This document shows positions 1 to 61,034 of a stretch of 61,034 nucleotides of DNA, piece after piece. Position numbers and translations under genes: made by a program. The notes beneath the pieces were generated by a model. It ran no database searches and had not been told where the DNA came from. It saw nothing but the letters and a program-made list of their open reading frames with translations. The stretch is taken from assembly GCA_029210625.1 (NCBI GenBank), contig JARGFU010000028.1, positions 1 to 61,034 on the forward strand. The letters are read 5' to 3'. How positions within the stretch are numbered: position 1 is the first letter of the stretch; each line of letters starts with the position of its first letter. Source of the stretch: Deltaproteobacteria bacterium. Its GTDB lineage: Bacteria > Myxococcota > Myxococcia > SLRQ01.

Positions 1-118
1 CGCCGCGCCGGCGACCGAGCCAGCCGCCGCGCCGCCGCCGGTGGCCCGCCCCCCCGCGGGCGCCGCACCCTCGATCGACGCGCCGCCACCGGTGGCGAGC
101 CCCGAGGCCAACGAGTAG
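1..118 (+). CDS. C-terminal tail of a Pro/Ala-rich protein (5' end outside window)
   Basis: An open frame enters from the left edge and stops with TAG at 116-118. The 38 visible residues are almost only Ala and Pro with a few acidic residues, ending in SPEANE. Such low-complexity tails are common linkers or tails in this group and say nothing about function. The next gene starts 114 bases downstream on the same strand. Function unknown; the frame choice rests on composition and on the stop preceding a normal intergenic gap. Confidence 0.5.
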   Translation, partial: AAPATEPAAAPPPVARPPAGAAPSIDAPPPVASPEANE

Positions 119-232
119 CACTCTCCTGTCGCTTCCTTTTGGGGACACCAACCCGGGAAGCGGTTAGAGTGGGGTACTGCCCTCCAACTGCCTCTTCCTG
201 GCAGGAGGAGGCTCTCGACTGCTGGAGGCCAG

Positions 233-3200
233 ATGGGGCTGTTCGACGAGCCGGGGCTGGCGACACTCTTTCCCAGATATCTCTTCCTCGAGCCTCTTCT
301 GACGGGAGCCCGGGTCCTCGAGATCGGCACGGAGGGCCACGAGGCCAGCCGTACGGGCGCCTTCCTGCGAGAGCGGGGGGCCCGCAGCGTGACGGTGCTC
401 GCGCCGGGCCTGCGGCCCGGGAGCGCCGATGGGGTCGAGCACGCCGCCCTCGGCGAGGGCGGTGAGCTGCCCGCGAGCCTGCCCGGAGGGCCCTTCGACC
501 TCGTGATCTGCACGGACGCGGCCTTCCTGGTGGAGATGCTGCCCGAGATCGAGGCGCTCCTCTCCCGTCGCGGCCGGGTCGTGGCCTGGGCCCGGGGGGG
601 TGAGGCCCGGGCCCCCGAGGGCCTGCTGCGCGAGCCGGAGGAGGGTCTGGACTACGCCGAGCTGGTGGAGCCCCTGAACGAGCGCTTCGCCTCGGTGGAG
701 GTGGTGGTGGAGTCCCCGGTGATGGGCGTCTCTCTCTCCCCCTTCGGGGTCGAGGAGCCCCTCCTCACCTTCAACGACCAGCTCCTGGCCGACGAGGACG
801 AGGCCAGCGCCTACCTGGTCATCGCCGGAGAAGAGCCGGCCGAGCTCGAGGAGCAGCACCTGGTGCAGCTGCCCTCCGAGGAACTCGGAGAGGCCCTCGA
901 CGAGGTGCTCGCCGAGGAGCAGGCGGCCGCGCCGGATGCCGTCGCGAGGGAGGAGCTGGAGGCGGCGCTGGCCTCGCTGCGAGCCCGCCTGCGGGACGCA
1001 GAGGAGGCCCGCGGGGCCTGGCAGCAGGAGGCCGAGGGTCTCCGGACCGACGCCGAGGACGTCGCCTCGGAGCTGGAGGAGGGCCGCGCCGCGCTGCGCC
1101 GCCTCGAGGATCTCCAGGTGCAGCTGGCCGACGCCCGGCTGGAGCTGGAAGAGCAGACCCGCGCCATCACCGAGCTGGAGGCCCGGCGGGACGAGCGCGA
1201 GAGCTGGCTCGAGGGGCTGCGGGACGAGGTCCAGAAGCTCGAGCAGCAGGCCGCGCAGGAGGCCGAGCGGGCCGCCGACCTCGAGAAGGTCCTGGCGAAG
1301 GAGCAGAAGGCCCACGCCGCGGTCCAGGAGCAGCTCGAGGCCGGGGTCGCCCAGGTCACGGCGCGGGTGCGAGAGCGGGACCAGGCCCTGGAGCAGGCGC
1401 GCTCCGCCCGGGAGAAGCTCGAGGCCCTCCAGGAAGAGCTCGAGGCCTCTCAGGCCGCGCGCGGCAAGGCCGAGACCGCGGCCGGCGAGCTGCGGGCCGA
1501 GGTGGAGGCCACCCGCGCGCAGCTGGCGGCGGCCCGCGAGGCGCTGCAGCAGAGCGAGGCCGAGGCCGAGCGCGCCGGCTTCGACGCGGCCCAGGGCGCC
1601 GCCCGGGTCGAGGCCCTCGAGGCCGAGCTCGGCGAGCTCCGGGAGCAGCACCAGAGCGAGGTGGCCCGGCTCGAGGAGGAGCTGCGGGCCGAGCGGGTGG
1701 AGATCGAGACGCTGCGGGCCGTGCGGGAGGGGCTGGAGAGCCAGCTCGCCGCGGCGGAGGGCGAGGCCAAGAGCCTGCGCGCCGGGCTGCGCGAGGCCCG
1801 GGAGGAGCACGAGAAGGCCGAGGCCGCCTGGGGCGCCGCGCGCCGCAGCATGGAGGAGGTCGCCTCGCAGGCGGCCGAGAGCTCGCGGGCGGCCCTGGCA
1901 GAGAGCCGCCTCGCGCGGCAGACCCTCGAGTCGAGGCTCCAGGATCTCGAGTCCGAGCTCGACGCCGCGGCCGAGCGCGAGCAGGCCCTCGGCGCCGCGC
2001 TGGAGGCAGCGCAGGAGGAGGCCGGGCGGGTGGAGCTGGAGGCCCAGGAGTGGGAGGGCCAGGCGGCCCTGGCCCACGAGCAGCTCGAGAACCAGAACGC
2101 CGAGCTGGAGGCGCAGAGCGCCGAGCTCGAGGCGCTCCGCGAGGGTCAGGAGGAGCGCGAGAGCTGGCTCGCTGGCCTGCGCGGGGAGGTGGAGAAGCTC
2201 GAGGAGGAGCTCGCCGGCGCCGCGGAGCGAAACCGCGAGCTGGAGAAGGCCCTCGAGAAGGAGCAGAAGGCCCACACCACGACCCGCGATCAGCTCGAGG
2301 CGGGCGCCGCCCAGACGGCCGCCCGGCAGCGAGAGCGGGACGAGGCCCGGGAGGCCTCGCAGGCGTCCTCGGAGAAGCTCGAGGCCCGCGAGGCGGAGCT
2401 CGAGGCCCGCGAGGCAGAGCTCGCCGGGCTGCGCGGCGAGCTGGCGTCGGTCCGCGAGGCGGCGGAGGCCGCCAGGGCCGAGGCCGACGAGGTCCGCGCC
2501 GAGCGGGAATCGCTGCGCGAGACGCTGGCCTCGACCCGCGAGACCCTCGAGAAGATCGAGGCCGAGGCGGAGGAGGCCCAGTTCCGGCTCACCCAGAGCG
2601 CGGTGGAGCTCGAGACCCTCACCCGGGAGAAGGAGGGCCTGCAGGCCGAGCTGGGCGCCGAGCGAGAGCGCCTCCAGGCCGAGCTGGGCGCCGAGCGAGA
2701 GCGCCTCCAGGACGAGCTGCGCGAGGCGCAGGAGCGGCTGGCCGGCGTCGAGGCCCTGCTCGGCGACACCCGGGAGGCGCGAGAGGGCGCCGAGGCGGGC
2801 CTGAGCGAGGCGCGAGAGCAGCAGGAGAAGACCGAGGCCGAGCTGCGCGCGGCCCGCGAGAAGCAGGGCGAGATCGAGGCCGAGCTGGGCGCGGCCCGCG
2901 AGAGGCAGGGTGAGATCGAGGCCGAGCTGGGCGCGGCCCGCGAGCGGCAGGGCGAGGTCGAGGCCGAGCTGCGCGGCGCGCAGGAGCGCCTCTCCGCCCT
3001 CGAGGCCGAGCTGAGCGAGGTCCGCGAGGGCCGGAACGGCACCGAGGCCGAGCTCGCGGGGCTGCGGGAGCAGCTCGAGCGCGAGCAGGCGGCCCGCGCC
3101 GAGCTGGCCGCCGCCGCCGAGGAGGCGGCGGGCCGGGAGTCCGGGCTCGAGCAGGAGCGGGACGAGGCCCGGGAGCGGATCGCGGCCCTCGAGGCCTCCC

Positions 3201-4402
3201 TGGCCGAGAGCGAGGCCCGGGAGCAGGCCTCCCGGGAGCGCGCCGAGGCGGCGGAGGCAGAGCGGGTGGGGCTGGCCGATCCCGCCGAGCTCGCGCGCCT
3301 GGAGCAGGAGCTGGGCAGCGCCCGCGAGTCGCTGGCGGCCTCCTCCGAGGCCGGCGAGCAGGCCCGGGCGAGGGTGGAGCGCCTGGAGGCCGAGCTCGGA
3401 GAGAAGGCCGGGCTCGACCGGCAGACCCTCGAGGAGCTCGAGGCCCGGCTCGCCGAGGCGCAGGGCGCCCGGGACGAGCTCGCCGGAGAGCTCGCCGGCG
3501 CGAAGCAGGCCCTGGAGGCCGCCACCGCCTCGCTGGACACCGTGCGGGGAGAGCGGAGCGAGCTCGAGGCGCGCCTGTCCGCCAGCGAGGAGGAGGCGAC
3601 CCGCCTGCGGCAGTCCGGCGAGGCCGCGGAGGTCCGCGCCGCCCAGGCCGCGCAGGCCGCCGAGGAGGCCCGCGCCCAGGTCTCCGCGGCGGCCGCCGCG
3701 GCCATCGACCCCGCCCGGATCGAGGAGCTCGAGCAGCAGCTCGCCGCGGCGCGCAAGACCGCCGCCGAGCGCGAGCAGCAGCAGCAGGCGCTCGCCGACG
3801 GCCGGGCCGCGGCGGAGGAGAAGCTCGCCCTCGAGCAGGCCGCCCGGGCCGCCCTCGAGGAGCGGGTGAGCTCCCTGGAGGAGGCTGCCCGGAGCGCCGC
3901 CGAGGCCCCGCCGCCGCCGGCCCCGGTCGACGAGGGCCGCCTCCACGAGCTCGAGGGCCGCGTGAAGGAGCTCAAGTCGCGCTGGGCCGAGACCCAGGCG
4001 GCGCTCCAGGAGCGGGACGCCGCGCTGGCCGAGGCCCAGGAGGCCCTCGCGGCCAGCCAGGGCGCGCCGGACGCCGCCGCCGAGCTCCAGGCCGCCCTGC
4101 AGCGCAGCAGCGAGCTCGAGGCCGCGCTCCGGCAGACCCAGCAGGTGGTCCAGCAGCTCCAGCAGGCCGCGGCGGCGTCGCCGCCCGCGGGCGCCGCGGC
4201 CGGCGGCGACGCCGAGGTGGCGGCCGAGCGGGATCGCCTCAAGGCGCGGCTCGCGGACCGCGAGGCAGCGCTCGAGCAGCTGAAGGCGGATCAGGACGGC
4301 CTGATGGCCGCCGTCGCCCAGCTCAAGCAGGCGCTCCGGACCAAGGAGGAGTCGGTGACGATCCTCCAGCAGAAGCTGCAGGCCGCCCGGGGGGGCGCGT
4401 GA
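233..4402 (+). CDS. Methyltransferase-like domain fused to a giant coiled coil (1389 aa)
   Basis: Residues ~1-190 look like a Rossmann-type SAM methyltransferase fold: RVLEIGTEG near residue 30 resembles motif I, and FDLVICTDAAF near 90 followed by a Gly-Arg turn resembles motifs IV/V. Catalytic competence cannot be judged. From ~residue 215 to the C terminus the protein is nearly continuous Glu/Ala/Arg/Leu coiled coil, interrupted by a short Pro run near 1225. An ~85-residue block starting ERESWL is duplicated (DNA ~1195-1455 and ~2155-2410), and there are perfect 11- and 14-residue tandem units around 2640-2970. The ATG at 233 follows GGAGG. The stop overlaps the dapF start by 4 bases, so translation is likely coupled. 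Large coiled-coil proteins in myxobacteria often serve as scaffolds; that role is inference here. Confidence 0.85.
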   Translation: MGLFDEPGLATLFPRYLFLEPLLTGARVLEIGTEGHEASRTGAFLRERGARSVTVLAPGLRPGSADGVEHAALGEGGELPASLPGGPFDLVICTDAAFLVEMLPEIEALLSRRGRVVAWARGGEARAPEGLLREPEEGLDYAELVEPLNERFASVEVVVESPVMGVSLSPFGVEEPLLTFNDQLLADEDEASAYLVIAGEEPAELEEQHLVQLPSEELGEALDEVLAEEQAAAPDAVAREELEAALASLRARLRDAEEARGAWQQEAEGLRTDAEDVASELEEGRAALRRLEDLQVQLADARLELEEQTRAITELEARRDERESWLEGLRDEVQKLEQQAAQEAERAADLEKVLAKEQKAHAAVQEQLEAGVAQVTARVRERDQALEQARSAREKLEALQEELEASQAARGKAETAAGELRAEVEATRAQLAAAREALQQSEAEAERAGFDAAQGAARVEALEAELGELREQHQSEVARLEEELRAERVEIETLRAVREGLESQLAAAEGEAKSLRAGLREAREEHEKAEAAWGAARRSMEEVASQAAESSRAALAESRLARQTLESRLQDLESELDAAAEREQALGAALEAAQEEAGRVELEAQEWEGQAALAHEQLENQNAELEAQSAELEALREGQEERESWLAGLRGEVEKLEEELAGAAERNRELEKALEKEQKAHTTTRDQLEAGAAQTAARQRERDEAREASQASSEKLEAREAELEAREAELAGLRGELASVREAAEAARAEADEVRAERESLRETLASTRETLEKIEAEAEEAQFRLTQSAVELETLTREKEGLQAELGAERERLQAELGAERERLQDELREAQERLAGVEALLGDTREAREGAEAGLSEAREQQEKTEAELRAAREKQGEIEAELGAARERQGEIEAELGAARERQGEVEAELRGAQERLSALEAELSEVREGRNGTEAELAGLREQLEREQAARAELAAAAEEAAGRESGLEQERDEARERIAALEASLAESEAREQASRERAEAAEAERVGLADPAELARLEQELGSARESLAASSEAGEQARARVERLEAELGEKAGLDRQTLEELEARLAEAQGARDELAGELAGAKQALEAATASLDTVRGERSELEARLSASEEEATRLRQSGEAAEVRAAQAAQAAEEARAQVSAAAAAAIDPARIEELEQQLAAARKTAAEREQQQQALADGRAAAEEKLALEQAARAALEERVSSLEEAARSAAEAPPPPAPVDEGRLHELEGRVKELKSRWAETQAALQERDAALAEAQEALAASQGAPDAAAELQAALQRSSELEAALRQTQQVVQQLQQAAAASPPAGAAAGGDAEVAAERDRLKARLADREAALEQLKADQDGLMAAVAQLKQALRTKEESVTILQQKLQAARGGA

Positions 4403-5295
4403 GCGAGCTCCTCTCCTTCTCGAAGTACCAGGGCCTCGGCAACGACTTCGTCCTGGTCGACGGGCGGCAGGCCGAGCTGGGCCTGGAGGCCGCGGAGGTT
4501 CGCCGCATCTGCGAGCGCCGCCTCGGCGTGGGCGCCGACGGGATCCTCGAGCTGCGGAGGCCCGAGGACCCGGCCGCCCTGGTGCAGATGGTGGTGCACA
4601 ACGCGGACGGCAGCGTCGCCGAGAACTGCGGCAACGGCCTGCGCTGCGTGGTCCGCCACCTGGTCCGCACCGGTGAGGCACCACCCGAGGGCGAGATCGT
4701 GATCGAGACCGGGGCCGGGCCGGTGCGCGCCCGCCTGGAGGGCGAGGAGGTGGAGGTGGAGATGGGGGCCGCGCGCTCCGACGCCGCCTCGCTCCAGCTC
4801 ACCGGCCCCCTGGGCGAGAGCCCGGACGACGATCCGGACGAGCCCCTCCTCCAGGTCTCCCTGAAGCTGAAGGACCGGAAGGTGGAGGGGACCGGCGTCT
4901 CCCTGGGCAACCCTCACCTCGTGCTCTTCGACGCCTCCCGCGAGCAGGCCGAGGCCCTGGGCCAGGAGATCTCGACCCACGAGCGCTTCGCCGCCGGGGT
5001 GAACGCCGGCTTCGCCCACCTCGCGGCGGACGGCGGGATCGACCTGACCGTCTGGGAGCGGGGCGCCGGCCTGACCCTCGCCTGTGGAACCGGCGCCTGC
5101 GCCGCCGTCGCCGCGGCGGTGGCGACCCGCCGGCGGCCCTCGGGGCGCTGGATCGAGGTCCGCCTGCCGGGCGGGCCGCTGAAGGTGAAGGCCGCCGAGG
5201 ACCTCTCCCAGATCTGGATGCGAGGCCCCGCGGTCCACGTCTTCGACGGCCGCCTCGAGCGGGTGGCTCCGGCGGACGGGGAGGACGAGGCGTGA
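4399..5295 (+). CDS. dapF: Diaminopimelate epimerase DapF
   Basis: DapF interconverts LL- and meso-diaminopimelate in the cytoplasm, supplying lysine and peptidoglycan precursors. The 298-residue length is slightly above the family norm. The N terminus KYQGLGNDFVLVD, the first catalytic cysteine in ENCGNGLRC (Cys77) and the second in LACGTGAC (near residue 230) are all present. The start is GTG at 4399 inside the GTGA overlap with the upstream coiled-coil gene; the stop makes another GTGA overlap with the following regulator. This places a housekeeping wall-precursor enzyme inside a regulatory or scaffold operon. Confidence 0.97.
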   Translation: MSELLSFSKYQGLGNDFVLVDGRQAELGLEAAEVRRICERRLGVGADGILELRRPEDPAALVQMVVHNADGSVAENCGNGLRCVVRHLVRTGEAPPEGEIVIETGAGPVRARLEGEEVEVEMGAARSDAASLQLTGPLGESPDDDPDEPLLQVSLKLKDRKVEGTGVSLGNPHLVLFDASREQAEALGQEISTHERFAAGVNAGFAHLAADGGIDLTVWERGAGLTLACGTGACAAVAAAVATRRRPSGRWIEVRLPGGPLKVKAAEDLSQIWMRGPAVHVFDGRLERVAPADGEDEA

Positions 5296-7118
5296 AGCGG
5301 ATCCTCGTCGTCGACGACGAGCTCTTCTTCCGGGAGCTCTTCCACGACTACCTCACCGCCAACCCCGAGTGGGAGGTGGAGGTCGCCGGCGGCGCCGAGG
5401 AGGCCCTCACCCGCTTCGAGCGGGGCGGCATCGACCTGGTGATCTCGGATCTGGTGATGACCGGGACCGACGGCCTGCAGCTGGTGGCGGCCCTGCGCGA
5501 GCGCAAGCCCGAGCTCCCGGTGGTGGTGGTCACCCAGCGGGACGACGTGAAGGCCGCGGTGGACGCCCTGCGGCTGGGCGTGAACGAGTACCTGATCAAG
5601 CCGGTCGATCGGGAGATGCTCCACCTCGCGCTCGCCCGCGCCTTCGCCACCACCGGGCTGCGCCGCGCCGCCGAGCGCCTCGAGAAGGTGGAGGAGGAGT
5701 ACCTCGCCTCCGAGCGCCTCTACCGGGCCTGCCTCCAGCTGGTGGAGGAGACCGACCCCCTGCGGCTGCAGGACGCCATCCTCGAGCAGCTCACTCGCCT
5801 CACCCAGGCCCAGGGCGCGGCCCTCTGGTTCGGCCCGGGCGACGGCAAGCGCCCCTTCGCGCTCCTGGCCCACGCCGGGGTCGTCGATCACGAGGCGCTG
5901 CCCTCGAGCTTCGACCTCTCCGAGGACACGCCGGCGGCCGCTCGCCTGCGGGAGCAGGCCGCCTACGTCGAGGGCAGCGAGCGCCTCCTCCTGCCCCTGA
6001 TCGTCGGCGCCCGGCCGGTGGGGGTCGTGCGGCTCTCGGACAAGCTCTCCGGGGACTTCGACGAGCGGGACGTGATCCGGGCCCGCACGGTGGCGAACTT
6101 CGCCGCGGCCTCCCTCTCCAACGCCCGCCGCTTCGCCCAGCTGCAGCGGGTGGGCCTGCGGGACCGGGACACCGCCGCCTACAACCTGACCTACTTCATC
6201 GACTACGCCGGCAAGGAGATCTACAAGGCGCGGCGCTACCGGCGGGCCTTCTCCCTGGTCTCCCTGCAGGTCGACAACCTCGGCCTCATCCGGAGGGCGC
6301 TCCCGGCGGACACGACCCGCACGATCCACCGGGCGCTGATCCAGGCGGCCCAGGCCGTCATCCGCGACTCGGACATCCTGGCGAAGGTCACCGACGACAC
6401 CTTCTACCTGCTGCTGCCCGAGACCGACTACTTCGGGGCGATCATGTTCGCGCGCCGGGCGCTGGCGGGCTTCCGCACCGCGCCGGTGATCGAGCGGCTG
6501 AGTGTGCCGCCGATGATGGTGGTGGGCTGCGCCGCCTTCCCGAGCGATGGGGACGACTTCGACGAGCTGATCCACCAGTGCCGCCGCCGGCAGGACGAGG
6601 TGCGCGCGAGCCCCTACCGGAAGCTCCACCTCGAGGGGCATGGCTTCTGGGATCTCTTCGAGGCCCTCCACCAGGCCCCCGAGGCCACCGTGGCCTCCGG
6701 CAACGCCGGCCGCCGCTGCGGCCTCGACGGCACGACCCGCCAGGTGCTCCTGGCCGAGGTGGCCCGCAAGCTGGAGCGCGAGACCGCGGTGCGGGGCCTG
6801 GTCTACTACGGAGCCCCGCGGATCGACGGGGAGATCCCCCTCGTCGCGGGCCTGGAGCCCGGCGAGAAGTTCGAGACCCAGGTCTACCTCCTCGGCCGAA
6901 GCGTCATCGACTGCCCGGATCGCACCAGCGTCACGGCGGTCAACCTGCCGGACGAGCGCCGCCTGGAGGACCGCCACTTCCTCCTCATCCTCACCGAGAC
7001 CGCTCACTACGCCTGGCTGGAGCAGGGCAAGACCGTCTATCAGACCAGCGACTCCACCCTGGTGCAGGCCCTGGTGGCCCGCATCCAGGAGACCTACGAC
7101 CTCCAGCGCCACCTCTAG
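5292..7118 (+). CDS. Response regulator: REC - GAF-like - degenerate GGDEF-like - C-terminal domain
   Basis: Residues 1-125 are a canonical receiver: acidic pair Asp8/Asp9, phospho-acceptor Asp53, Thr81 and Lys103. A short helix leads into a GAF-like region (~145-280). Residues ~290-400 align in pattern with a diguanylate cyclase fold (strand FSLVSLQVDNLG, then ILAKVTDDTFYLLLPE), but the GGDEF signature is replaced by VTDDT, so cyclase activity is unlikely and a binding role is possible. The last ~190 residues are not recognised. It begins at GTG 5292 overlapping dapF by 4 bases and is followed after 12 bases by a second receiver protein, so both probably come from one transcript with the coiled-coil gene. 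Confidence 0.85.
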   Translation: MKRILVVDDELFFRELFHDYLTANPEWEVEVAGGAEEALTRFERGGIDLVISDLVMTGTDGLQLVAALRERKPELPVVVVTQRDDVKAAVDALRLGVNEYLIKPVDREMLHLALARAFATTGLRRAAERLEKVEEEYLASERLYRACLQLVEETDPLRLQDAILEQLTRLTQAQGAALWFGPGDGKRPFALLAHAGVVDHEALPSSFDLSEDTPAAARLREQAAYVEGSERLLLPLIVGARPVGVVRLSDKLSGDFDERDVIRARTVANFAAASLSNARRFAQLQRVGLRDRDTAAYNLTYFIDYAGKEIYKARRYRRAFSLVSLQVDNLGLIRRALPADTTRTIHRALIQAAQAVIRDSDILAKVTDDTFYLLLPETDYFGAIMFARRALAGFRTAPVIERLSVPPMMVVGCAAFPSDGDDFDELIHQCRRRQDEVRASPYRKLHLEGHGFWDLFEALHQAPEATVASGNAGRRCGLDGTTRQVLLAEVARKLERETAVRGLVYYGAPRIDGEIPLVAGLEPGEKFETQVYLLGRSVIDCPDRTSVTAVNLPDERRLEDRHFLLILTETAHYAWLEQGKTVYQTSDSTLVQALVARIQETYDLQRHL

Positions 7119-7130
7119 GTTCCCTCGACC

Positions 7131-8636
7131 ATGGCCGAGAACTCCTCCCGCCGGATCCTGATCGCCGATGGCGACGTGCAGAGCACGCGCCGGCTCGCGG
7201 CGGCGCTGCGGGCCCGCGGCCACCAGGTGCTGACGGTCTCCAACGGATCCAAGGCCCTCGAGGTCGCGGTGATGCGCGCGCCGGAGGTCGTCATCTACGA
7301 CTCCAGCTGCCCCTTCATCGATCCGGCCACCTACGCGGAGATCATCCGGGCCAACCCCCGCACCTCGGCCATCCCCCTGCTGGTGGTGGGCAACGAGGAT
7401 CCCTCCAACCGCTTCCGCAGCGGCTTCCGCGAGGCCTACGTCCAGAAGCCCTTCAACGTGGACGAGGTCCTCTCGCGCATCCGGCAGCTGGTGCAGCGCG
7501 CCGAGGCCGCCGACGAGGTGAAGCGGGAGGGGGAGCTCGAGGGGCAGCTCACCCAGCTCCCCCTCTCCGATCTCCTCCAGATGCTCTCCATGAACCGCCG
7601 CAGCGGCACCCTGCACCTGAGCCGCGAGGTGCCGGGGATGCAGGAGGAGGAGACCGCCGAGATCTTCGTCTCCAACGGCTTCGTCCTCGACGCCCGCAGC
7701 CGGGAGACCAAGGCCGAGAAGGCGCTCTACCGCCTGCTGGCCTGGAGCCGGGGCACCTTCCTCCTGGAGCCGGGCGAGCCGCGGGTCGAGCGGCGGATCT
7801 CGGCGCTCACCGAGGAGCTCCTCCTCGAGGGCATGCGCCAGCAGGACGAGCTCGCGGCGCTGGCCGATCGGATCCCGGCCCCGGAGGCCGGGCTGGCCCT
7901 GGCGATCGACCCCGATCAGCTGCCCGACGGCCTGCACCCGGTGACCGAGGAGGTGCTGGGCCTGATCGAGACCTTCCGCCGCACGGACGACGTCATCGAT
8001 CAGTGCCGGGCGCCGGACCTGGAGGTCGTCCGCGCCCTCACCACCCTCATCGACCGCCAGCTGGTGAAGGTGCTGGGGCGCTCGAGCGGGGAGGGCGGCA
8101 CGCCCCTGGTCTCGGAGGCGGTGGCCTTCGCCCTGATGGGGCGGCCGGTCGTGCGCCGGCGGGGCCGGAGCCTCGAGCTGGAGCTCTGCGTGGTGCTCCG
8201 CTCCGCCCGCAGCCTGCGGGCCCTGGGCAACGCCCTGCGCTCGGTGCAGGGTTGGCGGCCGCAGAGCGACCTCTCCTCCCGGGAGCTGCCCCTGGGCGAG
8301 CTGGGCTCCATCCGCCTGGGCGACTCGGTGAGGGTGATCCTCCTGGCGGTGCCCGCCGACGATCGCTACGCGCCGATCTGGGGGCTGGTGGGGGGCGAGA
8401 GCCAGGGGGCGATCTTCCTGATCGACGGAGACGAGACCGCCTTCCACCCCGTGATCCCGCACCTGCTGGAGCGCGACCGGCCGGTCGCCGTGGTGGGGGA
8501 GGCGCCGATCTGCCTCGAGCGCCTCGGGCCCGCCGCGATCGCCGTCAGCGATCTCCCCGCGGGTCTGGCACGAGTTCTGGAGCGTCTCGCTCGGCGGCAA
8601 GGCGCAGCAGCGGACCGGTTCGCTCCGAGAGGATGA
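7131..8636 (+). CDS. Receiver-like protein with DUF4388/PATAN-like domain (501 aa)
   Basis: Residues 7-125 form a receiver: ILIADGD, candidate acceptor Asp57 in VVIYDS, and Lys in YVQKPFN. The loop after Asp57 (SSCPFID) departs from the usual MPxMDG turn. Residues ~140-255 match the DUF4388/PATAN pattern: LEGQLTQLPLSDLLQML, a SGTLHL strand, FVSNGFVLDA and a YRLLAWSRGTFLLEP end. The remaining ~240 residues include a GTP-binding-independent alpha/beta region (SVRVILLAVPADD, VAVVGEAPICLERLG) that I cannot name. DUF4388 proteins are common in myxobacteria and cyanobacteria, often in surface motility or polarity signalling; that role is inferred. ATG 7131 has only a weak ribosome binding site, consistent with translation from the upstream gene. 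Confidence 0.85.
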   Translation: MAENSSRRILIADGDVQSTRRLAAALRARGHQVLTVSNGSKALEVAVMRAPEVVIYDSSCPFIDPATYAEIIRANPRTSAIPLLVVGNEDPSNRFRSGFREAYVQKPFNVDEVLSRIRQLVQRAEAADEVKREGELEGQLTQLPLSDLLQMLSMNRRSGTLHLSREVPGMQEEETAEIFVSNGFVLDARSRETKAEKALYRLLAWSRGTFLLEPGEPRVERRISALTEELLLEGMRQQDELAALADRIPAPEAGLALAIDPDQLPDGLHPVTEEVLGLIETFRRTDDVIDQCRAPDLEVVRALTTLIDRQLVKVLGRSSGEGGTPLVSEAVAFALMGRPVVRRRGRSLELELCVVLRSARSLRALGNALRSVQGWRPQSDLSSRELPLGELGSIRLGDSVRVILLAVPADDRYAPIWGLVGGESQGAIFLIDGDETAFHPVIPHLLERDRPVAVVGEAPICLERLGPAAIAVSDLPAGLARVLERLARRQGAAADRFAPRG

Positions 8637-8913
8637 GCAGCCCGAAGGCCCGGGCCTCCAGCACCGCCTCGCGGCGCAGGCGCAGCGAGGGCCGGTCGAT
8701 CGCGATCCGCACCCGACCTGCCTCGTGATGCAGGCGCAGGTCCGAGCTGTCCTCGAGGCGCTCGAGATCGCGCTCCAGGCTGCGCAGGAGGCGATGGGCG
8801 CGCAGGGCGGCCCTGCCCTCGGGGGACGCGAAGGTCTCGAGGCTGCGATTGCGGGAGAGGGGGTTGCCCGGATCGCGCAGACGCCGTAGCAGCTTGAAGG
8901 CGAGGGGGTGCAT
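8545..8913 (-). CDS. Small hypothetical protein, 122 aa
   Basis: Minus-strand frame beginning ATG at 8913 (MHPLAFKLLRRLRDPGNP) and ending TGA at 8545, overlapping the 3' end of the convergent receiver gene by 92 bases. It is Leu/Arg-rich and mostly helical, with one amphipathic strand pair (RVRIAIDRPSLRLRREA). It fills an otherwise empty gap and has the third-position GC bias of its neighbours. No ribosome binding site is evident; a TAGATT -10-like hexamer lies 11 bases upstream of the ATG, so a very short leader is possible. No family recognised. A longer upstream ATG at 9132 would run through the signal-peptide region of the next gene and is not preferred. Confidence 0.5.
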   Translation of the reverse strand: MHPLAFKLLRRLRDPGNPLSRNRSLETFASPEGRAALRAHRLLRSLERDLERLEDSSDLRLHHEAGRVRIAIDRPSLRLRREAVLEARAFGLLILSERTGPLLRLAAERDAPELVPDPRGDR

Positions 8914-9010
8914 CGTGAGGGGAGAATCTAGACTGGTTTCGGGTCGATCCGATCCCGCGCGGCTCGCGCAGCGGGTGACAGTCCCCGGTGGGGAGGGTAA
9001 GAATCCCGCC

Positions 9011-10330
9011 ATGCGTGCGAAGCGTGCGGTGCTGCTGGTGTCGGCTCTTGCGCTGCTGTCCGGTGGTTGCGAACAGCTCGCGGAACTCTTCGGCAAGGAG
9101 ATGACGCCCCAGGAGAAGGCGACCGAGGCCATGAACCAGGCCCGGATGCTCCTCCAGCAGGGCGACCAGGCCGGTGCCGAGGAGGCCTACCGCAAGGCGA
9201 TGACCCACGTGCCGGACGACAGCGCGCCGGTGCTGGCCCTGGCCGCGATGTACGAGCAGCGGGGGGAGGACACCCGCGCCGTGCTGGAGCTGCGGCAGGC
9301 CGCCGATCTGCTCTCCACCGACGCCGCGCCGCGGGAGCGGATCGGCGACATCCTCATCCGCCAGGACCGCTTCGGCCCGGCGGCCGAGGCCTACAAGCGG
9401 GCCCTGGACATCCTCCCGATGAGTGAGCCCCTGGGGCGCAAGCTCGCCCTGGCCTCGCTCCTCGGCGGACAGATCTCCGACGCGCGCCGCGAGATCGGGC
9501 GGCTCAAGGGCAGCGATCCGGCGCACCCCGAGACCCAGGCCCTCGACGGCCTGGTGATGGCCGCCGAGGGCAGGGGCCACGAGGCCCGCAGCCTGATCGA
9601 GAGCGCGGCCCGCGCCAGCAGCGAGCCCGCGCCCTCCCGGCTGCTGGGCCTCTACTACCTGCAGATGGGCGAGGCGAGCGCCGCCGTCCAGGCGCTCAAG
9701 GGCGCCCAGGAGCGCGGCGGCTCCGATCCCTGGACCCTGCGCCTGCTGGCCCAGGCCCTCATCGCCTCGGGCGCCGGGGCCGAGGCCGTCGAGCTCCTGG
9801 ATCCGGCCGTCCGGGCGCGGCCCCGCGATCCGATCGTGCTGGCCGCCTACGCGCGGGCGCTGGTCGCCCGCGGGCAGTACGAGGAGGCCCTGCAGGCCGC
9901 CGGCCGCGCCGTGCGGCAGAACTCGGGGCTGGGCGCGGCGCACCTGGCCCAGGGCGACGCCCTGGAGGCCATGGAGCGCTACGATCAGGCCGCGCGCGCC
10001 TACCGGAGCGCCGTGAAGGCCTCGCCCCAGCTCGGGGAGGCCTACCGCCGTCTGGCCTCTCTCGAGAGCCGCCAGGGACGCATGGTGGAGGCCGCCGCCG
10101 CCCTCGAGCGGCTGGTCGCGCTCTCGCCGGGCGATCGCCGGGCCCAGGTCGAGCTGCTCGAGGCCTACGCCGCCGCCCCCTCCGAGGCCCGCAAGGGCCT
10201 CGACCTGGTGGATCGCCTCCTCGCCGAGGAGCCGCAGAACACCCGCTTCCTGCAGCTGAGGGCTCAGATGCAGGCCGAGGTGAAGCGCCGGCCCTCCGGG
10301 GGCCGCGCCGGCCCCGTCATCATGCGCTAG
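9011..10330 (+). CDS. TPR-repeat lipoprotein (439 aa)
   Basis: The N terminus MRAKRAVLLVSALALLSGGC is a type II signal peptide with lipobox LSGGC, lipid attachment at Cys20. The mature protein is a run of tetratricopeptide-like helical pairs (AEEAYRKAMTHVPDD, AAEAYKRALDILP, ALQAAGRAVRQNSG, AARAYRSAVKASPQ), covering nearly its whole length. Such proteins act as protein-interaction scaffolds at the periplasmic face of a membrane. ATG 9011 is chosen over the longer frame because it alone gives the signal peptide and has GGAGGG 13 bases upstream. The stop overlaps the convergent histidine kinase gene by 11 bases. Partner unknown. Confidence 0.87.
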   Translation: MRAKRAVLLVSALALLSGGCEQLAELFGKEMTPQEKATEAMNQARMLLQQGDQAGAEEAYRKAMTHVPDDSAPVLALAAMYEQRGEDTRAVLELRQAADLLSTDAAPRERIGDILIRQDRFGPAAEAYKRALDILPMSEPLGRKLALASLLGGQISDARREIGRLKGSDPAHPETQALDGLVMAAEGRGHEARSLIESAARASSEPAPSRLLGLYYLQMGEASAAVQALKGAQERGGSDPWTLRLLAQALIASGAGAEAVELLDPAVRARPRDPIVLAAYARALVARGQYEEALQAAGRAVRQNSGLGAAHLAQGDALEAMERYDQAARAYRSAVKASPQLGEAYRRLASLESRQGRMVEAAAALERLVALSPGDRRAQVELLEAYAAAPSEARKGLDLVDRLLAEEPQNTRFLQLRAQMQAEVKRRPSGGRAGPVIMR

Positions 10331-11051
10331 CGGGCAGCTCGAGGGAGGCCACCGCGCCGCCGCCCTCCCGGGCGTGCAGGTCGAAGGTGGCCTGCAGGAC
10401 CTCGCAGGAGCGGCGCACGAGGATCAGCCCCAGGCCCATCCCCGGCGCCCCCTCGGCCTCGCCCTCGTCCTCGCCCCGGGAGAGGGCCTCGAAGGAGCGC
10501 TCGAGGGCGGCCTGCTCCGCGGCGCTGCGCGCGGGGCCCTCGTTCTCGATCTCGACGCGGTGGCCGCCCGCCGCGCCGGGCAGGACCCGGAGCCGCACGG
10601 TGGCCCCCTTCGGTGAGGCCTCGATGGCGTTGAGGAGGAGCGCCGAGGCCGCGATGCGCAGGCTGCGCTCGTCGCAGGTCGTGTGATCGGACGCCTCGCC
10701 CGCCTCGACCTCGAGCTGGGTGCCGCGCAGATCCCAGGCCCGGCGGGCCTCCCGGCAGAGCTCCTCGAGCGCCTGCCGCAGGTGGAGGGGGCGGGGCTCG
10801 GGCGGGGGAGGGGGCGCCTGCACCCGGGCCAGGTTCACCAGGTCCTCCACGAGGCGGTTCAGGCGCAGGGTGCTGCGCTCGATCGAGGCGAGGAGGCGCG
10901 CGAGGGCCTCCGGCTCGTGGAGCGACTCCTGGGCCAGCTCGGTGAAGCCGAGGAGGGTCAGCAGGGGCGAGCGCATGTCGTGGGCCAGATCGAAGAGGAG
11001 GGTGCCCAGAGCCTCGCCCTCGAGGGCCTCTCCTTTCGACTTCCTGCTCAT
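10320..11051 (-). CDS. Soluble sensor histidine kinase (HisKA-HATPase), 243 aa
   Basis: A short kinase core without membrane segments or an input domain. The H-box FDLAHDMRSPLLTLLGF contains the phospho-accepting His near residue 24. The ATPase half has an N-box (ALLLNAIEASPKG) and a G2-like box (GMGLGLILVRRSCE); the G1 box is poorly conserved, with ENEGPARS where DNGxG is expected, so ATP binding may be altered. It starts at ATG 11051, overlapping the upstream kinase gene by 4 bases (ATGA), so the two kinases are made from one message. No response regulator lies beside them. It ends convergently over the last 11 bases of the TPR lipoprotein gene. Confidence 0.85.
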   Translation of the reverse strand: MSRKSKGEALEGEALGTLLFDLAHDMRSPLLTLLGFTELAQESLHEPEALARLLASIERSTLRLNRLVEDLVNLARVQAPPPPPEPRPLHLRQALEELCREARRAWDLRGTQLEVEAGEASDHTTCDERSLRIAASALLLNAIEASPKGATVRLRVLPGAAGGHRVEIENEGPARSAAEQAALERSFEALSRGEDEGEAEGAPGMGLGLILVRRSCEVLQATFDLHAREGGGAVASLELPASA

Positions 11052-12685
11052 CGCATCTCCTCCGGCCGGGGCGCAGCGGCCTCCGGTGCCTGATCCGTTC
11101 CTCCCGGGGCGGCCTCGCTCTCCTCGCCGAGCACCGGCAGGAAGACCTCGAAGCGGGCCCCTCCCAGGGGCGACTCGGCGCAGTGGAGGCGGCCCTGGTG
11201 CTCGGCGACGATCTGGGCGCAGAGGGCCAGCCCCAGGCCGGTGCCGTTCTCCCGCGTGGAGACGAAGGGATCGAAGACCGACTCGCGCTGCTCGGCGGGC
11301 ACGCCCGGCCCGTCGTCGTCGACCCGCAGGAGCGCGCCCTCGGCTCCGGTGGCGACGCTCACCCGGATCTTCCCGGGGCGCCCGCCCAGGGCCTCCCGGG
11401 CGTTGCGCAGGAGGTTGAGCAGCAGCGCCCGGATCTGCGAGGCGTCGGCGGCGAGCTCCACCGGGACCTCGGGGAGCTCCAGGGAGAGCTCGGCCCCGGC
11501 CATGCGCAGCTCCTCCTCGCTGAAGGAGCAGGTCGCGTCGACGACCTCGCGCAGATCGAGGAGGTGCCGCCGGGCCCGGGGGAGGCGAGCGAAGCGCAGG
11601 TAGTCCTCGGTGATCTCGGTGAGGCGGTCGACCTCCCGGGTGATCGCCTGGATGAGGGCCAGGACCTCGGCCCGCCGCTCGGGGCTCTCGAAGTGGGCCT
11701 CGCGCACCTCGTCCCCGAGGAGCTCGTTGTTCAGGCCCACCGAGGAGAGGGGGTTGCGGATCTCGTGGGAGACCTGCGCGGCCATCCTCCCCACGGTGGC
11801 CAGGCGCTCGGAGCGCAGGAGGGCCTCCCGCTGCCGGGCGAGGGCGGCGTCCCGGCTGGCCAGGGCCTCGGTCATCTCGTTGAAGGCGCGGGCCAGGTCC
11901 CCGATCTCGTCTTGGGCGTCGATGTCGACCTTCGGATCGAAGTGCCCCTCCTGCACCGCCCGCGCCGCGTCGGTCAGGCGGCGGATCGGCCTCAGGGTGC
12001 GCTGCACGAAGAGGGTGACCAGCAGCCCCACCAGCACGGCGATCAGCGAGAGGATCATGATGGCCAGGGCCGCCCGGTCCTCCTGCTCCTCGGCCCGGGC
12101 CACCTGACGGGCCACCTCCAGGTCCACGGTGCGGCCGAGCTGGCGCAGGCCCAGGCCCAGGCGGCGCTCGGCGGCGCGAAGCTCGGAGGCCGCCACGGCC
12201 ACGCCGCCCGGGTTGGCGGCGGCGCCCTCGCCCTCCGGCGTGAGGGCCCCCTGGAGGAGGGCGGCGGCGGCATCGTAGGCCACGTAGGCCTCCCGCAGGC
12301 GGGCGAGCCGGTCGGCGAAGGCCTGCAGGTTGCGCTGCTCCTGGGGCCGGGAGGCGCGGGCGAGGCCCTCGTTGCAGCGGGCGAGGGCGTCGGCCAGGCG
12401 CTGGAGGTTCTTCGGGTGCTGGCTGCGGGCGATCTTGATCATCAGCGTCTGCACCTGGGGTGCGCGCTCGTCCTCGATCAGGCGCTGGATCTCCCGGGCC
12501 CGGTTCTTCTGGGCGGCCTCCAGCTCGGCCGTCACCTTGGCCAGGGGCAGGTAGGTCTGGGAGACCTGCTCCAGGTCCTCTCCGATGCGGTGGAGCTGCA
12601 CCACCGCGAAGAGGGAGACGGCCCCGAAGGTGAGGACCACCAGGGCCAGGCCGAGGAAGATCTTGGTGGTGACCGAGAGTCGCAT
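11048..12685 (-). CDS. Membrane sensor histidine kinase with HAMP domain (545 aa)
   Basis: Residues ~7-30 form the first membrane helix, then a ~150-residue, mainly helical periplasmic four-helix-type sensor, a second helix near 185-205 (ALAIMILSLIAVLVGLLVTLF), a HAMP domain (RTLRPIRRLTDAARAV...EIGDLARAFNEM), HisKA with H-box AAQVSHEIRNPLSS, and an intact HATPase (LLNLLRNAREALGG, DDDGPGVPAEQR, GTGLGLALCAQIV). ATG 12685 (MRLSVTTKIFLGLALVV) is preferred to the in-frame ATG at 12754, which would place 23 polar residues before the membrane helix. Its signal and cognate regulator are unknown; the downstream soluble kinase overlaps by 4 bases and may form heterodimers or a relay with it. Confidence 0.92.
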   Translation of the reverse strand: MRLSVTTKIFLGLALVVLTFGAVSLFAVVQLHRIGEDLEQVSQTYLPLAKVTAELEAAQKNRAREIQRLIEDERAPQVQTLMIKIARSQHPKNLQRLADALARCNEGLARASRPQEQRNLQAFADRLARLREAYVAYDAAAALLQGALTPEGEGAAANPGGVAVAASELRAAERRLGLGLRQLGRTVDLEVARQVARAEEQEDRAALAIMILSLIAVLVGLLVTLFVQRTLRPIRRLTDAARAVQEGHFDPKVDIDAQDEIGDLARAFNEMTEALASRDAALARQREALLRSERLATVGRMAAQVSHEIRNPLSSVGLNNELLGDEVREAHFESPERRAEVLALIQAITREVDRLTEITEDYLRFARLPRARRHLLDLREVVDATCSFSEEELRMAGAELSLELPEVPVELAADASQIRALLLNLLRNAREALGGRPGKIRVSVATGAEGALLRVDDDGPGVPAEQRESVFDPFVSTRENGTGLGLALCAQIVAEHQGRLHCAESPLGGARFEVFLPVLGEESEAAPGGTDQAPEAAAPRPEEMR

Positions 12686-12779
12686 GAGGGCTTCCGGGCC
12701 CACCCTACCGCACGATTCTCCGGCGGGTGCAGAAAGGTGCGACAACGTCTCCAACCCCTTGACCTCACAGGGGTTTCGC

Positions 12780-12809
12780 TTGACCGTCGAAAAATGCGCG
12801 TGCTAGCGT
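12780..12809 (+). promoter_or_regulatory. Sigma-70-type promoter for the PEGA gene
   Basis: TTGACC at 12780-12785, an 18-base spacer, then TAGCGT at 12804-12809. The predicted start lies about 28 bases before ATG 12844, which has GGAG seven bases upstream. It is in the divergent gap between the kinase pair and the PEGA operon. Confidence 0.55.
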
Positions 12810-12843
12810 TCGTGGGTTCAACCAACCTCCGTCTGGAGTTGTC

Positions 12844-14577
12844 ATGCGCCACGCCGTTCTCGCGCTCGCACCCCTCGTCCTCGTCGCTCAGGCTGCCCAC
12901 GCCGGACCCAAGGTCTACGTGGCGCCCTACGGCATCGTCGGGCCGGAGGTCCCCGCGGACCTCTCCTCGCAGACCGCGACCCTGATCTCGGACGAGCTGA
13001 AGAACCACAAGTCCCTCGAGGTCCTCAAGGGGCCCTCCCTCGGCGGCAGCGCCGCCCCCGTGGCCGACTCCGGCGACGCGGCGAAGGCCGAGAAGGCCCT
13101 CGGGCGGGCCGAGGGCCTGGTGAAGCAGGGCGACGCGGCCATGCTCAAGCTGAACTTCGGCGGCGCCGCCGCGAAGTACCGGGCCGCCGTGAAGCTCTAC
13201 CTGCAGAACGTCGGGGCCCTCGAGAGCTTCGACACGATCAACTACGCCCGCCTCTCCCTGGCCACCGCCCTCTTCCGGGAGGGCAAGGAGGAGGAGGGCG
13301 AGGAGGCCCTGACCGACGTCATCCGCCTCGATCCCGAGCGCACCCTCGACCCCGCGGCCTATCCGCCGGTCTTCGTCCGCACCTACCAGAAGATCCAGAA
13401 GGACATGCTGCGCAAGACCCGGGGCGCCATCTCCGTGGTCAGCCAGCCCGCCGGCGCCGAGGTCCACCTCGACGGCAAGAAGGTGGGGGTCACGCCCCTC
13501 CTGATCAAGGACCTCATCCGCGGTCCGCACCACGTGAAGCTGATCTCCGCCGGTGAGGAGGCGCCCTGGACCTCCTCGGTGGACGTCACCCCCACCAAGG
13601 TCGCCAGCATCGACGCCGATCTCGGCGGCAAGGTGCAGGGCCCCGTGGGGGAGGTGGTCGCGACCCTCGCCCGCGGGACGCTGGACAAGAAGGCCCTCGG
13701 CACGATCGCCGCGGTCGCCGGCAGCGTGGGCGCGACCCACGTGGTCTTCGGCGCCCTGAGCCGCGAGGCCGATGCCTACACGGTCAAGAGCTACCTCTAC
13801 GAGGTGGAGAGCAAGAAGGTCGCGGGCCTGAAGGAGATGAGCTTCGACCTCGACATGCTCGGCGCGGCCATCGAGGTCTTCAAGCTGGCCGAGGAGATCG
13901 ACAAGGGCACCGGCGCGCTGCCGGAGGCCCTGTCCCTGCCGGTGGAGGTCTTCGAGAAGAAGGCCGCCCCCGAGACCCCGGTGATCGCCGAGGTGAGCGC
14001 CGCGCCGGCCGAGGCGCCGGTGGCCGCCGCCGCCCCCGCGCCCGTGGCGCCCAGCGGCCCCATCGCTCCGGCTCGCGGCCCGGTGGAGCCGGCCCGCGGC
14101 CCGATCATGCCGGTCCAGCCGGCCCAGCCCGTGCAGCCGCGCGACGAGGCCCCGCCGCCCCGCGTGCGGCAGCGCGACTCCCTGGCCTCGGGGCCGGTGG
14201 AGCCCGCCACGGCCTCCTCCGGTCCGGGCGCGCCCATCGCCCCGGTGGGCCCCATCACCGGGGTGATCGCGCCGCTGAACGCCGATCCGGAGGAGCCGGT
14301 CGAGCCGGCCCGCGCGCGGCAAGTGAACTCGCTCACCGAGCGCAAGCGCCTGGAGGCGGCCGACCTCGAGTCGGGGTCGCGCTACTCCGCGGTGGACATC
14401 GGCGAGATCGTGATTCCGAAGGACGAAGTCGAGAAGAAAGAGGGATGGCCTTGGTGGGCATGGACTTTGACGGGTGTTCTGGCGGCCGGCGCGATCGGCG
14501 CCGGGGGCTACTACGCGGTCGATCGCGGCCTCTTCGTGGGCGCAGCGGACGACGCAGCGGTGACCTTCTCGTGGTGA
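12844..14577 (+). CDS. Exported PEGA-domain protein with C-terminal membrane anchor (577 aa)
   Basis: A signal peptide (MRHAVLALAPLVLVAQAAHA) precedes a helical region (~80-185) of TPR-like character (AAKYRAAVKLY). A PEGA domain follows at ~195-240: GAISVVSQPAGAEVHLDGKK, VGVTPLLIKDL, HHVKLIS. Residues ~380-490 are Pro/Ala-rich linker with GPIAPARGPVEPARGP repeats. One membrane helix (WWAWTLTGVLAAGAIGAGGYY) sits near the C terminus. PEGA domains are common in outer surface proteins of myxobacteria; the exact role is unknown. It starts an apparent three-gene operon: the stop overlaps the following kelch lipoprotein by 4 bases. Confidence 0.85.
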   Translation: MRHAVLALAPLVLVAQAAHAGPKVYVAPYGIVGPEVPADLSSQTATLISDELKNHKSLEVLKGPSLGGSAAPVADSGDAAKAEKALGRAEGLVKQGDAAMLKLNFGGAAAKYRAAVKLYLQNVGALESFDTINYARLSLATALFREGKEEEGEEALTDVIRLDPERTLDPAAYPPVFVRTYQKIQKDMLRKTRGAISVVSQPAGAEVHLDGKKVGVTPLLIKDLIRGPHHVKLISAGEEAPWTSSVDVTPTKVASIDADLGGKVQGPVGEVVATLARGTLDKKALGTIAAVAGSVGATHVVFGALSREADAYTVKSYLYEVESKKVAGLKEMSFDLDMLGAAIEVFKLAEEIDKGTGALPEALSLPVEVFEKKAAPETPVIAEVSAAPAEAPVAAAAPAPVAPSGPIAPARGPVEPARGPIMPVQPAQPVQPRDEAPPPRVRQRDSLASGPVEPATASSGPGAPIAPVGPITGVIAPLNADPEEPVEPARARQVNSLTERKRLEAADLESGSRYSAVDIGEIVIPKDEVEKKEGWPWWAWTLTGVLAAGAIGAGGYYAVDRGLFVGAADDAAVTFSW

Positions 14578-16202
14578 CGCTGCGCCGCTTCCTGGGAGGG
14601 GTGTTCGCCCTCGGCTTCCTCGCCACCGCGGCCTGCGGCAGCGGCACGGTGAAGCTGCAGGTCGAGCTGCTGCGCAAGAGCTGCCCGGGCTCGGACGGGG
14701 TGCAGGTCGACGCCCTCCAGGACGTCAGCCACCTCGAGTTCCTGATCAGCGGTGACGGCATCGACGGCACGGTCTCGACCATCGCCGCCGTGGCCGACGG
14801 CTCGGTGACCCTCGAGGAGATCCCCCTCCTGGAGTCGGGCCAGCTCACCGAGCGGCGGATCGAGGTGCGGGCGCACTTCCAGTCCCCCCAGGGGCCGATC
14901 ACGGCCCGGGGCCTGGCGGTGGTGCAGCTCGATCCCTCCGAGCTCAACCCGCCGCCGATCCCGGTCTTCCTGCGGCCCGTCGACTCCTACGTCTACACCG
15001 CCGACAAGGACGACCCCGACACCTGCACCACCATGAGCCGGGCGCGGGCGGGGCACTCCGCCACGACCCTCAACGACGGCCGGGTGCTGATCGTCGGCGG
15101 CGCGGAGTTCGACACCCTCGGCGGCCGGACCGTGCACGACAGCGCCGAGATCTTCGACCCGCTCACCGGGCAGTTCGAGCTGCGGGTGCGGGGCAGCGGC
15201 GGCCCGGGCCTCCCCCGGGTCTTCCACTCCGCCTCCAAGATGCAGGACGGCCGGGTGCTGGTGGTCGGCGGCGAGTTCGACATGTCGGGCACCGAGCGGG
15301 ACGTGCTGCGCCCCGCCGAGATCTTCCGGCCCGAGCTCGGCGACGACGGCGAGTTCGATGCCAACGCCCTCATCGCCAACACCGGCCGCACCCGCCACCG
15401 GGCCAGCGTCTCCGGTGACATGGTGCTGATCAGCGGCGGCTACACCGATCCCAGCCCGGGCACCGGGCACCCGATCCCGATCCGCGCCACCGAGCTTTTC
15501 GACGGCGTCGCCGAGCGCTTCACCGTGGCCCCCGACCTGCCCGAGGCGCGAGCCGAGCACTGCGCCACCGTCCTCGACCGGGGCGTGGTGGTGGTCGCCG
15601 GGGGGCTGACGGCCGCCGGGAACAACGTCAACGTCAGCAACACGATGCACTTCTACCGGCTCTCCGAGGGCAGCGCGACGCTCCTCGAGCAGGGGGGGCT
15701 GCCCCTCTCCCAGACCCTCTCCACCGGCCGCTATGGCATGGGCTGCGCGGCGGTGCGGCTCGGCGCCGGCACCGAGACGGTGATGGTGATGGCGGGGGGC
15801 TACACCACGGTCGACGACTTCTCCGCCTCCTCCTCCCACCCGGGCGTCGAGGTCTTCAACCCCTCGGGCTCTCCCCAGGTCACCGACGCCGGCAGCCTGC
15901 AGGCCGGCGCCCGGGGCAACCTCTGCGCCGTGGCGATCGACGACAACACCGCGGTCTTCCTCGGTGGCTTCAACAGCGGCGATCTCCCCACCTCGCGCGG
16001 CAGCGAGTGGGCCTCGACCACCGACGGCTCGGTCCGCATCGCCCAGACCACCGGGCGGCGCCTGAACGAGGGTCGCTACCTCGCGGCCTGCACGCGCCTC
16101 CTCGACGGCTCGGTGCTGGTCACCGGCGGCCTCTCGCCGGACGCCGGCGGGACGCCGGTCTCGGTGCGCAGCGCCGAGCTCTACACCCCCATCCTTCGCT
16201 AG
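14574..16202 (+). CDS. Kelch-repeat lipoprotein (542 aa)
   Basis: GTG 14574 lies in a GTGA overlap with the PEGA gene and gives a lipoprotein signal peptide ending in ATAAC (Cys21). An N-terminal ~120-residue beta-rich domain is followed by a kelch-type propeller with at least six blades, each with a double-glycine strand: GRVLIVGGAEF, GRVLVVGGEF, DMVLISGGY, GVVVVAGGL, TVMVMAGGY, GSVLVTGGL. Each blade also carries the SAELF/AEIF element between strands. Proteins of this form are abundant, mostly uncharacterised myxobacterial surface lipoproteins thought to bind partners through the propeller. The long ATG form at 14445 would overlap the PEGA coding region by 130 bases and lacks a signal peptide. 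Confidence 0.85.
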   Translation: MTLRRFLGGVFALGFLATAACGSGTVKLQVELLRKSCPGSDGVQVDALQDVSHLEFLISGDGIDGTVSTIAAVADGSVTLEEIPLLESGQLTERRIEVRAHFQSPQGPITARGLAVVQLDPSELNPPPIPVFLRPVDSYVYTADKDDPDTCTTMSRARAGHSATTLNDGRVLIVGGAEFDTLGGRTVHDSAEIFDPLTGQFELRVRGSGGPGLPRVFHSASKMQDGRVLVVGGEFDMSGTERDVLRPAEIFRPELGDDGEFDANALIANTGRTRHRASVSGDMVLISGGYTDPSPGTGHPIPIRATELFDGVAERFTVAPDLPEARAEHCATVLDRGVVVVAGGLTAAGNNVNVSNTMHFYRLSEGSATLLEQGGLPLSQTLSTGRYGMGCAAVRLGAGTETVMVMAGGYTTVDDFSASSSHPGVEVFNPSGSPQVTDAGSLQAGARGNLCAVAIDDNTAVFLGGFNSGDLPTSRGSEWASTTDGSVRIAQTTGRRLNEGRYLAACTRLLDGSVLVTGGLSPDAGGTPVSVRSAELYTPILR

Positions 16203-16211
16203 AGGCCTCCC

Positions 16212-16913
16212 ATGCGTCTTCTCGAGCCCCTGCGAGCCCGCCTGCCCCTGGCCCTGATGGCCCTCGTCCTCTACCTGCCCGCCGCTCCGCTCCGGGCGGA
16301 CGGTGAGCTCTCGGGGGACCTCGGCGCGGGCGCCGCGCTCGATCCCGAGATCGACGGGAAGGTCGAGGCGCTGCTCCAGAAGGCGCGAAAGCTCCTCGAC
16401 AAGAGCAAGTACGCGGAGGCCCGGGCGGTGCTGGAGGAGGCCGACGACCTGGCCCCCATGGACGACCGGGTGCTCGAGCTCCTCGACGTGGTCGGGCAGC
16501 TCGAGTCCGAGGAGGAGGGCGCCCAGAAGCTCCTCGTCCAGATCGAGGCCGAGCGAAAGGCCAAGGAAGAGGAGCAGAAGAAGGTCGGGCAGGGGCTGGA
16601 GGCCATCCTCGAGCGCCACGGCCTGCCCAAGCAGCTCCCCCAGGCCACCGCCCGGCTGGCCGACAAGCTGAAGCTCTCCGAGGGGACGGCCGCCAAGGCC
16701 GAGAAGGCCCGCGACAAGTGCCTCGCCGGAGCGACCCTCTCCCACGCCGCCGCCGGCGCCCGCCAGTGCCGGCCCCTGGAGGAGAAGCTGGAGCAGGCCC
16801 GCAAGGAGTCCCGGCTCCTGGCCGACGACCTGGCCGCGCTCGACGAGGTCTTCGAGAAGCGCAAGGGCAAGAAGGCGCTCGCGCGGCTGAAGAAGCAGCA
16901 GAAGCGCGGCTAG
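16212..16913 (+). CDS. Exported helical (TPR/coiled-coil) protein, 233 aa
   Basis: An N-terminal hydrophobic stretch (ALMALVLYLPAAPLRAD) reads as a signal peptide cleaved near residue 31. Then comes one TPR-like pair (LLDKSKYAEARAVLEEADDLAP) and highly charged helices rich in Lys and Glu to a basic C terminus (RLKKQQKRG). It begins 9 bases after the kelch lipoprotein and is probably the last gene of that operon. The stop TAG lies within a perfect hairpin shared with the convergent gene. No family recognised. Confidence 0.75.
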   Translation: MRLLEPLRARLPLALMALVLYLPAAPLRADGELSGDLGAGAALDPEIDGKVEALLQKARKLLDKSKYAEARAVLEEADDLAPMDDRVLELLDVVGQLESEEEGAQKLLVQIEAERKAKEEEQKKVGQGLEAILERHGLPKQLPQATARLADKLKLSEGTAAKAEKARDKCLAGATLSHAAAGARQCRPLEEKLEQARKESRLLADDLAALDEVFEKRKGKKALARLKKQQKRG

Positions 16914-16927
16914 GGGGCGTCCCCTAG
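16910..16927. terminator. Perfect hairpin spanning two convergent stop codons
   Basis: CTAGGGG, loop GCGT, CCCCTAG: a 7-bp perfect stem containing the TAG stop of the plus-strand gene and the TAG stop of the minus-strand gene. No T tract on either side, so intrinsic termination is uncertain. Confidence 0.4.
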
Positions 16928-17757
16928 GACGAGAGCTCGGCCTCGGCCTCCGCGGCATCCGCCGCGAGGCTGGCCTCGGCGCTCTCGCCCGGGGTGGCCT
17001 CGGGATCGAGGGGCACGTGGGCCGTCACCCGGCCGCTGCCCACCTGGGCGCCGGCCGCCCGCAGGAGATCGCGGAAGGAGTTGGTGCCGAGGTGGCGCTC
17101 GAGGGTGTGGAGCTTGTCGTTCACCGCTTCGAGCTCACCCTTGGTGACCAGGTAGACGCGGTGGTTGGTCTCGGCCCGGCCCCGGGCTCGCTTGAGCTCG
17201 TGCTCGGTCTCCTCGACCTGCTTGCGCAGCTCGGCGGCGGTGGACTCGGCCTTGGCCGCCTTCTGCTCGAGGCGATCGCGCTCCTCGTCGGTGACCGGCT
17301 TCGCCTCCCGCGGCGCGGCCTCCTTCTCGGCGGCCGGGCGCTCGCTCTTCTCACTCTTCTCGTTCTTCTTGCGCGCCGGCTTCGACCCCGCCGCCTCGCG
17401 CAGCCCGTCGAGCTCCTCGTGCAGGCGGTCGATCGTCGCCTTGGCGGCCTCGAGCTCCTCGCCGAGCTCCTGCTGCCGGCTCGAGTCGCTGCTCTGCTCC
17501 TGCCTCACCGAGGCGGTGCGCTTCCTGGCCTTCTGCAGCTTCTTGCGCAGCTCCTCGAGCTCGGCGCTGCGAGACTCGGCGCTCTCGCGCTGCGACTCGA
17601 CCTTCTTCTCGAGCTTTCCGAGGGTGGCCTTGCTCTTCTCGAGCTCGGCCGAGGTGGCCTCGAGGCGGGAGTGGGCGCCGCGCCAGGCGAGGCCCAGGAC
17701 GGCGGCGACCAGACCGGCGCCGCCGGCGAGGATCCACAGGGTGACCGGGTCGTTCAT
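16924..17757 (-). CDS. Membrane-anchored coiled-coil protein (277 aa)
   Basis: One membrane helix at residues ~7-24 (LWILAGGAGLVAAVLGLAW) is followed by about 130 residues of dense coiled coil (Lys/Glu/Ser/Arg), a Lys/Glu-rich segment around 120-150, a second coiled coil (~155-200) and an Ala/Glu tail. A small non-coiled part (HRVYLVTKGELEAVNDKLHTLERHLGTNSFRDLLRAAG) lies near 200-240. The arrangement suggests a cytoplasmic rod tethered to the inner membrane. No enzyme motif seen and no family recognised. It starts 59 bases downstream of the exchanger stop on the same strand. Confidence 0.75.
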   Translation of the reverse strand: MNDPVTLWILAGGAGLVAAVLGLAWRGAHSRLEATSAELEKSKATLGKLEKKVESQRESAESRSAELEELRKKLQKARKRTASVRQEQSSDSSRQQELGEELEAAKATIDRLHEELDGLREAAGSKPARKKNEKSEKSERPAAEKEAAPREAKPVTDEERDRLEQKAAKAESTAAELRKQVEETEHELKRARGRAETNHRVYLVTKGELEAVNDKLHTLERHLGTNSFRDLLRAAGAQVGSGRVTAHVPLDPEATPGESAEASLAADAAEAEAELSS

Positions 17758-17815
17758 CCGCTCCTCATAGTGGGAGCCGATGGCGGGGGCAAGAGGGCCG
17801 GTTGAACCCGGGGCT

Positions 17816-18766
17816 TCAGCGCAGGAAGAGGCTGGCCGCGAAGCCGCAGTAGGTGAGGGCCAGCAGGGCCCCCTCCAGCCTCGAGATCCGCTCCCCGGAG
17901 AAGATCATCGGGATCATGGCGAAGGAGAGGACCAGCATGATCACCACGTCCAGGGAGAGCGCGGCCTCGCCGATGTTCATCGACCGCACCGTGGCCGCGG
18001 AGCCCAGGATGAAGAAGACGTTGAAGATGTTGCTGCCGATGACGTTGCCCACGGCCAGGTCCAGCTCCCCCTTGCGGGCGGCCACCAGGGAGGTCGCCAG
18101 CTCGGGCAGGGAGGTGCCCAGGGCCACGATCGAGAGCCCGATGACCCTCTCGGTGACCCCCAGCTGGGTGGCCACGTCCGTGGCGCCCCGCACCAGCACG
18201 TCGCCGCCGCCCACCAGCGCAACGGTGCCGCCGAGGGTGAAGACGACGTCGAGGAGGAGGTTGCCGCTCGGCTCGGGCACCTCGTCGCTCTCGGCCTTGC
18301 GGGCCTTGTCCTCGCGCCGCTCGGACCGGGCCCGGGAGAAGCAGACCGCCGTGAAGAGCAGCGCCCCCAGGAGGAAGGCCACGCCGTCGCCCCGGCCGTA
18401 GTCTCCGTCCCAGCCCAGGAGGGGGACCATGAGCGCCGCGACCAGCATGAAGGGCAGCTCGCGCTTGAGCAGCCCGTGCTCGGCGCGCAGGGGGTTGATC
18501 AGGGCGGCCAGGCCGAGCACCAGGCCCAGGTTCGAGATGTTGCTGCCCACCACGTTGCCGATGGCGAGCCCGTCGGAGCCGCGCAGCACCGCGATGACGC
18601 TCACCGCCAGCTCGGGTGCGCTGGTGCCGTAGGCCACCACCGTCATCCCGATGACGAGGGTGGAGACGCCCAGCCGCCCGGCGAGGGCGGACGACCCCCG
18701 GACGAGGAACTCGGCGCCACCAGTGAGGAGCACCAGCCCGAGCAGGACCAGCAGCCAGGAGACCAT
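17816..18766 (-). CDS. Calcium/sodium antiporter (CaCA superfamily, YrbG-like)
   Basis: A 316-residue inner-membrane protein with about ten hydrophobic helices in two inverted halves, each carrying the alpha-repeat signature: GTSAPELAVSVIA with GNVVGSNISNLGLVLG near residues 50-85, and GTSLPELATSLVA with GNVIGSNIFNVFFILG near 215-255. The Glu in each GTSxPEL motif is the ion-binding residue in this family. A charged cytosolic loop (~145-165) separates the halves. The length is typical of YrbG/CaxA-type exchangers, which expel Ca2+ in exchange for Na+ (some members also move K+). It appears to be a single-gene unit preceded by a GC-rich hairpin. Confidence 0.93.
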   Translation of the reverse strand: MVSWLLVLLGLVLLTGGAEFLVRGSSALAGRLGVSTLVIGMTVVAYGTSAPELAVSVIAVLRGSDGLAIGNVVGSNISNLGLVLGLAALINPLRAEHGLLKRELPFMLVAALMVPLLGWDGDYGRGDGVAFLLGALLFTAVCFSRARSERREDKARKAESDEVPEPSGNLLLDVVFTLGGTVALVGGGDVLVRGATDVATQLGVTERVIGLSIVALGTSLPELATSLVAARKGELDLAVGNVIGSNIFNVFFILGSAATVRSMNIGEAALSLDVVIMLVLSFAMIPMIFSGERISRLEGALLALTYCGFAASLFLR

Positions 18767-18786
18767 CGTGAATTACTAACCCGGAA

Positions 18787-18826
18787 GGCCCCGCCGCGCA
18801 GGCGAAATCGTCGCCGCGGCGAGGCC
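18787..18826 (-). terminator. GC-rich hairpin between the DNA-binding-like gene and the exchanger
   Basis: GGCCCCGCCGCG at 18787-18798 pairs with CGCGGCGAGGCC at 18815-18826 (one mismatch) over a 16-base loop. Read on the minus strand it lies 26 bases after the stop of the 18853 gene and is followed by TT and a mixed sequence, not a true U tract. Likely an attenuating or terminating structure. Confidence 0.45.
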
Positions 18827-18852
18827 CCCGACGGGAGGGCAGGGCAGGCGCG

Positions 18853-19482
18853 TCAGGCGCTCGCCTTGCTCTTGCCGTGCCGCTTCAGGCCGTACTCGTG
18901 GCAGAGGCGCCGCATCGTGTGGACCGAGATGTCCAGGATGTCGGCCATGGTCTTGTTGTCCATCCGCTCGAAGTTGGCGGAGACGAAGGCCCGCCGGTCC
19001 TCGAGGGGAGGCTTGCCGTGGGCGGACTCGGAGCCGTCGGAGAGCTCGAGCCGGACGTAGCCCTCGGCGGCGAAGACCACCCGGCCGAAGCTCTGGGCGG
19101 CGGGATCGAAGACCCGCTGGCCCAGGCGGTAGGTGCGGGAGACGTCCACCGCGGCCTTCTTCACCCGGCGGATACGGGCCGCCGCGCGCTTGATGGCGAC
19201 GAGGCGAGCCTCGGCCTCGGGGCTGAGCTCTTCCTCCTCCTCCTCGCCCTCGACCCGCAGGGCCGGAGCCCGGCTGGCGCTCCGCTCGGGGCGCTCGACC
19301 TCGTCGTCGTCATCCTCCAGGTCGGTGTCGTTGTCGTCGTCGTCGAGGGCGACCGAGTCGTCCCCCATGGACTCCCCGATGGCTCGCGCCTCGCTCATCG
19401 ACGTACCTTCACCGTCCACCAGCTTCGCCTGCAGGCGACGCCACTCCACCGAATCTTCTGGCTCTCGACGAGAGAATCCCAT
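18853..19482 (-). CDS. Acidic protein with C-terminal helix-turn-helix-like region (209 aa)
   Basis: Residues ~40-90 are extremely acidic (runs of Asp, then EEEEEEL) and look disordered. Residues ~100-165 are a small beta-rich domain (YRLGQRVFDPAAQSFGRVVF, GYVRLELSDGS). The C terminus (NKTMADILDISVHTMRRLCHEYGLKRHGK) resembles a helix-turn-helix followed by a basic tail. A DNA-binding regulator is plausible but not proven. ATG 19482 has GAGGA six bases upstream; ATG 19398 also has an acceptable site (GAAGG), so the first 28 residues are uncertain. A TTGATC-17-TAACTT promoter lies about 100 bases upstream. Confidence 0.65.
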   Translation of the reverse strand: MGFSRREPEDSVEWRRLQAKLVDGEGTSMSEARAIGESMGDDSVALDDDDNDTDLEDDDDEVERPERSASRAPALRVEGEEEEEELSPEAEARLVAIKRAAARIRRVKKAAVDVSRTYRLGQRVFDPAAQSFGRVVFAAEGYVRLELSDGSESAHGKPPLEDRRAFVSANFERMDNKTMADILDISVHTMRRLCHEYGLKRHGKSKASA

Positions 19483-19579
19483 CTCGTTCCTCGCTTGGTA
19501 GGGTTCGAAAAACAGTCTCGAATGTCGCGCAACGACCGTGCCCCAAACGTATTGTCACGTATGGCACCACGAGGGATCG

Positions 19580-19608
19580 AAGTTAGATCGGATGGGCGAA
19601 GGGATCAA
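19580..19608 (-). promoter_or_regulatory. Promoter of the acidic HTH-like gene
   Basis: On the minus strand: TTGATC (19608-19603), a 17-base spacer and TAACTT (19585-19580). The predicted start is near 19573, giving a leader of about 90 bases. Confidence 0.5.
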
Positions 19609-19638
19609 GCCTCGACCTGGTGGGAATCGATCCCGGCC

Positions 19639-19680
19639 CAAAAAAAAGCTCGCGAGCGTCAGTGACGCCCGCGAGCTTTT
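19639..19680 (-). terminator. Rho-independent terminator of tRNA-Leu
   Basis: On the minus strand GCTCGCGGGCGTCA, a single-base loop region, TGACGCTCGCGAGC and then eight T. The stem is about 14 bp with one mismatch, flanked by A and T runs. It starts three bases after the tRNA CCA end, so the tRNA is a separate short transcript. Confidence 0.9.
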
Positions 19681-19682
19681 GC

Positions 19683-19769
19683 TGGTGCCCAGGAGAGGAT
19701 TCGAACCTCCACGGCCGTGAAGCCACCAGAACCTGAATCTGGCGTGTATACCAGTTTCACCACCTGGGC
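19683..19769 (-). tRNA. tRNA-Leu, anticodon CAG
   Basis: Read on the minus strand, the acceptor arm GCCCAGG pairs with CCTGGGC before ACCA, so CCA is encoded. The anticodon stem CCAGA/TCTGG encloses loop TTCAGGT with anticodon CAG. A long variable arm (TGGCTTCACGGCCGTG) is as expected for class II tRNA-Leu, and the T arm has GGTTCGAATCC. Length 87 with CCA. It has its own promoter upstream and terminator downstream. Confidence 0.97.
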
Positions 19770-19778
19770 AGGCGGCCC

Positions 19779-19807
19779 TAGGTAGCGGCAACGGCCCCCG
19801 GCGTCAA
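19779..19807 (-). promoter_or_regulatory. tRNA-Leu promoter
   Basis: On the minus strand: TTGACG (19807-19802), exactly 17 bases, TACCTA (19784-19779). The start would fall within a few bases of the mature tRNA 5' end at 19769. Confidence 0.7.
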
Positions 19808-19833
19808 GAGGTTCTTTCACCTCCAGGTCGGCC

Positions 19834-19861
19834 TTGACTCCCGTCGGTCGCCGACTATCCT
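19834..19861 (+). promoter_or_regulatory. Promoter of the suf operon
   Basis: TTGACT at 19834-19839, a 16-base spacer and TATCCT at 19856-19861. The predicted start is near 19868, about 37 bases before the regulator ATG, and directly in front of a dyad at 19873-19889. Confidence 0.65.
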
Positions 19862-19872
19862 ACCTCGGAAAG

Positions 19873-19889
19873 AAGACCGCTTCGGTCTT
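19873..19889 (+). promoter_or_regulatory. Perfect dyad in the suf leader, candidate operator
   Basis: AAGACCG, loop CTT, CGGTCTT: a 7-bp perfect inverted repeat lying just after the predicted transcription start and ending 15 bases before ATG 19905, followed by GTTTT. It could be an operator for the Rrf2-family regulator encoded next, or an RNA hairpin next to the ribosome binding site GGAG. Confidence 0.4.
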
Positions 19890-19904
19890 GTTTTGGAGAA
19901 GCAG

Positions 19905-20345
19905 ATGCTCCGGGTCACCAAGCTCACCGACTACGCCATCGTCGTCGCCTCGGCGCTCGCCCGCGACCCGCGCGCGTTCCACCGGGCGTCCGAGGTCGCG
20001 CAGGCCGCGGCGGTGCCGGAGCCCACGGTCCGCAAGGTGCTCCGCCTGCTGGTGCAGGGGGAGGTCGCCCAGAGCACCCGCGGCGTGAAGGGGGGCTACC
20101 GCCTCTCCCGCGCGCCGCGCGAGATCGACCTGGCGCAGATCGTCGCCGCGGTGGAGGGCCCCATCGCGATGACCGACTGCTGCACCGAGGACGTGGGCTG
20201 CGAGCAGGAGAGCGGCTGCCAGCTCCGTCCCAACTGGCAGATGATCAACGACGCGATCCAGTCCGCGCTGGCATCGATCAACCTCGAGCAGATGAACGCG
20301 CCGCTGCCCGCCGGGCTGGTGGGCCTCGGGCGCGCTCAGGGCTGA
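19905..20345 (+). CDS. Rrf2-family iron-sulfur regulator of the suf operon
   Basis: A 146-residue Rrf2/IscR-type regulator. The N-terminal winged helix-turn-helix (~1-70) includes LTDYAIVVASALA and TVRKVLRLLVQGEVAQS with GGYRLSRAP in the wing. The cluster-binding region has Cys92/Cys93, Cys99 and Cys105 (DCCTEDVGCEQESGCQL), the spacing expected for a [2Fe-2S] ligand set as in IscR. The start is ATG 19905, with GGAG six bases upstream, instead of the in-frame TTG 12 bases earlier. As first gene of the suf operon it most likely senses cluster supply and autoregulates; the operator is inferred (dyad at 19873). Confidence 0.92.
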   Translation: MLRVTKLTDYAIVVASALARDPRAFHRASEVAQAAAVPEPTVRKVLRLLVQGEVAQSTRGVKGGYRLSRAPREIDLAQIVAAVEGPIAMTDCCTEDVGCEQESGCQLRPNWQMINDAIQSALASINLEQMNAPLPAGLVGLGRAQG

Positions 20346-20354
20346 AGGAACACC

Positions 20355-21809
<1,455 letters not shown>

Positions 21810-21840
21810 ACCTCAACGATCTCAAGGAAAGAAGAACACC

Positions 21841-22589
<749 letters not shown>

Positions 22590-22593
<4 letters not shown>

Positions 22594-23939
22594 AGAGCGT
22601 GACCTCCGAGACCTCGCCGCTGGCCGAGGCCACCACGGCCTGGGTGACCGGGGCGCAGCTCTCCGCCGAGCGGGAGGCGGGCGCGCTGCACTCCCTGCGG
22701 CGGGAGGCCCAGCGCCAGCTGCTGATCTTCCCCTGGCCCCACCGGCGCTTCGAGGGGTGGCGGCACTTCCCCCTGCGCGATCTGGGCAAGGTGCCGGCGA
22801 CGGCGCCCCGCCGCGGCGGCCTCTCGCCCGAGGAGCTGCCGGGCGCCTCGCGCCTCCTCGAGCGCCACGGCCTCGCGGCCACGGTGCTGATCCAGGGCGA
22901 CACCCACTGCATGGCCCCCGGGGCGAGCTTCCCCGAGGGACTGCGGGCCGAGCCCCTGGCCCCGCGCCTCGACGCGGCGCGGGCCGGCCCGGCGGCGTCC
23001 CTGGCGCCTCGCCGGGAGGAGCCCTTCTCGGCGCTGAACGCGGCGCTCTTCCGGGAGGGCATCCACCTCACCCTGGAGGCGGGCCGGCGGGTCGCGGCGC
23101 CGCTGGTGCTGGTGCACGACGCCGGGGCGTCCTCCGAGGCCCTCCTGCCGCGCCTGCGCCTCGAGCTCGAGGCCGACGCCGAGCTCACCCTGGTCGAGCT
23201 CTTCCAGGGGGGCAGCGAGGCCTCCCTCACCAGCAGCGTGACCGAGGCCGTCCTCGGGGCCGGCGCGCGACTCGTGCACCTGCGGGTGCAGATCGAGGGC
23301 GAGGCCGCCACCCACCTGGGCAGCTTCGAGGCCGAGCTCTCCGAGGGCGCGACCCTCGTCTCCCGGGTCTTCAGCCTGGGCGGCGCCCGCACCCGCCTGA
23401 CCTCCCGGGCCAGGCTGTCGGGGCCGGAGGCCTCGGTGACCCTCGAGGGCGTCTACCTCGGGCGGGGTGAGCAGCACCACGAGCACCACACCTGGATCGA
23501 GCACGCCGTCGAGCGCTGCCGCAGCGAGGAGACCTACCGGGGCATCCTCGACGACGCGGCCACCGCGGTCTTCGACGGCACCATCGAGGTGCGCCGGGAC
23601 GCCCAGCAGACCGAGGGCGCGATGGAGAACCGCAACCTGCTGCTCTCGCCCGACGCGGTGGTCCACACCAAGCCCCGCCTGGAGATCGACGCCGACGACG
23701 TGAAGTGCAGCCACGGCGCCACCGTGGGGCAGCTCGACGAGGCGCAGCTCTTCTACCTGCGCTCCCGGGGCTTCGGCCCCCAGGAGGCCCGCGGCCTGCT
23801 CACCCTGGCCTTCGTCCGCGCCCTGGCCGACCGGGTGGAGGAGCCGCGCCTCCGTGCGCTGGTCCTCGACGTCCTGGCCGAGCGCCTGCCCGGCGTGAAC
23901 GCGACGACCCTGCAGGCGGCCGAGGAGGCGGCCCGATGA
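22590..23939 (+). CDS. sufD: Fe-S assembly protein SufD
   Basis: SufD pairs with SufB in the SufBC2D complex. The 449 residues show the SufB/SufD beta-helix family in the C-terminal two thirds: TSRARLSGPEASVTLEGVYL, EETYRGILDDAATAVFDGTI, SPDAVVHTKPRLEIDADDVK, CSHGATVGQLDEAQLFYLRS. The N-terminal part is divergent, as usual for SufD. Both ends overlap neighbours by 4 bases, implying coupled translation with sufC and sufS. Confidence 0.95.
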
Positions 23940-25198
23940 GCCTCGCGAGCCCCCCCGTCGGGCCCATCGCCCCGATGCCGCGCCTCGACCTCCCGGCGCT
24001 GCGCGCGTCGGTGCCGGCGCTGCACCAGCAGATCGACGACCGCCCCCTGGTCTACCTCGACAACGCGGCGACCACCCTCAAGCCCCAGGCCGTCATCGAC
24101 GCCGTGACCAGCGTCTACGCCCGGGACTGCGCCAACATCCACCGGGGAGTGCACCGCCTCTCGCAGCGGGCCACCGAGCGCTACGAGGCCGCCCGGGAGA
24201 CCGTCCGGGCCTTCCTCGGCGCGGCCTCCACCCGGGAGATCGTCTTCACCCGCGGGACCACCGAGTCCATCAACCTGGTGGCCGCGGGCCTGCCCTCCCT
24301 CGTCGAGCTCGAGGGGAGGGCGATCCTGATCACCGGGCTGGAGCACCACTCGAACATCGTGCCCTGGCAGCAGCTCTGCCGCCGCACCGGCGCGAAGCTT
24401 CGGGTGGTCCCCCTCCTCGAGGATGGCAGCGTCGACGGGCAGGGCATGGCCGCGCTCCTCGACGAGGAGGTAGCCCTGGTCGCGGTGGCCCACATCTCGA
24501 ACGCGCTGGGGACCATCCTGCCGGTCGAGTCCATCGTCGCGCAGGCCCGCGAGGTGGGCGCGCTCACCCTGATCGACGGTGCCCAGGCGGTCGGCCATCA
24601 GCCGGTGGACGTGCAGGCGCTCGGCGCGGACTTCTACGCCTTCTCGGGCCACAAGCTCTTCGGCCCCACCGGGGTGGGGGTGCTCCACGGGCGGGAGGAG
24701 CTCCTGGCCCGGATGGATCCCTACCAGGGCGGCGGCGACATGATCCTCACCGTCACCTTCGAGCAGAGCACCTGGAACGAGCTGCCCTACAAGTTCGAGG
24801 CGGGGACCCCCAACATCGCCGGGGTCATCGGGCTCGGGGCCGCCATCGAGTGGCTGCTCGGCTGGGGCTGGGACGCCATCGAGGCCCACGAGCATCAGCT
24901 CCTGGAGCACGCCACCGAGGTCTTCTCGGCCATCGAGGGGCTGCGGCTCGTCGGCACCTCGCCGCGGAAGACCGCGGTGCTCTCCTTCGTCCTCGAGGGG
25001 ATCCACCCCCACGACGTGGGCACCATCGCCGACGCCGAGGGGGTCGCCCTGCGCACCGGCCACCACTGCGCGCAGCCGGTGATGGATCGCTTCGGCATCC
25101 CCGCCACCACCCGCGCCTCCCTGGCCCTCTACAACACGCTCGAGGAGATCGACGCCGCGGCGGCGGCCCTCCGCAAGGTGCAGGAGATCTTCGCATGA
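23936..25198 (+). CDS. sufS: Cysteine desulfurase SufS
   Basis: A PLP enzyme of 420 residues that takes sulfur from cysteine as a persulfide for SufBCD. Seen are VYLDNAATTLKPQAVIDAV at the N terminus, the HHSNIVPWQ and IDGAQAVGHQPVD cofactor motifs, the PLP lysine in FSGHKLFGPTGVG, and the catalytic Cys378 in RTGHHCAQP, the group II (SufS/CsdA) arrangement. The start is ATG 23936 in the ATGA overlap with sufD; the longer frame beginning 23705 is not used. It overlaps sufU by 4 bases. Confidence 0.98.
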   Translation: MSLASPPVGPIAPMPRLDLPALRASVPALHQQIDDRPLVYLDNAATTLKPQAVIDAVTSVYARDCANIHRGVHRLSQRATERYEAARETVRAFLGAASTREIVFTRGTTESINLVAAGLPSLVELEGRAILITGLEHHSNIVPWQQLCRRTGAKLRVVPLLEDGSVDGQGMAALLDEEVALVAVAHISNALGTILPVESIVAQAREVGALTLIDGAQAVGHQPVDVQALGADFYAFSGHKLFGPTGVGVLHGREELLARMDPYQGGGDMILTVTFEQSTWNELPYKFEAGTPNIAGVIGLGAAIEWLLGWGWDAIEAHEHQLLEHATEVFSAIEGLRLVGTSPRKTAVLSFVLEGIHPHDVGTIADAEGVALRTGHHCAQPVMDRFGIPATTRASLALYNTLEEIDAAAAALRKVQEIFA

Positions 25199-25644
25199 GC
25201 GATCTACGCGAGCTCTACCAGGAGATGATCCTGGACCACGGCAAGAACCCGCGGAACTTCGGCTTCCCGGACCCCTCGAACCGCAGCGCCGACGGTCACA
25301 ACCCCCTCTGCGGCGATCGCCTCACCCTGAAGGCCCGGGTCGATGACGAGGGCAGGATCGAGGACATCGGCTTCCAGGGGAGCGGCTGCGCCATCTCCAC
25401 CGCCTCGGCCTCGACCATGACCGAGGTGGTGAAGGGCAAGACCGTCGAGGAGGCCCACGCCCTCTTCGAGCAGTTCCACGACGTGGTCCTCGGCAAGATC
25501 GAGGCGGATCCGGTGGCGCTGGGAAAGCTGGCGGTCTTCGCCGGGGTGGCCGCCTATCCGATGCGGGTGAAGTGCGCGAGCCTCTGCTGGCACACCCTCG
25601 AGGCCGCCCTGGGCGAATCCGACCAGCAAGTGAAGACGGAGTAG
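25195..25644 (+). CDS. sufU: SufU-type sulfur-transfer protein
   Basis: A small zinc protein of the IscU fold (149 residues) that accepts persulfide sulfur from SufS. MSDLRELYQEMILDHGKNPRNFG is the usual SufU N terminus. Cysteines are in NPLCGDR, GSGCAIS and KCASLCWHTLE, matching SufU, which lacks the LPPVK chaperone motif of IscU. An insertion between the second and third Cys regions is also typical of SufU. Direct coupling to sufS (ATGA overlap) fits this partnership and makes SufE unnecessary. Confidence 0.95.
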   Translation: MSDLRELYQEMILDHGKNPRNFGFPDPSNRSADGHNPLCGDRLTLKARVDDEGRIEDIGFQGSGCAISTASASTMTEVVKGKTVEEAHALFEQFHDVVLGKIEADPVALGKLAVFAGVAAYPMRVKCASLCWHTLEAALGESDQQVKTE

Positions 25645-25648
25645 GACC

Positions 25649-26101
25649 TTGAGCGAGAACGATCCCAAGACCGCCCTGGAAGAGAGCGTCCGCGCCGCCA
25701 CCGGCGAGCAGAGCGGCACCCCGCCGGCCGAGATCCCGCGGGGCGAGACCGCGGCCAGCCTGGCGGAGATGGCCGCGGCGGCCGCCCACGTGGCCCCCGA
25801 GGAGCTGCGGGAGGAGATCATCTCCATCCTCCAGGGCATCTACGACCCCGAGATCCCGGTGAACATCCACGAGCTGGGCCTGATCTACGCCATCGAGATC
25901 GACGAGGGAGGCGCGGTGGAGATCCGCATGACCCTCACCGCGCCCGGCTGCCCGGTCGCCGGCCCGATGGTGGACGAGGTCCAGCACAAGGTCGCCGAGC
26001 TGCCCGGGGTCGCCACCTGCCACGTCGAGCTGGTCTGGGAGCCGCCCTGGACGATGGACCGGATGAGCGAGGCCGCCCGCCTCCAGCTGGGGATGTTCTG
26101 A
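25649..26101 (+). CDS. sufT: SufT-like MIP18/DUF59 family Fe-S maturation protein
   Basis: A 150-residue protein whose last ~100 residues are a DUF59/MIP18 domain: ISILQGIYDPEIPVNIHELG, then TAPGCPVAGPMVDEV with the conserved Cys. A ~55-residue Ala/Glu-rich extension precedes it. SufT proteins assist Fe-S cluster maturation and are often in suf operons. The start is TTG 25649 four bases after sufU, preceded by GGAG; an internal ATG would remove only part of the extension. The stop overlaps the next start (TGATG). Confidence 0.88.
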   Translation: MSENDPKTALEESVRAATGEQSGTPPAEIPRGETAASLAEMAAAAAHVAPEELREEIISILQGIYDPEIPVNIHELGLIYAIEIDEGGAVEIRMTLTAPGCPVAGPMVDEVQHKVAELPGVATCHVELVWEPPWTMDRMSEAARLQLGMF

Positions 26102-26436
26102 TGCGCTTCGATCTCACCCCCGAGGCGGCGAAGAAGATCCTCGAGCTGGTCGAGAGCTGGGAGAGGCCCGCCCTCGGCCTGCGGGTCGGTGTGCGGGGCG
26201 GCGGCTGCTCCGGCTTCTCCTACTTCATGGAGGTCTGCGAGGAGAGCGCCTTCGACGCCGAGAAGGACGAGCGCTTCGAGCACCACGGCGCCACCGTCGT
26301 CGTCGATCGCCGCTCGCTGAAGGTCATCGACGGCACCGAGCTGCACTGGAAGAGCAGCTTGATGGGGGCGGCCTTCGAGTTCAGGAATCCGCAGGCGAAG
26401 CAGACTTGTGGATGTGGTTCATCCTTCGCGACCTGA
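26101..26436 (+). CDS. A-type Fe-S carrier (SufA/IscA/ErpA family)
   Basis: An 111-residue A-type carrier delivering assembled clusters to apoproteins. The three cluster-binding cysteines are in GGGCSGFSY and TCGCGSSF at the C terminus. The body (LGLRVGVRGGGCSG, VVVDRRSLKVIDGTELHWK) is family-typical. It shares one base with the sufT stop (TGATG) and is the last gene of the suf operon. Whether it is closer to SufA or ErpA cannot be settled without alignment. Confidence 0.95.
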   Translation: MRFDLTPEAAKKILELVESWERPALGLRVGVRGGGCSGFSYFMEVCEESAFDAEKDERFEHHGATVVVDRRSLKVIDGTELHWKSSLMGAAFEFRNPQAKQTCGCGSSFAT

Positions 26437-26459
26437 CCTCGGGTCGAGCCAGCGGAAAG

Positions 26460-26559
26460 GCCGTGGACGTGTACGTGCACGGAACTCGGGACCCGGGAAG
26501 TACTCGGCCAGGCCGTTCACCTCGCCGTCCACGTCCACGTACACGTACACGTACACGGC
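26460..26559. repeat. Palindromic CACGTAC repeat at the suf/iscS convergent junction
   Basis: The left arm GCCGTGGACGTGTACGTG begins at 26460; the right arm at 26525-26559 holds GTCCACGTCCACGTACAC followed by two more GTACAC units and ends GTACACGGC. The arms are complementary over about 18 bases with alternative registers because the right arm is a 6-base tandem repeat. It sits between the ends of two convergent transcripts, where it could act as a bidirectional terminator or mRNA-end hairpin. Confidence 0.6.
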
Positions 26560-26583
26560 TTCTCCCGGGGGAGCGACCGAGGT

Positions 26584-27768
26584 CTACGAACCCCGGAGCT
26601 TCCTGACCCGGGCGATGACGAGCTCCGCCGCTCGATCAATCTCGACCTCGGTGTTGTACCGTCCGATCCCGAAGCGCAGCGAGCCGTGGGCCAGATCGTC
26701 GGAGACTCCCATCGCCCGCAGGACGTGAGAGGGGGTCGGGGTGGCGGAGGCGCAGGCCGAGCCGGAGGAGAGGCAGAGCTCCCGCAGGCCCAGCAGCAGG
26801 GGCTCGGCCTCGACCCCCTCGAAGGAGAGGTTGAGGTTGCCCGGCAGGCGCGCGCCTTCCTCCATCGTGCCGTGGACGACGACCCCCTCGAGGGCGTCGG
26901 TGATCAACCGGTGCAGGCGGTCGCGCAGGGTGAGGAGGACCCGGCTCTCGCGCTCCCGCTCGGCGGCCGCCAGGGCCAGGGCCTCGCCGAGGCCCACGAT
27001 CAGCGGGAGGGGGAGGGTGCCCGAGCGGAAGCCCCGCTCGTGGCCGCCCCCGTGGAGCAAGGGCGCCGGCCGCACTCGCGGATCACGCCGCTTGAGGAAG
27101 ATCGCGCCGATCCCCTGGGGGCCGTGGACCTTGTGCCCGGAGAGGGAGGCGCAGTCGACGTGCTGCTCGAGGACGTCGAAGGGGACCTTGCCGATCGCCT
27201 GGACGGCGTCGGTGTGGAAGAAGGCCCCCACCGACCGGCAGTGCGCCCCGATCTCGGCGATGGGCTGGAGGGTGCCCACCTCGTTGTTGGCGGCCATCAC
27301 CGAGCAGAGCAGGGTGTGCTCGTCCACCGCCTCGCGGACGGCCTCCATCCGGACGACGCCGTCGGCCTCCACCGGGAGGATCGTCAGCTTCGCGCCCCTC
27401 GCCTCGGCCAGCCAGCGGGCGGTGTCGAGGACGGAGGGGTGCTCGATGGCCGAGACCACCAGGCCCCGCCGCCGCTCGCCGTAGGCATCGAGGAGGCCGG
27501 CCAGGGCGAGGTTGTTGGCCTCGGTCGCCCCGGAGGTGAAGACGATCTCCCCCTTGGCCGCGCCCAGGGCCCGGGCCACCTGCTCCCGGGCCCGCTCCAC
27601 CGCCTCCTTCGCGTCCCATCCCCGGCGGTGGGTGCGGCTGGCCGCGTTGCCGAACCTCTCGGTGAAGTAGGGCAGCATGGCCTCCAGCACCCGGGGATCG
27701 ACCGGCGTGGTGGCGTGATGATCCAGGTAGATCGGGGTGCTCCCCACGGCTGGTTTGGCCTCCGTCAT
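26584..27768 (-). CDS. iscS: Cysteine desulfurase, IscS/NifS type
   Basis: A second PLP cysteine desulfurase (394 residues) but of group I. Seen are IYLDHHATTPVDPRVLEAM, FTSGATEANNLAL, the PLP lysine in LSGHKVHGPQGIGA and the catalytic loop SSGSACASATPTPSHVL with the flexible Cys. Group I enzymes serve tRNA thiolation and general sulfur transfer as well as ISC clusters. No iscU, hscA or fdx accompanies it. ATG 27768 (MTEAKPAVG) is preferred to the in-frame ATG at 27840, which adds a 24-residue tail not seen in the family. It converges on the suf operon. Confidence 0.93.
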   Translation of the reverse strand: MTEAKPAVGSTPIYLDHHATTPVDPRVLEAMLPYFTERFGNAASRTHRRGWDAKEAVERAREQVARALGAAKGEIVFTSGATEANNLALAGLLDAYGERRRGLVVSAIEHPSVLDTARWLAEARGAKLTILPVEADGVVRMEAVREAVDEHTLLCSVMAANNEVGTLQPIAEIGAHCRSVGAFFHTDAVQAIGKVPFDVLEQHVDCASLSGHKVHGPQGIGAIFLKRRDPRVRPAPLLHGGGHERGFRSGTLPLPLIVGLGEALALAAAERERESRVLLTLRDRLHRLITDALEGVVVHGTMEEGARLPGNLNLSFEGVEAEPLLLGLRELCLSSGSACASATPTPSHVLRAMGVSDDLAHGSLRFGIGRYNTEVEIDRAAELVIARVRKLRGS

Positions 27769-27842
27769 GTCTCTGACGTAACTTCTCTGGAATCCATCGC
27801 GAAGGAAAGGGCACCTACCCCTTGCCGGGGACACGCGCATCC

Positions 27843-29180
27843 ATGAAGAAACTGACCCTCATCGCCAGCGGCGCCATCCTCGCCTTCCTCCTGGTCGCCT
27901 TCGTCCCCGGCCTCCTCGAGGGCCCGGGCCTCGCGGAGAGCGGCCCCTCCTTCGAGGACGCCATGCGGGAGAGCCTCCTGCTCGCCCTGGGCGTCGTCTT
28001 CCTGGGCGGCGTGCTCACCAGCCTGACCCCCTGCGTCTATCCCCTGATCCCGATCACGGTGGCGGTCTTCGGCGCCAAGAGCGCGTCGAGCCGCATGAAG
28101 GGCGCGCTCCTCTCCTCGGTCTACGTCCTGGGCATGGCGGTGATGTACGCCTCGCTCGGGCTCCTCGCGGCGCTCACCGGCAAGGTCTTCGGGAGCGTGA
28201 TGTCGAACCCCTGGGTGATCGGCGTCATCGCGACGGTCTTCGTCCTCTTCGGCATCTCCATGCTGGGGGTCTTCCAGATCCGCCTCCCGAGCGGCCTCCA
28301 GACCCGCCTCTCCCAGGTGGGCGGCGAGGGCTACGCGGGCGCCTTCGCCATGGGCCTGGTGGCCGGCGTGGTGGCCGCGCCCTGCACCGGTCCGGTCCTC
28401 GGCGGGGTGCTGACCTACGTGGCGACCACCGGCGACGCCCTCCTGGGGACGGTCCTCCTCTTCACCTTCGCCCTCGGGATGGGCCTGCTCTTCTTCGTCC
28501 TGGGCACCTTCTCGGTGAGCCTGCCCAAGAGCGGCACCTGGATGGACGTGGTCGAGTCCATCTTCGGCATCGCCCTGCTGGTGGTGGCCCTCTACTTCCT
28601 CAAGGACGTCGTGCCGGCGCTGCAGGCGCTGGTGCAGGTCGAGGCCGGCTGGGTGATGTGGGTCACCGGCGGGGTCGCGGCCGCAGGGGTGCTCCTGGGC
28701 GGCATCCACCTCTCCTTCCACGGGCCGGCGCTGCACAAGGTCGGCAAGGCCGCGGGCGTGCTGCTGCTGACCGGCGCCATCTTCCTCCGGGTCGGCGCCC
28801 TGGGGGCCGTCCCCGCGGACCACGGCGGCGAGCTCCACTGGCTGACCAGCGAGTCCGAGACCCTCGCGCTCGCCAGCGCCGAGGGAAAGCCGGCGATGGT
28901 CGACTTCTCCGCCGACTGGTGCACCGCCTGCAAGGAGCTCCAGAAGTACACCTTCCCGGATCCGGCGGTGCAGGAGGAGCTCTCCCGCTTCGTCATCGCC
29001 ACGGTCGACCTGACCGACGACGAGTCGCCGGAGTACGCCCGGCTGAAGGAGAAGTACGGCTTCCCCGGTCTGCCCTACATCGTCTTCTACGACTCGAAGG
29101 GCGAGCAGCGAAAGGACCTGACGGTCACGGGCTTCCGCCGCCCCGAGGACTTCCTGAAGATCCTCGCCGCGGTGAAGTAG
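27843..29180 (+). CDS. dsbD: DsbD-like thiol-disulfide transporter (CcdA domain plus thioredoxin domain)
   Basis: An N-terminal helix leads to an eight-helix CcdA-type membrane domain with the two redox cysteines in SLTPCVYPLIPI and AAPCTGPVLGGV, followed by a thioredoxin-fold domain at ~335-445 with active site ADWCTACKELQ and cis-Pro FPGLPYIVF. The protein moves electrons from cytosolic thioredoxin to periplasmic proteins. At 445 residues it lacks the N-terminal immunoglobulin-like alpha domain of E. coli DsbD (about 565 residues), so the output partner must differ. ATG 27843 gives the hydrophobic N terminus; no strong ribosome binding site is seen. Confidence 0.93.
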   Translation: MKKLTLIASGAILAFLLVAFVPGLLEGPGLAESGPSFEDAMRESLLLALGVVFLGGVLTSLTPCVYPLIPITVAVFGAKSASSRMKGALLSSVYVLGMAVMYASLGLLAALTGKVFGSVMSNPWVIGVIATVFVLFGISMLGVFQIRLPSGLQTRLSQVGGEGYAGAFAMGLVAGVVAAPCTGPVLGGVLTYVATTGDALLGTVLLFTFALGMGLLFFVLGTFSVSLPKSGTWMDVVESIFGIALLVVALYFLKDVVPALQALVQVEAGWVMWVTGGVAAAGVLLGGIHLSFHGPALHKVGKAAGVLLLTGAIFLRVGALGAVPADHGGELHWLTSESETLALASAEGKPAMVDFSADWCTACKELQKYTFPDPAVQEELSRFVIATVDLTDDESPEYARLKEKYGFPGLPYIVFYDSKGEQRKDLTVTGFRRPEDFLKILAAVK

Positions 29181-29184
29181 CGGT

Positions 29185-29832
29185 CTAGAAGAGGCGGAAG
29201 GAGAGCCCCGCCCAGCTCTCGACCTGGAAGGCGAAGCCGCCGACGTAGCCGCCGCCGCCCTCCCAGCGGGGGCCGAAGCCGAAGGTGGCGACGACGTTCA
29301 TGTCGGGCGTCAGCATGTACTCCAGCCCCACCAGCATCTTGATCGGCAGGCGCCAGCCGCCGCCGTAATTGAAGGTGTAGAGCAGGGGCACGTCGAGGGT
29401 GAAGAAGGAGCTGTAGGTCGGGTGAGGCTTCATCCCGAGGGCGATGCCCGGCGAGAGGACGAAGCCCACGTTGCCGGCGTTGGCGATGTCGGCGTAGCGC
29501 GCCCCGAAGTTCATGTGCAGGCCGCCCCGCCCGGTGAAGGCCAGGTTGAACTCCTCCTGGTCCATCAGCGAGTAGCGCACCGAGATCAACGCATCGGCGG
29601 TCGTGCGCAGGTAGTCGAAGGTCAGCCCGTAGCCGAAGTCGTAGGCCTGCGGCTGTCCCTGCAGGTAGTGCGCTCCGATCGTCGGCAGGCCCACCCAGAC
29701 GTTCCAGGCCTGGGTCTCCGGGCCGAGCACCGAGCCGTCCCACGAAGAGAAGGCGCCCGCGCGGGCGGTCGCCGGCGCGGTGAGCGCCAGCAGCAGGGCG
29801 AGGGCGGCGATGAGGTTCTGCAGGCGCTTCAT
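29185..29832 (-). CDS. Outer-membrane-like beta-barrel protein (215 aa)
   Basis: A signal peptide (LIAALALLLALTAPATARA) is followed by alternating-hydrophobic strands rich in Gly and aromatics (YDFGYGLTFDYLRTTADALISV, FNLAFTGRGGLHMNFGARY), ending in FRLF with a C-terminal Phe as in many outer-membrane barrels. About eight strands are likely. It follows the next minus-strand gene by 9 bases. No named family recognised. Confidence 0.7.
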   Translation of the reverse strand: MKRLQNLIAALALLLALTAPATARAGAFSSWDGSVLGPETQAWNVWVGLPTIGAHYLQGQPQAYDFGYGLTFDYLRTTADALISVRYSLMDQEEFNLAFTGRGGLHMNFGARYADIANAGNVGFVLSPGIALGMKPHPTYSSFFTLDVPLLYTFNYGGGWRLPIKMLVGLEYMLTPDMNVVATFGFGPRWEGGGGYVGGFAFQVESWAGLSFRLF

Positions 29833-29841
29833 CGTTTCTCC

Positions 29842-30372
29842 CTAGAACCAGTAGTGGACGCCGAGGACGGCGGTGCCGGCGGTGACGAGATAGGGTGGGG
29901 TGGGGGGCTGGACCGCCGCGGTGACCTGCCCGAAGCGGGCTCCCCCGCCCAGGCCGAACTCCGCGAAGATCTCCAGGTTGTCGGTACCCGGAGGATAGTA
30001 GGCGAGGCCGGGTCCGAGGAAGTAGGCCATGGTGTGGAGGCCGAGGCTGCCCACCGAGGGGAGCACCATCCCGGCGAGGTAGAGGTTGAGGTTCTCCTCC
30101 GGGATGAGGTGGAGGATCGCCTTGCCGCCGAAGGCGATGCTGAAGAGCCCCTGCCGCCAGTCCACGCCGAGGAGGGCGGAGAACTCGGCCATGGGCGCGG
30201 CGGCGAACTTCACCGAGAGCAGGCTGCCCGGCAGGACCGGGCCCACCGGGACGGCCTGGAAGCCGACCGCCGCGATCCGGGTGGAGTTGTCCCGCGCCTC
30301 GGCGCGATCGGGGGAGAGGGCGAGGAGGGTGAGCCCGAGGGCGAGGGGCAGCAGGTGGCGCGGGGCGATCAT
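29842..30372 (-). CDS. Exported beta-rich protein, probably outer membrane (176 aa)
   Basis: Signal peptide MIAPRHLLPLALGLTLLALSPDRAEA, then Gly/Ala-rich strands (FSALLGVDWRQGLFSIAFGGKA, GLAYYPPGT) and a C terminus VLGVHYWF ending in Phe. Its composition and size resemble the neighbouring barrel gene, from which it is separated by only 9 bases, so they may be an old tandem pair in one transcript. Function unknown. Confidence 0.65.
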   Translation of the reverse strand: MIAPRHLLPLALGLTLLALSPDRAEARDNSTRIAAVGFQAVPVGPVLPGSLLSVKFAAAPMAEFSALLGVDWRQGLFSIAFGGKAILHLIPEENLNLYLAGMVLPSVGSLGLHTMAYFLGPGLAYYPPGTDNLEIFAEFGLGGGARFGQVTAAVQPPTPPYLVTAGTAVLGVHYWF

Positions 30373-30432
30373 GTCGCCGCACAGGAGAGCAGAAGAGGCG
30401 CGTGGAGGGTAGGGGCGCTCGGCCGCCCGGGC

Positions 30433-30942
30433 TCACTCCATGCCGGCCTGGCGCTCCCCCTCGAGCTGCTGAGCGCGCTCCTGCGCGGCCTGGAGGCGGG
30501 CCGCCTCCTCGTTCACGTCGGTGGTGCGGGAGGCCCAGAGCCAGGCCATGAAGATGCCGAAGCCGACGGCGAAGGTGCCCAGGAGCATGAGGATCCAGCC
30601 CCAGGTCGGGATGCCCTGGCGCTGGAGGTTGAGGCGCCGGTCCATCTCCGCGCCGCTGCCCTGGGTGGGCTGCACGGCCTGTACGCCGAGGCGGTCGAGG
30701 GTGGGGGTGCCGCCCCGGGCGCGGGCCACCGCCTCCTTCTGCTCGCGGTCCATGAAGGTGTCGCCGTCGAGGGCGCCGCCGCCGGACTCCCGGCCGCCGC
30801 TGCGGCTCTGGCGCGGCAGCAGGTCACCGAGACCCAGGTCCAGGGGCTTGCGCTTGACCTCGGAGGACACCCGGGTCACCGCATCCATGTCCAGCTCTCC
30901 CCCGATCTCACCGAGGCCGTCGTCGAACTCTTCGCCAGGCAT
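30433..30942 (-). CDS. Single-span membrane protein (169 aa)
   Basis: About 110 polar residues come first, then one membrane helix (WGWILMLLGTFAVGFGIFMAWLW) and a short charged coiled-coil tail (AARLQAAQERAQQLEGERQ). The N-terminal half (EFDDGLGEIGGELDMDAV, LGLGDLLP) looks like a flexible cytosolic segment. No family recognised. It may be the first gene of a transcript running into the two barrel-like genes, with a 60-base gap. Confidence 0.65.
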   Translation of the reverse strand: MPGEEFDDGLGEIGGELDMDAVTRVSSEVKRKPLDLGLGDLLPRQSRSGGRESGGGALDGDTFMDREQKEAVARARGGTPTLDRLGVQAVQPTQGSGAEMDRRLNLQRQGIPTWGWILMLLGTFAVGFGIFMAWLWASRTTDVNEEAARLQAAQERAQQLEGERQAGME

Positions 30943-31290
30943 GACCGCATTCTACGCCACCTCGCGGGTCCAGCGCAGGTGTCCAGGCCCTGGACGCCGG
31001 GATCTGCGTGCACCAGATCGCGGGCCCGAAGGCCTGCGACCAAGGGTCCGGAAACAATGCGCTTTTCGCGCTCCGCCCGGCGCCACGCCTCCGGACCTCC
31101 AGGCTGTCGTCTCAGCAGACAGTTTCGGCCTCCGGGGGTCCCGGAGCGGTTCCCGGAGCTCGGCGTAAGAGCCTGTATTTGCTTGACTTTACCTTGTTCG
31201 TCGGAGGCCTCCCGCGGCATGGATCTTGCTCGATATCGGGCAAGGGGTCCGTGCGTCCGTCGCCTCTCCCGGACCCGAAGGAGTCTTCCA
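30943..31290. other. Divergent intergenic region, 348 bp
   Basis: It separates the membrane protein gene from the DUF4388-like regulator. A perfect 7-bp hairpin (CTCCGGG/CCCGGAG) lies near 31130-31146 and an AT-richer patch with TTGACT lies near 31183. No well-spaced -10 accompanies it, so promoters for both flanking genes presumably lie here but cannot be placed with confidence. No RNA gene seen. Confidence 0.4.
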
Positions 31291-33333
31291 GTGATCCGCA
31301 ACTCAGAGATCCTCGTCGTCGATCCCGATCCCACCGCCCGCTCCCTCGCCCTGCGCGCCCTTCGGAAGGACGGCCTGCGCGCCATCGGAGCCGGCACCCG
31401 GCACGAGGCCCTCCAGGCCTTCGAGGCGGCCCGGCCGATGGTGGTGATCTCCGAGCTGGCCCTCGACGAGGGCGACGGCCTCTCCCTGATGCGCGAGCTG
31501 CGCGAGGTGGGCGGCCACGAGGTGCCGGTGCTCCTCCTCTCCGATCTCACCGGCGCGCCCCGCACGGCCGGGGCCGACGCCCGCGCCCTCGGCGCCGAGG
31601 ACCTGCTGCCCAAGCCGCTCTTCGCTCGCGACCTGGTGACCTTCAGCCACCTGCACCGCGGCCGCCCCGCCGGGGCCCGGGTGATCGAGGGCCGCCTCGA
31701 GCAGACCTCCGCCGCCTACCTCCTGCGGGCGCTGGCCACCGGCAGCCGCAGCGGGCGGGTCGTCTTCATCGAGGGGGAGGGCGAGGTCGTCTTCCGCGAG
31801 GGGCGGATCATCGAGGCCAGCTTCCGCCACCGCTGCGGTGAGCCGGCCCTCTTCCGCCTCCTCACCCTGCAGCGCGGACCCTTCCACCTCTTCTTCGAGA
31901 CCATCGGCAAGAGCGGCTCCCTGAACCTGGGGGTGAAGGAAATCCTGCGGCAGGGGCTGCCCTACGTGCAGCGCTGGGAGGCCATCACCGGCCGGCTGCC
32001 GGGGCTCGACGCCGTGCTCCAGATCGACTTCGGCGAGCTCGGGGCGAAGCTGGCCACCCTGCCCGACGCGGTGAACGGCATCGTCCGCCTCTTCGACGGC
32101 AAGCGCGATCTCGAGCGGGTCCTCACCGACTCCCCGCTGGCCGAGCTGACCACCCTCGAGGTGATCGATCGCCTCCTCCACGGTGGCATCCTGGTCGCCC
32201 CGGTCGTCGAGGCGGCGCCGGTGAGCGAGGAGGCCTCACCGGCCCCCGAGGCGCCCGTCGCCAGCGACGAGGTGATGCGCTCGCTCTTCGGGGAGGGCCT
32301 GCCGGCGGGCGTGGCCGGCGCGGCCGCGCTGGGCAACGAGGTGCCCGCGGGCTGGACCGCCGGCGAGCCCATCGCCTGGTCGGCCCTCGAGCCCGAGCCC
32401 GTGATCGGGCGGAGCGACGAGGCGGAGGATCCCCGCGCGATCACCGGCTGGGATCTGCCCGCGGCCCTGGCAGAGGCCAGCCGGGTGGCGCACGCCCACG
32501 CCCTGGAGCAGAGCGCCGATCTGGCGGCCGAGGCCTCCGGCGAGGCCACCCTGGCCGCCGCCGCCGATCTCGGCGAGCTCGGTGACCTCGGTGACCTCGG
32601 TGAGGCGCTGGCCCCCGACTTCTTCGAGGACGAGGAGGTCCCGACCCCGGCGCTCGAAGCGAGCGAGGACGAGGCCGAGCTCGAGGAGCTCTACCACGCG
32701 ATGGCCGTGGGGACGCGCAAGGCCTCCCTGGGCTGGGCCGCCTGGACCGGCTTCGTCGCCCTCTGTGGAAGCCTGATCGTCGCGACCGTCGTGCTGACCC
32801 TGGACGAGGTCCGGGTCGACCCCGAGGTCGCCTCCCCGGCCGTGGTGCGGGCCGTCTCCCCCGAGCCCGCCGCCGCGCCCGCGCCCGCCCCCGATCCGGC
32901 CGTGGCCGCCGACCTGGCCCTGGTCGAGGCCGAGGCCGAGGGCAGCGCCGCCGCGCCGGTGCCCAAGGACGACGCCTGGCTGGCCGCCGAGTTGCAGGCC
33001 GCGAGCGACGCTTACGCCACCGGCCTCTACGGCGACGCCGTGCTGATCTACGCCGGCGCCGCCATCGAGCGCCGCGACTCCCTCGAGGCGCGGATGGGCC
33101 TGGGCCTCTCCTACCTCGAGCTGGGGGATCTCGAGGGCGCCGTCGGCGCCTTCCGGGCCGCGCGCGAGATCGATCCCTCCTCGCCCCGCGCCCTGGCGCT
33201 CCTGGGCTCGGCCTTGCAGATCTCCGGGCAGCGGATGGAGGCCCGGAAGGTCTACCAGCGCTACCTCGAGGTGCGTCCCGAGGGCACGCAGGCCTCGGAG
33301 ATCCGTGCCATCCTCGATCGCTGGGACGACTAG
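31291..33333 (+). CDS. Pseudo-receiver - DUF4388/PATAN-like - membrane helix - TPR protein (680 aa)
   Basis: Residues 5-125 have a receiver fold (ILVVDPDPTAR, LLPKPLF), but the phospho-acceptor Asp is replaced by Glu55 in VVISELALDEGDG, suggesting a fixed, phospho-mimic-like state. A DUF4388-like domain follows (~130-310: VIEGRLEQTSAAYLLRALA, SGRVVFIEGEGEVVFREGRI, GPFHLFFE). Residues ~310-485 are Ala/Glu-rich linker, a membrane helix lies near 490-510 (LGWAAWTGFVALCGSLIVATVV), and the C-terminal ~120 residues are TPR-like (VLIYAGAAIERR, AVGAFRAAREIDP). So it would be an inner-membrane protein with a periplasmic TPR tail. GTG 31291 with AAGGAG seven bases upstream is chosen over the far longer open frame. 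Confidence 0.82.
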   Translation: MIRNSEILVVDPDPTARSLALRALRKDGLRAIGAGTRHEALQAFEAARPMVVISELALDEGDGLSLMRELREVGGHEVPVLLLSDLTGAPRTAGADARALGAEDLLPKPLFARDLVTFSHLHRGRPAGARVIEGRLEQTSAAYLLRALATGSRSGRVVFIEGEGEVVFREGRIIEASFRHRCGEPALFRLLTLQRGPFHLFFETIGKSGSLNLGVKEILRQGLPYVQRWEAITGRLPGLDAVLQIDFGELGAKLATLPDAVNGIVRLFDGKRDLERVLTDSPLAELTTLEVIDRLLHGGILVAPVVEAAPVSEEASPAPEAPVASDEVMRSLFGEGLPAGVAGAAALGNEVPAGWTAGEPIAWSALEPEPVIGRSDEAEDPRAITGWDLPAALAEASRVAHAHALEQSADLAAEASGEATLAAAADLGELGDLGDLGEALAPDFFEDEEVPTPALEASEDEAELEELYHAMAVGTRKASLGWAAWTGFVALCGSLIVATVVLTLDEVRVDPEVASPAVVRAVSPEPAAAPAPAPDPAVAADLALVEAEAEGSAAAPVPKDDAWLAAELQAASDAYATGLYGDAVLIYAGAAIERRDSLEARMGLGLSYLELGDLEGAVGAFRAAREIDPSSPRALALLGSALQISGQRMEARKVYQRYLEVRPEGTQASEIRAILDRWDD

Positions 33334-33378
33334 CGCCCCGCCTTCAGGCTCGGCGTGGAGGCGTGCTATGACACGCCC

Positions 33379-34128
33379 ATGTCGGGCCACAATCGATGGA
33401 CGAAGATCAAGCGCCAGAAGGAGGCGCTCGGCGCCACCAAGGGCAAGGCCTTCACCAAGGTGATCAAGGAGATCACCGTGGCCGCCCGGGACGGCGGCGG
33501 TGATCCCGAGGCCAACGCCCGGCTGCGCGCCGCGATCCAGGCTGCCAAGGACGTCAACCTCCCCAAGGACAACATCGAGCGGGCCATCCTGAAGGGCACC
33601 GGTGAGCTCGAGGGGCAGGCCTACGAGGAGATCGCCTACGAGGGCTACGGCCCCGCCGGAGTGGCCCTCTACGTGGAGTGCGTGACCGACAACCGCAATC
33701 GCACGGTCGGCGAGGTCCGCCACCTCTTCACCAAGGGCAACGGGAACCTCGCCGAGAGCGGCGCGGTGGCCTGGATGTTCGAGCACAAGGCGCTGATGGA
33801 GCTGCCCAAGGAGGGGCTCAGCGAGGAGCGGGCCATGGAGCTCTGCATCGAGGCCGGCGGAGAGGACGTCGTCGACACCGGAGACACCTGGGAGGTGCAG
33901 GCCGGCGCCAGTGACTTCCACGCGCTGCTGACCGGCCTCGAGGGGCTCGGCCACAGCCCCCGGAACCCCCGCCTGGAGTGGATCCCGAAGAACACCGTGA
34001 AGGTGTCCGGCGAGGACGTGAAGAAGGTGCTGCGCCTCGTCTCCCTGCTCGAGGAGAGCGACGACGTCCAGAACGTCTTCGCCAACTTCGACATCGACGA
34101 CGAGGAGATGGAGCAGGCCACCGAGTGA
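33379..34128 (+). CDS. yebC: YebC/PmpR-family protein
   Basis: A 249-residue member of the YebC/TACO1 family: MSGHNRWTKIKRQKEALGAT, YEGYGPAGVALYVECVTDN and NRTVGEVRHLF are signature segments. YebC proteins have been described as transcription regulators and as translation factors easing polyproline stalls. The start is ATG 33379, which gives the usual N terminus; the upstream GTG frame is not used. TGCTATGAC, an extended -10-like element, lies six bases before the ATG, so the transcript may be leaderless. It heads the classic yebC-ruvC-ruvA order and overlaps ruvC by 4 bases. Confidence 0.95.
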   Translation: MSGHNRWTKIKRQKEALGATKGKAFTKVIKEITVAARDGGGDPEANARLRAAIQAAKDVNLPKDNIERAILKGTGELEGQAYEEIAYEGYGPAGVALYVECVTDNRNRTVGEVRHLFTKGNGNLAESGAVAWMFEHKALMELPKEGLSEERAMELCIEAGGEDVVDTGDTWEVQAGASDFHALLTGLEGLGHSPRNPRLEWIPKNTVKVSGEDVKKVLRLVSLLEESDDVQNVFANFDIDDEEMEQATE

Positions 34129-34646
34129 AGGTGCTGGGCATCGATCCGGGCACCCGGGCCTGTGGCTGGGGGGTGGTCGCCTCCCACCGGCGCCGCCTCG
34201 AGCCGGTGGCGCACGGAGTGATCCGCCTGGAGGGAGAGCTGGCCCCGCGCCTCGCCGCCCTCTGGGAGGCCCTCGTCGAGGTCCTCGAGGCGCAGCAGCC
34301 GGACCTGGTCGCGGTGGAGGGCCTCTTCACCCAGAGCAACGCCCGCTCGGCGCTCACCCTCGGCCACGCCCGAGGGGTGGTCCTGGCCGCTGTCGCCCGC
34401 GCGGGGCTCCCCGTCCAGGAGTACGCCCCGGCGACGGTGAAGCGCACGGTGGCGGGCAGCGGCCGGGCCGACAAGGACGCGGTGCAGACGATGGTCAAGA
34501 GCCTCCTGGGCCTCTCGGGGAGGCTGCCCCCCGACGCCTCGGATGCCCTGGCCATCGCGGTCTGCCATCTGCAACACACCGGCGGCGGGCTGCCGGCCAA
34601 GGCCCGCCTCTCGGTGCAGGACTTCCGCAAGGGGAGAGAGGGATGA
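34125..34646 (+). CDS. ruvC: Holliday junction resolvase RuvC
   Basis: The 173-residue endonuclease that cuts Holliday junctions in the RuvABC pathway. The catalytic acidic residues are visible: Asp7 in LGIDPGTR, Glu in VAVEGLFTQSNARSALTLG, and the pair in PPDASDALAIAVCH. The start GTG 34125 lies in the GTGA overlap with yebC; the stop overlaps ruvA by 4 bases. Confidence 0.97.
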   Translation: MKVLGIDPGTRACGWGVVASHRRRLEPVAHGVIRLEGELAPRLAALWEALVEVLEAQQPDLVAVEGLFTQSNARSALTLGHARGVVLAAVARAGLPVQEYAPATVKRTVAGSGRADKDAVQTMVKSLLGLSGRLPPDASDALAIAVCHLQHTGGGLPAKARLSVQDFRKGREG

Positions 34647-35242
34647 TCGCGCAGCTCATCGGCGTGGTGATGGAGAAGCGGGCGGACCACCTCGTCCTCG
34701 ACGTGGGTGGTGTAGGGTACCGGGTCTTCGCCTCGGCCGAGGCCCTGGCCTCCTTCCCGGGGCGAGGAGAGAAGGCGTTGATCCGCACCCACACCCACGT
34801 GCGGGAGGACGCCATCGAGCTCTACGGCTTCAGCGACGCCCGCGAGGAGGCGATCTTCCACGCCCTCATCGGCGTGCCCAAGGTCGGCTGCCGCAAGGCC
34901 CTGGTGCTCCTCTCGGGTATCGGCGCCGCGCAGATCGTCGCCGCGGTCCGCAGCGCGGACGCCGCCGCCCTCGCCCGGGCCCCGGGGGTCGGCGCCAAGA
35001 CCGCCGAGCGCCTCGTCCTGGAGCTCAAGGGCAAGCTCGACGGCCTCGCCACCGGCGGGAGCGCCGAGGCGGAGAGGGGCGGGGACGAGCACCTGGCCGA
35101 TCTCGTCTCGGGCCTGATCGGGCTGGGGTACCGGGCCGCCGCCGCCCAGAAGGCGGCGGAGCTGGCCTGCGAGCAGGATCCGGAGGGGGAGCTGCCCCAG
35201 CTCCTCAAGGCCGCCCTGGCGCACCTGCGGGACGGGTCCTGA
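34643..35242 (+). CDS. ruvA: Holliday junction DNA helicase subunit RuvA
   Basis: RuvA binds the four-way junction and loads RuvB. At 199 residues it shows the OB-fold domain (MIAQLIGVVMEKRADHLVLD, THTHVREDAIELYGF), the tandem helix-hairpin-helix motifs (IGVPKVGCRKALVLLSGIG, APGVGAKTAERLVLELKGKL) and the C-terminal RuvB-contacting helix bundle (IGLGYRAAAAQKAA). ATG 34643 has GGGAGAGAGGG upstream and overlaps ruvC. Confidence 0.97.
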   Translation: MIAQLIGVVMEKRADHLVLDVGGVGYRVFASAEALASFPGRGEKALIRTHTHVREDAIELYGFSDAREEAIFHALIGVPKVGCRKALVLLSGIGAAQIVAAVRSADAAALARAPGVGAKTAERLVLELKGKLDGLATGGSAEAERGGDEHLADLVSGLIGLGYRAAAAQKAAELACEQDPEGELPQLLKAALAHLRDGS

Positions 35243-35289
35243 ACACCCGTGCACTCCTGCTCCGGACGGGATAGGCTCCCGCGCGAGGG

Positions 35290-36309
35290 ATGAACGGCGA
35301 GAGAGCGATCGCGCCCACGGCGGCGGAGGACGAGCAGGCCTACGAGCGCTCCCTGCGCCCGAAGAGCTTCGCGGAGTTCGTCGGCCAGCGGCTGGTGGTG
35401 GACAAGCTCGAGGTCTACGTCGAGGCCGCCCGCCGCCGCAGCGAGAGCCTGGACCACGTCCTGCTCTCGGGGCCTCCGGGGCTGGGCAAGACCAGCCTGG
35501 CCCACATCATCGCCCGGGAGCTCGGTGTCCAGCTCCACGTCACCTCCGGCCCGGCCATCGAGCGCAAGGGCGATCTCGCGGGCATCCTCACCAGCCTGGA
35601 GGAGGGGGACATCCTCTTCGTGGACGAGGTGCACCGCCTCCCCCGGGTGGTCGAGGAGAGCCTCTACACCGCCATGGAGGACTACGAGTTCGACGTCATC
35701 CTCGGCGACGGCCCGGCCGCCCGCTCGGTGAAGCTCGAGCTCTCTCCCTTCACGCTGGTCGGGGCGACGACGCGCACCGGCCTGCTCACGGGTCCCATGC
35801 GGGATCGCTTCGGCATCGTCGAGCGCCTCGACTTCTACGACGCCGAGGCCCTCGAGCAGATCGTCGAGCGCAGCGCGCGCATCCTACAGGTGCAGCTGGA
35901 GAAGGGAGGCGCGGCCGAGATGGCCCGCAGGGCCCGGGGCACGCCGCGGGTGGCGAACCGCCTCCTGCGCCGGGTGCGGGACTTCGCCGAGGTCGAGGGC
36001 AGCGGCAGCGTCGATCGCGAGGCCGCCGACCTCTTCCTCGGCCGCCTCGGGGTGGACGAGAGAGGCCTCGACACCATGGACCGCCGCCTCCTCGAGGTGA
36101 TCATCGAGCGCTTCGAGGGCGGCCCGGTGGGCATCGGCACCATCGCCGCCGCCGTGGGCGAGAAGCCCGACACCCTCGAGGAGGTCTACGAGCCCTACCT
36201 CGTCCAGCAGGGGCTGCTGGCCCGCACGCCCCGCGGCCGGGTCGCCACCACCGCGGCCTACACCCACCTCGGCAAGAAGCCCACGGGCCGGCAGGGCTCC
36301 CTGGTCTAG
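35290..36309 (+). CDS. ruvB: Holliday junction branch migration ATPase RuvB
   Basis: An AAA+ motor of 339 residues. Walker [10 protein letters not shown], Walker [12 protein letters not shown], sensor 1 [20 protein letters not shown] with the arginine finger region, and the C-terminal winged helix ([21 protein letters not shown]) are all present. It is 47 bases behind ruvA with GAGGG close to the ATG and a TAGGCT element in the gap, so it may be read both from the operon and from its own weak promoter. Confidence 0.97.
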
Positions 36310-36324
36310 GGCTACAATGCGGGG

Positions 36325-37383
36325 ATGGCCAGACTCCACCTCGCGCTCCTCCTCCCGTTCCTCGCCGCTCTCTCCCTCGCCTGCGGGCCGCCCACCGACA
36401 GTGACGGCACCGACGCCGGTGGGAGCGACAGCGGCACCTCCGACGGCGGCACGACGGATGGGGGAGCGAGCGACGGCGGCGCAACGGACGGCGGCGCGAC
36501 CGACGGTGGCGGGAGCGATGGCGGGGGCACGGACGGGGGCGTCACGAACCCGGCCTGCGCCGCCCTCCAGGATGGCTGGAACGTGGACTTCCTGGTGGAC
36601 GGCGAGGCCCGCTCCTTCGTCCTGAACCTGCCCTCCGGCGCCGAGACCGACGGCCCCTGGCCGGTGGTCTTCGGCTGGCACGGCCTGGGCGGCAGCGCGA
36701 CCGACTTCAGCAGCGTGCTTTCGCCCCACGTGAACGACCCGAACTTCCCCTTCATCGCCGTCTCGCCCGAGGACTCGGGCCTGATGATGTACGGCTACGA
36801 GGTGGACTGGGACGTCTTCACCGTCGACGCCGCCACCAACAAGGAGATGCGGCTCTTCGACGAGATCCTCGCCTGCCTGGAGGCCCGCTACGGGGTGGAC
36901 GAGGACCGCGTGCACGTGACCGGCTTCTCCCTCGGCGGCGCGATGACCAACCTGACGGGCGTGGCCCGGGGCGGGCAGGTGGCCTCGGTCGCGGCCTTCT
37001 CCGGGGCCTACCTCTCCAACTCCGAGAACACGGCGGTCTTCGGGCCCCTGGCCGGCATGGTCAGCTGGCCGACGCCCTCGCACGGCAACGCCTACACCCA
37101 GCTGCTGATCCACGGAGGCCCGACGGACTCCTACACCCTGTCGATCGTGACCCTCCAGGCCGACGTCTTCGCCGAGAACGACGTCGGCTACCTCAACGGC
37201 ATGGGCCACGACGCCATCCTCTGCGACCACGGCCAGGGTCATTCGGTCCCGCTCTACCTGATGCCCGCCACGGACATCCTGGACTTCTTCCAGGCGCACC
37301 CCCTGGGCACGACGGCCTCGCCCTACGCCAACGGGCTGCCGGGCTCGCTGGGCACCTACTGCACCTTCAGCGCCGGCAACTGA
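36325..37383 (+). CDS. Secreted lipoprotein esterase/polyhydroxybutyrate depolymerase-like
   Basis: A lipobox (ALSLAC, Cys20) is followed by a ~50-residue linker of Asp-Gly-Gly with Ser/Thr/Ala (DNA ~36398-36545 is a matching imperfect repeat). The catalytic domain (~80-352) is alpha/beta hydrolase: oxyanion loop VVFGWHGLGGSATD, nucleophile elbow VTGFSLGGAMTN, and a candidate His in NGMGHDAIL. This is the pattern of feruloyl-esterase/PHB-depolymerase-like (LpqC) enzymes; the substrate is not deducible. The start is ATG 36325 with TACAAT six bases upstream and no Shine-Dalgarno, a leaderless-type arrangement. It lies 15 bases after ruvB. Confidence 0.85.
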   Translation: MARLHLALLLPFLAALSLACGPPTDSDGTDAGGSDSGTSDGGTTDGGASDGGATDGGATDGGGSDGGGTDGGVTNPACAALQDGWNVDFLVDGEARSFVLNLPSGAETDGPWPVVFGWHGLGGSATDFSSVLSPHVNDPNFPFIAVSPEDSGLMMYGYEVDWDVFTVDAATNKEMRLFDEILACLEARYGVDEDRVHVTGFSLGGAMTNLTGVARGGQVASVAAFSGAYLSNSENTAVFGPLAGMVSWPTPSHGNAYTQLLIHGGPTDSYTLSIVTLQADVFAENDVGYLNGMGHDAILCDHGQGHSVPLYLMPATDILDFFQAHPLGTTASPYANGLPGSLGTYCTFSAGN

Positions 37384-37540
37384 GGCGGCGCGCCCGGGAG
37401 GGGTCTCGCCGGAGAGGAGGCCACCCGGGCAGCACCTCTCCGCAGCCCCCCAGCTCGGCGGGGAGAGCGCCCGTCTTGCATCTCCGGGGCGCGGGGGCAG
37501 GTTGAGGCGGGTGCCCGTGAGCGGGCGCGGAGGAGGTGAG

Positions 37541-38548
37541 ATGCCAGTCCCGGAGACCATGCGTGCGGTCGTGCTCGACGCCTATTCCGGTCCGGCGGGG
37601 CTGCGCCTCGACGAGGTGCCCACGCCGAGGCCGGGACCCGGTGAGGTCCTCATCGAGGTGGCGGGCTCCCCCATCAACCCCTCCGACCTGGCCTTCCTCG
37701 AGGGAAACTACGTTCCCCGTCCGCCGACCCCGACCCGTCCGGGGCTGGAGGGGGCGGGGAGGGTGGTCGAGGCCGGGCCGGGCCTCATGGGCCGCTACCT
37801 GAAGGGCAAGCGGGTGGCCTTCATCGCCGGCTCGGAGACCGGGGCCTGGGCCGAGTACGTGGTGGTTCCCAACGGCATGGCCCTGCCCCTGGGGGCCGGC
37901 GTCTCCCTGGAGTCGGGGGCGATGTCGGTCGTGAACCCGATGACGGCCCTGGCCCTCCTCGACCTCTGCCGCGAACGGCGCTGCCGGGCGGTGGTGAACA
38001 CCGCGGCGGCGGGCGCCCTGGGCCGGATGATCGACCGGATCTTCGGCGCCGAGGGCATCGAGGTCATCAACGTCGTACGCCGGCCCGAGCAGGTCGAGAG
38101 CCTCCGGGCCCGGGGCGTGAAACACGTGCTGGACTCCTCGGCCGGGGACTTCGAGGCCTCGCTCCGCGAGCGCTGCAAGGCGCTGGGCGCCACCCTGGCC
38201 TTCGACGCCGTGGGCGGGAGCCTCACCGGGCAGCTGCTGGCGGGCCTGGAGCGGGGCTCGACCGTGATGGTCTACGGCGGGCTCTCCGAGCAGCCCTCCA
38301 GGGCCGAGATCGGAGACCTGATCTTCAGCGGCAAGACCCTCACCGGCTTCTGGCTGTCTCGCTGGATCCCCGCTCAGGGCGTCCTGAAGAACCTGCGGAC
38401 CTGGAGGAGAGTCCAGGGGCTCCTCGAGGGGTCCCTGCGCAGCGAGCTGCGCTCGACCTTTCCCCTGGAGAAGGCCGCGGAGGCGGTGGTCGCCTATCAG
38501 GGCGCCATGAGCGCCGGGAAGGTGCTGCTCGTCCCGCAGGCCGGCTGA
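37541..38548 (+). CDS. MDR-family zinc-independent oxidoreductase (quinone/enoyl reductase-like)
   Basis: A 335-residue medium-chain dehydrogenase/reductase: the N-terminal catalytic domain has VLIEVAGSPINPSDLAFLEG and RPGLEGAGRVVEAG, and the nucleotide-binding domain has AAAGALGRMIDRIF followed by VRRPEQVESLRARGVKHVLD. The zinc-ligand cysteines of alcohol dehydrogenases are absent, so it belongs with quinone oxidoreductases or enoyl reductases using NADPH. Substrate unknown. ATG 37541 has GGAGGTGAG immediately upstream. Before it lies a 157-base GC-rich gap with no other feature seen. Confidence 0.88.
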   Translation: MPVPETMRAVVLDAYSGPAGLRLDEVPTPRPGPGEVLIEVAGSPINPSDLAFLEGNYVPRPPTPTRPGLEGAGRVVEAGPGLMGRYLKGKRVAFIAGSETGAWAEYVVVPNGMALPLGAGVSLESGAMSVVNPMTALALLDLCRERRCRAVVNTAAAGALGRMIDRIFGAEGIEVINVVRRPEQVESLRARGVKHVLDSSAGDFEASLRERCKALGATLAFDAVGGSLTGQLLAGLERGSTVMVYGGLSEQPSRAEIGDLIFSGKTLTGFWLSRWIPAQGVLKNLRTWRRVQGLLEGSLRSELRSTFPLEKAAEAVVAYQGAMSAGKVLLVPQAG

Positions 38549-38577
38549 GCGGCGCGCGCGCCCGGGGCTCCGGTGCG

Positions 38578-39300
<723 letters not shown>

Positions 39301-39381
39301 TGCGCTGCTCCAGGGTGAGGTGGGCCGGGGAGTCTACCGAAAAGACCCGGGCTCAGCCCAGAGTGTCGCCAAAGCGGGGCC

Positions 39382-39401
39382 AGGCCCACCTGCGTGGGCC
39401 T
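39382..39401 (-). terminator. Hairpin at the end of the Cys-rich/NHL gene
   Basis: AGGCCCAC, loop CTGC, GTGGGCCT: an 8-bp perfect stem ending at the last stop-codon base of the minus-strand gene. The following minus-strand sequence has only a short T run, so termination is uncertain. Confidence 0.4.
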
Positions 39402-42400
39402 CAGGGCAGCGCCGCTCGCTCGAGCTCGATCAGCAGCCCGGCGCAGGCCTCGGTGACCTGCACCTGGTCGGTGGGGAGCACCACCAGCCCGCTGAGGCAC
39501 TCGGAGACCGTGGCCGGGTAGGTGGTCCGGGGCGCCGCCCCGAAGATGGTCTGCACCGCGCCGCTGCCATCCACCACCCCGGTGTCGTCGGCCAGGACCA
39601 GCCGGATCGAGGTCCGCGAGGTGATGTAGAGGTTGCCGAAGGAGTCGCAGCCCAGCCCTCGCGGGGTGTCCACCGAGAAGGCCCAGGCCGGGCTGCCCTG
39701 GCCGGAGGAGGCGGCGGCGCCGTCACCGAGCACGGTGGAGACGAGGTCGGAGGTGGCCTCGACCCGCCGCACGCGGTTGTTCCCCTGATCGGCGATGAAG
39801 AGGTCACCGTTGCGACAGCGGGTCACCGAGGCGGGCCGGTAGAGCAGGGCCTGGTTCGCTGGCAGGCCGTCGCCGAAGAAGCCCAGGGTCTGGGGGGTGC
39901 CCGCGATGGTGGTCACGGTGTCGGCGGAGAGATCGATGACCCGGATGGCGTGGTTTCCGGTGTCGGCGACGTAGAGGAGCTGCGCGGCGGAGTCGACGAA
40001 GAGCCCCTGGGGCTCCCGGAACCTCGCGCCGGAGGCCGGGCCGTCGGCGAAGCCCGCGGCGCCGGCGGCGTTGGCGAGGGGCAGGACGGTCCAGGTGGTG
40101 GTGTCGCGGCTGTCGACGGCGGTGACGGCCTGGATGCGGTGATTGGAGGTCTCGCTCAGGTAGAGGATCTGGTTGTCCTCGTCCCAGGCCACGCCGCCCA
40201 CCGATCCGAAGGTCTGGCTGCGGTAGAGCGCCAGGTTCGAGGTGGCGGAGATCTGGGGATAGCGGCCGGCCACCACCTCGAGGGTGGCGGTGTCGGTGAA
40301 GGCCGCCTCCACCGTGCCGGTCCCGCCGGCCGCGAAGAGGGTCTTGTCGGGAGCCACGGCCAGGTCGACCGGGCTCGCGAGCCGGGCGCCGACCAGAGGC
40401 CCCACCCCGTAGGGGGCCACCACCCCGGCCACGGTGGTGATGATGCCGGTGGCGGCGTCGACGCGGCGGATCCTCTGGAAGTTGTACTCCGAGATGAAGA
40501 GGTTCCCCCCGGCGTCGAGAGCGACGTCCCGGGGTCCCATCACCCGGCTGGCGGTCGAGGGGCCTCCGTCCTGGAAGCTGCCCGAGCCGGCGGTGACCGA
40601 GCTGATCAGCCCGGAGACCGCGTCGACCCGGCGGACCCGCTGGTTGAAGCTGTCTCCGATGTAGAGGTGTCCCTGGGCGTCGACGGCCAGCCCATTGGGC
40701 CAGTTGAGGTTGGAGGACGTGGCGGCGATGCCGTCCCCGAGGAAGCCCGCGGTGCCGGTCCCGGCGTAGGTCGAGATGTTGCCGGTCGCCGGATCGACGC
40801 GGCGGACCACGTGGTAGCCCTCGTCGGAGATGAAGAGGTTCCCGTCGGCGTCGACGGCCACGTCCCGGATCGTGCCGAGGCGCGCCGCGGTGGCCGGGCC
40901 ACCGTCTCCCGTGTAGCCGTAGGAGCCCGTCCCGGCGACCGTGGTGACGGCCTGGGTGAGCGCGTCGACCCGGGCCACCCGGCGGTCGAGGGTGCGGGCG
41001 ACGTAGAGGTTGCCGGCGGCGTCCAGCGCGAGCCCGTTGGGCATGGGGACGGTGACGTAGGTGTCGATCACGCCGGTCGCGGCGTCGATCCGGCGAATGC
41101 GCCCCGTGTTCCCGTCGCCCACGTAGACGTTCCCGCTGGCGTCCGAGACCAGGCTGGAGACCTGGCCGAGCTCGGCGTCGGTGGCGGGGCCGCCGTCGCC
41201 CGAGAAGCCTCGCTTCCCCGTGCCGGCGACGGTGGTGAGCACGCCGGTGGTGCCATCGATCCGGCGCAGCAGGTACTCGTTGGCGGGCGCGAAGTAGAGA
41301 TCGCCGTCGGGGGTGATGGTCAGCGACGGGTCGAGCACCGGGGCCGGGGTGGCGGTGGCGAAGCGGCCCTCACCCGAGTAGGCGAGCGTGCCCAGCACCG
41401 TGTCGATCACCCCCGTGGCGGCGTCCACCCGGCCGAGCCGCTCGTTGAAGGCGATGTAGAAGTTCCCCGCGGGGTCGACGGCCACCTGGTGGATCGAGCT
41501 GAGCAGGACGCTGGTGGCCGGCACACCGTCGGCGTCCACGGTCCCGGAGCCCGCGACGAGGCTGATGATCTGGGTGCTGGCGTCGACGAAGCGGACCCGC
41601 TGGTTGGCCGAGATGTAGAGGTTGCCCGCGCTGTCGACCGTGACGCCCTCGGTGACGCCGAGCCGGGCGGCGGTGGCGGGGCCGCCGTCGTTCCAGCCGG
41701 AGGCCGCGGGGTCGCCGGCCACGGTCGTGATCACCTGGGTCGTGGCGTCGACGCGGCGGACGCGCTCGTTCTGTCGGTCGGCGATGTAGAGGTTGCCGGC
41801 CGGGTCGAGGGCGACGCGCAGCGGTCGATCGAGCTGCGCGCTGGCGGCCGGGATGCCGTCTCCGTTGTAGCCGGCGGTGCCGGTGCCGGCGACGGTGGTG
41901 ATGATCCCGGTCCGGGCGTCGATCCGGCGCACCCGGTGAGCGCTGTCGTCGGCGAAGTAGAGGTTCCCGAGGCCGTCGACCGCGATCCCGGTGGCGGTCT
42001 GCAGGGTGGCGGTGGCGGCCGGGCCGCCGTCCCCGCTGGTCGAGGACGTCCCGTTTCCGGCGAGGGTGGAGATCATCCCGGTCTGGGCGTCGATCCGGCG
42101 GATCCGGGCGGCCTCACCGATGAAGAGGTTGCCGAGGCCGTCGACCGCGAATCCCACGGGGTTCCGCAGCGAGGCGCCGGTGGCCAGCTGATCGTCGCCG
42201 TTGTAGGCGTTGACGCCGGTGCCCGCGACGACGATGGCCGCCCCCGTGCTGGCGTCGAGGCGATACACCCGTTGACCGGGGGAGTCGGTGACGAAGAGGT
42301 TTCCGTGGCGGTCCATCGCGACGTTCGAGGCCTGGCTCAGCCCGACCTCGGTGCCCGCCGCGCTGCCCCCGATCCGGGTCAGGGCCGCCCAGGTGGTGGC

Positions 42401-44074
42401 CACGCAGGCATCGCAGCCGTCGGCCGGGTTCAGGTTGCCGTCGTCGCAGGGCTCGTCCGCGTCGACCACCGCGTCTCCGCAGACCTCCACCTTGCGGCAG
42501 TCCCCGCGGCAGCCGTCGCCGCTCGCCGTGTTGCCGTCGTCGCAGACCTCTGCCGCGGCGAAGATCACGCCGTCCCCACACACGTCCTGCAGGCAGCCGT
42601 GGCAACCATCGGTGTCGAGGGTGTTCCCGTCGTCGCACTCCTCGCCGGCCTGCACGATGCGGTCGCCGCAGACGGGCAGGGTGCAGGCGTTGGTGCAGCC
42701 GTCGTTGTCGACGTCGTTCGCGTCGTCGCACTCCTCGTCGGGTGAGACCACGCCGTTCCCGCAGGTGGTCACGGTGCAGTTCGCGTCGCAGCCGTCTCCG
42801 CTGACGAGGTTGCCGTCGTCGCAGGCCTCGGTCCCGGTCACCACGCCGTTGCCGCAGGCGGTCACGGTGCAGTTCGCGTCGCAGCCGTCCCCCGAGCTCA
42901 GGTTGCCGTCGTCGCAGACCTCGGCCCCGGCGACCACGCCGTTGCCGCAGGCGGTCGGGCGGCAGTTGCTGTCGCAGCCGTCGCCGTCCACGGCGTTGCC
43001 GTCGTCGCAGATCTCGGCCCCGGTCACCACGCCGTTGCCGCAGGCGGTCGCGGTGCAGTTCACGTCGCAGCCGTCTCCGCTGACGAGGTTGCCGTCGTCG
43101 CAGGTCTCGGTGCCGGCCACCACGCCGTTGCCGCAGGCGGTCGGCCTGCAGTTGGTGTCGCAGCCGTCGCCGTCCACGGCGTTGCCGTCGTCGCAGACCT
43201 CGCTCCCGCTCACCACGCCGTTGCCGCAGGCCGTGACCGTGCAGTTCGCGTCGCAGCCGTCTCCGCTCGTGAGGTTCCCGTCGTCGCAGATCTCGTCTCC
43301 GGCCAGCACGCCGTTGCCGCAGGCGGACACCCGGCAGCCGTCGTCGCAGCCGTCGCCGTCGATGTCGTTGCCGTCGTCGCAGGCCTCCCGTCCCGGGTTC
43401 AGCACCCCGTCGCCGCAGACGTTCGGCACACAGGTCGAGAGGCAGTCGTCGGCGTCCTCGCCGTTGCCGTCGTCACAGCCCTCGGCGAGGAGGTTCTGGA
43501 TCCCGTCGCCGCACACGTTCGCGAGGCAGGAGGGGAGGCAGCCATCCCGGGCCTCCGCGTTGCCGTCGTCGCAGGCCTCGACCCCCTCCTGAACGATGCC
43601 GTCACCGCAGCTCGGCAGCCCGCAGCTGTTCCGGCAGCCGTCGGTGTCCACGCCGTTGCCGTCGTCACAGGCCTCGAGGGCGTGGTGGACGATGCCGTCG
43701 CCGCAGCGCGCCACCGTGCAGGAGGTCGTGCAGGCGTCGGTGTCCACGTCGTTGCCGTCGTCGCAGGCCTCGCCGGCCGAGACGGTCACCACGCCGTCGC
43801 CGCAGCGGGGGGCCACGCAGGCGCCGCTCATGCAGATGCCGTCCACCTCGCACTCGTTGCCGTCCGGAGCCCAGGCCGCGTCGTCTCCCTCCCGCACGAC
43901 GCAGGGGTGGTCGGGCGAGACGCAGAGGCCGACCTCGAGGACGCAGAGCAGGCCCGCGGGGCAGTGGGCGGTCTCCTTGCAGAGCACCTGCACCTGCTCC
44001 GGCGTGGCCTCCTCGAAGGTGCAGCCGCCGACGAGGATGAGGATCGAAGATGCGAGCGCGAGTCGAGCGACCAT
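39401..44074 (-). CDS. Giant lipoprotein: 15 Cys-rich DUF4215-like repeats plus NHL repeats (1557 aa)
   Basis: ATG 44074 (GGAGG four bases upstream) gives a type II signal peptide with Cys18 in LVGGC. Residues ~85-565 hold 15 myxococcal Cys-rich repeats, each CGxG, then CDDGN, then DGC and a final Cys; units 6-11 are almost identical. Residues ~580-1500 are a long beta-propeller stretch of about 16-17 NHL-like units with the pattern DGxGNLYIAD and repeated RVRRVDA...ITTVAGTG, enough for two or three propellers. Expected location is the outer surface; the Cys-rich part may be a disulfide-stabilised stalk and the propellers binding heads. The longer start at 44122 lacks a signal peptide. Confidence 0.9.
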
Positions 44075-44195
44075 GAAGCCTCCAGCAAGGTTTCCTGGGT
44101 CCCACGTCGTGTGGGAGCGCACGCTCGATAGTAGATCATCGGCCGGGCAGGTTTCTCGGCCGCCCCGCGAGCGCGAGCGAGAGAACCAACGCGAA

Positions 44196-44235
44196 CGGCC
44201 CGACGAGGGAGCGCGGGGCTCTCCTCACCGGGCCG
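44196..44235 (-). terminator. Long imperfect hairpin downstream of the FmdB-type gene
   Basis: CGGCCCG at 44196-44202 pairs with CGGGCCG at 44229-44235, with further pairing of GAGGG and CTCCTC inside. On the minus strand it lies 45 bases after the zinc-ribbon stop and is followed by TTCGCGTTGGTTCTC, only moderately T-rich. Confidence 0.4.
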
Positions 44236-44279
44236 GTGCTGGAAGTCGGGGCTGCCGGACCGGCAGCCTAGCCGATGCC

Positions 44280-44483
44280 TCACCCACCCCCGCCGCAGGA
44301 GGGGGCGGGGATCTGGCCGCCGCCGCCGCCGTAGCTGCCCCCGCCGACCGCGAAGGCCGACATCTGGGGACCGGCGGGCTCACCGCACTCGGGGCAGGGG
44401 ACGGGCTCCTCGCGCTCGGAGATCCGGCGGATCTTCTCGAAGGTGCGCTCACAGGGCTGGCAACGGTACTCGTAGAGGGGCAT
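44280..44483 (-). CDS. FmdB-family zinc-ribbon protein (67 aa)
   Basis: MPLYEYRCQPC begins a typical FmdB zinc ribbon with CQPC near residue 8 and CPEC near 29 as zinc ligands. The C-terminal half is Gly-rich with a last Cys (SYGGGGGQIPAPSCGGGG). FmdB-type proteins are small putative regulators of unknown target. It is 47 bases downstream of the rhomboid gene. A longer in-frame start at 44708 would overlap the rhomboid coding region and is rejected. Confidence 0.88.
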   Translation of the reverse strand: MPLYEYRCQPCERTFEKIRRISEREEPVPCPECGEPAGPQMSAFAVGGGSYGGGGGQIPAPSCGGGG

Positions 44484-44530
44484 GGATCGAGGTCTCCTGC
44501 GGGCTTTGAGCCAGCTCCCAGGATAAGGAT

Positions 44531-45298
44531 TCAGAGCTCGTCGGAAAAGAGGCTCCTCGCCCGGGGGTGGTGGCGGACGCTGGGGGGCGGCCGCTTCCGG
44601 GAGCGGAAGAGGTGGACGGCGAAGAGGCCGAAGACGAAGCCCCCGATGTGGGCGAACCAGGCGGTGCCGCCGCCCCCGGGGGCGCCGAGGAGCTGGAAGA
44701 GGAACCACAGGCCCAGGAAGAAGAGGGCCGGGATCTCCACCAGCCGGATGAAGACGAAGATCGGCACCAGGGTGAGAACCCGGGCCCGGGGGTAGAGCAT
44801 CAGGTAGGCCCCCAGCACCGCCGCGATCGCTCCGGAGGCGCCGACCATCGGCACCTGGGAGGCCGGCTCCACCGCGATCTGCAGGCCGGCGGCGGCCAGC
44901 CCTCCCAGGAGGTAGAAGAGGAGGAAGCGGACGTGACCGAGGGCGTCCTCGATGTTGTCGGCGAAGACCCAGAGGAAGAGCATGTTGCCGCCCAGGTGCA
45001 GCCAGCCCCCGTGGAGGAACATGCTGGTCAGCAGGGTCGCCGCCTCGGGGAGGGGGGTGAGGGGGGCGAGCGCCAGGGAGGGATCGAGGAGCTCGGCCGG
45101 GCGCAGGCCGAAGGTCCAGATCATCTGCTCGAAGCCCGTCTGCAGGAGGAGCTGCCGGCCCCCCCCGGCGTCAGCGACCACCCCGGGCTGGGGCATTGCG
45201 ACGAGCTCCAGCCCGAAAGCCACCACGTTCAGGGCGAGGAGCGCGTAGGTGAGGAAGGGGATGCGCTCGCTCTCGAGGTTGTCTCGCAGGGGGATCAT
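44531..45298 (-). CDS. Rhomboid-family intramembrane serine protease
   Basis: A 255-residue, six- or seven-helix membrane protein. The rhomboid marks are the first-loop HGGWLHLGGNMLFLWVF, the nucleophile Ser in GASGAIAAVLGAYL, and the catalytic His in WFAHIGGFVFGLF. The N terminus IPLRDNLESERIPFLTYALL is typical of bacterial rhomboids. Substrate unknown; rhomboids cleave membrane proteins within the bilayer. It is divergent from lpxC. Confidence 0.93.
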   Translation of the reverse strand: MIPLRDNLESERIPFLTYALLALNVVAFGLELVAMPQPGVVADAGGGRQLLLQTGFEQMIWTFGLRPAELLDPSLALAPLTPLPEAATLLTSMFLHGGWLHLGGNMLFLWVFADNIEDALGHVRFLLFYLLGGLAAAGLQIAVEPASQVPMVGASGAIAAVLGAYLMLYPRARVLTLVPIFVFIRLVEIPALFFLGLWFLFQLLGAPGGGGTAWFAHIGGFVFGLFAVHLFRSRKRPPPSVRHHPRARSLFSDEL

Positions 45299-45322
45299 CG
45301 CTGCAAAGCATAGGGATTCCTC

Positions 45323-45351
45323 TTGATTTTGGTAGCGTCCTCACCTATACG
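45323..45351 (+). promoter_or_regulatory. Strong sigma-70-type promoter upstream of lpxC
   Basis: TTGATT at 45323-45328, exactly 17 bases, TATACG at 45346-45351. It reads toward lpxC, whose ATG is about 245 bases beyond the predicted start. Confidence 0.65.
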
Positions 45352-45602
45352 CAGCGCGTCAAAGTTGAACACCCCTGACATTCGCGTCGCGATCTGGCGC
45401 CGGGGGCGAGCGCGGCGACAGAAGCGGGACGGCGGGCGAAAACTGGAACCCCCCGGAAAAACGAAGAAAATCGAAGACGAGGCGGGGACGGCCGATCCCG
45501 GAGCCGGTGCTGGCACCTGGATTGCTCTGCGCATTGGTCGACAAAGCAGCGAAATCCCCAAATCGAGCAGTCGAGCACCCCGAAGAGAGACAGCAGCCTA
45601 CG
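45352..45602 (+). other. Long lpxC leader
   Basis: About 245 bases between the promoter and the ATG of lpxC. It is more A-rich than its surroundings (for example GGAAAAACGAAGAAAATCG near 45465), with AGAGAGAC before the ATG. No known riboswitch pattern or convincing terminator was seen. Short frames within it lack a plausible start. Confidence 0.4.
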
Positions 45603-46541
45603 ATGCCTTCCCATCACCAGCGGACCCTTCAGAAGAGGGTGGAGATCTCCGGCGTGGGGCTCCACTCCGGTGAGCAGGTCCACCTGAGCGTCTCGCCCGC
45701 CGCCGCCAACACCGGCCTGGTCTTCGTTCGCACCGATCTCGGCAAGCGCGTCGAGATCCCGGCCCGGGTCGAGAACGTCGTCGACACCCGCTTCGCCACC
45801 ACCCTGGGCCGCACCGTCGACGGGGTCAGCGCGACGGTCGGCACGGTCGAGCACCTCCTCTCCGCCTTCGCAGGGCTGGGGATCGACAACGCCCGCATCG
45901 AGCTCGACGGCCCCGAGATCCCGATCCTCGACGGCTCGGCGGCGCCCTTCGTCTTCCTCCTGCGCGGGGCGGGCGTCCGGCAGCAGCGCGCCCTCAAGCG
46001 CTTCCTCGTGGTCCGCAAGACCGTCGAGGTCAGCGAGGAGGGCAAGCTGGCCCGGCTCTCGCCGGCCCGCGGCTTCCGGGTCACCTGCAGCATCGACTTC
46101 GACCACCCGCTGGTCGGCCGCCAGAAGCTGCGCTTCGACTTCTCCGACCGCGACTACCACCGCGAGATCTGCCGCGCGCGCACCTTCGGCTTCCTGGCCG
46201 AGGTCGAGGCCCTCAAGGCCGCCGGGCTGGCGCAGGGCGGCTCCCTCGCCAACGCCGTGGTCATCGATCGCTTCTCGATCCTCAACCGCGAGGGCCTGCG
46301 CTTCCCCGACGAGTTCGTCCGGCACAAGGTGCTGGACAGCCTCGGCGACCTGGCCCTCCTGGGGATGCCGGTGATCGGCCACCTCGAGAGCCACCGCTCC
46401 GGGCACGCCCTGAACCACAAGCTCTCCGCGGCGCTCCTGGCCGATCCCTCCGCCTTCGAGATCCTCGAGGTGCGTGAGCCGGCCGACGTGGGCCGCCTCG
46501 GGGTGCGCCTGCCGGCGCTGGGCCTGGCCGAGGCCAGCTAG
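45603..46541 (+). CDS. lpxC: UDP-3-O-acyl-N-acetylglucosamine deacetylase LpxC
   Basis: LpxC is the committed, zinc-dependent step of lipid A synthesis. Seen are the N-terminal QRTLQKRVEISGVGLHSGE, the zinc ligand in VGTVEHLLSAFAGLGIDNA, LDGPEIPILDGSAAPF, the second zinc site in RHKVLDSLGDLALLG and the catalytic His in HRSGHALNHKL. The 312-residue length is normal. The start at ATG 45603 (MPSHHQRTL) is preferred to one 32 codons earlier. Its presence shows an LPS outer membrane. Confidence 0.97.
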   Translation: MPSHHQRTLQKRVEISGVGLHSGEQVHLSVSPAAANTGLVFVRTDLGKRVEIPARVENVVDTRFATTLGRTVDGVSATVGTVEHLLSAFAGLGIDNARIELDGPEIPILDGSAAPFVFLLRGAGVRQQRALKRFLVVRKTVEVSEEGKLARLSPARGFRVTCSIDFDHPLVGRQKLRFDFSDRDYHREICRARTFGFLAEVEALKAAGLAQGGSLANAVVIDRFSILNREGLRFPDEFVRHKVLDSLGDLALLGMPVIGHLESHRSGHALNHKLSAALLADPSAFEILEVREPADVGRLGVRLPALGLAEAS

Positions 46542-46549
46542 ACCGGGGA

Positions 46550-46604
46550 CGGAAAGAAAAAGGGCGGGGCCCTTCACCTCTTCCCCCCAACTCGACGCCC
46601 CGCC
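46550..46604 (-). terminator. Rho-independent terminator of the gcv operon
   Basis: On the minus strand GGCGGGGC (46604-46597), a 26-base loop, GCCCCGCC (46570-46563), then CTTTTTCTTTCC. It lies 45 bases after the gcvPB stop; the stem also follows lpxC on the other strand, where no T tract is present. Confidence 0.75.
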
Positions 46605-46649
46605 GCAACCCCTACCTACGGGGTGCGGCAGGGATTGGCAAGCCTCGGA

Positions 46650-48212
46650 TCAGCCGCCCTGCTTCTCGAGCTGATCGTCGATCTCCGGGGTCCAGCGCAG
46701 GATGGGGCGCCGGGCGGCCCGCGTCTCGTCCAGGCGCTCGCGCACGGGGCGGGTGGGGGCGGCGTGGAGGAGCTCGGGGCTCTCCTTCGCCTCCCGGGCG
46801 ATCTGGGCCATCGCGGCCACGAAGGCCTCGATGCCCTCCCGGGTCTCGGTCTCGGTGGGCTCGATCATCAGCGCGCCGGACACGACCAGCGGGAAGTAGA
46901 CGGTCGGCGGGTGGAAGCCGAAGTCGATGAGGCGCTTGGCCACGTCGAGGGTGGAGACGCCGTGGGCCTGCACGGCCGCGTCGGTGAAGACCGACTCGTG
47001 GAGGGTCTCGCTGGCGAAGGCCAGGGGCCAGGCGCCGCCCTCCTCGGACTCGAGGCGGTGGCGCAGGTAGCGGGCGTTGAGCACCGCGAGCTCGGTGGCG
47101 GACTTCAGGCCGGCCGCGCCCAGCTCGCGGATGAAGGTGTGCGCCCGCGCCAGCACCCCGAAGTTGCCGTAGAAGGCCTTCAGGGCCCCGATGGAGTCGG
47201 GGCGGTCCTCGACCAGCCGGTAGGCCTCTCCCTCCTTGACCACCCGGGGGATGGGCAGGAAGCGCTCGAGGTCCGCCCGCACCGCCACCGGGCCGGCGCC
47301 GGGGCCGCCGCCGCCGTGGGGGGTGCTGAAGGTCTTGTGGAGGTTGAAGTGCATCAGGTCCACGCCCATGTCGCCGGGGCGGGCGTGGCCCATCAGGGCG
47401 TTGAGGTTCGCTCCGTCGCAGTAGACCAGGCCGCCGCCCTCGTGGACGACGCTCGCGATCTCGGCGATCTCCCGCTCGAAGATCCCCAGGGTGTTGGGGT
47501 TGGTCAGCATGATGCCGGCGACCTCGTCGTCCATCGCCTCCTTCACGGTCTCGGCGTGGACCCAGCCCTGCTCGCCGGCCCGGATCTCGACGACCTCGTA
47601 GCCCGCGAGGGCGCTGGTCGCCGGGTTGGTGCCGTGGGCCGAGGCGGGCACGAGGATCTTCGAGCGCGGGCGGCCGTGGGTGGCCTCCTGCCAGGCCCGG
47701 ATGATCAGCACCCCGGCGAGCTCGCCCTGGGCGCCGGCGGCCGGCTGCAGGGTGCAGGCGTCCAGCCCGCTGATGCCGCAGAGGGCCTGCTCCAGCTCGT
47801 ACATGAGGCGCAGCGGGCCCTGGGCGTCCTCCTCCTCGAGGAAGGGGTGGGCCCGGGCGATGCCCGGCAGCCGCGCCATCGCCTCGTTCACCCGCGGGTT
47901 GTACTTCATCGTGCAGGAGCCCAGGGGGAAGAGGCCGCTGTCGATGCCGTAGTTCCACTGGGAGATGCGGGTGAAGTGGCGGACCACCTCGGGCTCGGAG
48001 ACCTCGGGCAGGCCCTCGCCGGCCTCGGGCTCGCCCCGCAGGTAGCGCGCCGGGATCTCGCTGGCCGGATCGACCTCGGGGACGCCGACGGGCGGCAGCG
48101 AGGCGCCGCTGCGGCCCGGGGCGCCGCGCTCGAAGAGCAGGGGCTCCTCCAGGGCGAGGCCGGTGGTGCCGGGGGGCAGGCTGGCGTCGGGGCGGAAGGG
48201 GTGGCCGCTCAT
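46650..48212 (-). CDS. gcvPB: Glycine dehydrogenase (decarboxylating) subunit 2
   Basis: The C-terminal half of the two-subunit P protein of the glycine cleavage system (520 residues). The PLP lysine is in NLHKTFSTPHGGGGPGAG; also seen are TRISQWNYGIDSGLFPLGSC, TLQPAAGAQGELAG and VYCDGANLNALMGHARPGDM. With subunit 1 it decarboxylates glycine and passes aminomethyl to the H protein. The start ATG 48212 is in the ATGA overlap with gcvPA, implying coupled 1:1 synthesis. Confidence 0.97.
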   Translation of the reverse strand: MSGHPFRPDASLPPGTTGLALEEPLLFERGAPGRSGASLPPVGVPEVDPASEIPARYLRGEPEAGEGLPEVSEPEVVRHFTRISQWNYGIDSGLFPLGSCTMKYNPRVNEAMARLPGIARAHPFLEEEDAQGPLRLMYELEQALCGISGLDACTLQPAAGAQGELAGVLIIRAWQEATHGRPRSKILVPASAHGTNPATSALAGYEVVEIRAGEQGWVHAETVKEAMDDEVAGIMLTNPNTLGIFEREIAEIASVVHEGGGLVYCDGANLNALMGHARPGDMGVDLMHFNLHKTFSTPHGGGGPGAGPVAVRADLERFLPIPRVVKEGEAYRLVEDRPDSIGALKAFYGNFGVLARAHTFIRELGAAGLKSATELAVLNARYLRHRLESEEGGAWPLAFASETLHESVFTDAAVQAHGVSTLDVAKRLIDFGFHPPTVYFPLVVSGALMIEPTETETREGIEAFVAAMAQIAREAKESPELLHAAPTRPVRERLDETRAARRPILRWTPEIDDQLEKQGG

Positions 48213-49564
48213 GCTGCACCTCCCGGGGCCGCGGCCAGCGTGTCGGCCAGCGCCTGGATCGCCGCGGGGGCGTGGACCTCGGTGACCGCGAGGAGGAGGC
48301 CCTCCGGATACTCGTCGTAGTAGCGGGAGAGGGCGAAGCCGCCCTCCAGCCCCACCTCGCGCAGGCGGCGCCGGGCGCCGGCCGGATCGGCGATCTTCAC
48401 CGTGAACTCGTTGAAGACCGGGCCCGAGAAGCGGGGCTCCAGGCCGGCCGCGGAGAGGAGCTTCCGGGCGTGGTGCGCCCGCTGCCAGTTGATCCGCGCC
48501 AGGTCGCGCAGGCCGTGGCGGCCGAGGAGGGCGAGGTGGATCGTCGCCGCGGTCGCGCAGAGGCCCTGGTTGGTGCAGATGTTCGAGGTGGCCTTGGCCC
48601 GGCGGATGTGCTGCTCGCGGGCGGAGAGGGTGAGCACGAAGCCGCGGCGGCCCTTGCGATCGACCGTGGCGCCGCAGAGGCGGCCGGGCATCTGGCGCAG
48701 GAACTTCTCGGTGGCGGCGAAGAAGCCGACCGAGGGTCCGCCGAAGCTCATGCCGTTGCCGAAGCTGCCGAGCTCGCCCACGGCGATCTGCACGCCGAGG
48801 CGGCCGGGCGCGGCCAGCAGGCCCAGGGCGACGGCCTCGGTGGTGATCGAGATCGGGATGGCGCCCGTGGGCTCGCAGCGCCGGGCGATCTCGTCGAGGG
48901 GCTCGATCACGCCGAAGAAGTTCGGGTAGCCGGCGATGACGCAGGCCACCTCCTGGCCGCCGGCGGCCAGCGCGGCCTCGAGGGCGGGCAGGTCCATCTG
49001 GCCGGTGGCGTCGTCCACCGGGATCGTCACCACCTCGCCCTCGCCGTGGTGCAGGTAGGTGTCGAGCACCCGGCGGTAGAGGGGGTGGATGGCCCGGGAG
49101 ACCAGCACCTTCGTGCTCTTGCGGCGGCTGCGCAGGGCCAGCAGCGCCGCCTCGGCCATCGCGTGGGCGCCGTCGTACATCGAGGCGTTGGAGACCTCGA
49201 GGCCGGTGAGGGCGCAGACCATGGTCTGGTACTCGAAGATCGTCTGCAGCGTCCCCTGGCTCACCTCGGGCTGGTAGGGCGTGTAGGCCGTGAGGATCTC
49301 GCCTCGCAGGAGCAGGTCGCTGACCACGGCCGGGACGTGGTGCGGGTAGGAGCCCGCGCCGAGGAAGGGGCGGCCGCTGGTGCACGCCTGCAGCGAGGTC
49401 AGCTCGTCGACGAGCCCCTGCTCGTCCAGCGGTGGAGGGAGGTCGAGCTCAGCGCGGAGGCGCAGGGCCTCCGGGATGCTCTCGAAGAGGGCGTCGAGGT
49501 TCTCGACGCCGATCGCGGCCAGCATGGCCTCGACCTCTGCGTCGGTGTGAGGCAGGTAGCGCAT
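48209..49564 (-). CDS. gcvPA: Glycine dehydrogenase (decarboxylating) subunit 1
   Basis: The N-terminal half of the split P protein (451 residues). Diagnostic stretches are LGAGSYPHHVPAVVSDLL, TAYTPYQPEVSQGTLQTIFE, NASMYDGAHAMAEAAL and SFGNGMSFGGPSVGFFA. The split P-protein form, instead of one ~950-residue chain, is found in many Deltaproteobacteria, Firmicutes and archaea. It follows gcvH by 46 bases. Confidence 0.97.
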   Translation of the reverse strand: MRYLPHTDAEVEAMLAAIGVENLDALFESIPEALRLRAELDLPPPLDEQGLVDELTSLQACTSGRPFLGAGSYPHHVPAVVSDLLLRGEILTAYTPYQPEVSQGTLQTIFEYQTMVCALTGLEVSNASMYDGAHAMAEAALLALRSRRKSTKVLVSRAIHPLYRRVLDTYLHHGEGEVVTIPVDDATGQMDLPALEAALAAGGQEVACVIAGYPNFFGVIEPLDEIARRCEPTGAIPISITTEAVALGLLAAPGRLGVQIAVGELGSFGNGMSFGGPSVGFFAATEKFLRQMPGRLCGATVDRKGRRGFVLTLSAREQHIRRAKATSNICTNQGLCATAATIHLALLGRHGLRDLARINWQRAHHARKLLSAAGLEPRFSGPVFNEFTVKIADPAGARRRLREVGLEGGFALSRYYDEYPEGLLLAVTEVHAPAAIQALADTLAAAPGGAA

Positions 49565-49610
49565 GGCGAAGATCGAGGCTCCCCTTCTTGTGGGCTGTCG
49601 GTTCGCTATT

Positions 49611-50000
49611 TCAGGAGTCGCTCTCGACGTGCGCGGCGTAGGCGGCGTCGTCGAGGAGGCCGTCGTAGGCGTCGGCGCTGGCCGGCTTCACCCGGATCAT
49701 CCAGGCGTCCCCGTAGGGATCCTCGTTGACCTTCTCGGGGGCGTCGACCAGGTCCTCGTTCACGGCGGTGACCTCGCCCGAGACCGGGGCGAAGAGCTCG
49801 GAGACGGCCTTGGTGGACTCGACGGTGCCGAAGGGCGCGCCGGCGGAGACCTCGTCGCCGACCTCGGGGAGCTCGACGTAGACGACGTCGCCGAGGGAGG
49901 ACTGGGCGTGATCCGTGATGCCGATGATCAGCTCGTCACCGTCCTTCCGGATCCACTCGTGGTCCTGGGTGTAGCGCAGGTCGTCGGGGATGTGGGCCAT
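49611..50000 (-). CDS. gcvH: Glycine cleavage system H protein
   Basis: A 129-residue lipoyl carrier. The lipoylated lysine is Lys64 in [13 protein letters not shown]; the N terminus [12 protein letters not shown] and [19 protein letters not shown] are family hallmarks. It carries the aminomethyl group from P protein to T protein. Lipoylation enzymes are not in the window. GGAGAACC precedes the ATG at 50000. It is 96 bases downstream of gcvT, a gap in which no other gene is seen. Confidence 0.98.
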
Positions 50001-50096
50001 GGTGGTTCTCCTCGGGTCGTTGGGAGGGGGGGGACATTCGTAGCGCCGTGGGTGCCTTTTGGGGAAGGCCCTGGACGATAGAGCCTCTGGAGGCCT

Positions 50097-51176
50097 CTAG
50101 CGCTTCACGAAGGGGGGTTTGACGACCTCGGCCGCCACCGGCCGGCCCCGCAGATCGATCTGCAGGGTGGAGCCCGATCGGGCCAGGCCCTTCGCGACGT
50201 AGGCCATTCCGATGGGCTCCTTGAGGGTGGGGCTCATCGTGCCGCTGGTCACCACGCCCACCTCGGCGCCGCTCTCGTCGAGGACCCGCATGCCCTGGCG
50301 GGGCACGCCCCGGCCCTTGAGGACGAAGGCGACGAGCTTCTGGCGGGGGCCGGCGGCCTTGGCCGCGATCAGGGCCTCGCGCCCGACGAAGTCGCCCTTG
50401 TCGAGCTTCACCGTCCACGCGAGGCCGGCCTCGTAGGGATCGTGGCTCTCGTCGATGTCGTTGCCATAGAGGGCGTACTTCATCTCGAGGCGCAGGGTGT
50501 CCCGGGCGCCGAGGCCGCAGGGGAGGGCGCCGGCCTCGACCAGGCGATCCCAGAGGCCCCGGGCGACCTCGGGGGCGCAGAAGAGCTCGAAGCCGTCCTC
50601 GCCGGTGTAGCCGGTGCGGGCGATGATGCAGGGGAAGCCGGCGACCTCGCCCTCGACGAAGTGGTAGCGCTCGATGGGCTCGAGGGGGGTCTGGGTCAGC
50701 GCCTGGACCAGGGCCGGGGCCTTCGGGCCCTGCACGGCGAGCTGGGCCCATCGATCGCCCTCGTCCACCGGCTGCGGCTCGCCCGCGGTGTGGGCCAGCA
50801 TGTGCTGGAAGTCCTTCTCCCGGTTCGAGGCGTTCACGCAGACCAGGACCTTCTCGGCCGAGAAGCGGTAGCAGACCACGTCGTCGACGAAGCCACCCTC
50901 GGGCGTGAGCAGCCCGGCGTAGGCCGCCTGCCCGTCGGCGAGGCCGGCGATGTCGTTGGTGACCAGGTGGTCGACCGCCGCGACGGCGCCGGGACCCTCG
51001 AAGACGATCTCGCCCATGTGGGAGACGTCGAAGAGGCCCACGGCCTCTCGCACGGCGTTGTGCTCGGCGATGACGCCGCTGTACTGCACCGGCATCTCGA
51101 AGCCCGCGAAGGGGACGATCTTGGCGCCGGCGGCCACGTGGGCCTCGTAGAGGGGGGTACGCTTCAGCTCGCTCAT
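50097..51176 (-). CDS. gcvT: Aminomethyltransferase (glycine cleavage T protein)
   Basis: Transfers methylene from the H protein to tetrahydrofolate, releasing ammonia. 359 residues with [66 protein letters not shown] and the C-terminal barrel [19 protein letters not shown]. The start is ATG 51176 inside an ATGA overlap with folD; the much longer open frame is not used. Confidence 0.97.
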
Positions 51177-52018
51177 GACGGGTCCTTCGCTGCCTCGAGG
51201 GTGTTCTGCATCAGGGTGGCGATGGTCATCGGACCGACGCCGCCGGGGACCGGAGTGATGACCGAGGCCCGCGCCTCGGCCGCCGCGAACTCGACGTCGC
51301 CGACCAGGCCCTCGTCGGTGCGGTTGATGCCCACGTCGATGACGACGGCGCCCTCCTTGATCCAGGCGCCCTTCACGAACTCGGGGCGGCCGATGGCGGC
51401 CACCACGAGGTCGGCCTCGGCCACCCGCGCGGGGAGATCGCGGGTGCGGGAGTGGGCGATGGTGACGGTGGCGTTCTGCTCCATCAGGAGGAGGGCCATC
51501 GGCTTGCCGACGATGTTGCTGCGGCCGACGATCAGCGCGCGCTTGCCCTCGAGCTCTACCTCCATCTCCTCGAGGAGGCGCATGATCCCCAGGGGGGTGC
51601 AGGAGCGCAGGCCCGCCCGCCCGGTGAGGAGCTTGCCGGCGTTGAGGGGGTGGAAGCCGTCCACGTCCTTCTCGGGGGCGACCCGGTCGAGGATCGTCTG
51701 CTCGTCGAGGTGGGAGGGCAGGGGGAGCTGCACCAGGATGCCGTGCACCTCGGGGTTCGCGTTGAGTTCGTCCACCAGGGCCAGGAGGGCCTCCTGGGTG
51801 ATGTCCGGCTCGGGCCGGTGGGGGAAGGAGGCGATCCCCACCTGCTTGCAGGCGCGGTGCTTGCCCCGGACGTAGACCTCGCTGCCCGGGTCGCTGCCCA
51901 CCAGGATGGTCGCCAGGCCCGGGACGATGCCCCGCTCGGCCTGGAGGGCCTCGACGCCCCGGGCGACCTCCTCCCGCACCTTCTTCGCGATTGCCTTGCC
52001 GTCGATGAGCCTGGCCAT
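51173..52018 (-). CDS. folD: Methylenetetrahydrofolate dehydrogenase/cyclohydrolase FolD
   Basis: A bifunctional enzyme oxidising 5,10-methylene-THF and opening methenyl-THF to 10-formyl-THF. Seen are the catalytic Lys in [50 protein letters not shown], the dinucleotide site [16 protein letters not shown] and the [18 protein letters not shown] signature. As the first gene of the folD-gcvT-gcvH-gcvPA-gcvPB unit it handles the methylene-THF produced by glycine cleavage. GGAGG lies seven bases before ATG 52018. Confidence 0.97.
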
Positions 52019-52094
52019 GGTCGATCCTCCCGCTCTTCTGGATGGGACCAGCCCGATCGTCTAGCGCAGATCGACCCGCTGGCCCAGAGGCCCC

Positions 52095-52123
52095 TTGGCA
52101 TCCCTCCCCGGGCGCGATACGCC
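52095..52123 (+). promoter_or_regulatory. Promoter for the zinc-ribbon gene at 52131
   Basis: TTGGCA at 52095-52100, exactly 17 bases, TACGCC at 52118-52123, then only seven bases to ATG 52131. There is no room for a Shine-Dalgarno sequence, so the message may be leaderless. Confidence 0.45.
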
Positions 52124-52130
52124 TCCGTCC

Positions 52131-52637
52131 ATGCCCTACTGCCCAGCCTGCCGTTCCGAGTTCCGGGAGGGGTTCGACCACTGCGCGAGCTGCGACCGCG
52201 CCCTGGTCGACGAGCTCCCCGACGTCTCTCTCGAGGGGATCGAGGCCGTGGAGGCCGCGGTGCGCTCCGGGGAGGCGATCATCGTCGCCCGGGGCAGTCT
52301 CCAGGACGTCCGCCGGATGCAGGAGGTCCTCGCGGACTTCCGGGTGCCGGCGGTGGTCACCGGCGACGCGGCCTCCTGCACCTCCGGGAGCTGCAGCGCC
52401 ACCTACGACGTGGCGGTACACCCCGACTCGGTGCGGGACGCCCAGAACGCCCTGGCCGCGAACTACCAGGCGATGCTGGTGAACGAGGGCGTGGACCCCG
52501 CCTCGGTGGAGGGGGTCGTCGAGCTCGAGTCGGGCGGTGAGACCCAGTGCCCGGCCTGCGAGACCCTCTTCGTCCCCGAGGACGCCGCCTCGGCCGAGTG
52601 CCCGGACTGCGGGCTCTTCCTGGGGATCCCGGGCTGA
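52131..52637 (+). CDS. Double zinc-ribbon protein with DUF2007-like middle (168 aa)
   Basis: Two zinc ribbons flank a central domain: MPYCPACRSEFREGFDHCASCD at residues 1-22 and CPACETLF...CPDCGLFLG at the C terminus. The middle (~35-110: AIIVARGSLQDVRRMQEVLADFR, VPAVVTGD) resembles DUF2007/putative signal-transducing domains, which have this helix-strand pattern; the match is by eye. It also has a Cys pair CTSGSC. Function unknown. The stop shares one base with the start of the next gene (TGATG), indicating one transcript with the outer-membrane and receiver genes. Confidence 0.78.
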   Translation: MPYCPACRSEFREGFDHCASCDRALVDELPDVSLEGIEAVEAAVRSGEAIIVARGSLQDVRRMQEVLADFRVPAVVTGDAASCTSGSCSATYDVAVHPDSVRDAQNALAANYQAMLVNEGVDPASVEGVVELESGGETQCPACETLFVPEDAASAECPDCGLFLGIPG

Positions 52638-54271
52638 TGCGCCTCGCCAGCCGGATCCTGGTCGCGGCCCTCCTCCTCGCCCCCGGCGCGGTCCTGGGCC
52701 AGGCCGAGGGTGTGGCCGTCGAGACCGAGGAGCTGGGCGAGGAGCTCCTCCCGCCTCCGCCGGCGGTCGACGAGGCGGACCGCCCCGAGGAGGAGCAGCG
52801 CGAGTTCATCAAGGGGGAGCTCACCCGGGTGGGCGCCTCCCAGCTCGCCCTGGCCCGCCGCCGCTTCGGCGTCCTCGTGGGCTACGAGCTCATCGAGGAG
52901 GTGCAGGAGGACGGCAACGTCGACGGCGGCCACTACCTGCGCCTCACCCCCAGCGTCGATCTGCGCTCGAAGGACGGGAAGTTCTCGGCGGGCTTCGGCG
53001 TCCCCCTGCGCCTGCTGATCTACGGGCCCGGCGGCTTCGATGACGCCGGCCAGATCCGGAAGAAGGACTGGGACGAGCCCTCGGACTTCGCCCAGGTCAT
53101 CCGCTACCTCACCTACGGCGGCAAGGAGCAGAAGTTCTTCCTCCAGATCAGCCAGCTCGACGCGGCGACCCTCGGCCACGGGCCGATCCTGCGGCGCTAC
53201 TTCGCCAACGCGGACATGGACTCCCGGCGGGTGGGCCTCGCCTTCGACACCTACGGGCGCTACGCCGGCTTCGAGCTGCACGTGGCCGACCTGGTCACCC
53301 CCTTCGAGCTCGCCCTCCAGACCGAGTCGAACGTCGGCCTGGTCACCGGCGGCCTCGTCTTCGTGAAGCCCCTGGCCGCCTTCGGCGACGGCGTCGTCGC
53401 CCGCTCGCTCTCCATCGGCGTGACCTGGGCCGGCGAGCTCAACGCCCCCCTGCAGCTGAGCTACGACCCCATCGGCCGGGTCGTCACCGAGCCGGGGGAG
53501 CTCAAGCCCGAGTACGTCGGCGGCCTGGTCGACCTGATGGGCTTCGACCTGGAGCTGAAGGTCCTCAAGACCCGCCAGGCCGACCTGAAGCCCTTCGTCG
53601 ACTTCTCCTTCCGGCGGGACGCCTTCTTCGCCGGACAGGGCGGCTGGGGCGGCACCCTCGGCCTCCTCGGGCGCTTCAACTACGAGGGCAAGGGCGAGAA
53701 GAAGCGCATCCACGCCCTGCGCGGGGTCTTCGAGCTGCGCACCCACGCCGGCAACTACATCCCGGCCTACTTCGACAGCTTCTACGAGGTGGAGAAGTTC
53801 GCCTACCTGCAGCGGCCCGACGGCGCCGGCAACCTCCAGTGGATCACCAAGAACGCCGCCCTCGACGAGCGCGACCCCGCCGAGATGGCCTACGGCCTCT
53901 ACTTCGAGCTCTCCTGGGCCCCCCAGGATCTCTTCGCCCTGGGCACCGCCCTCGAGCTCTCGACCGCCGAGCGGGGGAACAACTTCTACCTCCACCTCGA
54001 GGTGCCCGCCGGCCGCTACTTCCAGTTCCTGGTCACCTACCACAAGCGGGGCTTCGCCGACGCGGCGAGCTTCTTCGACTTCCAGGCCGACGACAACACG
54101 CTGGTGGCCGCGGTGCGGGTCGAGGTGCTGCCCATCCTCTGGCTGAACCTCCGCGCCTACCAGGCCTTCCAGTTCAACATCGCCGATCCCACGGTGAAGC
54201 TCTTCGAGCCGGTCCGCGGCTTCCAGTTCGAGGTCGAGCTGGGCTGGGAGCTGGCGCGGCGAGGGTCCTGA
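52637..54271 (+). CDS. Outer-membrane beta-barrel-like protein (544 aa)
   Basis: Signal peptide MRLASRILVAALLLAPGAVLG, a short acidic Pro-rich region, then repeated amphipathic strands (ARRRFGVLVGYELIEEV, GGHYLRLTPSVDLRSK, GKFSAGFGVPLRLLIYG, FELHVADLV, FFLQISQLD), aromatic-rich turns and a C terminus FQFEVELGWEL. The pattern suits a large porin-like barrel. No named family recognised. It is transcribed between a zinc-ribbon protein and a receiver-DUF4388 protein, so it may be a target of that signalling pair. Confidence 0.75.
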   Translation: MRLASRILVAALLLAPGAVLGQAEGVAVETEELGEELLPPPPAVDEADRPEEEQREFIKGELTRVGASQLALARRRFGVLVGYELIEEVQEDGNVDGGHYLRLTPSVDLRSKDGKFSAGFGVPLRLLIYGPGGFDDAGQIRKKDWDEPSDFAQVIRYLTYGGKEQKFFLQISQLDAATLGHGPILRRYFANADMDSRRVGLAFDTYGRYAGFELHVADLVTPFELALQTESNVGLVTGGLVFVKPLAAFGDGVVARSLSIGVTWAGELNAPLQLSYDPIGRVVTEPGELKPEYVGGLVDLMGFDLELKVLKTRQADLKPFVDFSFRRDAFFAGQGGWGGTLGLLGRFNYEGKGEKKRIHALRGVFELRTHAGNYIPAYFDSFYEVEKFAYLQRPDGAGNLQWITKNAALDERDPAEMAYGLYFELSWAPQDLFALGTALELSTAERGNNFYLHLEVPAGRYFQFLVTYHKRGFADAASFFDFQADDNTLVAAVRVEVLPILWLNLRAYQAFQFNIADPTVKLFEPVRGFQFEVELGWELARRGS

Positions 54272-54276
54272 TCGCC

Positions 54277-54984
54277 TTGGCCACCGTCCTCATCGTCGAC
54301 GACGACGTCTTCTTCACCCGCTTGATCAAGGACCTGGTCAGCCGGATGGGGCACCGTCCGGTGACGGTGAACTCCGGGGAGGCCGCCCTCGAGCGGCTGC
54401 CGGCCGAGGATCCGGAGCTGCTCATCACCGACCACCTGATGCACCCGATGGACGGCCTCGAGCTCTGCCGCCGGGTGCGAGAGCTGCCCGCCTTCGTCGA
54501 TCTGCCCATCCTGATGATCACCGCCCGCCAGGGCCTCGACATCTGGGAGAAGGGCGCCGGCCTCGGGGTGGTGGCGGTCATCGAGAAGCCCTTCGAGTTC
54601 CCGGAGCTCGAGGCGAGGGTGCGGCGCCTGCTCGCGGCGAGCGCCCGGGCGTTGCCCGCGCCCCGGGCCGGCCGGCTGGAGGGCGACCTCGAGTCCCTGG
54701 AGCTGACGGTGCTGGTGCAGGGGCTGAACCTGCAGCGCAAGACCGGCTGCCTGACCATCGAGGGGAGCGGCGACGCGCCCGAGGTGCGGATCTGGTTCGA
54801 GAAGGGCGAGGTCCACTCGGTCACCTCCGAGGAGCGCCCGACCGAGGAGGGCAAGGCGCTGCTCGCGGGCCTCTCGACCCGGCGCGAGGGCGCCTACGTC
54901 TTCGAGGCGAACACGGTCCTCCCGCCGGATCCGAACCTGAGGATGAACTTCTTCGACGTGGTGCTGCTCCTGGGCGGCGACTGA
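54277..54984 (+). CDS. Response regulator: receiver plus DUF4388/PATAN-like domain (235 aa)
   Basis: A full receiver at ~3-122 with the acidic Asp8-Asp10 pocket, acceptor Asp52 in LLITDHLMHPMDG, and Lys in VIEKPFEF. The DUF4388-like domain (~135-235) reads LEGDLESLELTVLVQGLNLQ, TGCLTIEGSGDAPEVRIWFE, GEVHSVTSEER, EGAYVFE. It is the cleanest of three such proteins in the window. TTG 54277 is the likely start, five bases after the previous stop, giving MATVLIVDDD; no good ATG exists. The end is 4 bases from the convergent DUF6178-like gene. Confidence 0.82.
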   Translation: MATVLIVDDDVFFTRLIKDLVSRMGHRPVTVNSGEAALERLPAEDPELLITDHLMHPMDGLELCRRVRELPAFVDLPILMITARQGLDIWEKGAGLGVVAVIEKPFEFPELEARVRRLLAASARALPAPRAGRLEGDLESLELTVLVQGLNLQRKTGCLTIEGSGDAPEVRIWFEKGEVHSVTSEERPTEEGKALLAGLSTRREGAYVFEANTVLPPDPNLRMNFFDVVLLLGGD

Positions 54985-54988
54985 CGCT

Positions 54989-56728
54989 TCAGTCGACCAG
55001 CCAGAGCAGGGGCAGGAAGCGCGGGTCCGGCGTGTCGCCGGCGAGGTAGACCGGCCGGACCTCGGCGACCAGCCGGGCGAAGGCCCGGGCCACCATGCGG
55101 CGGGCGCCCTCGTCCTCTCCGGTGAGCTCGGCGGCCAGCGTGCGCCAGGGCTCGAGGACGAGCGCGCCGTCGGGGGCGAAGAGGGCGGCGAGCCCCCGGG
55201 AGGCCTCTTCGGGCGTGAGCGGCGCGAGGCCTCCCTCGCGTCCGGCGGCCCGGGCGCAGAGGAGGGTGGCGATGCGGGCGGCGAGGGCCGGGGAGGTCTC
55301 GTCCTCCTCGTGGGCCTCCAGGTGGAGGGCGCCCCCGGCGCCCAGCAGCCTCGCGGCGGCGCCGGCCATCTCGACGACCTGCCGGCCCAGGGCGAGCTGG
55401 GCGAGGCTGGAGAAGGGGAGGTACCCCTCGGGCAGCTCGCCCAGGGGGGCCTCGCCCTCCTCGAGGTAGGCCTCGGGGTTGCCCGGCCAGCCGCGGCGGT
55501 GGGCCTCGGTCACGGCCCGGGCCAGGACCGGGCGCCGCTGCAGCAGGCCCTCGATGCCGCTGCGCTCGGGCTCGTCGAAGTGGGAGGCGAGCGCCTCTCC
55601 TCCGAGCCCGGCGCCCTCGAGGGCACGCTTCAGCGCCGCCTGCAGGTCGAGGCCGAGGGTGAAGCCGACCTGGAAGAGCGCCTTGAGCGCCCGCTCCTGG
55701 AGGAGCCCGGAGGCGACGGCCTCGTCGCCCCCCGAGAGCTCCTCGAGGGCCAGCGAGAGGGTGGCGTGCACCCGGGCGGTGGTCAGCCGCACCGCCTCGT
55801 CGTCGTGGGTCGGCACCCGGTCGGCGACCAGCGCCATGTTGCAGAGGTAGAGGAGGGCGCGATCGAGGTGGGTGCGGGGCCCGACCCCGAGCACCCGCCC
55901 GGCGGCGCGCTGGAGGAAGCTCTCGGCGGGCAGCTGGGCGAGCTGGAAGCCCGGCACGTTCTCCGGGGAGGCCGGCTGGGCCGGCAGCTCGGCCTTCGGA
56001 TCCCGGCGGGCGTAGAGCCCGAGGGCCAGCTCGAGGGGGGGGAAGCCGAGGTCCTCCATCCGGGCCGTGCGCACCTGCAGGGCCGCCTCGGAGAGCTCCG
56101 AGTCGAGCTCGACCCGCACCGCCGAGAGCAGGCGCGCGGCGCCGAAGGCGTCGATCGCGTAGATCTCGTCGAGCATCCGGCGCAGGGCCTTGCCCTCGGT
56201 GGTGTCGGGCTCGGTGTAGGCCACGTAGAAGTTCCCGCAGGGGGTGGTCTCCCAGGTGAGGTCCTCCGAGCCTGGCCGCGGCGGCGGCCGGGGGGCCTCC
56301 TCCTCCTCGCGGCGATCGACGATGTGCAGCCCGCCGCGCAGGATCAGCTCGATGATCTCGAGGTCGAGGGACTGGAGCTTGGGCCGGTAGGCCTCGTCGT
56401 CCGCGTCCCGCACCACCTCCAGCCACTCGAGGACCCGGTCGGTCTGCAGCTGGGCGCCCTCGGGGTGGGGCTCCCAGGCCTCGAGATCCACGAAGCCCTG
56501 GAACTGCTCCGGGGTGGCCATGCTCACCAGCAGGCCGGCGTCGGCGAGCCCCACGTCCTTGATCAGGTAGTAGAGGTCCTCGGTGGGCAGGGCCCGGATG
56601 AGGGAGCGGGCGTTCTCCTTCGAGAGGAGCACGTCCATCCGCTTGCGGCCGCTGGAGTGGGCGATCTGCCGCCCGAGGGCCTCGCTGGCGGGAGCGAGGG
56701 GGACGATCTTCGAGGACGCGTCGGCCAC
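54989..56728 (-). CDS. DUF6178-like protein (579 aa)
   Basis: The N-terminal part matches my recollection of the deltaproteobacterial DUF6178 family: RKRMDVLLSKENARSLIRAL, PTEDLYYLIKDVGLADAGLL, ATPEQFQGFVDLEAWE and DEAYRPKLQSLDLEIIELIL. The rest is helical, with no catalytic motif, signal peptide or membrane span, suggesting a cytosolic scaffold or adaptor. The assignment is by pattern memory and needs a profile search. A gene of its own, convergent with the receiver-DUF4388 protein. Confidence 0.7.
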   Translation of the reverse strand: MADASSKIVPLAPASEALGRQIAHSSGRKRMDVLLSKENARSLIRALPTEDLYYLIKDVGLADAGLLVSMATPEQFQGFVDLEAWEPHPEGAQLQTDRVLEWLEVVRDADDEAYRPKLQSLDLEIIELILRGGLHIVDRREEEEAPRPPPRPGSEDLTWETTPCGNFYVAYTEPDTTEGKALRRMLDEIYAIDAFGAARLLSAVRVELDSELSEAALQVRTARMEDLGFPPLELALGLYARRDPKAELPAQPASPENVPGFQLAQLPAESFLQRAAGRVLGVGPRTHLDRALLYLCNMALVADRVPTHDDEAVRLTTARVHATLSLALEELSGGDEAVASGLLQERALKALFQVGFTLGLDLQAALKRALEGAGLGGEALASHFDEPERSGIEGLLQRRPVLARAVTEAHRRGWPGNPEAYLEEGEAPLGELPEGYLPFSSLAQLALGRQVVEMAGAAARLLGAGGALHLEAHEEDETSPALAARIATLLCARAAGREGGLAPLTPEEASRGLAALFAPDGALVLEPWRTLAAELTGEDEGARRMVARAFARLVAEVRPVYLAGDTPDPRFLPLLWLVD

Positions 56729-56910
56729 GGGTTACCTCTCGGCTGAGTCGGTGCCTTCGAAAGAAGAAAAAGGAACGGGCCGGCCTCGAAGGGCCATCGC
56801 TCTAAAAGGTTCACGTCCACCGCTGCCGGATGCACCGGTGAACGTGTGTCTTCAACCCTGAACGCTGGGATCCCGTGGGGCCAGCCCGTATCCGAATGCT
56901 CGAAGATGGT

Positions 56911-56926
56911 TCGGGGAGAGCCCCGA
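56911..56926 (-). terminator. Small hairpin after rpmB
   Basis: TCGGGG, loop AGAG, CCCCGA directly downstream of the rpmB stop. On the minus strand it is followed by ACCATCTTCG, without a T run; weak. Confidence 0.35.
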
Positions 56927-56933
56927 GCGCAGC

Positions 56934-57125
56934 CTAGGCCGCCTTCACGATGCGACCCGACTTGATGCAGCGGGTGCAGACGCGAAGCGTCTTCGTGGCG
57001 CCGTTCACCACGGCCCGGACCTTCTGCAGGTTGGGCAGCCAGCGGCGGCGAGACTTGTTGTTGGCGTGGGAGACGTTGTTCCCCGACTGGGGACCCTTCC
57101 CGCAAAGTTCACAGCGACGAGCCAT
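56934..57125 (-). CDS. rpmB: Large ribosomal subunit protein bL28
   Basis: A 63-residue bL28: [37 protein letters not shown] and [18 protein letters not shown]. The pairs CELC and CTRC mark the zinc-binding (C+) form. GGAG is nine bases before the ATG. Typical for the family in length and sequence; a single-gene transcript from its own promoter. Confidence 0.98.
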
Positions 57126-57156
57126 TTGTTACTCCAGACGTGAAGCGAAGCGGCGT

Positions 57157-57185
57157 AGATACACAATGGCGTGCCGCCTTGCAAG
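57157..57185 (-). promoter_or_regulatory. rpmB promoter
   Basis: On the minus strand: TTGCAA (57185-57180), exactly 17 bases, TATCTA (57162-57157). The predicted start is about 25 bases before the ATG at 57125. Confidence 0.7.
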
Positions 57186-57295
57186 GGGGGGTCGCCGGTC
57201 CGGCGGATCCCTGAGCCGAGTCAAGTAATTACAGGCACTTGGGTGGGGTGGTGCCGGATCCACACCGGGGCCGGAGAAGTGATAGGCTGCCCCCC

Positions 57296-58390
57296 ATGCG
57301 AGCTGATGGAGCACTCCGTGGGGGTCGGTGGACCCTGTTCCTGGTGGCCCTCCTGGCCCTGATCCTGCCCCTCGCGGCCCCGGCGCAGGAGCGCGGGCCG
57401 ATCGCCCTGGGCGCCCTGGGCGAGGACGCGAAGGCCCCCGACGCCCTGAAGGGCGCCCGGACCGGCCTGAAGGACGCGGGCTTCGCCCTGCGGCCGCCGC
57501 GTCAGGTCACCGCCGCCGCCGGCGCCCCCCTCGCCGCCCTCGCGGCGGCCTGCGCCGGGCGGGCGGCCTGCTACGACGGGATCGCCAAGTCGGTGGAGGG
57601 CGAGGTCTGGCTCCTCGACATCGTCCGGGGTGAGTACGTGATGCAGGTCGTCCTCCACCGGGGCCTCCCCGGCGGCGGGGGCGGCTCCAGCCAGCTGACC
57701 ATCTTCAACGAGGGAGAGGTCGAGGCCGCCGCCTACGGACTGGTGGTGGAGGCCGGGAAGCTCGAGGCGAAGGGGAAGCTCTCGATCACCAGCCAGCCCG
57801 AGGGCGCCGACGTGCGGATCTCCGGGCAGCTGATCGGCCAGACCCCGGTGAAGGGCTTCGTCGCCAAGGCCGGCGCCGTGCGGGTGGACGTCGAGTCGAA
57901 GGGCTTCGAGGACGTCAGCCGCCTCGTGCTCCTGCAGCCGGGGGCCGAGGTCAGCCTCGAGCACACCCTCGAGGTGAAGCTGGACGAGATCCCGCTGGCG
58001 GATCTCGACGAGCCCGCCGTGGACGCGACGGCCCCCACCGGGGGAGAGGCGGCCATCACCACCATCTCGGACCTGAGCCCGACCGAGGCCGCGCGGATGG
58101 CCCTGCCTCCCCTGGCCTCCACGACCGTCACCCCCGAGCGCAAGAGCATCCGCCTGCCCACCTGGTTCGCGGCGGGGCTGGGCGTGGTCGCCCTGGGCGG
58201 CGGCGCCTACTTCGGGATGAACGCCAACTCCCAGGTGAAGTCGGCCCGCGCCGAGACCGTGCAGCTCCAGGTGCAGTCCTTCAACGAGGCAGCCCAGTCC
58301 AGCGCGATGAAGGCGAACGTCTTCTTCGGGGTGGGCGCGGCGGCGATGGGGACGGCCACCTACCTGCTGATCCGCGATCTGAGCCGCTGA
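57296..58390 (+). CDS. Exported PEGA-domain protein with two C-terminal membrane helices (364 aa)
   Basis: Signal peptide WTLFLVALLALILPLAAPAQ; a ~120-residue domain; a PEGA domain at ~160-205 (GKLSITSQPEGADVRISGQL, IGQTPVKGFVAKAGAVRVDV); a linker; and two hydrophobic segments near 290-310 (WFAAGLGVVALGGGAYFGM) and 335-355 (FFGVGAAAMGTATYLLI). It resembles the other PEGA protein in layout (signal peptide, PEGA, C-terminal helix) but not in length. TAGGCT lies seven bases before ATG 57296 with no ribosome binding site, so a leaderless start is possible. Confidence 0.8.
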   Translation: MRADGALRGGRWTLFLVALLALILPLAAPAQERGPIALGALGEDAKAPDALKGARTGLKDAGFALRPPRQVTAAAGAPLAALAAACAGRAACYDGIAKSVEGEVWLLDIVRGEYVMQVVLHRGLPGGGGGSSQLTIFNEGEVEAAAYGLVVEAGKLEAKGKLSITSQPEGADVRISGQLIGQTPVKGFVAKAGAVRVDVESKGFEDVSRLVLLQPGAEVSLEHTLEVKLDEIPLADLDEPAVDATAPTGGEAAITTISDLSPTEAARMALPPLASTTVTPERKSIRLPTWFAAGLGVVALGGGAYFGMNANSQVKSARAETVQLQVQSFNEAAQSSAMKANVFFGVGAAAMGTATYLLIRDLSR

Positions 58391-58418
58391 ACCGCACCTG
58401 CGGTCCCCTCCGAACAAG

Positions 58419-58703
58419 ATGGTCCAGCCCAGTGAAGCCGTCACGCTCGTCTACGGCATCATCGCCCTGGTCACGCTCGCGTGGGTGATCCGCGGTCTCG
58501 AGCTTCCCGGTCTGCGCTGGATGGTCGCAGGCGTGGCGCTCATCGGCCTGGCCTACGTCTTCACCATCGTCGAGGGCTTCGTCTGGCACGCGCTCTTCGA
58601 CACGCTGGAGCACAACTGCTACGCCCTCGCGGGGGTCGCCTTCCTAGTGGGCACCCTGCGCCTGGTGCGCTCCTCGGTGCGCGAGGAGAGGCCGCGACGA
58701 TGA
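58419..58703 (+). CDS. Small three-span membrane protein (94 aa)
   Basis: Three hydrophobic segments: TLVYGIIALVTLAWVIRGL, WMVAGVALIGLAYVFTIVEG and CYALAGVAFLVGTLRLVRS, with a basic C terminus. The LEH/FxxLEHNCY element before the third helix resembles the LLEHGG element in the next kinase's N-terminal membrane domain, hinting that the two share a fold. ATGA overlap (4 bases) with the histidine kinase gene implies coupled expression and probably a complex. No family recognised. Confidence 0.7.
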   Translation: MVQPSEAVTLVYGIIALVTLAWVIRGLELPGLRWMVAGVALIGLAYVFTIVEGFVWHALFDTLEHNCYALAGVAFLVGTLRLVRSSVREERPRR

Positions 58704-60016
58704 CCATCGAGGTCGTCGCCGCGGCGCTGGTCGCCAGCCTCACCTTCTTCATGGCCTTCGGCCTCTCGTTGGTGGCTCGGCACCGGCTCCTCGATCGCCC
58801 TGCCCGGATCTTCCTCGCGGTGTCCATGCTCACCTACGGCCTGGTGAGCGTCTCGAACCTGCTCGAGCACGGCGGGATCACCGCGGCGTTCGATCCCTAC
58901 GAGGACTTCCTCGAGATCCTCTTCCTCCCCTTCTTCCTCTTCTTCGTCTACGTCGCCTCCCGGAACGCGGTGCAGCAGAAGCTGGCGGCCGAGGAGGGGG
59001 TCCTCGCCGCGACCCTCGAGGCCGTGGGGGACGCGGTCATCGGCATCGACGCCCTCGGCCGCATTCGCTGGACCAATGGAGCGACGACGGAGCTCCTGGG
59101 AGAGCTCGAGCCGGCCCGGGACCTGAGACTCCGGGACCTCCTGGACCACTCGGAAGGGGAGCCGCTCAGCGTCGAGGAGGAGGAGAGCCTCCTGGAGTTC
59201 GCAGGTGGCGCGGGGCCGGTCCGCCTTCGCTCTCGCCGTGCGGGACGGCCCCTCGAGGTCCGGATCGCCCCGGTCGGCAGGGCCCTGGTCGATGGCGTGC
59301 GCACGGTGGTGGTCATCCGTGACCTGGCCACCCAGCTGGCGCACGAGCAGCAGATGCTCGAGATGTCCCGGGTCGAGGCCCTCGGCGTGATGGCCGGCGG
59401 CCTCGCTCACGACTTCAACAACCTCCTGATGTCCATCTCGGGCAACGTCGAGCTCGTGCAGATCAAGGATCCTCCGGCCGGCGTGGGGCGTCGGGCCCTG
59501 GAAGACGCGATGATCGCCATCCACCAGGTCGGAGAGCTGACCCAGAAGTTGCTGCTGCTCTCCCGGAAGCAGGTCACCCAGCAGCGCCTGCAGCCCATCA
59601 CGCCCGTCCTCGAGGAGGCCGCGCTGCTGGTGAGAGCGCGTAGGGACATCGAGTTCCAGCTGGCGCTCCCCAGGGACCTGCCCGAGCTCTCCTTCGACCA
59701 CGCCCAGATCCTCCAGCTCTTCAACAACCTGGTGCTCAACGCGGCGCAGGCCATGCCCGACGGAGGCGCCCTGCGCGTGTCCGCGCAGGCCGAGCGCGAC
59801 TCGGTACTGGTGACGGTCAGCGACGAGGGAGAGGGCATCGCCCCCGAGCACCTGTCGACGATCTTCGACCCCTACGTGACGACGAAGGAGGAGGGCACGG
59901 GCCTGGGCCTGGCGGTGGTCCGGGCGGTAGTCCGCAACCACCATGGACGCATCGAGGTGGACTCCACGCCGGGCGAGGGCACCAGCTTCAAGGTCTGGCT
60001 GCCCAGGGCAATCTGA
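58700..60016 (+). CDS. Membrane PAS histidine kinase (438 aa)
   Basis: Three membrane helices at ~5-95 (LVASLTFFMAFGLSLVA, FLAVSMLTYGLVSVSNLLEHG, FLPFFLFFVYVA), a PAS domain at ~105-205 (LEAVGDAVIGIDALGRIRW), a HisKA H-box GGLAHDFNNLLMSISGNVEL of the HDFNNLL class, and a complete HATPase: NNLVLNAAQAMPDGG, DEGEGIAPEHL, TGLGLAVVRAVVRNHHG. ATG 58700 overlaps the small membrane gene. No regulator is next to it; the repeat array follows the gene. Confidence 0.92.
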   Translation: MTIEVVAAALVASLTFFMAFGLSLVARHRLLDRPARIFLAVSMLTYGLVSVSNLLEHGGITAAFDPYEDFLEILFLPFFLFFVYVASRNAVQQKLAAEEGVLAATLEAVGDAVIGIDALGRIRWTNGATTELLGELEPARDLRLRDLLDHSEGEPLSVEEEESLLEFAGGAGPVRLRSRRAGRPLEVRIAPVGRALVDGVRTVVVIRDLATQLAHEQQMLEMSRVEALGVMAGGLAHDFNNLLMSISGNVELVQIKDPPAGVGRRALEDAMIAIHQVGELTQKLLLLSRKQVTQQRLQPITPVLEEAALLVRARRDIEFQLALPRDLPELSFDHAQILQLFNNLVLNAAQAMPDGGALRVSAQAERDSVLVTVSDEGEGIAPEHLSTIFDPYVTTKEEGTGLGLAVVRAVVRNHHGRIEVDSTPGEGTSFKVWLPRAI

Positions 60017-60017
60017 A

Positions 60018-60050
60018 GGGGAGGGTGGCAACGCCCCTCGAGCCCTCCCC
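60018..60050 (+). terminator. Hairpin after the PAS kinase gene
   Basis: GGGGAGGG at 60018-60025 pairs perfectly with CCCTCCCC at 60043-60050, beginning two bases after the stop codon. No T tract follows, so it may stabilise the mRNA end instead. Confidence 0.45.
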
Positions 60051-60062
60051 TGGCCGGGGATC

Positions 60063-60381
60063 GAGAAAGGTACACGAGAAAGGTACCCGAGAAAGGTACC
60101 CGAGAAAGGTACCACCCACTTGGCCCCGAGAAAGGTACCCGAGAAAGGTACCGAGAAAGGTACTACCGAGAAAGGTACCACCCACTTGGCCCCGAGAAAG
60201 GTACCCGAGAAAGGTACGGAGAAAGGTACCGGAGAAAGGTACGGAGAAAGGTACCACCCACTTGGCCCGGAGAAAGGTACTGGCCGAGAAAGGTACCACC
60301 CACTTGGCTGGCGGACCGAGAACGGTACAGAGAGAGAGAAAGGTACAGAGAGAGAGAGAGAAAGGTACCACCCACTTGGCG
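60063..60381. repeat. GAGAAAGGTAC tandem-like array with embedded CACCCACTTGGC
   Basis: Seventeen exact and one variant (AACGG) copies of GAGAAAGGTAC in about 320 bases, with short variable joins. Five copies continue into CACCCACTTGGC, beginning at 60113, 60179, 60255, 60297 and 60369, at irregular intervals of 66, 76, 42 and 72 bases. Most copies give GGTACC, itself palindromic, so neighbouring units can form small hairpins with loop CGAGAAA. Located between the PAS kinase and a Y1-type transposase. Open frames cross it on both strands but are by-products of the repeat. Confidence 0.9.
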
Positions 60382-60390
60382 GACCGATCC

Positions 60391-60474
60391 CCGGCCAGCC
60401 TGATTGAGGGCCGGACCAGTTTCGTGTCTACCGGGCCATAAGCCCCGTATTTTTAGGGGGTTCCATGTTGGCCC
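60391..60474. other. Two hairpins between the repeat array and the transposase
   Basis: First CCGGCC/GGCCGG with a 12-base loop at 60391-60414. Then a two-stem structure at 60433-60474: outer GGGCCA/TGGCCC, inner CCCC/GGGG around loop GTATTTTTA. The second ends 22 bases before the transposase ATG. Y1 transposases bind imperfect hairpins at element ends, so one of these may be the left-end recognition site; inference only. Confidence 0.5.
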
Positions 60475-60496
60475 CTCCCTTGCTGATGGCTCCCGC

Positions 60497-61034
60497 ATGG
60501 CACGTCCACTGCGCTACTCGGAGCCCTGGCAACCCGTCGAGATCACCGCCCGCACCACCCAGGGGCGCTTTCTCCTCAAACCCTGCAAGAGGCTCAACGC
60601 CCTCATCGCCGGCATCCTCGCCATCGCCAAGGAACGCTACGACGTCCACATCTATAACTTCGTCTTCCTCTCCAACCACTTTCACCTCCTCGCCGCCGCT
60701 GCCTCTCCGAGGGTTCTCTCGTCCTTCATGGGCTTCGTCATGGGCAACATCGCCCGGGAGGCCGGCCGTCTCTACGGATGGGAGGGACCCTTCTGGGCCC
60801 GGCGCCATCGGGTGATCCCCATCGTCGATGAAGCCTCTCTCATCGAGCGGATGCGCTACATCTTCGAGAACGGCTGCAAGGAAGGCCTCGTCACCCATCC
60901 GGCGCTCTGGCCCGGCCTCAACGCCGTCGAGGCCCTCACGAGGGGTACTCCGACCGAGGGTCTCTGGGTGGACCGGACCTCGTTCTACCGGGCACGCAGG
61001 CAGGGAAGGCTGGACCTGACGGAGGAGGACTTCA
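60497..61034 (+). CDS. Y1/HUH transposase, REP-associated tyrosine transposase-like (3' end outside window)
   Basis: The frame from ATG 60497 stays open to the window edge: 179 residues visible. The HUH motif is His61-Phe-His63 in VFLSNHFHLLA, and the candidate catalytic tyrosine is Tyr121 in MRYIFENGCKEGLV, positioned like the RYIxxNP...GLV segment of REP-associated transposases. The region between (FMGFVMGNIAREAGRLYGWEGPFWARRH) also fits the family. Such enzymes cut and rejoin single-stranded DNA at hairpins. It lies just beyond the repeat array and hairpins. The C terminus and downstream end are not in view, so element boundaries are unknown. Confidence 0.88.
   Translation, partial: MARPLRYSEPWQPVEITARTTQGRFLLKPCKRLNALIAGILAIAKERYDVHIYNFVFLSNHFHLLAAAASPRVLSSFMGFVMGNIAREAGRLYGWEGPFWARRHRVIPIVDEASLIERMRYIFENGCKEGLVTHPALWPGLNAVEALTRGTPTEGLWVDRTSFYRARRQGRLDLTEEDF

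Follow-up and report, generated by a model that had tools for sequence, protein, structure and literature searches.

The window (the whole stretch of DNA that was analysed, 61,034 bases long) is the entire contig C28, and the gene for a Y1/HUH transposase at its right end is therefore truncated at 179 codons. Upstream of this gene lies an array of short repeats, preceded in turn by a host gene. The features of the region are the following, with "tip" denoting the GGTAC(C) motif and "element" the putative transposon.

58481 to 60016, forward strand: open reading frame of a sensor histidine kinase, a host gene in the left flank, outside the element
60061 to 60062, forward strand: inferred left boundary of the element (putative nick site), with host T60061 on one side and C60062 on the other, placed by the 7-nt outer-boundary rule from 141 arrays
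60062 to 60380, forward strand: terminal array of 18 units, each made of 7 outer bases, GGTAC(C) and a variable inward run
60062 to 60380, forward strand: outer 7 bases of the array units, CGAGAAA, with the variants GGAGAAA, CGAGAAC and AGAGAAA
60101 to 60126, forward strand: long unit 1, CGAGAAA.GGTACCACCCACTTGGCCC
60167 to 60192, forward strand: long unit 2, with the same sequence as long unit 1
60243 to 60268, forward strand: long unit 3, starting with GGAGAAA
60285 to 60316, forward strand: long unit 4, with the deepest run into the element (...TTGGCTGGCGGAC)
60357 to 60380, forward strand: innermost unit, made up of the tip and ACCCACTTGGC, which leads without a break into the element interior
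60381 to 60496, forward strand: element interior, from the terminus to the transposase start codon
60497 to 61034, forward strand: Y1/HUH transposase gene, 5′ 179 codons, with the 3′ part past the contig end
60677 to 60685, forward strand: codons of the HUH motif, His61-Phe62-His63, both histidines conserved in the alignments of 17 and 57 sequences
60857 to 60859, forward strand: codon of the putative catalytic Tyr121, which aligns with Y115 of E. coli TnpAREP (PDB 4ER8)

Elsewhere in the window, a long tandem repeat with units of 93–96 bp (42602–43772) is probably a coding repeat.

Like the two histidines, Tyr121 was found to be conserved among the 17 and the 57 aligned relatives. The window protein scored 21 bits against Y1_Tnp, just below the cut-off of 23 bits, and the full-length paralogue passed this cut-off at 28.2 bits; the window transposase is 72% identical to the paralogue P0002 on contig C26. 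A search of the PDB with a profile of the family led to E. coli TnpAREP (4ER8) with the catalytic tyrosines aligned, and the same structure was the closest match (E 1.5e-6, target TM 0.73) to an AlphaFold model of a relative (pLDDT 93), in which a C-terminal helical extension is also present. Scores against NCBIfam NF047646 were 50.3 bits for the truncated window protein and 51.1 bits for P0002, below the 80-bit cut-off, and the signature of RAYT class 2 at the catalytic tyrosine (Y- - -NP) is absent, the alignment having Y- - -HG or Y- - -NG.

An earlier, sequence-only reading of this DNA had counted 18 copies of an 11-base unit, five of them extended, upstream of a Y1-type transposase gene, and both the count and the position were confirmed. 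Between 60063 and 60368 there are 17 exact copies of GAGAAAGGTAC and a mismatched one (GAGAACGGTAC at 60318), all in a single orientation, with five CACCCACTTGGC extensions (at 60113, 60179, 60255, 60297 and 60369), and 117 nt separate the end of the array from the likely ATG at 60497. The natural unit, however, is not the 11-mer but one of 13 nt (60062–60074 onward) that starts 7 nt before GGTAC: when the array is cut 7 nt before each GGTAC, it falls into 18 head-to-tail units from 60062 to 60380, with nothing left over. The short units measure 12–22 nt and mostly have GGTAC or GGTACC at their end, the long ones end in ...CACTTGGC(CC), and one unit ends in ...GGCGGAC. Genome-wide repeat counts were obtained by pattern searches and from selected stretches of the 6.11 Mb genome. 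Only two further exact copies of GAGAAAGGTAC were found, both on contig C54, and the 11-mer was accordingly rejected as an independent class of dispersed repeat; with one mismatch allowed, the whole genome gave 21 forward and 3 reverse matches, compared with 3 forward and 4 reverse for the reversed-sequence control. Tandem Repeats Finder scored the array at 195 (period 13) and 304 (period 66). By these counts and scores, the array is far beyond chance.

A protein scan of the genome contigs with the truncated window protein returned no matches, and an alignment-based scan succeeded. The contig scan yielded 104 relatives of the transposase, mostly from Myxococcota and Acidobacteriota, and a search of the phylum found homologues in 29 of 195 genomes. 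Beside many of these relatives stand arrays of other sequences in the same layout (CCCAATA-GGTGCC three times, CATCGTA-GGTGCCACCCAAACCGCCACACCC, CGGAGAC-GGTGTC, CTGAGAT-GGTGTC), and the downstream end is the mirror image (GACACC-CTCTCCG, GGCACC-TTGTTGG). Terminal inverted repeats flank the transposase gene (GGTGTCAAAGAACTC / GAGTTCTTTGACACC, with equivalents in relatives); they were read from the relatives, the right end of the window element being beyond the contig end. Internally deleted elements, some with a remnant of the transposase gene, have arrays at both ends (L094). The tip occurs as GGTGTC, GGTGCC or GGTACC (conserved form GGTRYC), and what the loci have in common is the tip and the layout, while the 7 outer bases ("N7") vary from locus to locus. 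The suggestion of an undescribed repeat class linked to the transposase family was right about the link, which is real and general, and wrong about the 11-mer, which is no repeat class because only layout and tip are shared. What is repeated is the end of the very element to which the transposase belongs; it is no independent repeat.

The myxobacterial tip GGTGTCAAAGRAYTC occurs 3–86 times in 10 of 195 genomes and at most once elsewhere, its reversed control occurs in none of these ten, and nine of them have a transposase match at E ≤ 1e-20, the tenth (G064) being without one. Whether most relatives lack the array, which the sequence-only reading had offered as a test of the link, received a mixed answer: a strict search found arrays at 36 of 102 loci, many of them at contig ends, and an exact tandem repeat of at least 11 nt adjoins 53 of the 84 transposase loci with adequate flanks versus 22 of 122 control windows.

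Contigs C54, C57, C58 and C26 of the same genome also show the pattern, with sites that fit the 7-nt rule. On C54 (L010, 1940–2020), two CGAGAAA-GGTACC units are accompanied by an inverted CCACCCACTTGG pair about 30 nt off, possibly a minimal non-autonomous copy of the window element. Three CCTGATA-GGTGCC units on C58 (L031, 729–791), two of them extended by AGCCACTTGGC, resemble the window element end in sequence, but their N7 differs, and the Y1 profile detected no transposase on that contig. On C26, P0002 has a single unit at its left end and several at its right end (L027, 290–365), all with a CAGCACC end, and on the same contig (L026, 810–840) GCGGATA-GGTGC stands twice, again with the 7-nt spacing, beside a different Y1 protein, P0003; the rule may extend beyond the window transposase family. 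Another Y1 gene, on contig C1 (L028, 483000–488000), belongs to a different family member and lies between inverted AACCAGGATAGTTT copies without an array. In Archangium lansinium, a 1077-bp repeat that starts with AGAGGGTGTTGAAC (L123, 8070–9146, and L129, 4378–5454; 99.8% identical) resembles an insertion sequence of a different type that was active recently.

How far the copies within an array agree was measured as the reach of identity on the outer and on the inner side of the tip, for 141 arrays (59 from transposase flanks and 82 from four myxobacterial genomes). Outward, identity stops at 7 nt: in the transposase-flank set, 0 of 50 arrays stopped at 6 nt and 17 of 50 at 7 nt, and in the pooled set the stop rate was 20/247 at 5–6 nt versus 73/178 at 7–8 nt (Fisher p = 7e-16, which is only a guide because full independence is lacking where several arrays share a genome). 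The exceptions in the four-genome set are 7 of 82 arrays that stop at 5 nt and 11 of 82 that stop at 6 nt. Past 7 nt, the agreement decays roughly as predicted from chance and C-rich microhomology. Inward, the reach varies from 3 to 75 nt and peaks at 6 and 15–17, very short units being undercounted because the array finder demands a 6-nt tip. Decoys with permuted tips gave means of 0.8 and 1.0 arrays, compared with 54 and 80 for the real tip. In the pair L106/L107, which are 97.7% identical over 1.1 kb at different sites, homology begins exactly at the outer edge, and the edge is therefore probably the terminus of the element.

One alternative is slippage or recombination alone, in which a chance first duplication at a GC-rich end would have been expanded by the host with the transposase uninvolved. 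Arrays with at least two identical units can expand that way, the period-13 runs of the window look alike, and many unit joints have short C matches. Slippage, however, offers no reason why one edge should lie 7 nt outside the tip in 141 differently flanked arrays while the other varies, why the mirror image should appear at both ends, or why tandem repeats should be enriched beside the transposase, and we regard it as unlikely.

The idea that N7 is purely a target sequence or a target-site duplication was rejected, because the two ends of a single element usually have different N7 and because a recent pair of copies has the same N7 at different sites; from these two observations, N7 appears to lie at least partly inside the mobile unit. 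It is conserved, or nearly so, across several recent copy pairs, and in the near-identical L174/L178 the right N7 is identical and the left N7 differs. At the joints a preference for C was seen: C is the host base immediately outside the element in 79 of 128 arrays (33% expected, p = 5e-11), and the last base of the longer units is C in 36 of 62 (27% expected, p = 4e-7), a preference of 58–62% that is not absolute. In the window array, C precedes 14 of the 17 unit joints by direct reading of the unit table. The inner ends favour +5/+6 and +15–17, not every C, and 74 unit joints have 1–8 extra bases that are strongly C-rich (102 of 189); those in the window are no copy of the host flank.

That this preference is common to the unit ends and to the host base preceding the element, and that non-autonomous copies are common, could speak for nested or repeated transposition, with each unit the remnant of a separate element-end or short non-autonomous insertion in the same place. 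One array has one N7, though, and other loci have different ones, such that many independent donors with an identical N7 would be needed, and the units are without a right end; this explanation is distinctly improbable. Among the roles that the sequence-only reading had allowed for the array, substrate and product pointed in the right direction. A selected array of regulatory or iteron type, in which binding of the transposase to the tips would shut down its own promoter or help to load the enzyme on the DNA, is highly improbable, since left arrays do sit just upstream of the gene but arrays also occur downstream, at the right end, and around internally deleted copies without an intact gene, and the left-end copy number ranges from 1 to 18 among the paralogues of one genome.

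The preferred reading, which we consider fairly probable, is that these repeats are head-to-tail copies of the left end of a Y1/HUH transposon, made on the spot by its own transposase. Its basis, read directly from the DNA, is the anatomy of the array, the statistics of its edges, the base bias at the joints and the association with the transposase. The transposase would nick single-stranded DNA at the element boundary (C^N7-GGTRYC) and keep the cut 5′ end (N7-tip) as a phosphotyrosine, leaving the flank with a 3′-OH. A 3′-OH ending in C would then attack the phosphotyrosine-held 5′ end, and could come either from the nicked strand, extended slightly into the element, or from another copy cut inside the element. 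The product would be host + (N7 + tip + n bases) + (N7 + tip + element), each round adding one copy of the tip with its outer edge fixed and its inner edge variable; as the new copy would carry the boundary again, the reaction could repeat. The agency of the enzyme, the position of the nick and the source of the 3′-OH we infer from the pattern. The array would mainly be a side product, the trace left by abortive rounds of cleavage and strand transfer; slippage may enlarge it later, and growth after the first duplication could proceed by ordinary recombination or slippage.

Counted against this mechanism are the partial C preference, the favoured inner ends, the joints with 1–8 extra bases, the arrays that stop at 5 or 6 nt and the difference in the left N7 of L174/L178. 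Searches of congeneric genomes recovered no empty sites for L094 and L107. Also against it, 15 left ends of one clade gave no covariation support for a terminal or subterminal REP-like hairpin, and such a hairpin was set aside for these ends. Independent biochemistry agrees with the array joints: E. coli TnpAREP cleaves at C|T, leaves Tyr-5′P and requires the attacking 3′ base to be C, and with a group 3 enzyme a change from GTAG to GTGG shifted cleavage to CC (PMC8266576). Arrays of this kind accompany related transposons in two phyla and share one cut point, which suggests that the transposase made them and marks where it would cut. That in-place amplification of the ends is common to an entire group of Y1 transposons, by way of a transposase nick, a short extension or second cut, and rejoining, has in our estimate an even chance of being right; if true, it would be a tandem-repeat-generating HUH activity, and its sequence trace would reveal, for uncharacterised transposases, the cleavage site (7 nt outside the tip) and a 3′-C joining rule.

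The family probably corresponds to TnpAY1 subclass 2.1, or RAYT group 1, of Quentin et al. 2018 (PMC6006769), who found no REP-like sequences alongside subclass 2.1 genes. This subclass ranks among the largest groups of Y1 proteins, but no REP-like substrate was recognised for it. What the arrays offer is a pointer to the substrate, a probable cut site at single-base resolution and a predicted joining rule, which makes a simple oligonucleotide assay possible. They also suggest another origin of bacterial short tandem repeats, as copies made by an enzyme in which one edge is fixed and the other free. The open-licence literature searched gave no description of terminal arrays that follow the fixed-edge rule.

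Among known systems, the family resembles and stands near the poorly known TIRYT/TIRtrons, with two reported marks missing. These were named by Di Nocera et al. 2013 (PMC3733652), who noted clustered TIRs, some TIR families being described as dimers or clusters; they share with the present family a RAYT-like HUH-Y1 protein of ~300 aa and inverted repeats in place of GTAG hairpins. The majority TIR consensus given there, in contrast, is GGGGWSAS, where the tip here is GGTRYC, and the C-terminal HTH-like domain reported there (Bac_DnaA_C, HTH_23, HTH_28) had no Pfam match at E ≤ 1 among 17 members here. The available TIRYT/TIRtron descriptions make no mention of tandem arrays at the ends whose outer edge is fixed at 7 nt, as seen here. 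With the RAYT/REPtrons and their REPINs and BIMEs (E. coli TnpAREP, 4ER8), the family shares the catalytic fold and C at the 3′ side of cleavage or joining, and the reported tandem clusters of REPs that take in pieces of the neighbouring DNA (PMC3733652) are a further likeness to the arrays. The RAYT/REPtron hairpins are headed by GTAG or GTGG, whereas none was identified here by covariation in the same 15 left ends of one clade; moreover, the elements here are multi-copy with the gene inside, and their units are termini, not hairpins. The IS200/IS605 elements (IS608, ISDra2) likewise have single-strand HUH-Y1 transposases of similar fold, but their ends are not inverted repeats and have subterminal hairpins, whereas the ends described here are inverted repeats, either of which can bear arrays.
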